A stretch of 27,437 nucleotides of DNA, from the IMG/VR virus record IMGVR_UViG_3300032053_000416, positions 1-27,437 of that record. One strand, 5' to 3'. Each line of letters starts with the position of its first letter. Within the stretch, counting starts at the first letter, position 1. Positions 1 through 27,437 of the stretch are shown in pieces. The position numbers were made by a program, and so were the translations under genes. This DNA is from a virus. The notes beneath the pieces are model-generated. The model was not told the DNA's origin. It searched no databases and was given only the letters and a program-made list of their open reading frames with translations.

Positions 1-348
1 ATAAATGCCAAGGAGACGATAGGGGAACTGCAGGACAGGGTGAGGACGGTATTCAACTTTACCTCTAACCGTTCGCTGACCATAGCGAGGACGGAGACGG
101 CCCAGACCGCATCGGGAACAAGGTTTCTTGCGATGAAACAGGAGGGGGTGGAATACCAGGAATGGCTCAGTGCGAGGGATGAACTGGTAAGGACGACCCC
201 GTATAATCATGCCATTGACGGTGAGGTTGTGGTGGTTGGCGACAGGTTCTCAAACGGACTGAGGTATGCGTCCGATGTAGATGGTGCGCCGGGGAACGTG
301 ATTAATTGTAGATGTCTTTGCATATTTTCACGGGCGCCGAAGGAATAA
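1..348 (+). CDS. Phage head morphogenesis protein, MuF/SPP1 gp7-like, C-terminal part
   Basis: The reading frame is open from the first base, so the gene starts upstream of the window; about 115 C-terminal residues are visible. The segment has the pattern of the Mu gpF / SPP1 gp7 C-terminal domain: an ARTETA helix, then a Trp followed by an R..Y.HA..DG stretch, then a PGN.INCRC ending. In this family the protein is a minor head component found next to, or fused to, the portal, and is thought to act in head assembly or DNA delivery. The position directly before a prohead protease and capsid gene agrees. A GTG at 40 could be mistaken for a start, but coding similarity continues upstream of it. 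It could equally be the C-terminus of a portal-MuF fusion. Confidence 0.8.
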   Translation: MNAKETIGELQDRVRTVFNFTSNRSLTIARTETAQTASGTRFLAMKQEGVEYQEWLSARDELVRTTPYNHAIDGEVVVVGDRFSNGLRYASDVDGAPGNVINCRCLCIFSRAPKE

Positions 349-366
349 TAAATAAGGAGGAATGAT

Positions 367-1626
367 ATGGAATTAATAAGAAAGGTAATGAACTTTGAGG
401 TGAAGGCGGTTGAGGGAAACGACAATGTCCTCGAATTCACCGGCTCGGACGAGACGGTGGACAGGGCGGGCGATATAATGACACTGGAGGGATGGGACCT
501 GGAATCATACCTAAAGAACCCGGTCTTCATGCTATTCCACGACTATCGCTCCCTGCCGGTTGGCAAGGCGATTGAGGTGGTAAAGGATATGACGGCCAAA
601 AAACTGAGGTTCAAGATAGAGTTTCCCACCGAGGACGTTTATCCGCTGGGACAGACGGTCAAGAAACTATACCAGAACAAGTTCCTCAATGCGACATCGG
701 TCGGCTTTGTTCCGAAGAAGTGGGAGGCAAGGACCGATGAGGCGGGGAAGGAGGCCGTGGGAAGGAAATACCTTGAGCAGGAACTTCTCGAACTGTCGGC
801 CGTCCCTGTGCCGTGCAACCCCAACGCCCTGATGGAGTCCTGCGGAAAGGGCATATTCACGGCTGACGAGTGCGTCAAGATGGAGGAGAGCGAGATAATC
901 TCAAGGGAAACACTAACGGGCATACTGGAAAAACTCGGTGTCAGTGTCGTGATTAAGAACGCAGAAAATAAGATATGGGAGGACGACCCGGACTGGACTG
1001 AGATAAGATACCGGGTAAGGAATCCCGACCTGTTCGTCCGCATCAGGCGGGCGAAGATGCCGGGCGTGAACATTTACATGCTGGTCGGCCCACTCAAGAG
1101 CGACCCGGAGGGTGGCACAAAACTGCAATCGTTGAGATTCCCGAAACTTGAGTGGACTCTTGAGAAGGCGAAGAAGTGGGTGGCTGAGCATCCGGACATT
1201 AGCAAATCCTTTGATGACAATATTCCTGAGTTTGGTTATCTTGATGAAAAAAACAATGTAACAAAACTGGAATGGGTAGACTGCGATGCCGAAGGCAATC
1301 CCATACAGCAAGATGATAATAACAAGGCAAAGGTTGAAGTGGCAACCGAGCCTGAAGAATTGAAGGAAATGATTGTCCAGATTCTTGATGGCGTTAAACA
1401 CATATCAGTCGAACAGAAGATGATTCTGGAAGAGGTAAAATCAATCGGGCTAATGAAAGATGTTATCAAGGAAATACTGGCGAGACTGCCCACCAAGGAT
1501 GCGGGGGATGTCATTCCCGCGGCCGATTCTGGCGACAAGCCAAAGGATGAGGCCTCAGGCGGGAAGGGCGTGTTTTCCGTAATTCTTGACATGGGGAGTA
1601 AGGTCAGTAAGAACCTTGAGAAATAG
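367..1626 (+). CDS. HK97-type prohead protease with long C-terminal extension
   Basis: Residues 1-160 match the HK97 prohead protease family (peptidase U35): His58 in LFHDYRSLPVG, Ser111 in NATSVGF and an acidic residue near 140 in the LEQELLELSAVPVP stretch are the likely catalytic set. The enzyme cleaves scaffold and capsid N-termini during head maturation. At 419 aa it is about twice the size of a bare protease. Residues 205-275 form a separate basic/aromatic domain containing LRFPKLEWTLEKAKKW, resembling the XkdF-like domain seen in some phage protease or scaffold proteins. Residues 330-380 are predicted coiled coil and may be a fused scaffold. DNA around 1200-1450, coding for the extension, is visibly more AT-rich than the protease part. 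The SD AAGGAGG sits 5-6 bases before the ATG. Confidence 0.88.
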   Translation: MELIRKVMNFEVKAVEGNDNVLEFTGSDETVDRAGDIMTLEGWDLESYLKNPVFMLFHDYRSLPVGKAIEVVKDMTAKKLRFKIEFPTEDVYPLGQTVKKLYQNKFLNATSVGFVPKKWEARTDEAGKEAVGRKYLEQELLELSAVPVPCNPNALMESCGKGIFTADECVKMEESEIISRETLTGILEKLGVSVVIKNAENKIWEDDPDWTEIRYRVRNPDLFVRIRRAKMPGVNIYMLVGPLKSDPEGGTKLQSLRFPKLEWTLEKAKKWVAEHPDISKSFDDNIPEFGYLDEKNNVTKLEWVDCDAEGNPIQQDDNNKAKVEVATEPEELKEMIVQILDGVKHISVEQKMILEEVKSIGLMKDVIKEILARLPTKDAGDVIPAADSGDKPKDEASGGKGVFSVILDMGSKVSKNLEK

Positions 1627-1660
1627 ACAGATAGGAAAAAAGAAGGAGGAAATAGGAAAC

Positions 1661-2836
1661 ATGCTTGAACCAAAAGAGAAGGAAGCAATGGATATGCTGA
1701 CCAAGATAAACGGCAGCATTGACGGGTTGAAGGACAATATCACCGGTATTAAGGACCAGGTGACGTCCCTTGACCAGCGCATCGTGGTAGTTGAGAGTTC
1801 AATGAAGTCCCGGATACCATCGGTGCCCGGCGTGAATGAGGGCAAGGAAAAGTTCTCATTCCAGAGGTTCTTCAACGCCATAGCGACGAGGTGCTGGGAA
1901 GGCGCCGAATTCGAGAAGTCAGTTTGCGACGCGACCAAGAAGATAATGACTGTCGGTGCACCAACGGCCGGCGGATACCTCGTTCCGCCAGAGGCAATGA
2001 CGGAACTCATTCCCCTGCTCCGTGCCAAGAGCATCTGCAGGGAACTCGGGGCCACCGCACTGGACGGCCTGACCGGTTCCCCGGTAACTATTCCGAAGCA
2101 GACGGGCGGGGCGACCGGCTACTGGGTAGCCGAGAATGCCGCACTTACCCCAAGCGACATTGCCACCGGGCAACTTTCGCTTACTCCCCGGACAGGAGGC
2201 GCATTGTGCGTGATGTCCAACCGGCTGTTGAGGATGAGCAATCCCACGATTGAGAGCGTTGTCAGGAATGACATTGCCAAGACGCTTGCCAATCTTCAGG
2301 ACCTCGCGGCACTGAGGGGGACTGGGACGGACCAGCCCACCGGCATAGCCAATACTGCCAACATCAATACCAAGGTGCTCGGAGCGGCCGGCGCCATTCC
2401 CACTATTGACGACATCGAGGCGATGTTGCTGGAGATTGAGGTGGACAATGCAGAGGCCGAGGCTATGGGCATAGCGGTGCATCCGAGGATATGGAGTGTT
2501 TTCCGCAGAATCAAAGACCTGGATGGGAAGCCACTGCTCGTGATTGACATAGCATCACCGTTCAAGGGGACGATATTCGGGATGGCAGTCAGAAAGACCA
2601 CCCAGATACCGGTCAACCTGTCCAAGGGCGGCTCCACCAACCTGTCGGAAATCTACCTGGGCAACTGGGCAGACCTGGTAATCGCCACATGGGGCGGTAT
2701 GGAGGTCATGGCCTCCCAGGAGACGAGCGACGCATTTGCCAAGAACAACACCTGGATTCGTATCCTGCAGGACATCGATGTCGGGCTAAGACACCCCGAG
2801 TCGTTCTGCCTGTGCAGTGATGCCAAGATTGCGTAG
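1661..2836 (+). CDS. Major capsid protein, HK97 fold
   Basis: The 391-aa product has the layout of HK97-family major capsid proteins. Residues 1-50 are a heptad-like delta/scaffold segment, followed by a likely cleavage zone near residues 50-70. The mature shell domain begins around GAPTAGGYLVPPE and includes the PKQTGG, WVAENA, RTGGALCVMS and LRGTGTDQPTGI signatures typical of the family. It forms the icosahedral shell. I place the start at 1661 because AGGAGG lies 8-9 bases upstream; an in-frame ATG at 1586 would overlap the protease gene by 41 bases and has no such site. The N-terminal segment is probably removed by the upstream protease. Confidence 0.92.
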   Translation: MLEPKEKEAMDMLTKINGSIDGLKDNITGIKDQVTSLDQRIVVVESSMKSRIPSVPGVNEGKEKFSFQRFFNAIATRCWEGAEFEKSVCDATKKIMTVGAPTAGGYLVPPEAMTELIPLLRAKSICRELGATALDGLTGSPVTIPKQTGGATGYWVAENAALTPSDIATGQLSLTPRTGGALCVMSNRLLRMSNPTIESVVRNDIAKTLANLQDLAALRGTGTDQPTGIANTANINTKVLGAAGAIPTIDDIEAMLLEIEVDNAEAEAMGIAVHPRIWSVFRRIKDLDGKPLLVIDIASPFKGTIFGMAVRKTTQIPVNLSKGGSTNLSEIYLGNWADLVIATWGGMEVMASQETSDAFAKNNTWIRILQDIDVGLRHPESFCLCSDAKIA

Positions 2837-2855
2837 TATCGGAGGATTTCAGGCG

Positions 2856-2890
2856 GGGGCGGGTAGTCGAATATCCGCCCCTTCCTTTGT
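2856..2890 (+). terminator. Rho-independent-type terminator after the capsid gene
   Basis: A 10-bp stem pairs 2856-2865 (GGGGCGGGTA) with 2872-2881, with one G-T wobble and a 6-base loop GTCGAA. A pyrimidine-rich tail TTCCTTTGTTATTATT follows. It lies in the 87-bp gap after the capsid stop. Partial termination here would keep capsid mRNA in excess over downstream genes. Confidence 0.6.
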
Positions 2891-2923
2891 TATTATTAAC
2901 AGGGCAAGAAAGGAGAAAACGGT

Positions 2924-3208
2924 ATGCCTAAATACGTGGTAAGGAAGGGTTATGTGTTTTTTCTCGGGGAGGGTGACAAGACGGTCACCAAGAGGGCAGG
3001 GGAAATCATAGAGGTGACCGCCGACAAAATCAAGGGGCAGGATTGGAAGGTAGAGGAAGTCAAGGAGACCGCGCCAGCACCGAAACCGGAACCGACCCCG
3101 GCACCGGCCAAGGCGATGGATGTGCCACCGGCCCACAAGATGATGGAGACGCCACCGGTCGGTAAGACAGTCAAGAACTCTGCGGCGAAGAAGTCCGGTA
3201 AGAAGTAA
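2924..3208 (+). CDS. Small head-region protein with Pro/Ala-rich tail, function unknown
   Basis: This 94-aa protein begins with a compact basic/beta segment (residues 1-45, MPKYVVRKGYVFFLGEG onward). It continues as a low-complexity Pro-Ala-Lys linker with PAPKPEPTPAPAK, then a Lys/Ser-rich tail. Genes of this size and layout are common between the capsid and connector genes of HK97-type phages, where they may be minor or decoration proteins, but I do not recognise a named family. SD AGGAGA is 8 bases before the ATG. The repeated short motifs in the tail (PP.HKMMETPPVGK) suggest an unstructured, possibly surface-exposed, end. Confidence 0.7.
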   Translation: MPKYVVRKGYVFFLGEGDKTVTKRAGEIIEVTADKIKGQDWKVEEVKETAPAPKPEPTPAPAKAMDVPPAHKMMETPPVGKTVKNSAAKKSGKK

Positions 3209-3233
3209 TTACCATTAGAGACTTCCGCCGATA

Positions 3234-3250
3234 GCGGGCTTTATGCCCGC
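3234..3250 (+). other. Short GC-rich hairpin between head genes
   Basis: A perfect 6-bp stem GCGGGC/GCCCGC with loop TTTAT lies in the 71-bp gap. No T-run follows, so it is more likely an RNA-stability or processing element, or a weak terminator, than a full terminator. Confidence 0.4.
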
Positions 3251-3279
3251 GCAATCATATATAAAAGGAGCAGGGCAAA

Positions 3280-4101
3280 ATGAACCTCACGAATATCTAC
3301 CGGGTCAAACAGTATATCAAATATTCCGATTCCAATGTTGATGACGACCATGCCTTCAATCAGATTGTCCATTCGGTATCAGGAATGATTGAGAAATCGC
3401 CCCTGTTCGATAGGTATATCGAGAAGATGGAAAGGACGGAGACTTTCGACACCGAATATGCACAGGAGATATTCTCGCTCAGGGGTGTTCCGGTTGACAC
3501 CGCCCTGACGTTCAAGGTGTGGCATGACATAGCGAGGGACTATGGTGACACCACACTTCTTGATGCCGACAACTACTATGTCGAGTCGGTTACCGGAATC
3601 CTAAAGATTGATAACTTCACGGTGGCCAAGGGAAAGGGTTCACTCAAGGTCCAGTATACCGGCGGACTATCCCCGCACACCGACCGGCTGACCGGGACCA
3701 TCGAGACAGTCAGCGGGACATTTACTTCGGGCGAATATGTTACCGGGAGCCTGTCAGGGGCGAAGGGAAAACTGGTCGGGTCAATCACTACTGGCAACAC
3801 TACCATAACAATCATCGTAATAGACGGCGTGTTTGAGGCAAATGATATAATTACCGGACTGACATCAGTCAAGACCTGCAAACTCAAGACCATAACCCAG
3901 ATTCCCCTGGTGATGGCATATCCAGACCTGGCCGGTGCCTGCGACATACAGTGCGCCTACCAGTTCCAAAGGAGGCAGGAGGTGGGATTGCAGAGCATTA
4001 GCGTGCAGGGCGGATCGATAAGCACGTATGACACGAAGAACTTTTTATCGGAAGTCCAGAGAATTCTCAGTTCCTATAAAAGGATAGGGAGTGTTGGATA
4101 G
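3280..4101 (+). CDS. Head-tail connector (gp6-like) with an inserted beta-rich domain
   Basis: The N-terminal 130 residues (NLTNIYRVKQYIKY..., a core with REDS-type helix, then FSLRGVPV and a beta hairpin ending in LKVQYTGGL) and the C-terminal 65 residues (LVMAYPDLAGACDIQCAYQFQRR..., SYKR) together look like the gp6/gp15-type adaptor that docks below the portal. Between them, residues about 135-208 are a Gly/Thr-rich segment with two copies of a G.F..(G/A)(E/N)..(T)G motif (146-156 and 183-193). That pattern is typical of small beta domains on phage structural proteins, so this is a connector with an extra domain spliced in. The SD AAAGGAG is 11 bases upstream of the ATG. Family assignment rests on pattern and position only. 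Confidence 0.72.
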   Translation: MNLTNIYRVKQYIKYSDSNVDDDHAFNQIVHSVSGMIEKSPLFDRYIEKMERTETFDTEYAQEIFSLRGVPVDTALTFKVWHDIARDYGDTTLLDADNYYVESVTGILKIDNFTVAKGKGSLKVQYTGGLSPHTDRLTGTIETVSGTFTSGEYVTGSLSGAKGKLVGSITTGNTTITIIVIDGVFEANDIITGLTSVKTCKLKTITQIPLVMAYPDLAGACDIQCAYQFQRRQEVGLQSISVQGGSISTYDTKNFLSEVQRILSSYKRIGSVG

Positions 4102-4110
4102 GATAATAAA

Positions 4111-4260
4111 ATGAACAAGAAAGTATGCTTGGCAACCATTCTATTTCTGATGATTGCCTATTGCGTTATTTCCATAATCGTTTATAGATTTAAGCATACT
4201 TCCAAGACCGATACGGAGTTGTTTTTGGAGATACCCAAAGCGTTACTTTGGAGACAATAG
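4111..4260 (+). CDS. 49-aa single-pass membrane protein
   Basis: A short ORF fills the gap between connector genes exactly: it starts 10 bases after the previous stop and its stop TAG is one base before the next ATG. The product has a positively charged start (MNKKVC), one hydrophobic segment of about 20 residues (LATILFLMIAYCVISIIVY) and a polar tail ending KALLWRQ. Such a protein would sit in the inner membrane with its N-terminus inside or outside; function is unknown. A membrane protein is out of place in a head-tail connector operon, so this may be a cargo gene, for example superinfection exclusion. SD is weak (AGGATA). The perfect fit to the gap is the main support. Confidence 0.55.
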   Translation: MNKKVCLATILFLMIAYCVISIIVYRFKHTSKTDTELFLEIPKALLWRQ

Positions 4261-4261
4261 A

Positions 4262-4858
4262 ATGGGCATCGAAATAATTTTGAACCACGAAAATTTCGAC
4301 AAGGCCATTTCTCAATTCCCCGGCAAACTTCTTGTCGAGATGCGGAAATCGTTCCGGCAGGTGGGCGAAGACTTTATTGCCAAGATACAAAAGACGCTGG
4401 TCAGGGGGCATTTGAGGATAACTGGCGACTTAGCAAGGTCGTTCGGGAGGGTAGTGTTCGGGGAAAACCTCGAAGCATTGACATTGAGTATTTATTCGGG
4501 CAGTAAGTATGCAAGGATACACGAGAAGGGCGGGACGATAACAGCCAAGCCAGGTAAGGCACTGGCCATCCCGCTTGACGCGGCAAAGACGGCAGGTGGA
4601 GCAAGTAGATATAAATCACCAAAAGAAATTCCCGATTTGGTTATGATTAAAAGGCCAGGAAGACCTCCATTACTCGTCAAACAGGCAGTCAGAGGACGAG
4701 GTATGGACAGAAGAATAATGGGTATCCCAATGTTCGTCTTGGTTAAGTCGGTAATGATAAAACCTCAACTAGGAATGTTTGATTTATGGGAAAAAGAGGC
4801 AAGCAATACAGCCACCATCATAAATGATGGGATTGGGGAATGTATAAAAAGATTTTGA
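4262..4858 (+). CDS. HK97 gp10-like / phage virion morphogenesis protein
   Basis: The 198-aa product has the signature of the gp10-like head-tail joining or tail completion proteins. An N-terminal helical region (FPGKLLVEMRKSFRQVGEDF) is followed by T.....G.LA.S and the YARIHEKGGTI motif, then AKPGKALAIPL. These proteins join completed heads and tails. Spacing to the upstream ORF is one base. The last third (residues 115-198) is AT-richer and reads less like the standard family, with a Lys/Arg-rich segment KRPGRPPLLVKQ. The position after a gp6-like protein supports the call. Confidence 0.78.
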   Translation: MGIEIILNHENFDKAISQFPGKLLVEMRKSFRQVGEDFIAKIQKTLVRGHLRITGDLARSFGRVVFGENLEALTLSIYSGSKYARIHEKGGTITAKPGKALAIPLDAAKTAGGASRYKSPKEIPDLVMIKRPGRPPLLVKQAVRGRGMDRRIMGIPMFVLVKSVMIKPQLGMFDLWEKEASNTATIINDGIGECIKRF

Positions 4859-4881
4859 GGATAACAGGAAAATAAAACCAT

Positions 4882-5226
4882 ATGACATTGCCAGCATTCT
4901 CACTCGTCCCTGAATTTACGGTCGTGCAGAATGAAAAATATTCCGTGCTGAAATCGTCTTTTGAGGGCGGGCTGATTCTGAGGCGAGCGGTCTATGACAG
5001 GAGTGTCCGCACTTTTGAACTGAGGTGGAAGAATACGACCAAGGCAGTAAAGGACGCAATAGTCAACCTGTTCAGGGACAGAAGGGGTAGGGCAGGTGCG
5101 ATGCTCTACACCCCGATTGATAGCGAGACTCAAATAACGGTCCGGTTCGCGGACGACATATTCCAGTGGAACAAGAGACAACATGGAAACTACCAATTCT
5201 CGGTAAAATTGATTGAGATGCTATAA
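4882..5226 (+). CDS. Small tail-type protein resembling minor tail protein M
   Basis: The 114-aa protein has a beta-strand/helix/beta layout. A strand FELRWKN is followed by helix TKAVKDAIVNLFRDRRGR, then the exposed MLYTPID turn and closing strands ending QFSVKLIEML. This is the same arrangement as the M-like protein at 14484-14867 (compare WSLKFNYRSETEKNLITGF, FYWTPED). It appears to be a paralogue placed upstream of the tail genes rather than at the tip. Proposed role: minor virion component at the head-tail joint or tail. No enzyme motif is visible. SD is weak and the ATG is 23 bases after the preceding stop. Confidence 0.6.
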   Translation: MTLPAFSLVPEFTVVQNEKYSVLKSSFEGGLILRRAVYDRSVRTFELRWKNTTKAVKDAIVNLFRDRRGRAGAMLYTPIDSETQITVRFADDIFQWNKRQHGNYQFSVKLIEML

Positions 5227-5241
5227 AAAGGAGGATGAGAA

Positions 5242-5571
5242 ATGAAGTCATATAATATAGGCGATGTCCAGACGCTTCTGGACACGGTGCTGGTAGTCGG
5301 GGCGGGCGAGTCGGTCAGGGTCCCATATGCGATGGCCAACCACACATGGGAGATAAAGACAGCCGGAGACCCGACCGTCTGCAGTGTGAAACTGCAGGGC
5401 AGTCTTGACGATGTCAACTGGTATGACCTTGACACATCGGCGACCACGACCGGGGAACTGAGGCACGTGGCGAACAAGGCGGCCAAGTATGTCAGGGCCA
5501 ATGTCATCACCCTGACGGACACGGTCAGTCCGGTGGCGACGGTCACGGTAAGATGGTTCCCCGCACAATAG
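5242..5571 (+). CDS. Small beta-sandwich structural protein, function unknown
   Basis: The 109-aa product is almost all beta by pattern: alternating hydrophobics, a VKLQGSLDDVNWYDLDTS stretch and a closing YVRANVITL..TVTVRW. Short proteins with a GS.D...W motif followed by R.NV are frequent next to phage tail and head genes and look like decoration or adhesion modules. I know of no enzymatic role. SD AAAAGGAGG lies 9 bases before the ATG. It is the last clearly structural gene before the glycosyltransferase cassette, whose first ATG is one base after its stop, so it is probably in the same transcript. Confidence 0.6.
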   Translation: MKSYNIGDVQTLLDTVLVVGAGESVRVPYAMANHTWEIKTAGDPTVCSVKLQGSLDDVNWYDLDTSATTTGELRHVANKAAKYVRANVITLTDTVSPVATVTVRWFPAQ

Positions 5572-5572
5572 A

Positions 5573-6538
5573 ATGGAGATGGAAATGGAAACAGTGGTGA
5601 GTCCGAGGTCAAAGCCAATCCTCAAGCATAGGGGGAGGAAGAAGGAAATCCTCATAATGCGCCGGCAGGGCGGGATAGGTGACATCCTCAACAGCCGGAT
5701 GATGTTTGAGGACATAAAGAAGTCCTATCCGGATAAGAGACTGGTCTATGCCGTGCCGGAGGAGTTCATCCCGCTGGTATCCGACCACCCATTCATAGAC
5801 AAGGTTCTTGACTGGGAATGCACCAGCACCAAGGGATGGTGGATGTTTTCCGACATTACAAACAAGTGCGGGGAATACGAGAGTAAACATGTTCCCAATG
5901 TTGACAAGCACAGGATTGACATCTGGGCCGACCATGTGGGTATTGAGTTAAGAAACCATAATCAGAACATCGTCTTTACGGAAGATGAGATTTCCTTTGC
6001 GAAAAGCGTCATTGATGGGATACCGAAACCAATTGTCGCTATACAACCGGTGTCATCCCACCCGGCCAAGGACTGGCCGATGGATAGGTGGCAGGAAGTG
6101 GTAGATGCCATAAGCAAGAATTATGGTTTTAGCATAATGTGTTTCCACAACAAGGAATTACTTATCAAGAATGTCATAATGATGGGTGGAAATGTAAACC
6201 TGCGGGAGTGGATGGCGATAACGAGTCAGTGCGACTATGTCATCACGGTGGCGACATCAATGTTCTGTCTTGCCAACGGACTGCACAAGCCGACCGTGGC
6301 GATATTCGGGTGTGAGGACTTGGACATTTATGGCAAATATTTTTCGGAGATGGTTCCGGTGCAGAGGCACAGGAAGAACAGTGACGGGTGGGGCGACTGC
6401 CCCTGCTGGCAGGCGTGGAAGGGGTACAGAAAAAATGACAACAAACCCATCTATCCACCGCCGTGCCTGAGCAGTATCACCATTGCCGATGTGATGAAAG
6501 GATTTGACGAATGCGTGGCGAAAAGCAAGGCGATATAA
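5573..6538 (+). CDS. Glycosyltransferase family 9 (heptosyltransferase-like)
   Basis: The 321-aa protein has the GT-B architecture of family GT9. The N-terminal acceptor half begins IMRRQGGIGDIL (GGIGDIL at 33-39). The C-terminal nucleotide-sugar half contains AIQPVSSHPAKDWPMDRW (Lys166 is the usual donor-binding lysine) and a D..I.VATS....A.....P.VAIFG element. Cellular GT9 enzymes transfer ADP-heptose to lipopolysaccharide core. In a phage, the substrate could be host surface glycan, DNA or virion protein; which one cannot be read here. The first 22 residues (MEMEMETVVSPRSKP) look like an extra tail or an over-called start, and Met5 at 5585 is an alternative. It overlaps the next gene by 28 bases. 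Confidence 0.82.
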   Translation: MEMEMETVVSPRSKPILKHRGRKKEILIMRRQGGIGDILNSRMMFEDIKKSYPDKRLVYAVPEEFIPLVSDHPFIDKVLDWECTSTKGWWMFSDITNKCGEYESKHVPNVDKHRIDIWADHVGIELRNHNQNIVFTEDEISFAKSVIDGIPKPIVAIQPVSSHPAKDWPMDRWQEVVDAISKNYGFSIMCFHNKELLIKNVIMMGGNVNLREWMAITSQCDYVITVATSMFCLANGLHKPTVAIFGCEDLDIYGKYFSEMVPVQRHRKNSDGWGDCPCWQAWKGYRKNDNKPIYPPPCLSSITIADVMKGFDECVAKSKAI

Positions 6539-7194
6539 AAAGAATATCGCCGGACTATTATAATGAGAGGTATTTCACCAATAACTGGTATGACAGCAAG
6601 TCGTTCGCGCTTGATAACTTGTTCCATAGGGATGTTGCGGAATTATTCGTTGACATTATGAAACCTCTTAAATACGACTCGGTGCTATCAATAGGGTGCG
6701 CCTTTGGCAATGTTATTTACTGGTTAAACAAGATGGGATATGACGGGCACGGGATTGATATCTCGGAATATGCCATCAGTCATACCCATATTCCGGGCAG
6801 GGTTACGCAGGGTGACGTGATAAACGGACTGTCCTATAAGGATGGCATATTTGATTACATCTTCTCAAGAGATACGTTTGAGCATATAGCGGAGGAGCAT
6901 GTCCCGAAAGTGATAGCCGAAATGGAGAGGGTGCTGAAGGTAGACGGTGGGATATTACTGATGCCGGCAAATAACTTCAATGACAAAGAAATTAGAAAAC
7001 AGATGAACTGTGCTGGTCCAAACCACGAGGATGGGAGCCATCTGTGCGTGAAACCACCATACTGGTGGGCGGAGATGATAGAAAAGCATGGCAAGAAATT
7101 GATAGTTGATTATAAGCGGACACTCTACGGGATGGCCGTCCCGATGGCAGAGAAAAACTCATGGACGGCATTGGTGGTAAGGAAAACAATATGA
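6511..7194 (+). CDS. Class I SAM-dependent methyltransferase
   Basis: The 227-aa protein has a standard Rossmann methyltransferase core. Motif I is VLSIGCAFGN (58-67), followed by an acidic motif II in GIDISE (81-86). FDYIFSRDTFEHI and the LKVDGGILLM strand follow. It is of the small-molecule/sugar methyltransferase type (Methyltransf_11/23-like), without a DNA-target or NPPY motif, so a glycan-modifying role fits the neighbours better than DNA methylation. SD AAAGGA lies 8 bases before this ATG, inside the end of the GT9 gene. It is joined to the next gene by an ATGA overlap. Confidence 0.82.
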   Translation: MRGEKQGDIKRISPDYYNERYFTNNWYDSKSFALDNLFHRDVAELFVDIMKPLKYDSVLSIGCAFGNVIYWLNKMGYDGHGIDISEYAISHTHIPGRVTQGDVINGLSYKDGIFDYIFSRDTFEHIAEEHVPKVIAEMERVLKVDGGILLMPANNFNDKEIRKQMNCAGPNHEDGSHLCVKPPYWWAEMIEKHGKKLIVDYKRTLYGMAVPMAEKNSWTALVVRKTI

Positions 7195-8279
7195 ACTCTA
7201 TTGATAAGTGGACTAATTTAGGGGACAAGATAGATTTTAGCATATCACTATATTATGGGGGCGGGCTCGGGGACCTTATCCACCGCCTCTATGACAGTTA
7301 CTATCTTAGGACACTGAGACATATCAAGATAATCTTTCCCAATCTGAAGATAAACCTGCTTATTGACACCAGTCGGAACATGGAGTCGGCAAAAGCATTG
7401 TTTGAAACTAACCCCTATATAGATAACATATTCATCTGGCAACAGAAATTTACTAATCAGGATATCTATGCGATGGTCTCCAATGTCATTGGGGACAGGA
7501 AGGGCGAGTTCAACCGGTTCATGCCGGAAATGGACAATGAGACGGTTTTTCTGAGGATGATAAACAGGATATATGAACTGACGGCATTCCCCCGCCTGAG
7601 GACGATTACCATGGACGACTTTTTCCAGCAGATGGCTCTTCGGATAGAAGACTTCGAGATGGACGAGCCGAAGATATATCTGAAGCCGGACGAGAAGGAA
7701 TACGGGAAGAAGTTAGTTAGTGATTTGAAGGCGAACGGGAATAAGGTGGTCGCCGTCCACTTCTTTTCCGGACAGGAAACTAAGATGATAAAACCGCAGG
7801 CGGCGAAGGATATAGTCAGGTGGTTGATAGCAGACGGATACAAGGTAGTCATAATGGGGACAAAACAGGAGGCGGAACCGGAATTGCACAATGGGGACAA
7901 GAAGGATATGGTGCTGATGTTGAAGGGATTCAGGGGCCATCCCGATGTTACCTACCTATGCGATGATACAGGCATAAGGCACAAGGTATCGGTTATAGCC
8001 AACTGCGATTACATGGTGTGTAATGATAGTGGACTGATGCACGCGGCGTGGTTTTATAGGGTTAAGACGGTATCGTTACTGAATCCCGATACCTTTGACC
8101 GGTTCCAGAAGAAGGGCGGCTATTACTGGGCGATAACAGATAAGGCGTCCCACACCAGTTATGTCCTGTTCAACAGGGACAGCAGATTGGTGGACGTCAA
8201 ACTGATAGAGCAAAGGATGGTGAATTTTGATGAAAAGGAAAAGGAAGAAGCGGCCAAGAAGACCAGCGAGGAAAGATAA
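7191..8279 (+). CDS. Second GT9-like glycosyltransferase
   Basis: The start at 7191 overlaps the previous stop as ATGA and has SD AAGGA in place; a longer in-frame start at 7161 lacks this. The 362-aa product has the GT9 N-terminal loop YYGGGLGDLI (21-30), the mid-protein strand VVAVHFFSG and the family's C-terminal CDYMVCNDSGLMHAAW (D.SG..H element). The usual KxW donor motif of GT9 is not clear; MIKPQAAKDIVRW is in its place. The tail after residue 345 is Lys/Glu-rich (EKEKEEAAKKTSEER), and its DNA is shared with the small basic ORF at 8230. Proposed role: transfer of an activated sugar in the same pathway as the other cassette enzymes. Confidence 0.74.
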   Translation: MNSIDKWTNLGDKIDFSISLYYGGGLGDLIHRLYDSYYLRTLRHIKIIFPNLKINLLIDTSRNMESAKALFETNPYIDNIFIWQQKFTNQDIYAMVSNVIGDRKGEFNRFMPEMDNETVFLRMINRIYELTAFPRLRTITMDDFFQQMALRIEDFEMDEPKIYLKPDEKEYGKKLVSDLKANGNKVVAVHFFSGQETKMIKPQAAKDIVRWLIADGYKVVIMGTKQEAEPELHNGDKKDMVLMLKGFRGHPDVTYLCDDTGIRHKVSVIANCDYMVCNDSGLMHAAWFYRVKTVSLLNPDTFDRFQKKGGYYWAITDKASHTSYVLFNRDSRLVDVKLIEQRMVNFDEKEKEEAAKKTSEER

Positions 8280-8358
8280 TAAGGAAAGAAATTATAAGAC
8301 TGAGAAACCGGAATATGAGGAATGGCCATCACTAAGGCCGATGGGAACGGACAGATGA
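8230..8358 (+). CDS. Possible 42-aa very basic protein overlapping two glycosyltransferase genes
   Basis: A second reading frame opens inside the end of the GT9-like gene and closes with TGA overlapping the ATG at 8355 (ATGA junction, as elsewhere in this cassette). The product starts MKRKRKKRPRRPARK and ends PSLRPMGTDR. AAAGGATGGTGA precedes the ATG by 6-10 bases. If real, it might bind nucleic acid or acidic glycan. It may also be a fortuitous frame through a Lys/Glu-coding A/G-rich stretch, which easily gives Lys/Arg in another frame. Confidence 0.38.
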   Translation: MKRKRKKRPRRPARKDNKERNYKTEKPEYEEWPSLRPMGTDR

Positions 8359-9422
8359 AGAAATTCCTGATGATACACGATATAAGCCAGAAGGAACTGG
8401 ACGGCAATGAGACCAATCTGATAAACAACTTCACCAACTGGGTGAGGTGCTTTACGGACTGGAAGAATATGACTGAGGTGGCGAAGTGGGCGGAGACAAC
8501 TCCTGAGAAGTGCCAGAACTTTGAATATGTAATGCTCCTGCTTATGACTGACCAGAGGGATGAGAAACTCAACAGGTTTCTTGAGATAGTCAACTATAAG
8601 GAGCGGACTTACAAGACGATTATGTATGTGGATGGCGTAGTCGGCTGGCAGATGAACCCATTCTCGGTCCCGAACAAGAAGAAGTATATGGACATGGTGA
8701 GTGCCTCGGATTACATCTTCCATTATGGCTTACCGGAGAGCGAATCATACTGGAAGGTGATAACGAGAGGAAGGGAATCATATAATATTGACCGTCCGCA
8801 TCCGGTAGACTTTGCCAAGAAGTCATTTGATATTGAGCATCCGGTGGCGATAGAATATATCAAGCAGTTCGCTCTGAAGGACAGGAAGGAAATCATAGCG
8901 GTCGGGAAGTCGCTTAAGAACATCAACGAGGAACGGAATGCCATATCGTCCCTGTATGTGGCGGGACAGTTGCAGAAGAGGACAGGCTGGCCGATAATAA
9001 CCTTCGCCAACAATCCCCTGCCTGATGGTGAGAAGTCGGCATACTACAAAGACTTATGTGATATTGACGAGATTATAGAGATTCCGGTGATGCGATGGAA
9101 TGACTATATCAAGATTCTGGCATTGTGCAGGATAGGGATACATCTTGATTGTCTTGAGACGCGGGGACAAGTGCCTCTCGACCACGGATGCCTGCGTGTG
9201 CCGATGGTGTGTGCCGGTTCGGTGGCGGGACAGAGGTTATTCCCTTACACATGGCTAAGCCACTGCCGTGACATTGACAAGGCACTGAAACTTGCATTTA
9301 AGTTAGTGGATGATAATAAATTTAGGGACAAGGTGGTAAACTATGCTTACGACAAGGCGGATGAATACTCGTTTGACAGCACGAGGGTAAAACTTGAGAA
9401 GATACTGGGGGTGGGAATATGA
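8355..9422 (+). CDS. GT-B fold glycosyltransferase (GT4-like)
   Basis: The 355-aa product starts MKKFLMIHDIS, a typical first beta strand. The in-frame ATG at 8322 has its purine stretch directly against the start, so 8355 is preferred. The C-terminal half has the shape of a retaining GT-B donor domain: KEIIAVGKSLKNINEER, IITFANNPLP, a linker, and RIGIHLDCLETRGQVPLDHGCLRVPMVCAGS, which corresponds to the region where GT4 enzymes carry their E-x7-E-like acidic pair. A final helix KALKLAFKLVDDNKFRDKVVNYAYDKADEYSF is also GT4-like. The substrate is unknown. It overlaps the next gene by 4 bases. Confidence 0.62.
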   Translation: MKKFLMIHDISQKELDGNETNLINNFTNWVRCFTDWKNMTEVAKWAETTPEKCQNFEYVMLLLMTDQRDEKLNRFLEIVNYKERTYKTIMYVDGVVGWQMNPFSVPNKKKYMDMVSASDYIFHYGLPESESYWKVITRGRESYNIDRPHPVDFAKKSFDIEHPVAIEYIKQFALKDRKEIIAVGKSLKNINEERNAISSLYVAGQLQKRTGWPIITFANNPLPDGEKSAYYKDLCDIDEIIEIPVMRWNDYIKILALCRIGIHLDCLETRGQVPLDHGCLRVPMVCAGSVAGQRLFPYTWLSHCRDIDKALKLAFKLVDDNKFRDKVVNYAYDKADEYSFDSTRVKLEKILGVGI

Positions 9423-10189
9423 AATATAATTCCATTTTTTACGAATCCGATTTGATTGAGTTAAAAGAGCCGGTGGAGGAAATTACAACTCTTAGAAATA
9501 AACTTGTTATTGACCAGGGGATGAATATGCCCTGGAGTGTTACGCGCCCGTGGGAATACGCCAAGTTAATTAAGGCAAGTCAACCATTGATTCATCACGG
9601 TTCTGTTCTTGATATAGGTTCAGCCAATAGCGTCCTGCCATTCTATTTCAATAATAAAGACTGCCTCGTGCAAGCATGCGACATAGAGATGCCGTCGGCC
9701 AGGGAACTGGATTACTATAAGAGGAATGCCATAGGATATAAGCGGGCGGGAATATTTGACCTGCCCTATAAAAAGGAGACTTTTGACTATGTCTTCTCGG
9801 TATGTGTGCTCGAACATATCTATCCATTCAGGGATGATGATGACATAGTCAGGGAAACAATCAGGGCATTCAGAAAAATTGCAAGAATATTGAAGCCGAA
9901 CGGCCTGACTGCCCATTCCTGCGATTTCTATGTGAAAGACTTCAATACATTCAGGACATACCACAGGGAACTTCTGTCAAGGATAATACTCGGCCTGGTC
10001 GGGACATTCGTCCCAGTGGACGAGCCGGACTACTCAATAGCCGACCCGATTAAATACTATACCGAGAACAGCACCATTTACGGCAAGCCGGAGGAGAGGG
10101 AGGAGAAACATCTTAAATATTTAAGGGAGGGCAAGGCACCGGAGAACCTGTTCACCTGCGCCTCAATAGTATTAAGGAAGGTGGAATAA
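9419..10189 (+). CDS. Class I SAM-dependent methyltransferase
   Basis: The 256-aa product has motif I VLDIGSANSVLP (63-74), an acidic strand end in ACDIEMP, the FDYVFSVCVLEHI post-I region and a LKPNGLTAHSCDF strand. This is the common sugar/lipid O-methyltransferase type rather than a nucleic-acid one. Residues 190-256 form a less typical C-terminal cap rich in Tyr and Glu. It is joined to the upstream glycosyltransferase by a 4-base overlap and ends one base before the tail terminator gene, so the cassette sits inside the late transcript. DNA near the start (9420-9640) is noticeably AT-rich compared with its end. Confidence 0.78.
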   Translation: MKYNSIFYESDLIELKEPVEEITTLRNKLVIDQGMNMPWSVTRPWEYAKLIKASQPLIHHGSVLDIGSANSVLPFYFNNKDCLVQACDIEMPSARELDYYKRNAIGYKRAGIFDLPYKKETFDYVFSVCVLEHIYPFRDDDDIVRETIRAFRKIARILKPNGLTAHSCDFYVKDFNTFRTYHRELLSRIILGLVGTFVPVDEPDYSIADPIKYYTENSTIYGKPEEREEKHLKYLREGKAPENLFTCASIVLRKVE

Positions 10190-10190
10190 T

Positions 10191-10643
10191 ATGACGGACT
10201 CGGTAAGGGAAAGCGTAATCAAGAACCTGGTGACAACCCTGCAAGGGGTTACAACGGCACTGGGATACGGCATCACCATAAACCGTGTGGAGCGGATAAA
10301 GATGGTCGGGCTGGACATAAGGGAGTTCCCGACCGTCCTGGTAATACCGGCGGACGAGGTGAAGGAGCAGTCGCCATCTGACAAGTATACCTGCCGGCTT
10401 GCGGTGACGCTGGAGTGCTGGATACAGGAATATGGGGACGTGAGCGCCCAAGTCAACATCCTGCTGGCCGACATAGAGAAGGCATTGATGGTGGACCATA
10501 CACGGGGCGGGATGGCGGTGGATACCAAACTGCTGGGCAATAGCGCGTTCTACAACGAGGTCAACAAGCCCTATGGCGGGGTAGAGATAAGGATTGAGAT
10601 TCACTACCGGCATAAGTTCAGCGACCCATATACGGCTGGATAA
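10191..10643 (+). CDS. Tail terminator / tail completion protein (gpU-like)
   Basis: The 150-aa protein starts with an amphipathic helix (VRESVIKNLVTTLQGVTT) followed by strands and a pair of hydrophobic edges: FPTVLVIPADEV, then YTCRLAVTLECWIQ, then a helix with NILLADIEKALM and a closing VEIRIEIHYRHKFSDPY. This is the pattern of phage tail terminator proteins, which cap the tube and join it to the head. The position before the tube gene is the usual one. Length is within the family range. Confidence 0.74.
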   Translation: MTDSVRESVIKNLVTTLQGVTTALGYGITINRVERIKMVGLDIREFPTVLVIPADEVKEQSPSDKYTCRLAVTLECWIQEYGDVSAQVNILLADIEKALMVDHTRGGMAVDTKLLGNSAFYNEVNKPYGGVEIRIEIHYRHKFSDPYTAG

Positions 10644-10663
10644 AACCAAATAAGGAGGTAGGT

Positions 10664-10822
10664 ATGGCGAAGGATGAGAAGGTGGTAGTTGAGACGGTCA
10701 ATAGTGCCGTCACCGTCTATAAGGACAAGGATGGCAAGATAATTCCGGACCCCAGCCTGGACAGTTCCAAGACTGAACCGGACAAGAAGAAGAACAAGGA
10801 AAAGGAGGTGAGAGACAAATGA
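10664..10822 (+). CDS. 52-aa charged protein, function unknown
   Basis: A short gene with a near-perfect SD (AAGGAGGT, 6 bases before ATG) fills the gap between terminator and tube genes and ends in an ATGA overlap with the tube gene. The product has a short beta-type segment (VVVETVNSAVTVYKDKDG) followed by a Lys/Asp/Glu-rich tail with PDKKKNKEKEV. It may be a tail accessory protein, or serve mainly to couple translation into the tube gene. Confidence 0.62.
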   Translation: MAKDEKVVVETVNSAVTVYKDKDGKIIPDPSLDSSKTEPDKKKNKEKEVRDK

Positions 10823-11742
10823 TTAGACGAAGATGCCAGATAGCGGCCAAGATAGAGGAAGTCGAGGGCACGGCGATTACGCTCGCTGCCGCGGATGTCA
10901 TCAGCAATACCTATGAGGCTAAATATGACCCTGACATAAAGTATTTCAAGCGAAATCCATCACGGGCCTCACTATCGCAGGCGGGCGGGAGAACAGGGCA
11001 GAAGTCGTCCAAGATTAGTTTCAAGGTTGACCTGCACGGTTCGGGGAGCAAGGGCGTGGCACCGTCCTACGGCAAACTGCTCAAGGCGTGTGGATTCGGG
11101 GAGGCGATAGGGGAAGGTGCAACGGTAACCTACACACCGGCATCCGATGCCATACCATGCCTGACGATGGCTATGTATATTGACGGGGTAATCAAGAGGA
11201 TAAAGGGCGCAAGGGGGACAGTCAGATTTGTCCACAAGGTCGGCGAACCGGTTATGATGGAGTTTGAGTTCACGGGAGTCCTTGACTTTATGGCCACCGG
11301 CGCGATGCTGACAGCCGTGTCCTATGCGACTACGGTCCCACCAGCGTTCCTTAACGCGACATTGTTGCTTGATTCCTATGCGGCGATTGTATCGGGATTG
11401 ACCATTGACATTGCCAACGAGATAGCACTGCGGGACAGCGCCAACGGGGCGGACGGATATATATCGGCGGTGATTACCGGGCGAGACCCGAAGGGGTCAA
11501 TCGACCCGGAGACGTGCCTAACGGCCACCTATGACTTACTGACGAAGTTGAAGGCGGACACACTGATGATGTTTACTGAAACACTTGGCACAGTGGATGG
11601 TAATAAGTTTATCATCACCGCGCCGAAGGTCCAGTATACGGGGATGAAGGATGCGGAGCGGAGCGGGATTGATGTTACGGCTTTGGACTTGGCTTTCTGC
11701 ATGAGTTCGGGTGACGACGAGATAAGCATCCAGCAGTTGTAG
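10819..11742 (+). CDS. Major tail tube protein
   Basis: The 307-aa product has the pattern of siphovirus tube proteins: an N-terminal charged segment, ISFKVDLHGSGSKG, PSYGKLLKACGFGEAIGEG...VTYTPAS, and a beta-rich C-terminal half ending with LDLAFCMSSGDDEI. The position between the terminator protein and the chaperone/tape measure genes is diagnostic. The N-terminus MIRRRCQIAAKIEEVEGT resembles the start seen in tubes that begin with a short capping strand. It forms hexameric rings stacked around the tape measure. A stem-loop overlaps the stop codon. Confidence 0.85.
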   Translation: MIRRRCQIAAKIEEVEGTAITLAAADVISNTYEAKYDPDIKYFKRNPSRASLSQAGGRTGQKSSKISFKVDLHGSGSKGVAPSYGKLLKACGFGEAIGEGATVTYTPASDAIPCLTMAMYIDGVIKRIKGARGTVRFVHKVGEPVMMEFEFTGVLDFMATGAMLTAVSYATTVPPAFLNATLLLDSYAAIVSGLTIDIANEIALRDSANGADGYISAVITGRDPKGSIDPETCLTATYDLLTKLKADTLMMFTETLGTVDGNKFIITAPKVQYTGMKDAERSGIDVTALDLAFCMSSGDDEISIQQL

Positions 11743-11750
11743 TGCTGGAT
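11728..11750 (+). other. Stem-loop across the tail tube stop codon
   Basis: ATCCAGCA (11728-11735) pairs perfectly with TGCTGGAT (11743-11750) around a 7-base loop that holds most of the TAG stop. There is no T-run, so it is probably a 3' mRNA protection or processing element rather than a terminator. Confidence 0.45.
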
Positions 11751-11781
11751 TTAGTAAAAGGCAAGAAAGGGGGAAATGATT

Positions 11782-12153
11782 ATGCCAATAGCGATTGACC
11801 CGGGCAGGGTAGTGGACTATGTTCTCGAGGCGGATAGGAAACTGCCTAAAGAGAAGCAGACCATTTTTAAGGTGAAGGTTCTCAGGGCGACGGAACTGGC
11901 ACGCCTTCAGGATGAGTTCTCTGTCTTTAACCGTGACGGAAGTTTCACAATAAAAACCGGTTCAAAGGAACTTGCCATACTCGACATGGGGATAACTGGA
12001 TGGGAGAATTTCAAGGATAAAAATGGCAAGACGATACCGTTTGACGAGAAGAACCCGGACCGGTGGGATGTCCTGAGGCGGGACTATCGGACAGAACTGG
12101 CGAACTTCATTACCGAACAGACACAGTTGAATGAGGATGAACTAAAAAACTGA
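11782..12153 (+). CDS. Tail assembly chaperone, short (G-like) product
   Basis: The 123-aa product lies between tube and tape measure genes, the position of lambda gpG and its analogues. The visible features are a beta segment (TIFKVKVLRATELARLQDEF), a polar middle and an acidic C-terminus (TEQTQLNEDELKN). Start choice: AAGGGGG ends 8 bases before ATG 11782 but only 2 before ATG 11776, so 11782 is preferred. The stop TGA comes directly after a slippery heptamer (12144-12150), so a fraction of ribosomes should continue into the next frame. The chaperone coats the tape measure protein during tail assembly and is normally absent from the virion. Confidence 0.74.
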   Translation: MPIAIDPGRVVDYVLEADRKLPKEKQTIFKVKVLRATELARLQDEFSVFNRDGSFTIKTGSKELAILDMGITGWENFKDKNGKTIPFDEKNPDRWDVLRRDYRTELANFITEQTQLNEDELKN

Positions 12154-12527
12154 AAATCGGAGCGGGATTCTATGCGGGCAGGCTGAAGTTCAACTGCAAG
12201 TCCTGCTCCGTGAACAGGCAACTGAGGGCGGAAAGGGGATGCGAGAAAGATTCCGAGAACCCTGTCTTTGATATTGACTGCGTCAGGTGCGGCGGAACAA
12301 ACCCGAAGTGCGAGGTGTGTAGGGGTTCGGGGATAGAGACCTTTTACAGGTGCCCGGTTAAACTGGTGACTAATGACACGATAAGGATTATGAAATACTA
12401 TAACTTTTTCAGGAAAGGATACCTGCCGGTGGCGGGCGGACTGCTAAGTCAGACTGCTATTTTTTTGGAATCAATCGAGTTTCTTGACCAGGAAGTAAAG
12501 AGTTTGCAGGCAACGGAGGACAAATAG
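11782..12527 (+). CDS. Tail assembly chaperone, frameshifted (GT-like) product with zinc-finger motif
   Basis: Made by -1 frameshift at 12144-12150: 123 residues from the first frame, then 125 residues from the frame beginning CTG at 12150, in total 248 aa. The second part contains an early CKSC pair and CVRCGGTNPKCEVCRGSG, which follows the DnaJ-type C..C.G.....C..C.GxG zinc-finger spacing. A hydrophobic/aromatic helical C-terminus (KYYNFFRKGYLPVAGGLL) follows. In lambda, the T domain of gpGT recruits the tube protein to the tape measure-G complex; here the T domain would be a zinc-binding one. The GTG at 12210 is unlikely to be a start because it lies at the end of the stem and has no SD. 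The next ATG follows the stop directly (TAG ATG). Confidence 0.72.
12144..12210 (+). promoter_or_regulatory. -1 programmed ribosomal frameshift signal
   Basis: The heptamer A AAA AAC (12144-12150) is in the correct phase (codons CTA AAA AAC, then stop TGA). Seven bases after it begins a stem pairing CGGAGCGGGA (12158-12167) with TCCTGCTCCG (12201-12210), 10 bp with one G-T wobble. A slip of -1 puts the ribosome into a frame open to 12527. Slippery site, phase, spacing, stem and tail-chaperone position all agree with the known G/GT mechanism. Confidence 0.82.
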
Positions 12528-14345
12528 ATGCCAGACCAAAAGACTCTTGAGATACTTTTGCGGATAAGGGACATGGCCTCAAAGGAACTGGAAAAATTCC
12601 AGAAGACCACTAAAGAGACAGGCAAGACCGTAACTGACAACTTCAAGGATGGGGAGGCATCCGTAAAAAGTTTCATCTCATCAATGTTCGGGATTCCCCT
12701 GACGCTGGCCGGGATAGCGGCCGCACTGAAGTTCGTTGTTTTGGATACATATAAGTGGAGTCAGGAACTTGAAAAAACAGCATTCCGGCTCGGAGCGACA
12801 ACCGAGCAAGTCCAGGCATTCCAATATGCGGCAAAATTGACCAACACTGACATGGGAGCATTCACATCCATTGTCCGTTATCTTGCGGACAAGATTGACG
12901 ATATCAATAAGAAGGTGCCAGGTGCGACCGACAGTTTTGAGGAGTTTAACGTCCCAATTAGGAAGATAATAGAATCGGGTGGGACTTCCGTTGATGTCTT
13001 CTATGCTGTATCCGAGGCAATCCAGGAAATGGACGATTCCAATAAGCGTAACATCGCTTCATTGAGGATGCTTGGGAGGCAGAGTTCTGAAGTGATGCCA
13101 ATGCTTAATATGGACCTACAGAAACTCCAGGAGACGATGAGAAAAGAAAATCTTCTTGTCTCACCTGAGCAAACGGGTAAGATGGTCGAGCAGGCATCGT
13201 GGTTATCAAAACTTTGGGCAGATTTTGGAATTGACATTAAGAAGACTTGGGCCGATATTACAACAGGCATTGCACCTAACATAAATGAGATAGAGGTAAG
13301 ACAGGTATCACTTCTACACGGTGCCGAAAGATACATCCAAAGGGTAAAAGAGGAAAAGAACGCCGTTTTGGATGCAATCCCGCCATTCATAATCTATGCC
13401 GAAATCAAACGCGACCTTGCCGATATTACGGATAAGAATACAGGAAATATCAGAAGACAGATAGAGGAGATGTATAACTACAAAAGAACGATTGAATTGT
13501 CTGATGATGCCAACAAGGAGTTCACTAAGACGGTAAATAAACTAATGACGCAATTTCAGGAGATGCAATTAGCCCGGCAGTATCAGAATGACTATGCCGA
13601 TGCCGTTTACAGGTCAGGAGGCAACGCGAAGGTGTTGACGGAGGAACTGACAATACTGTCCGAGAAATACAAAGACAATACCGCATTGCAGGCGCAGATA
13701 AACCTCAAGATAGATGAGTCAATAAGGCAGTCAAGAACATTCAAGGAGGCGTGGGGGTCGGCAATGAAGTATGCAACCGACTCGTCAATTAACTGGCAGA
13801 AGACACTGATAGCCACCGTTGACAACGCCCGGACGGCGATATCGGGCATGATGTATGAGACAATACTGAGGACCGATGATGCAAGGAAGGCCTACCAGAA
13901 TTTTTTCAAGTCAATGTTGAAGATGATAACCGACTTTATGGCGAAGAAGGCGATAGCGGACTTCCTTGTCATGTTCGGGGCGGGGGCATTGGGAGGTGGG
14001 GGAGGGGGTGGTGGTGGAACTGAAATTATACCTTATAAAGGATTACATTACGAAAAGGGTGGAATCATATCGGCATTCCAAGGTGGAGGAATAACATCCG
14101 GCCCGTCACTCGCCCTGGTGGGCGAGGGGATGCAGAGGGAGGCGGTGGTGCCACTGCCTGACAATCGTTCCATCCCGGTCAAGTTTTCCGATGGCGGGGG
14201 AAGGGCGGTTAATGTAACATTCAATATTCTTGCCAATGACACTGCCGGGTTTGACAGCCTACTGGCCAAGCGGAAGTCATTGATTACGGGCATGATTGTC
14301 GAGGCAATGCAGTCAAATAGGGACTTCAGGCATAGTATGTCATAA
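12528..14345 (+). CDS. Tail tape measure protein
   Basis: The 605-aa product has the usual layout. A helical N-terminus is followed by a hydrophobic segment (FGIPLTLAGIAAALKFVV) and WSQELEKTAFRLGATTEQVQAFQ, the motif with which many tape measure proteins start their core. Long amphipathic helices follow. The C-terminal region has a Gly run, KGGII..FQGGGI.SGP..ALVGEG..REAVVPLP, typical of lambda/HK97-type tape measures. It fixes tail length and is injected with DNA. By the usual rule of about 1.5 angstrom per residue the tail would be roughly 90 nm (inference). No peptidase domain is seen. Residues 200-320 are coded by AT-richer DNA. Confidence 0.88.
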   Translation: MPDQKTLEILLRIRDMASKELEKFQKTTKETGKTVTDNFKDGEASVKSFISSMFGIPLTLAGIAAALKFVVLDTYKWSQELEKTAFRLGATTEQVQAFQYAAKLTNTDMGAFTSIVRYLADKIDDINKKVPGATDSFEEFNVPIRKIIESGGTSVDVFYAVSEAIQEMDDSNKRNIASLRMLGRQSSEVMPMLNMDLQKLQETMRKENLLVSPEQTGKMVEQASWLSKLWADFGIDIKKTWADITTGIAPNINEIEVRQVSLLHGAERYIQRVKEEKNAVLDAIPPFIIYAEIKRDLADITDKNTGNIRRQIEEMYNYKRTIELSDDANKEFTKTVNKLMTQFQEMQLARQYQNDYADAVYRSGGNAKVLTEELTILSEKYKDNTALQAQINLKIDESIRQSRTFKEAWGSAMKYATDSSINWQKTLIATVDNARTAISGMMYETILRTDDARKAYQNFFKSMLKMITDFMAKKAIADFLVMFGAGALGGGGGGGGGTEIIPYKGLHYEKGGIISAFQGGGITSGPSLALVGEGMQREAVVPLPDNRSIPVKFSDGGGRAVNVTFNILANDTAGFDSLLAKRKSLITGMIVEAMQSNRDFRHSMS

Positions 14346-14366
14346 TATGATAATTTATAAGGACTT

Positions 14367-14447
14367 ATGTATAAACCTATAGATATTAGGAGTTTTGGGA
14401 TGTGGTTTGCTACCCTTTTAGCCGTTGCGTCGTTTCTTACTGGGTAA
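14367..14447 (+). CDS. Possible 26-aa hydrophobic peptide
   Basis: The 138-bp gap after the tape measure gene contains one short ORF, starting MYKPIDIRSFGMWFATLLAV and ending ASFLTG, preceded by AAGGA 4 bases before the ATG. The gap is AT-rich and otherwise shows only a short GGGTAAAACCC hairpin at 14442-14452. The peptide could be a small membrane protein or chance. Confidence 0.2.
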   Translation: MYKPIDIRSFGMWFATLLAVASFLTG

Positions 14448-14483
14448 AACCCTATCCTATTAAAGGATTAAAGGAGCAAGGCA

Positions 14484-14867
14484 ATGCCAGACTTCGAGGA
14501 ACTGCCGGTAGCCGGTGAGGGGACAGCCACTGAGATATTCTCGTATGTTCCGGATTTTGAGATACAAACTGAAGAACAGTTCAGTGGGTTCAGGCAGGAG
14601 TTTGAGGCGGGATATGAGCAGACTTTTCCAAGATTCAGCAAAACAAGACGGGCATGGTCACTAAAGTTTAACTACAGGTCGGAAACGGAGAAGAACCTGA
14701 TAACCGGATTCATAGAGGCCCGCGTAGGGGGCGAGGAGGCTTTTTACTGGACACCGGAGGATGAGACATCTCCGGTGAAGGTGTATATCAAGAGCGACAC
14801 CATTGCCATAACAAAAATTAATCCCGATATATGGGACATCTCATTTGAGGTTGAAGAATTAACTTAA
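14484..14867 (+). CDS. Minor tail protein, lambda M-like
   Basis: The 127-aa protein is the first gene after the tape measure and precedes L-, K- and J-like genes, so its position equals lambda M. The sequence pattern also fits: strand RAWSLKFNYRSETEKN, helix LITGFIEARVGGE, aromatic turn FYWTPED and closing strands WDISFEVEELT. The protein would form part of the tail tip ring that joins tape measure and tube. SD AAGGAG is 10-11 bases upstream of the ATG. A paralogue-like gene lies at 4882-5226. Confidence 0.72.
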   Translation: MPDFEELPVAGEGTATEIFSYVPDFEIQTEEQFSGFRQEFEAGYEQTFPRFSKTRRAWSLKFNYRSETEKNLITGFIEARVGGEEAFYWTPEDETSPVKVYIKSDTIAITKINPDIWDISFEVEELT

Positions 14868-14876
14868 AGGAATAAT

Positions 14877-15503
14877 ATGAAAACCATTGCACCAACACTT
14901 AAGGCCCAAAAGAATACCTTGGCGGTGACTAATCCATGGGTATACCTGATAGTGGTGCAGGTAACGGATACGCAGGCGCTGTATCTCACCAACCATTCCG
15001 AGTCCATAGTTTATGACGGACACACCTACAAGCCATTTCCTGTCGCGGTCGGCGACATCGGAGAGGACAGCAAGGGGAACCTTGAGACTATTACCCTATC
15101 AATCTCAAACATAAATAGAATGGCAATGGCCTACATGGAACTCCATGATGCCCTGATGGGCAGGGATGTGTGGATTTACATCGTCAATACGGTTTACCTA
15201 ACGCAGGCGGTCGGGCTTGGGATATTCCAGGTGACGGAGGCATCCGCCGACGAGAATGTGGCGACATTCACACTCGGACACTACCACTTTTTCAGCGTGA
15301 AGTTTCCGAGGAACAGGTATATCAAGGGCCGGTGCAGGTTTGTTTTCAAGAGCGTCGAGTGCGGGTATGGGGGCGGGCATGCCACCTGCAACAAGACATT
15401 AACCGGCAACACTTCCGGCAATCCCGGCTGTAAATATCACAACAACTCAAGCCGATTCGGGGGATTTCCCTACCTCGTGTCAGGCAGGAGCATGACGATA
15501 TGA
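14877..15503 (+). CDS. Minor tail protein, lambda L-like with C-terminal cysteine cluster
   Basis: The 208-aa product starts with a long beta domain (LYLTNHSESIVYDGHTYKP, then GNLETITLSISN) like the L-type/BR0599-type tail tip proteins. Its C-terminal domain holds four cysteines at 153, 162, 171 and 185 in GRCRF..EC....ATC...PGC. In lambda gpL such a cluster binds an iron-sulfur centre, so the same is expected here. The order M-L-K-J supports the call. The stop overlaps the NlpC/P60 gene by 4 bases. Confidence 0.8.
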   Translation: MKTIAPTLKAQKNTLAVTNPWVYLIVVQVTDTQALYLTNHSESIVYDGHTYKPFPVAVGDIGEDSKGNLETITLSISNINRMAMAYMELHDALMGRDVWIYIVNTVYLTQAVGLGIFQVTEASADENVATFTLGHYHFFSVKFPRNRYIKGRCRFVFKSVECGYGGGHATCNKTLTGNTSGNPGCKYHNNSSRFGGFPYLVSGRSMTI

Positions 15504-15907
15504 TAAGATATGATGACATTATCGGCATTCCATTCCGGCACAAGGGCAGAGATGCCAAGACCGGTTTTGACTGCTGGGGATTGGTGATAGAACTATACCG
15601 ACGGAACGGCATTGAACTGGTCGACCCCGTTCCCGATTATGACAAGGACTGGGATAAAAAGAAAAGTGATAACCTGTTCCTTGAGAACTACCACAGGCAG
15701 TGGCGGAAACTGGATGAGGGCGAGAAGATAGAGTTACTTGACCTTGTCTTCTTCGGGACTGAGCCATCCTTTCCCACGCACATGGGCGTGATAGTGGAGC
15801 GGGGCAAGGTCCTGCACTGCAACCGCGGACACGGTGTGATTGTATCCCGCCTTCTCAGGCTGGAAGAAAAGATACAGGGATATTACAGGTTGAAAGAGGT
15901 ATCATGA
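15500..15907 (+). CDS. NlpC/P60 peptidase, lambda K-like tail tip protein
   Basis: The 135-aa protein is an NlpC/P60-type cysteine peptidase: Cys25 in TGFDCWGLV is the nucleophile and His94 in THMGVIV the base. A third polar residue is likely His106 or His111 in LHCNRGHGV. Such domains cut peptidoglycan peptide stems. In lambda-type tails the K protein carries this domain and is thought to help tip assembly or wall passage. The N-terminal JAB domain of full-length lambda K is absent; only the NlpC part is here. ATGA overlaps join it to both neighbours. Confidence 0.9.
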   Translation: MIRYDDIIGIPFRHKGRDAKTGFDCWGLVIELYRRNGIELVDPVPDYDKDWDKKKSDNLFLENYHRQWRKLDEGEKIELLDLVFFGTEPSFPTHMGVIVERGKVLHCNRGHGVIVSRLLRLEEKIQGYYRLKEVS

Positions 15908-18900
15908 TTAAGGTCCGAACGATTTCCAACATCTTTGACCTGACCGGTAGGAAATCAACCGAAATCTCCCTGATGCCGGGTAAGGGTTTGCCCGACTATA
16001 TACCAGAGGAATATCAGGAGAAGGAGGGAAGCCTTCTCAGGGTCATCCATAATGGCAGGGCGGTCCCGCCCGATGCCAGAAACAGCATAATACCGCAGGA
16101 CGGTGACGAGATAATTTTCGCTATTGAACCATCAGGTTTCGTGGTTCCATTTCTATGGGCTGTCATAAAATATGCCGTCATTTCCTACGCCATATCAAAA
16201 GTCACCTCGATGATAGTCGGCGACCCGGAGAAGGAATCGGCGCCGGTCCTGTCAAGTCAATTCGGAGACTCGGTGACCTACGGGTGGGACGGAATAAAGA
16301 ATACCATCCGTGCGGGGCAGACGATACCGGTCATCTACGGCAGGCACAAGGTAGCCGGTGAGATAATCCGCCTGTTCACCACTACCACCAGTGGTGATAA
16401 GAGCCAACTCAATATGCTCATCGCACTGGGCGAGGGCGGGATAGAGGATATATCAGGGTTGACCGGCGAGCAGAACAACCTTACCGGTGGGAGTATTCCA
16501 AGCAGCATCAGGATAAATGGCAACCCGGCGTCAAGTTCGGCATATTCTGGTGTTAAGGTGTCTACGAGGCTGGGCACGAATACGCAGAGTGTGATGTCGG
16601 CATTCAGGGATATCAAAAACACATACACCCATAACATATCCCTGCAGTATAACCGGCCGGTAGTGTTCCGGACCACAGGCATTATAGAACAATATAAACT
16701 TATTATAAGGTTTCCAATCGGACTTGACAGGCACTATGGCTATATGTATTACAAGAGCTATAACGGGAAGACTTGGGTCCCCGATACGAGCATCTCAGGG
16801 GATGGCTATTCTGGTGACGGTAGGCGGGGGTCATGCACTGTCCAGTTCAAGGTTAGGCATAGGATACAGGGCGGGTCGTGGTCGTCCTATGTCACACTTA
16901 ACAAATCGACAAAGACAAAAGCGCAGTTTGATTACCGATACACAAAAGGCAACTTAGCACAGGGGGTATACGATATTGAAATAAAGAGGATGACGACCGA
17001 CGGGTCGGGTTTTATCAAAACGAGAAACGTATTTGCGAAACATAAAACCCTGCGGAACAAGTGGACTAAATGCGACTACGGTTATAAACGGCATACCACG
17101 ACAAACCTATACCAGTGCGAGGAGAGTATCTATGACGACCTGAAATATCCGAATGTCGCACTGCTGGGGTTGTCCGCTATAGCCACCGATCATCTGTCCG
17201 GTTCCACGCCGACGGTAACCTCACTAGTCAGGGGACGCAAGGTAGTATCATATTCCGAGGGCGTGGCACAACCAGCCGCCTGGAGTGACAATCCTGCTTG
17301 GTGCCTACTGGATATGTTGCTTAATGTGAGATATGGATTAGGGGCATATATCACTATAGATGACATAGACATAACATCATTTGAGGATTTCGCCGACTAT
17401 TGCAATACTAATCAAAGATGCACTCTTAATATGGTGTTTGACGGTTCGATGGTGGCATGGGATGCCATTAATGCAGTATGCTCTACTGCCCGCGCCGTAT
17501 TGGTAAAGACGGGCAAGATGATAAAGGTCAAGTTTGAGCAGGCAGAGTCTCCCGTCCAGTTATTTACCATGGGCAACATCATCAAGGATTCATTCAAAAT
17601 AAAATATATTCCGGTAAGGGACAGGGCGAACTTTCTTGAAATCCAGTTCCTGAATGGGAATGACGATTACAATCAGGACATGGCTACGATAGAGGACCCG
17701 CAGGCATATGCGGAGGAAGAAGACTTCAAAAAGGAAACGGTTTCTCTCTATGGGATAACCCGACTGGCACAGGCCTACCGCGAGGGCGTTTTCCGGCTCA
17801 ACGTGAACCGATATCTCAAAAGGATGATTGAGTTTGAGGCGGGAATAGATGCCATCGCTTGCGAGGCCGGTGACGTGATAAACTTCCAGCACGATGTTCC
17901 GCAGTGGGGATTCGGGGGTAGGGTAATATCGTCCACCAATAATACCGCTACTCTGGATCATGTAGTCACTAAGGAGTCGGGAACTTATAAGATAAGGGTA
18001 AGGCATAATAACGATACCCAGGAGGAAAAGACGGTAAGCAGTGTGGACGGTGCTGTCGTGACAATAACCGGGACATGGTCATACAACCCGGTTAAGGATG
18101 ACATCTATGCTTATGGCAAGGATGACATTCTCGTTAAGCCGTTCCGGGTGACCGAGATAAAGCGGACGGATAAGATGACGATGATAATCTCTGCACTGGA
18201 ATACAATGCCTCAATATACAATGACTCCTTCGGCGACATCGAGGAGGAGGTTTACACGGAACTGCCGGACCCGAGCAGGGAACCGCCGGATGCGGTCGAC
18301 CTGTCCGTTTCCGAGAAGGTGATTATTCTACCCGACGGGACGCTGGGGTCGGGTATAGAAGTGAATTTCACTAACCCGATAGAGACCGGTGCAAAGTCCA
18401 CCGCGGACATCTGGTATCGGGAGCAGGGGGAGACGGAATGGATTTATGCTGGCTCAACCAAGCCATCATCTCCGGGTTCGTTCACTATAACCGACGATGT
18501 CGCTTTTGGTGAGACATACGAAATTGCCGTCACCACTGTTTCAGTAAACGGCACGAGAAAGGAACCGGACGACGCCCCGCAGGACATAGTTATAATCGGC
18601 GGACAGGTGCTACCGCCGCCGACTGTGGAGAACCTGATAGTCAAGCGGGTGGGAGACACAATTTATTTGACTTGGGATGAGGCGAACATAGCCGACCTTT
18701 CCGGTTATGAGATCAGGATTGGTGAGACATGGGCGGGGGGAAGGATTCTGGGTAGTGACATTAAGAGTCAGTTCTTTTCCACGACCGACTTCTCACCTGG
18801 CACACAGACATTTCAGGTTAGGGCAAAGAACAGGAGCGGACTGTATTCCGTCGACTCTGCTACTGCCATAGTTAATGTGGCGGAGCGGATAAACAGCAAC

Positions 18901-19584
18901 ATCGTTATAAGCAGGAATGAGGAGACGGAGGGTTGGGATGGAACCAAGGTCAACATGACCGTTACCGGCGAGGGCAAACTCCGGCTTAATGAGGGCGAGG
19001 TTTCCGGCAGTTATACAACGCCGGTGATGGATGCCGGGGCCGTATTGAAGTCCAGAATACATCTTGATTATGAGGGCAAGCAAATCGGAATAATCACATG
19101 GCAGTCCGCGACATACGCATGGAACTCGGAATGGGTATCATCAAGGCAGTGGGGGAACACGGGCGAAGAAATGCTGGCAAGCGGGGTGGTCAAGGTCAGG
19201 ACATCCGAGGACAACATCATATGGACAGACTGGGCGGACTTCGTTGTGGGCGAACACAAGTTCCAGTATCTGCAATTCAAAATTAATGTCGAGGTGGAAA
19301 CAAGCGACTATCAATATGAACTGACCCGCATGATAACCACCGCGGATGCGCCCGATGTGATTGAGGCTGGGGAGAACATATCAGTTGATTCCGCAGGCGC
19401 GAGCATATCGTTTACCAAGACATTTCTAAAAGTGCCGGCGATAACGGTTGTGGTGAGGGATGGGGCTGAGGGTGACACGGTCAAGATAAGCAGTAAGTTG
19501 ATAACTGGATTTATTGTTCAGGTTTTTAATTCCGGGGGAATTCCGCAGAATGCAAAGGTAGACTGGGTGGCGCGGGGGTTCTGA
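15904..19584 (+). CDS. Tail tip host-specificity protein, lambda J-like (with N-terminal I-like domain)
   Basis: The 1226-aa protein is the tail tip hub. Residues 1-80 resemble a ubiquitin-like beta-grasp domain (LLRVIHNGRAVPPDARN..I..GDEIIFA) followed by a hydrophobic segment (FVVPFLWAVIKYAVISYAI), a pattern resembling lambda gpI. The central part has the J/TipJ features: ITIPVIYG-type strand QTIPVIYGRHKVAGE, a jelly-roll-like insertion around residues 250-380, WCLLDMLLNVRYGLG, and an RVTEI region. Two fibronectin type III domains lie near 790-905 and 910-1000. A C-terminal beta region (1100-1226) may contact the receptor or fibres. Separate I and J genes in lambda appear joined here. Confidence 0.88.
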   Translation: MIKVRTISNIFDLTGRKSTEISLMPGKGLPDYIPEEYQEKEGSLLRVIHNGRAVPPDARNSIIPQDGDEIIFAIEPSGFVVPFLWAVIKYAVISYAISKVTSMIVGDPEKESAPVLSSQFGDSVTYGWDGIKNTIRAGQTIPVIYGRHKVAGEIIRLFTTTTSGDKSQLNMLIALGEGGIEDISGLTGEQNNLTGGSIPSSIRINGNPASSSAYSGVKVSTRLGTNTQSVMSAFRDIKNTYTHNISLQYNRPVVFRTTGIIEQYKLIIRFPIGLDRHYGYMYYKSYNGKTWVPDTSISGDGYSGDGRRGSCTVQFKVRHRIQGGSWSSYVTLNKSTKTKAQFDYRYTKGNLAQGVYDIEIKRMTTDGSGFIKTRNVFAKHKTLRNKWTKCDYGYKRHTTTNLYQCEESIYDDLKYPNVALLGLSAIATDHLSGSTPTVTSLVRGRKVVSYSEGVAQPAAWSDNPAWCLLDMLLNVRYGLGAYITIDDIDITSFEDFADYCNTNQRCTLNMVFDGSMVAWDAINAVCSTARAVLVKTGKMIKVKFEQAESPVQLFTMGNIIKDSFKIKYIPVRDRANFLEIQFLNGNDDYNQDMATIEDPQAYAEEEDFKKETVSLYGITRLAQAYREGVFRLNVNRYLKRMIEFEAGIDAIACEAGDVINFQHDVPQWGFGGRVISSTNNTATLDHVVTKESGTYKIRVRHNNDTQEEKTVSSVDGAVVTITGTWSYNPVKDDIYAYGKDDILVKPFRVTEIKRTDKMTMIISALEYNASIYNDSFGDIEEEVYTELPDPSREPPDAVDLSVSEKVIILPDGTLGSGIEVNFTNPIETGAKSTADIWYREQGETEWIYAGSTKPSSPGSFTITDDVAFGETYEIAVTTVSVNGTRKEPDDAPQDIVIIGGQVLPPPTVENLIVKRVGDTIYLTWDEANIADLSGYEIRIGETWAGGRILGSDIKSQFFSTTDFSPGTQTFQVRAKNRSGLYSVDSATAIVNVAERINSNIVISRNEETEGWDGTKVNMTVTGEGKLRLNEGEVSGSYTTPVMDAGAVLKSRIHLDYEGKQIGIITWQSATYAWNSEWVSSRQWGNTGEEMLASGVVKVRTSEDNIIWTDWADFVVGEHKFQYLQFKINVEVETSDYQYELTRMITTADAPDVIEAGENISVDSAGASISFTKTFLKVPAITVVVRDGAEGDTVKISSKLITGFIVQVFNSGGIPQNAKVDWVARGF

Positions 19585-19627
19585 TTATGCCAAAATGTCA
19601 TAATAAGACCAGAATAGGAATAATAAT

Positions 19628-20437
19628 ATGCCTGAAATAAGAAGATACTCGTGGCAGTATCCGGTGAAGGACAAGGATATACTGACGCCACCCGGAAGTC
19701 CGGAGACCGGCGACCGCTACCTGATTTACGGGACTGGGACGGGCGGATGGGCTGGCAAGGACTACCAGATGGCGACATGGGTTGGCAATAAATGGGAATA
19801 TACCGCCCCGGCCGAGGGAATGCACACATGGGTTGACGACGAGAATGCCGCTTATTCTTACGACGGCTCCGCATGGGTGATAACCCCGACCAAGGCATAT
19901 GTTGACGGGTTGGTTGCGGGCCTACTCGATGACAGGGGAAATTACGACGCCTCAGGCAATATATTCCCATCGACCGGCGGCTCGGGAACAACTGGTGCAA
20001 TAATGAAAGGTGACCTTTGGTTCATATCAGTTGCAGGAACTTTAGGGGGGGTTGTGGTTGCAGTGGGGGACTTGGTAAGGGCATTAATAGACAGTCCCGG
20101 ACAGACTGCAGGCAACTGGAATATTTTGGAATTGAACATTGGCTATGCGGTAAACCAGACACCTACCGCTAATACTATACCAGTCAGGGCAATAGCCTCT
20201 ACTGATATAGCGATGGGGACTGGTGGATTAACGGGATTACGGGCGCCGGTAACTACAGGTGAAACAGTTAGGACTACTGCCAAGATAACCGAAGCCAATT
20301 TAGAGGATGCGGTTGATAAAAAACATACACAGTATACCGATATAGTTTTTGGATTGGATGCAAACAAAGGCACGGCAGTTGTTGGTAAGGTATACTTTGC
20401 AACCGATACCGGAACTTTTTATGAGGGGATAGTATAA
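19628..20437 (+). CDS. Tail fibre-type protein with DUF2793-like N-terminus
   Basis: The first 75 residues carry the repeated Trp pattern PGSPETGDRYLIYG..., WVGNKWEYTAPAEGMHTWV..., YDGSAW, typical of DUF2793-like virion proteins that attach to tail tips or fibres. Residues 85-160 form a second Gly/Ala-rich beta domain (GNYDASGNIFPSTGGSG..., GDLVRALIDSPGQTAGNWN), and the end resembles trimeric fibre shafts (AKITEANLEDAVDKKHTQYTD). The DNA of the C-terminal half is clearly more AT-rich than the first third, suggesting recombination inside the gene. It has a weak SD (AGGAAT) before ATG. Confidence 0.68.
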   Translation: MPEIRRYSWQYPVKDKDILTPPGSPETGDRYLIYGTGTGGWAGKDYQMATWVGNKWEYTAPAEGMHTWVDDENAAYSYDGSAWVITPTKAYVDGLVAGLLDDRGNYDASGNIFPSTGGSGTTGAIMKGDLWFISVAGTLGGVVVAVGDLVRALIDSPGQTAGNWNILELNIGYAVNQTPTANTIPVRAIASTDIAMGTGGLTGLRAPVTTGETVRTTAKITEANLEDAVDKKHTQYTDIVFGLDANKGTAVVGKVYFATDTGTFYEGIV

Positions 20438-20449
20438 AGGAGGTAATAG

Positions 20450-20695
20450 ATGGGAGAAATAAACGATAAGGCGGTTATCTATATTAAGGCATTGCAGAAT
20501 TTAGCTAATGCAATCAGCAAGATAGAACCTGTAGTCTTAGGTTTAATGATTGAGCGTCCTGATGGAAGCAAAAGAGCGGAATACCTGACACCAGCCGAAA
20601 AACTTGCTTTCAAAATTAATTTACAAGGATTGAAACAAGCCGAGGTATCCGCTTGGCAGGAATTAAAATCGGCGGTAATAGACCAGATAGGATAA
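20450..20695 (+). CDS. Small helical protein between fibre genes, function unknown
   Basis: The 81-aa product is preceded by a strong SD (AAAGGAGGT). It looks mostly helical (KAVIYIKALQNLANAISKIEPVV..., LKQAEVSAWQELKSAVIDQIG). No motif is recognised. It may be a fibre chaperone or an attachment adaptor; small helical proteins of this kind often sit between tail fibre genes. It is AT-rich like the following fibre gene and probably moved with it. Confidence 0.6.
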   Translation: MGEINDKAVIYIKALQNLANAISKIEPVVLGLMIERPDGSKRAEYLTPAEKLAFKINLQGLKQAEVSAWQELKSAVIDQIG

Positions 20696-20699
20696 TAAT

Positions 20700-22517
20700 A
20701 TGGCAAGTTGGACAGAACGACTTCTTAAAAAATTAGGTGTATTATCCACTAATGTGGAAATATCCAAAACTGCCCCTACACTTACTCTTACCGATGAGAA
20801 TGCTCGCTCTCTCATAGTCAGTAAGGTATCCGCATCAAATGAGGCAAAAGCGACGAATAAGGTTTATACACCTGGGGCTGGCGATATTTTGGAAGATTTT
20901 GAAGGATTGGATGTAGGTGTTACTCCAGATAGTTGGCATTCAGAATGGACTTATTCCCACTTGGGGGCGGGAAGTATTGTAGTAGCATCTTCTCCGGTTT
21001 ATTCGGGGTCAAGGTCAGCGAGACTCACTAGTGATACGGTAACTTATGCCTCTATTGTTAATACCGTTCTTTCCACCGACGGAGCACCAATAGTCTTTTA
21101 TTGTCGAGCGGCACAGGCTAATCAAATTGTTCCTACTCTCTACACGGCATCTGAACATTCGTCATCTACTGCCAAAATGGGTATCTGTTTGGCTTTCTGG
21201 AATGATGAATATTTTTATTATAATAATGGAGGGAGTTGGGTTAAGACATCGGCATATACAATGTCTACTTGGTATAAAATAAAATATACGATTCACGATA
21301 CATTAAAAAAATACGATTTGGAAATAAATGATGTTCCTATTGCAGCAGGAATAAGTTATCGTAATGCTCTTTCTTGCACATATATGATGTTGTATGCTAC
21401 AGGAACTGGTAGCGGTGCAATTAATATTGATAATATTGACGCTTTATTGCCAGGTGCATATACAGATACCAAATTTATAAAAAGTGAGGATGGGATAGCG
21501 GCATTAAGTCAAGGTATTCATAGTTTTGGTCATTCCAGTGGGCAATCAAAGATTTTGGGTGCTATTTATTTTCCCGAAGCAACGGCTAAGAATCCACCAA
21601 TAGATGCTGATAAAGTTTTACAACAAGACAGTGCTGATTCAGACAGAATAGTTATATCCACTTGGACACAGGTAAAGGCGTTTCTCAAGACCTATTTTGA
21701 TACCCTTTATAACTTATATGTCCACCCTAATCATAGTGGCGATGTAACCTCAACAGGAGATGGGGCAACGGCTATTGCTTCTGGTGTTATCGTTAATGAT
21801 GATATAAATGCCTCGGCAGCGATAGTAGATACCAAACTTGCTAAACTAACTACTGCTGGCAAGGTAGATGATTCGGCTTTAGACCAGTTACCTGCATTAG
21901 GAACTGCACCAAGTCCAGCAAGACAGACTGCAATTGTAAATGCTGAAATAGATGCTTCGGCTGGGATAGTAGATACTAAATTAGCCCAGATAACTACTGC
22001 CAGTAAGGTATCAGGTGCGGCGATAACATTATTAACCAGTTTACCTTCTGGAGCAGGCAAGATTCCTATTGCTAATTTACCCTCTCAGTCCGCCATCAGG
22101 GCAAGGTTATCGGACGACCAAACATTAACACTTGCCAATACTTGGTATATTTTAGCACACGCAACGGAAGACACTGATGTTCTTGGTGAATATGCCACCG
22201 ATACATATAGATTTACTGCGGGAACAACGGGAATATATTTAGTTATAGGACAAGCCCTATTGGGGGTAGTTGCTACATTGGACAGATTAAATTTAGCAAT
22301 ATGCAAGAATTCTGGAGGAGTAGGCGGAGCAGGAATCATTAGGTCGCATATAACTGCGGCATCGGGGACAGCCGACCAGTCTGTGCGAGTTGAAGGACTA
22401 ATAAGTTTAAGTGCTGCTGATTATGTTGAAATTCACGCAAGGAATATTTCTTCTGCAGGGGATGTTTTAACCGCTAATACAATACATACATTTTTTGAGG
22501 TAATCAGAATAGCATAA
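20700..22517 (+). CDS. Tail fibre / receptor-binding protein with jelly-roll and C1q-like head
   Basis: The 605-aa protein begins with a short helix likely used for attachment. Residues about 60-250 are a lectin-like jelly roll (ILEDFEGLDVGVTPDSW..., SARLTS, TWYKIKYTIHD...YDLEIND, INIDNID). Residues 360-445 hold two near-copies of a 30-residue shaft unit. Residues 465-605 end in a C1q/TNF-like beta head (ANTWYILA..., YRFTAGTTGIYLVIGQALL, NLAICKN, VRVEGLISLSAADYVEI, FFEVIRIA). This is the layout of a trimeric fibre with an adhesive tip. DNA is strongly AT-rich compared with 12000-19600, a sign of exchange. SD AGGAT is weak. Confidence 0.75.
   Translation: MASWTERLLKKLGVLSTNVEISKTAPTLTLTDENARSLIVSKVSASNEAKATNKVYTPGAGDILEDFEGLDVGVTPDSWHSEWTYSHLGAGSIVVASSPVYSGSRSARLTSDTVTYASIVNTVLSTDGAPIVFYCRAAQANQIVPTLYTASEHSSSTAKMGICLAFWNDEYFYYNNGGSWVKTSAYTMSTWYKIKYTIHDTLKKYDLEINDVPIAAGISYRNALSCTYMMLYATGTGSGAINIDNIDALLPGAYTDTKFIKSEDGIAALSQGIHSFGHSSGQSKILGAIYFPEATAKNPPIDADKVLQQDSADSDRIVISTWTQVKAFLKTYFDTLYNLYVHPNHSGDVTSTGDGATAIASGVIVNDDINASAAIVDTKLAKLTTAGKVDDSALDQLPALGTAPSPARQTAIVNAEIDASAGIVDTKLAQITTASKVSGAAITLLTSLPSGAGKIPIANLPSQSAIRARLSDDQTLTLANTWYILAHATEDTDVLGEYATDTYRFTAGTTGIYLVIGQALLGVVATLDRLNLAICKNSGGVGGAGIIRSHITAASGTADQSVRVEGLISLSAADYVEIHARNISSAGDVLTANTIHTFFEVIRIA
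21792..22025 (+). repeat. Two copies of a 30-residue fibre shaft unit
   Basis: Unit one (21792-21881) and unit two (21936-22025) code for VN..I.AS..IVDTKLA..TTA.KV...A patterns, identical at more than half the residues. They are separated by a short linker with PALGTAPSPARQ. Repeats of this kind form trimeric shafts and promote domain exchange. Confidence 0.65.
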
Positions 22518-22527
22518 AGGAGGTAAT

Positions 22528-22767
22528 ATGCCGGAATATATTATTAAGATAACGGATGAGGAAGAGAAGGCATTGAGAACAGTTATGACAGATATACAGG
22601 AATGGATTGAGAACGCAGTCGGGAACAGGATACATCACGCAGTCAGCGATGTAGTCAGGAAATGTTCCGACAAAAACCCTGATAAGATTAACGAGGTAGA
22701 GAAGATGCAGATTGTCAAGGATGCGGAAGTTGTGTTTGCAGAGAATAAAAATAATGATTTGTCATAA
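22528..22767 (+). CDS. Small phage protein after fibre gene, function unknown
   Basis: The 79-aa product starts with MPEYIIKITDEEEKALRTV followed by a helical segment with IQEWIENAVGNRIHHAVSDVV. Small proteins with this beta-then-Trp-helix pattern are often found downstream of tail fibre genes in siphoviruses; the role is unknown. The SD AAAGGAGGTAAT is very strong. Confidence 0.65.
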   Translation: MPEYIIKITDEEEKALRTVMTDIQEWIENAVGNRIHHAVSDVVRKCSDKNPDKINEVEKMQIVKDAEVVFAENKNNDLS

Positions 22768-22833
22768 AACAGGTAGCAATGTAGTTTGCAGTTGTAATTG
22801 TTCACCGAGAACATATAACAAGGAGGAAATGAT

Positions 22834-23358
22834 ATGCGGAAAGTCCTAAACAACATACAGATATGCGGTAGTGAGTTTCTCAGGGGCAACCTTGCCAAGT
22901 CCCATGAGGCGGTGGTCATCATCTCGGACGAGGTTGAGACGAAGTCATTGCCCAAGGGCACGGCACTACCGGCAATTATGCATTGCAAGATAGGCCCCCT
23001 GAGCGGGTGGGATGCAGAGATGCAAAGGAATATTTGTGATTTCATTATTTCCCACTCGGCCCGGGGCAAGGTGCTGGTATGCTCGGATGGGGGAGACTCA
23101 AGGGCCGTGGCGGCGGTTATCAGACTGCTTATAAAATTAGGTTTTAACAGGGATGATGCCGTGGACATAATCAAAGACAGAACCGGCTTTGAACCGGCAA
23201 GGGAGATACTGGACTCGTTCCCGGACCTTGACGAGAAGAGGATGTCCGTCATTTTCGGCATCAAGCCCCAGATGGTGAAAGTGGACGGCAGGGAAGAGGC
23301 GAAGCGATTCTGCAAGTCCATCGATTTGACAGATGATGAAGTGGAAAAAATAAAATAA
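22834..23358 (+). CDS. Dual-specificity phosphatase-like protein with an altered P-loop
   Basis: The 174-aa product has the overall pattern of the cysteine-based protein phosphatases. After a beta-rich N-terminus it reaches GKVLVCSDGGDSRAVAAV (Cys83, Arg90), followed by a helix and LGFNRDDAVDIIKDRTGFEP, the usual helix after the P-loop. The catalytic loop is unusual: six residues separate Cys and Arg instead of five, the preceding His is Val, and the Ser/Thr after Arg is Ala. The enzyme may therefore be inactive or a phospho-binding protein. The N-terminal SEFLRGNLAKS region has no extra domain. It lies among fibre genes with its own SD (AAGGAGG). An alternative is a wholly different Rossmann-like fold. 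Confidence 0.55.
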   Translation: MRKVLNNIQICGSEFLRGNLAKSHEAVVIISDEVETKSLPKGTALPAIMHCKIGPLSGWDAEMQRNICDFIISHSARGKVLVCSDGGDSRAVAAVIRLLIKLGFNRDDAVDIIKDRTGFEPAREILDSFPDLDEKRMSVIFGIKPQMVKVDGREEAKRFCKSIDLTDDEVEKIK

Positions 23359-23373
23359 GAACAGGAGGATAAT

Positions 23374-24201
23374 ATGCCTTACTATCAGACTTACCCCGAC
23401 ATTGCTCTGACCGACTTGCTCTCAGACAGCCGGCAGAAGATACTCGACCGGGACAATGCAATAAGGACATTTTTTGCCGGATTGGTGGAGCCGGTAGTGA
23501 TGATTGCGGGCCAGGCCTGGCTTGACCTGACCACGCTGTATATCAAGGTGAGGAATGCCACCAATACTGATTGGATTGCGGTGGGCAAGTTTAGTGAGGA
23601 CTGGGGATGCCTGCTGGAGGCGGGTGGGACGATGACCGGTAAGATAATACTTGATGATGATCCAACCGAAGTCCTACACGCAGTGACTAAGCAATATGCG
23701 GACACCAAAATTTCAAAAACCACTGCTGGTGAGATAGCCGCGATGACGGAGAAGGTCACGCCGGTAGACGCCGACTTGGTCGTGATAGAGGATAGTGCGG
23801 ACGGAAATACGAAGAAAAAGGTGCAGGTTGGTAACCTGCCCGGCGGGAGTGGTGTATTTGTTCCGATTGATTGTGCTGCGCTCCATTTCAATACTGCTTA
23901 CTTTACGACCGATGGTGCCTGGCATGTTGACGGGCTTGATTTAACTGCCCTGGTCCCGGCCGGGGCCATTGCGGTATCGATGGGTTTTTCTATAACTGAT
24001 GATGCTGTTGGATCGATGATATCCATTCGGCGTAGCGCAACGAATTCCTTTAATTCAATGTTGTTGTATACCATGGTTGCTAATCAGGCGTCATTACTTG
24101 CGGCTGTGATACCGATTGATGCTGACCGGAAACTTGATTACTATTTTAGCAATGTTGCTTTCGTCGATATCTCAATGCAGATACAAGGTTACTTTATTTA
24201 A
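23374..24201 (+). CDS. Tail fibre protein
   Basis: The 275-aa protein has an N-terminal segment with QAWLDLTTLYIKVRNATNTDW followed by GGTMTGKIIL and HAVTKQYAD, the fibre shaft motif that recurs in many trimeric tail fibres. Residues 115-155 carry VTPVDADLVVIEDSADGNTKKKVQVGNL, also a common fibre linker. The C-terminal 110 residues form a beta-rich head with VDGLDLTALVPAGAIAVSMG and end in DISMQIQGYFI. Probably a second receptor-binding or side fibre. The last part (24000-24200) is more T-rich, as in exchanged fibre tips. Confidence 0.72.
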   Translation: MPYYQTYPDIALTDLLSDSRQKILDRDNAIRTFFAGLVEPVVMIAGQAWLDLTTLYIKVRNATNTDWIAVGKFSEDWGCLLEAGGTMTGKIILDDDPTEVLHAVTKQYADTKISKTTAGEIAAMTEKVTPVDADLVVIEDSADGNTKKKVQVGNLPGGSGVFVPIDCAALHFNTAYFTTDGAWHVDGLDLTALVPAGAIAVSMGFSITDDAVGSMISIRRSATNSFNSMLLYTMVANQASLLAAVIPIDADRKLDYYFSNVAFVDISMQIQGYFI

Positions 24202-24236
24202 TCGGTGACTTGTCAAAAAGGGAAGGAGAGGCTATA

Positions 24237-24527
24237 ATGATGTCAACGGAAGACAGGACTTATCTTGAGGGTAAGTTCAGTGGAATCTATGAGAAGATAG
24301 ACGACAACCAGAAGTGCATCCTTGAGAAACTGGATAGTCAGAGGAAGGAGACCGGGGACAGCATCAAGGAAGAGATTATCCAGCACTCGGACAATCCGTG
24401 CAAGAACATTGTCACGCACGAGAAGGACAAGCACGAGGGGATGATGCTGAAGGTCTTGGTCCTGATAGGGGCAGTCATTGCCACTATCTTCGCGGTGTCC
24501 GAACTTGTAGGGAGACTTGGCAAATAA
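24237..24527 (+). CDS. XhlA-like membrane protein (putative holin component)
   Basis: The 96-aa product has an N-terminal coiled coil (YLEGKFSGIYEKIDDNQKCI...KLDSQRKETG) and one C-terminal membrane span (residues 70-91, MLKVLVLIGAVIATIFAVSEL), the layout of XhlA-type haemolysin/holin proteins and of some phage membrane accessory proteins. I start it at ATG 24237 because AAGGAG lies 8 bases upstream; a TTG at 24210 would place the SD inside the gene. It begins a three-gene membrane group with 24549 and 24704, suggesting cell lysis. Confidence 0.62.
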   Translation: MMSTEDRTYLEGKFSGIYEKIDDNQKCILEKLDSQRKETGDSIKEEIIQHSDNPCKNIVTHEKDKHEGMMLKVLVLIGAVIATIFAVSELVGRLGK

Positions 24528-24548
24528 TCCGGCGGGAGGTGAACAGGA

Positions 24549-24707
24549 ATGTGGTATCCGATTATTGCGGTGTCAGGCATAGTCATCCTGTGGATTGCCA
24601 TATCAATAATCATACATATTCATAACAAAAAAATCAACTGGTATGAAATCAAGTATTACAAGGACTGGAGTGGTCGTAATAAAAAGGGAGGTGATAAGAA
24701 CATATGA
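24549..24707 (+). CDS. 52-aa single-pass membrane protein, candidate holin/lysis partner
   Basis: GGGAGGTG lies 8-9 bases before the ATG, and the stop overlaps the next gene as ATGA. The product starts with a hydrophobic segment MWYPIIAVSGIVILWIAISI followed by a basic and aromatic cytoplasmic-type tail (HNKKINWYEIKYYKDW). It has no cleavable signal and no known motif. In this position it could be a small holin, an inner membrane spanin partner or a lysis regulator. Confidence 0.6.
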   Translation: MWYPIIAVSGIVILWIAISIIIHIHNKKINWYEIKYYKDWSGRNKKGGDKNI

Positions 24708-25105
24708 GACAGATTAGAATGGTTTTAGTTTTGATTATTTTATGTCTGGTTATGTTCACTGCCTGCAACTTCGCCCGTGGGGTGTGGAACGGCATTACCG
24801 GACAGGAAACCGACAGCACCAAGGCGGCTCAGCAGATTAACGGGGCGGCCGACAGTGCCATCAGCGACGCCAAGGCGACCGGAAAGATTGACACGGAAAA
24901 GATACTCGCTCTTGTCCAGATGATGCAGGACTACCAGACCAAGGCCGAGAGTGAAAAACCGGACTATCTTGAACTGTTCGGGGCGATGGTAGGCATCGGC
25001 ATCGGGACATATCTCGGCACGCGGAAGGTCAGGACATCCAAGATAGGGGCAATGATAAACAGTATCATATCCTTGGGTGGCAAGTCCGAGCCGAAGAAAG
25101 TATAA
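24704..25105 (+). CDS. Putative lipoprotein at end of late operon
   Basis: The 133-aa protein has a lipoprotein-type signal: basic start MRQIRM, hydrophobic core LVLIILCLVM and Cys21 in FTAC (the -3 residue Phe is less usual than Leu). A helical mature region follows (QQINGAADSAISDAKATG), then a Gly-rich hydrophobic segment LFGAMVGIGIGTYLG. SD AAAGGGAGGTGAT matches 16S rRNA closely. Roles that fit are an outer-membrane spanin-like protein, or a membrane-anchored superinfection exclusion lipoprotein; the first is favoured by position next to membrane proteins. Confidence 0.6.
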   Translation: MRQIRMVLVLIILCLVMFTACNFARGVWNGITGQETDSTKAAQQINGAADSAISDAKATGKIDTEKILALVQMMQDYQTKAESEKPDYLELFGAMVGIGIGTYLGTRKVRTSKIGAMINSIISLGGKSEPKKV

Positions 25106-25110
25106 TTAAT

Positions 25111-25180
25111 AAGGGGCCTTTCTTGCCTTGCTTTTTTGTTGAGGCAGGTATTATAGAATACCTGCCTCGCCCCCTTTTTC
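25111..25180 (+). terminator. Strong terminator closing the late operon
   Basis: A perfect 12-bp stem GAGGCAGGTATT (25141-25152)/AATACCTGCCTC (25157-25168) with loop ATAG is followed by GCCCCCTTTTTC. An outer arm AAGGGGC (25111-25117) can pair with GCCCCCTT (25169-25176). A T-run (CTTTTTTGTT) also precedes the stem, so it may also stop transcription from the other side. Confidence 0.8.
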
Positions 25181-25208
25181 TTGACTTATATTTTTGTAAT
25201 GCTATAAT
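25181..25208 (+). promoter_or_regulatory. Sigma70-like promoter 1
   Basis: TTGACT (25181-25186), 16-bp spacer, TATAAT (25203-25208), directly after the late terminator. Predicted start near 25215. No start codon with SD follows before the second promoter, so it probably adds to transcription of the downstream region or makes a short leader RNA. Confidence 0.55.
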
Positions 25209-25324
25209 AATTTTAAGTTTTATGATTAATTTCTAATTTCCCCGTTTTCCGAAACCCCCTTATAACTCATCCAAACCTACCCCAAACCCCTATAAAATAT
25301 ATTTGCATAAATTTTATATTTTTC
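25209..25324. other. AT-rich intergenic segment with four C-tracts
   Basis: No gene is seen between the two promoters. The segment is AT-rich but contains four runs of 4-5 C (25240-25243, 25255-25259, 25280-25283, 25287-25290), the last two as CCCCAAACCCC. On the minus strand these are G-runs. This could bind a regulator or form a loose G-quadruplex; nothing proves either. Confidence 0.35.
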
Positions 25325-25353
25325 TTGACAAAATTAAATAAATAGTGTATATT
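25325..25353 (+). promoter_or_regulatory. Sigma70-like promoter 2 (near consensus)
   Basis: TTGACA (25325-25330), 17-bp AT-rich spacer, TATATT (25348-25353), with an A/T-rich upstream region (AATTTTATATTTTTC) that may act as an UP element. The predicted start, 25360 or 25361, coincides with the first base of the crossed-stem RNA. This is the best promoter in the window. Confidence 0.72.
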
Positions 25354-25359
25354 ATATGC

Positions 25360-25465
25360 AGATGACGAGGATAAAATTAAGTAATAATAACAAGGCAAGC
25401 CGGAGTCCTACCGGAGTCCGCGCATCTGCGGACAGACTCGTCATCTCTCCGGCTTGCTTATTTTC
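25360..25465 (+). ncRNA. Structured RNA with crossing stems (pseudoknot), small RNA or leader
   Basis: Stem A: AGATGACGAG (25360-25369) pairs perfectly with CTCGTCATCT (25437-25446). Stem B: GCAAGCCGGAG (25395-25405) pairs perfectly with CTCCGGCTTGC (25447-25457). The order A-B-A'-B' is that of an H-type pseudoknot with the stems directly adjacent, or of two exclusive folds. Hairpin C (GTCCGC 25416-25421 / GCGGAC 25428-25433) sits in between. Loop one (25370-25394) is A/T-rich. After B' comes TTATTTTCCCCC, a possible terminator tail. The direct repeat CCGGAGTCC occurs twice (25400-25408, 25411-25419). The RNA begins at the predicted start of promoter 2. It may be a free small RNA or a regulatory leader of the gene at 25487. 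I do not recognise a known family. Confidence 0.55.
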
Positions 25466-25486
25466 CCCCGATGGGAGGAGGGTAGT

Positions 25487-25648
25487 ATGAATAAGGCGCA
25501 GAGAAAGAGCAAGTATGCGATATGGAATAGAGGCCAGTTGGTGCCTGCTTATACCCGCTGGGTGCCGGGGGCTATCCCGCTGGCATCAAGGACGGCGGAG
25601 GAGAGGCGGCTTAGATTACGATATTACCGGCCTAAGGGGACGTATTAG
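25487..25648 (+). CDS. 53-aa basic protein, function unknown
   Basis: The ATG follows a strong SD (GGGAGGAGGG) by 5-7 bases. The product is rich in Arg, Lys, Tyr and Trp (MNKAQRKSKYAIWNRGQLV..., ending in RLRLRYYRPKGTY) and resembles a small nucleic-acid-binding protein by charge only. It is the first gene after promoter 2 and the structured RNA, which may regulate it. An upstream in-frame TTG at 25454 lies within stem B' and is unlikely to be the start. Confidence 0.6.
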   Translation: MNKAQRKSKYAIWNRGQLVPAYTRWVPGAIPLASRTAEERRLRLRYYRPKGTY

Positions 25649-25669
25649 GGTTAGTATCTGATTAACTCT

Positions 25670-25802
25670 ACGCCCTGCAACGGGGGGCGTTAGTAAATAG
25701 GGCCCGGCGTCGTTGACCGGGCCCCGCCCCGCATAACGCCCTGCAACGGGGGGCGTTAGTATAATAGGGCCCGGCGTCGTTGACCGGGCCCCGCCCCGCA
25801 TA
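25670..25802 (+). repeat. Tandem duplicate of a GC-rich double-hairpin unit
   Basis: Two nearly identical units, 66 bp (25670-25735) and 67 bp (25736-25802), differ by a single inserted T (TTAGTAAATAG versus TTAGTATAATAG). Each carries hairpin one, ACGCCC/GGGCGT around a 9-base loop, and hairpin two, GGGCCCGG/CCGGGCCC around CGTCGTTGA (25700-25707 with 25717-25724 in unit one). No T-run follows. They resemble REP-type palindromes or a repeated RNA element and stand out as a GC island in an AT-rich region. The region from 25649 to 25827 has no other gene. Confidence 0.75.
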
Positions 25803-25827
25803 GGGGTTATAAAGGGAGGTGAGTAAG

Positions 25828-25917
25828 ATGAAAGACCTGCAAAAATACCTAACCGAAAAATGCAACCATTTATCGGATTTTGATAATCCAGAATTCGGCG
25901 TTTTATACAACAAGTAA
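25828..25917 (+). CDS. 29-aa ORF with strong SD
   Basis: GGGAGGTGAG precedes the ATG by 6-7 bases, directly after the double-hairpin repeats. The product starts MKDLQKYLTEKCNHLSDFDN and ends PEFGVLYNK; it is polar and not a membrane peptide. It could be a small regulatory protein or a leader peptide for the repeat-protein gene 20 bases downstream. Support is the SD and the operon position only. Confidence 0.42.
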   Translation: MKDLQKYLTEKCNHLSDFDNPEFGVLYNK

Positions 25918-25937
25918 ACCTATAAAGGAGGTAACCA

Positions 25938-26504
25938 ATGAAAAACTGCACAAATAAAAATCATAGCAACTGCACCGGACTAAGTGGCAACTGCTCCAGA
26001 CTAATTGGCAACTGTTCCGGAATATTTGGCAACTGCACCGGACTAAGTGGCAACTGTTCCGGACTATTTGGCGACTGCACCGGAATAATTGGCAACTGCA
26101 CCGGACTATTTGGCGACTGTTCCGGAATAATTGGCGACTGCACCGGAATAATTGGCAACTGCTCCAGACTAATTGGCAACTGTTCCGGACTAATTGGCGA
26201 CTGCACCGGAATAAGTGGCGACTGTTCCGGACTAATTGGCAACTGTTCGCCACTAAGTGGCGACTGCTCCGGACTAAGTGGCAAAATCTCTGCTTGTCTC
26301 TGGATATGGAAATACCCAATTATCAAGATAGAGGGAAAAACAAATATTATCTGCGTTGGTTGTTTGCGTTTTGCGAAAAAACCGGCATACGAAGAGGTTA
26401 AAGCACATTGCACTAAAATAGAATACAAAAAACTAATGATGATTTGGAAGGCGTTAGAAAAGATTTCTGTTATTAATCAAAGGTGTTTTTTCACTTGGCA
26501 ATAA
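25938..26504 (+). CDS. Heptapeptide cysteine-repeat protein with C-terminal unknown domain
   Basis: The 188-aa protein has a short start MKNCTNKNH, then fifteen tandem 7-residue units (residues 10-114) of consensus G(N/D)C(S/T)G(L/I)(I/S/F), then a 74-residue domain with ICVGC, HCTK and a helical end. The repeat puts one Cys, one Asn/Asp and one aliphatic residue at fixed positions, as expected of a beta-solenoid; two units (14 residues) per turn would parallel the 7-residue xxNxVxG repeat of the ryegrass antifreeze protein, or the pentapeptide-repeat fold with longer steps (inference). A ladder of cysteines could bind metal or cross-link. There is no signal peptide. SD AAGGAGGT is near perfect and identical to that of the next gene. 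Function is unknown; I know no characterised homologue. Confidence 0.72.
   Translation: MKNCTNKNHSNCTGLSGNCSRLIGNCSGIFGNCTGLSGNCSGLFGDCTGIIGNCTGLFGDCSGIIGDCTGIIGNCSRLIGNCSGLIGDCTGISGDCSGLIGNCSPLSGDCSGLSGKISACLWIWKYPIIKIEGKTNIICVGCLRFAKKPAYEEVKAHCTKIEYKKLMMIWKALEKISVINQRCFFTWQ
25965..26279 (+). repeat. 15 tandem 21-bp coding repeats
   Basis: Each 21-bp unit follows GGC(A/G)ACTG(C/T)(A/T)CCGGA(C/A)TA(A/T)(G/T)T with few departures (three units have AGA or CCA for GGA). Because 21 is a multiple of three, gain or loss of units keeps the frame. Differences between units fall mainly on amino-acid-changing positions. Confidence 0.9.
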
Positions 26505-26515
26505 GGAGGTAACCA

Positions 26516-26830
26516 ATGCTGATAAACCAATCGTTAGTTAGGAAGATGTTTAAGACGTCCGGACAGCGGACACCCACCGGCTTTGTAAGCTGGCTTAACC
26601 TGATAGTTACCGCCACGGTGGAGCAGGCAGTCAAGATAAGTATCCATAGGCTTGGTAATCCCTGTCTATCCGATGTCAGGGGAGCATCCGCAAGGACGGG
26701 GAATATCATCTATGGCAGGCATCTGGACGAGGCGATAAGGAGACTGGAGAGGGATGGATTGGATGTCAATAGTCCGGGGCTTGCGATGGCGAAGGCCCGG
26801 GAAATAGCGAAGGAGGTAGTCAATGTTTAA
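26516..26830 (+). CDS. Small protein of unknown function, possibly histone-fold-like
   Basis: The 104-aa product has SD AAGGAGGT and a helix-rich pattern: LVRKMFKTSG near the start, a central long helix FVSWLNLIVTATVEQAVKIS, then RTGNIIYGRHLDEAIRRLE. A short-long-short helical arrangement ending with a helix after a T/R-G..I...H...A motif is reminiscent of histone-fold proteins, but the resemblance is weak. It overlaps the downstream 23-aa ORF by 8 bases. Confidence 0.55.
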   Translation: MLINQSLVRKMFKTSGQRTPTGFVSWLNLIVTATVEQAVKISIHRLGNPCLSDVRGASARTGNIIYGRHLDEAIRRLERDGLDVNSPGLAMAKAREIAKEVVNV

Positions 26831-26894
26831 CCTATGCCTTTTGACTTGGTGCTTTCTGTTTATGATTGTAATCAGGGAAATACTGGGGAGATGA
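26823..26894 (+). CDS. 23-aa hydrophobic peptide
   Basis: A tiny ORF with AGGAGGT 5 bases before the ATG overlaps the previous stop and ends just before the SD of the RadC-like gene. The product MFNLCLLTWCFLFMIVIREI (plus LGR) is one membrane helix with a basic end. The SD lies inside the upstream gene, so translation is probably coupled. It might be a membrane toxin-like or regulatory peptide; function unknown. Confidence 0.45.
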   Translation: MFNLCLLTWCFLFMIVIREILGR

Positions 26895-26905
26895 AAGGAG
26901 ATAAT

Positions 26906-27343
26906 ATGTATTATACACAACGACTGGAACTGATGATTGTCAGGGAGAAGACGAGCAATCCCGCCTTTGTCACCTCACCGAAGGAAATCTACCAGTGGGT
27001 GAGGCGGCTGGAGGATAGTGATAGGGAGAAGATGATTGCCATCTATCTTAATGCGGTCAATAAGGTGATAGGATACCATGTTGTCTTTGTCGGCGCGACA
27101 TCGAGTTGCACGGTAAGTCCGCGGGAGATTATCAAGATGGCGATTATGGTTAATGCTACCGCACTGGCGATTGCCCACAACCACCCGTCGGGCCAGGCCG
27201 AGCCAAGCAGGGATGACCGGAGGTTCACGGATGACATGAAGACCGCCTGCAAACTGATGGAAATATCTTTCCTCGACCATCTTGTGGTAGGCGATAAGGG
27301 TTTTTACTCGATAGAACACGAGAGAGGTGAGACTTATGAATAA
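26906..27343 (+). CDS. RadC-type JAB/MPN domain protein
   Basis: The 145-aa product carries the JAMM metal site HNHPSGQAEPSRDD (His91, His93, Asp104) and the family's LDHLVVG and YS.EHE ending. It is the JAB domain of the RadC/UPF0758 family without the N-terminal helix-hairpin-helix part of full-length RadC (normally about 220 aa). Such short RadC proteins are common on phages and mobile elements, often near anti-restriction genes; the biochemical role is not settled. The start at 26906 is chosen because AAAGGAGA precedes it; ATG 26834 would run through the 23-aa ORF and has no SD. Confidence 0.85.
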   Translation: MYYTQRLELMIVREKTSNPAFVTSPKEIYQWVRRLEDSDREKMIAIYLNAVNKVIGYHVVFVGATSSCTVSPREIIKMAIMVNATALAIAHNHPSGQAEPSRDDRRFTDDMKTACKLMEISFLDHLVVGDKGFYSIEHERGETYE

Positions 27344-27353
27344 GGAGGGTAAA

Positions 27354-27437
27354 ATGGGTGAACTAAAGAAGATGACAGAGAACCGCAAGTTTGAGGGCGG
27401 AAGGCTTCTTCTTTCGTCCGGAGTGAGCAAGACGGTT
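27354..27437 (+). CDS. 5' end of an unidentified gene, cut by window end
   Basis: TAAGGAGGG ends 4-5 bases before an ATG, followed by 28 codons to the window end. The visible product starts MGELKKMTENRKFEGGRLLL and continues SSGVSKTV. Too little remains to name it. Its SD overlaps the stop of the RadC-like gene, so it belongs to the same operon. Confidence 0.6.
   Translation, partial: MGELKKMTENRKFEGGRLLLSSGVSKTV

Follow-up and report, generated by a model that had tools for sequence, protein, structure and literature searches.

A phage accessory gene encodes a heptapeptide-repeat protein predicted to form a beta-solenoid, from a family that appears enriched in viruses

We analyzed a 27,437-nucleotide stretch of viral DNA (IMG/VR record IMGVR_UViG_3300032053_000416), hereafter the window, which carries near its end a gene for a protein with fifteen seven-residue repeats. 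The following features were assigned to this region.

25325..25353, plus strand: sigma-70-like promoter, TTGACA-17-TATATT, upstream of the accessory genes and well conserved in the close relative phage L100
25938..26504, plus strand: heptapeptide-repeat protein, predicted solenoid, 188 aa (from translation, an AGGAGG ribosome-binding site and C-terminal dN/dS)
25938..25964, plus strand: N-terminal segment MKNCTNKNH (MLNCTNENH in L100; similar MKNCKSEKH in L091)
25965..26279, plus strand: fifteen heptads (S/G)(N/D)C(S/T)(G/R/P)(L/I)x, predicted beta-solenoid of ~7.5 coils of 14 residues
26280..26480, plus strand: conserved C-terminal domain, GKISACLWIWKYPIIKIEG...VGC.RF.KKP.YEEV...EY..L..W..L..I, homologous to L080 and L100
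26516..26830, plus strand: 104-aa protein of no known family, also adjoining the solenoid gene in L100
26906..27343, plus strand: RadC-like JAB-domain protein (Pfam PF04002, E = 9.8e-38; phrog_10276)

The ATG start codon of the solenoid gene is located 6 nt past the AGGAGG sequence (25926-25931). In the translated product, the heptads occupy residues 10-114 with the consensus G[N/D]C[S/T]G[L/I]x, the deviations being Ser10 in place of Gly in unit 1 and R, R, and P in place of the position 5 glycine in three units. Tandem Repeats Finder independently detected a 21-bp period (15.2 copies, score 386) and a 63-bp super-period (5.1 copies, score 463), and the array is therefore not a product of chance. 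Apart from the small deviations, translation and repeat detection confirmed the fifteen units that an earlier note had read from the letters of the window.

The promoter-like site, a strong one, follows the head and tail genes and precedes small ORFs and the solenoid gene. L100 shares 88% DNA identity with window positions 26221-27437 and 78% with 24217-25462. The two contigs end at the same base (27437 in the window and 5129 in L100) in an identical stretch (...GAGTGAGCAAGACGGTT), which most likely represents an assembly-graph break between co-occurring strains and not a genome end.

Other elements were observed in the window. At 25360-25457, beginning at the expected transcription start of the promoter, two perfect inverted repeats interleave (AGATGACGAG/CTCGTCATCT and GCAAGCCGGAG/CTCCGGCTTGC; 3352-3449 in L100) and would form an H-type pseudoknot-like RNA, which had no match in Rfam. 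The long stems and the A-rich loop are identical in L100, and the inner hairpin differs yet still pairs (GTCCGC/GCGGAC in the window versus GTCCC/GGGAC in L100, with one G-C to C-G swap). A GC-rich sequence of 66-67 bp is present in two copies at 25670-25802, each with two hairpin-forming inverted repeats, in a part of the window without alignment to L100. At 5573-10189, a run of glycosyltransferase-like and SAM-methyltransferase-like ORFs is embedded in the head and tail genes; for one methyltransferase there was a PHROGs match, and the remainder of this run was judged by reading.

Relatives of the protein were collected with DNA patterns, as an initial protein scan of viral contigs was empty. 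The strict Cys pattern, covering three consecutive Cys units, was found in 27 viral-contig stretches, a looser Cys pattern in 52, and a Val pattern in 22. By contrast, the strict Cys pattern occurred in only 1 of 84,980 bacterial and archaeal genomes, on a Desulfovibrio contig; two genes near this locus match PHROGs, so it may be a prophage. The Val pattern was absent from 395 genomes of the phylum of the Desulfovibrio locus, and no plasmid matched a Val-type member. Judged by these pattern counts, 27 viral stretches against a single cellular genome, the G[D/N][C/V][S/T]GLx family is enriched in viruses. Among 50,697 named phage records, the sole clear member was UOF80481.1 (MW202691.1, Caudoviricetes sp., Manatee Spring), which is 58% identical to the window protein over the repeats. 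Several phages have more than one solenoid gene: L012, L020/L023, L029, L050, L026, and L084 carry two to four paralogs, often arranged in tandem.

A typical member begins with an N-cap (Kxlxr...LYHyvDG..v.Gp), continues with 5-27 or more heptads, and ends with one of two C-caps (GDxDeCeIT.eER..GvdI.dLi or GDxxxIPxxxRPxxLxDWV). In 47 proteins with 577 units, where the search patterns skew the counts of residues at positions 2-6, positions 1, 3, and 6 were strongly kept, the commonest residue at position 7 was Arg, and position 3 was nearly always all Cys or all Val within one protein. The common caps are found on both the Cys-type and the Val-type proteins. Since proteins with the same caps are wholly Cys or wholly Val at this position, Cys3 is probably a buried slot filler and not a metal ligand.

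The window protein represents a different subtype, having neither the common N-cap nor either of the two C-caps; UOF80481.1, unlike it, carries the common N-cap and ends differently at its C-terminus. The window N-terminus differs from the common one, and the C-terminal part is of a third kind, common to L080, L100, and L101, all four members being of the Cys type. Over this domain of ~65 residues, identity was 76% with L100 and 52% with L080 (66 aa). The dN/dS of 0.31 between the window and L100 shows that the domain is real and under purifying selection, which bears out the distinct C-terminal domain of the earlier note. The Cys pairs that had been ascribed to it were not conserved in the four homologues, the second Cys of the CVGC motif alone being invariant. 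The final eight residues, QRCFFTWQ, are an extension, and L100 has a stop codon at this point. No credible match to the domain was returned by Pfam, PHROGs, PDB, or the named phages.

The solenoid itself varies greatly between these relatives. The L100 ortholog (L100:3920-4210) has the same kind of N-terminus and C-terminal domain as the window protein with only 3 heptads, compared with 15 in the window and ~22 in L080. Similarly, L008 and L014 differ by 105 bp (five units) with aligned flanks that are otherwise identical, and L014, L015, and L017 have arrays of equal length composed of different units. Assembly collapse could account for part of the length differences; it does not explain the unit replacements. 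From these array comparisons, we read the ends as the constant part and the solenoid as the variable part of the protein.

We then compared the codons of the units with one another. The between-unit pN/pS was 0 at position 1, 0.13 at position 3, 1.43 at position 5, and 1.32 at position 7, a pattern suggesting relaxed or mildly diversifying change at positions 5 and 7, with positive selection unproven. In the pooled test, 82 synonymous differences were counted against 85.5 expected, with amino-acid changes at the neutral expectation, and diversifying selection is therefore not claimed. The L047, L057, and L060 arrays (21, 20, and 12 units) contain zero synonymous differences, and the several amino-acid alleles found at each position are combined in different ways. 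Diversifying selection in these three arrays was considered and rejected, as their post-hoc choice is biased and the excess vanishes when the arrays are pooled.

AlphaFold2, run with the relatives as the alignment, returned a beta-solenoid for the window protein, with pLDDT of ~80-91 over most of residues 11-110. Five-residue strands are in register with the heptads and spaced by 14 residues (26 and 40; 47, 61, and 75), so that two heptads, or 14 residues, apparently make up one coil; the lag-2 coil-stacking signal from sequence was weak. Residues 123-149 were modeled with low confidence, and a helix was placed at 149-183. A second family member was also modeled as a solenoid, at lower confidence. 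Foldseek searches against PDB and BFVD gave no match at E <= 0.001, with generic beta-helices among the weaker ones. On the strength of the model, it is fairly secure that the window array forms an ordered beta-solenoid, as had been proposed in advance. With side-chain orientation deduced from unit conservation, Gly1 and Asp/Asn2 would form the turns, Cys/Val3, Ser/Thr4, and Leu/Ile6 would be mostly structural, and residues 5 and 7 would constitute the variable outer surface. The proposal that the Asn/Asp choice sets the charge of one face does not fit this arrangement, because two heptads per coil would place Asn/Asp on both sides.

Searches of PHROGs, NCBIfam, PADLOC, and PDB sequences found no credible family for the window protein, and the absence of a recognised family held across Pfam as well, where the sole match above the cut-off looks artefactual. 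This match was to PF02349 (MSG, a Pneumocystis surface glycoprotein; 25 bits versus a cut-off of 22, over 34 residues, and up to 46 bits in relatives), and it was judged a false positive caused by Cys/Leu spacing to a fungal family. A resemblance to the TigB RiPP precursor (NF047709) was set aside at 26.1 versus 70 bits, and the Val-type relatives remove the need for Cys. The phrog_19577 'minor head protein' and the tail needle gp26/8qox have a heptad hydrophobic spacing in common with the phage family but are helical coiled coils without the Gly pattern; alignments and phiNIT1 orf378 marked these matches as coincidences of coiled-coil phase. No pentapeptide profile of Pfam was matched, the period being 7 residues (21 bp) and not the five of A(D/N)LXX. 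No description of the repeat was found in the literature searched.

The surroundings of the relatives were also inspected. Among 114 neighbours, we identified exonucleases, Erf, NinB, RecE-like, YqaJ, Gp157, Dam, helicase, and ligase families, and no recurring partner gene. In MW202691, a complete P22-like genome, the operon that holds the solenoid gene is on the other strand from the structural genes, with SSB and NinB-like genes upstream of the solenoid gene. The accessory setting with a RadC-like gene suggested by the earlier note is thus supported by the promoter-like site, by the RadC-like gene two genes downstream, and by the recombination genes near the relatives. Early expression need not hold for all members, because in L080 the solenoid gene comes after endolysin-like and holin-like genes, directly behind the latter. 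A few genes past it, L080:7145-7843 (plus strand) encodes a Cys-rich protein of C-x-F-G-x-x repeats with a period of 6 (weak Hexapep match, E = 3.8e-5), probably a second type of solenoid in the same phage.

We propose that the window protein is a cytosolic, non-virion accessory protein of the phage, in which a length-variable solenoid acting as a surface or spacer is joined to a dimerising or target-binding C-terminal domain; we assign this reading a probability of about 0.42. The fifteen heptads would fold into a narrow beta-solenoid with two sides, each coil consisting of two 7-residue half-turns, presumably located in the cytosol, and gain, loss, and shuffling of 21-bp units would adjust the solenoid as a binding surface or spacer of variable length. 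During infection, it would probably bind a protein of the host or of a competitor and inhibit or redirect that protein. The role suggested for the C-terminal domain, dimerisation or target binding, follows the analogy of pentapeptide-repeat solenoids, which have a C-terminal, possibly dimerising, helical part (PMC10886550). Like MfpA, Qnr, and AlbG, the window protein would combine a short-period beta-solenoid with such a part (PMC10886550), and a comparable way of working, through a solenoid and dimerising C-terminal helices, is plausible by this analogy. It differs from those proteins in its period of 7 instead of 5, in the lack of a Pfam match, and in not being strongly acidic.

An unlikely but still serious alternative is that the heptad array arose by recent slippage expansion and has no dedicated role, and that only the N- and C-terminal parts function. 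The three units of the L100 ortholog, the 63-bp super-period, and the near-neutral total of between-unit amino-acid variation are compatible with slippage. On the other hand, the strong conservation of positions 1, 3, and 6 over the 577 units and the recurrence of the solenoid across many unrelated phages, joined to differing C-terminal caps, indicate that it is selected as a module. A more specific proposal, somewhat more doubtful than slippage, is an unrecognised, phage-specific class of inhibitors whose solenoid would be lengthened, shortened, and reshuffled in 21-bp units to redirect the protein against changing factors of the host or of rival phages, the outer residues 5 and 7 then encoding specificity.

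Mimicry of DNA, in which an acidic rod like MfpA or Qnr would occupy gyrase or a defence nuclease, had been put forward for this gene and is improbable. The shape of the solenoid, the mild acidity of most family members, the DNA-metabolism genes in the neighbourhood, and the presence of AlbG and MfpA among the non-significant Foldseek matches point toward it. However, the net charge of the window solenoid is only -3 and that of the whole protein is +7. The units of the L100 ortholog contain no Asp and three Arg, and three units (~1.5 coils) are too short for mimicry of a duplex. Some arrays of relatives are even net positive, such as that of L060 (+4).

The earlier suggestion of metal binding, here a metal- or redox-active Cys ladder, is very improbable: 15 regularly spaced Cys and the Cys type of all four members with the window-type C-terminal domain would suit it, but position 3 is Val throughout in relatives that bear the same caps, Cys and Val thus interchanging in proteins capped alike, and the CxxC of the C-terminal domain is not conserved.

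Beta-solenoids of short period built from 7-residue half-turns are already known from the ryegrass protein (3ult). The beta-roll motif of Lolium perenne, N-x-V-x-G, has what we take to be a parallel in the S/T-x-L-x-G of the phage units. Like this ice-binding beta-roll (PF21300, PDB 3ult), the phage protein may be a two-sided beta-solenoid with 7-residue half-turns, and the structural comparison with ryegrass made earlier gains some support from the strand spacing of 14 in the model and from sub-threshold matches of relatives to PF21300 and 3ult. The window protein itself did not match PF21300, and V-type relatives reached 13.8-14.3 of the 30 bits needed. The phage protein is further set apart by its origin, its Cys core, its variable Arg/Ser/Ile surface, and its extra C-terminal domain. 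We give hardly any credence to the function of that protein, that is, to ice, surface, or polysaccharide binding. The putative common half-turn, the E values of 0.04-0.07 (PF21300, V-type relatives) and 0.65 (3ult), and the I/F/S that the window units carry at position 7, which is exposed, agree with it, but the N-terminus, by reading, lacks a signal peptide, and position 7 of the family is most often Arg; no test that we ran favours it. A trimeric coiled coil, with a helical heptad whose a position is Cys/Val and whose d position is Leu, is scarcely credible despite profile matches such as gp26 (E = 1.7e-10) and phrog_19577, given about two Gly per heptad together with Asp/Asn and Ser/Thr as helix breakers, the strands returned by AlphaFold2, and phiNIT1 orf378, which has the V..L phase in common but not the Gly pattern.

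No description of the phage solenoid family itself was found in the libraries or literature searched, and automatic annotation may label its members 'major surface glycoprotein' or 'minor head protein.' The preferred reading, a cytosolic accessory protein with a length-variable solenoid, concerns a virus-enriched family that, from its sequences, spans unrelated phages, lies outside Pfam, PHROGs, NCBIfam, and PDB, and combines a simple unit code with rapid array turnover. Many small phage accessory proteins have no known role, and the number of units and their surface residues would provide a testable handle on the targets of such genes. The heptad may also be useful in repeat-protein design, as a natural scaffold of very short length.
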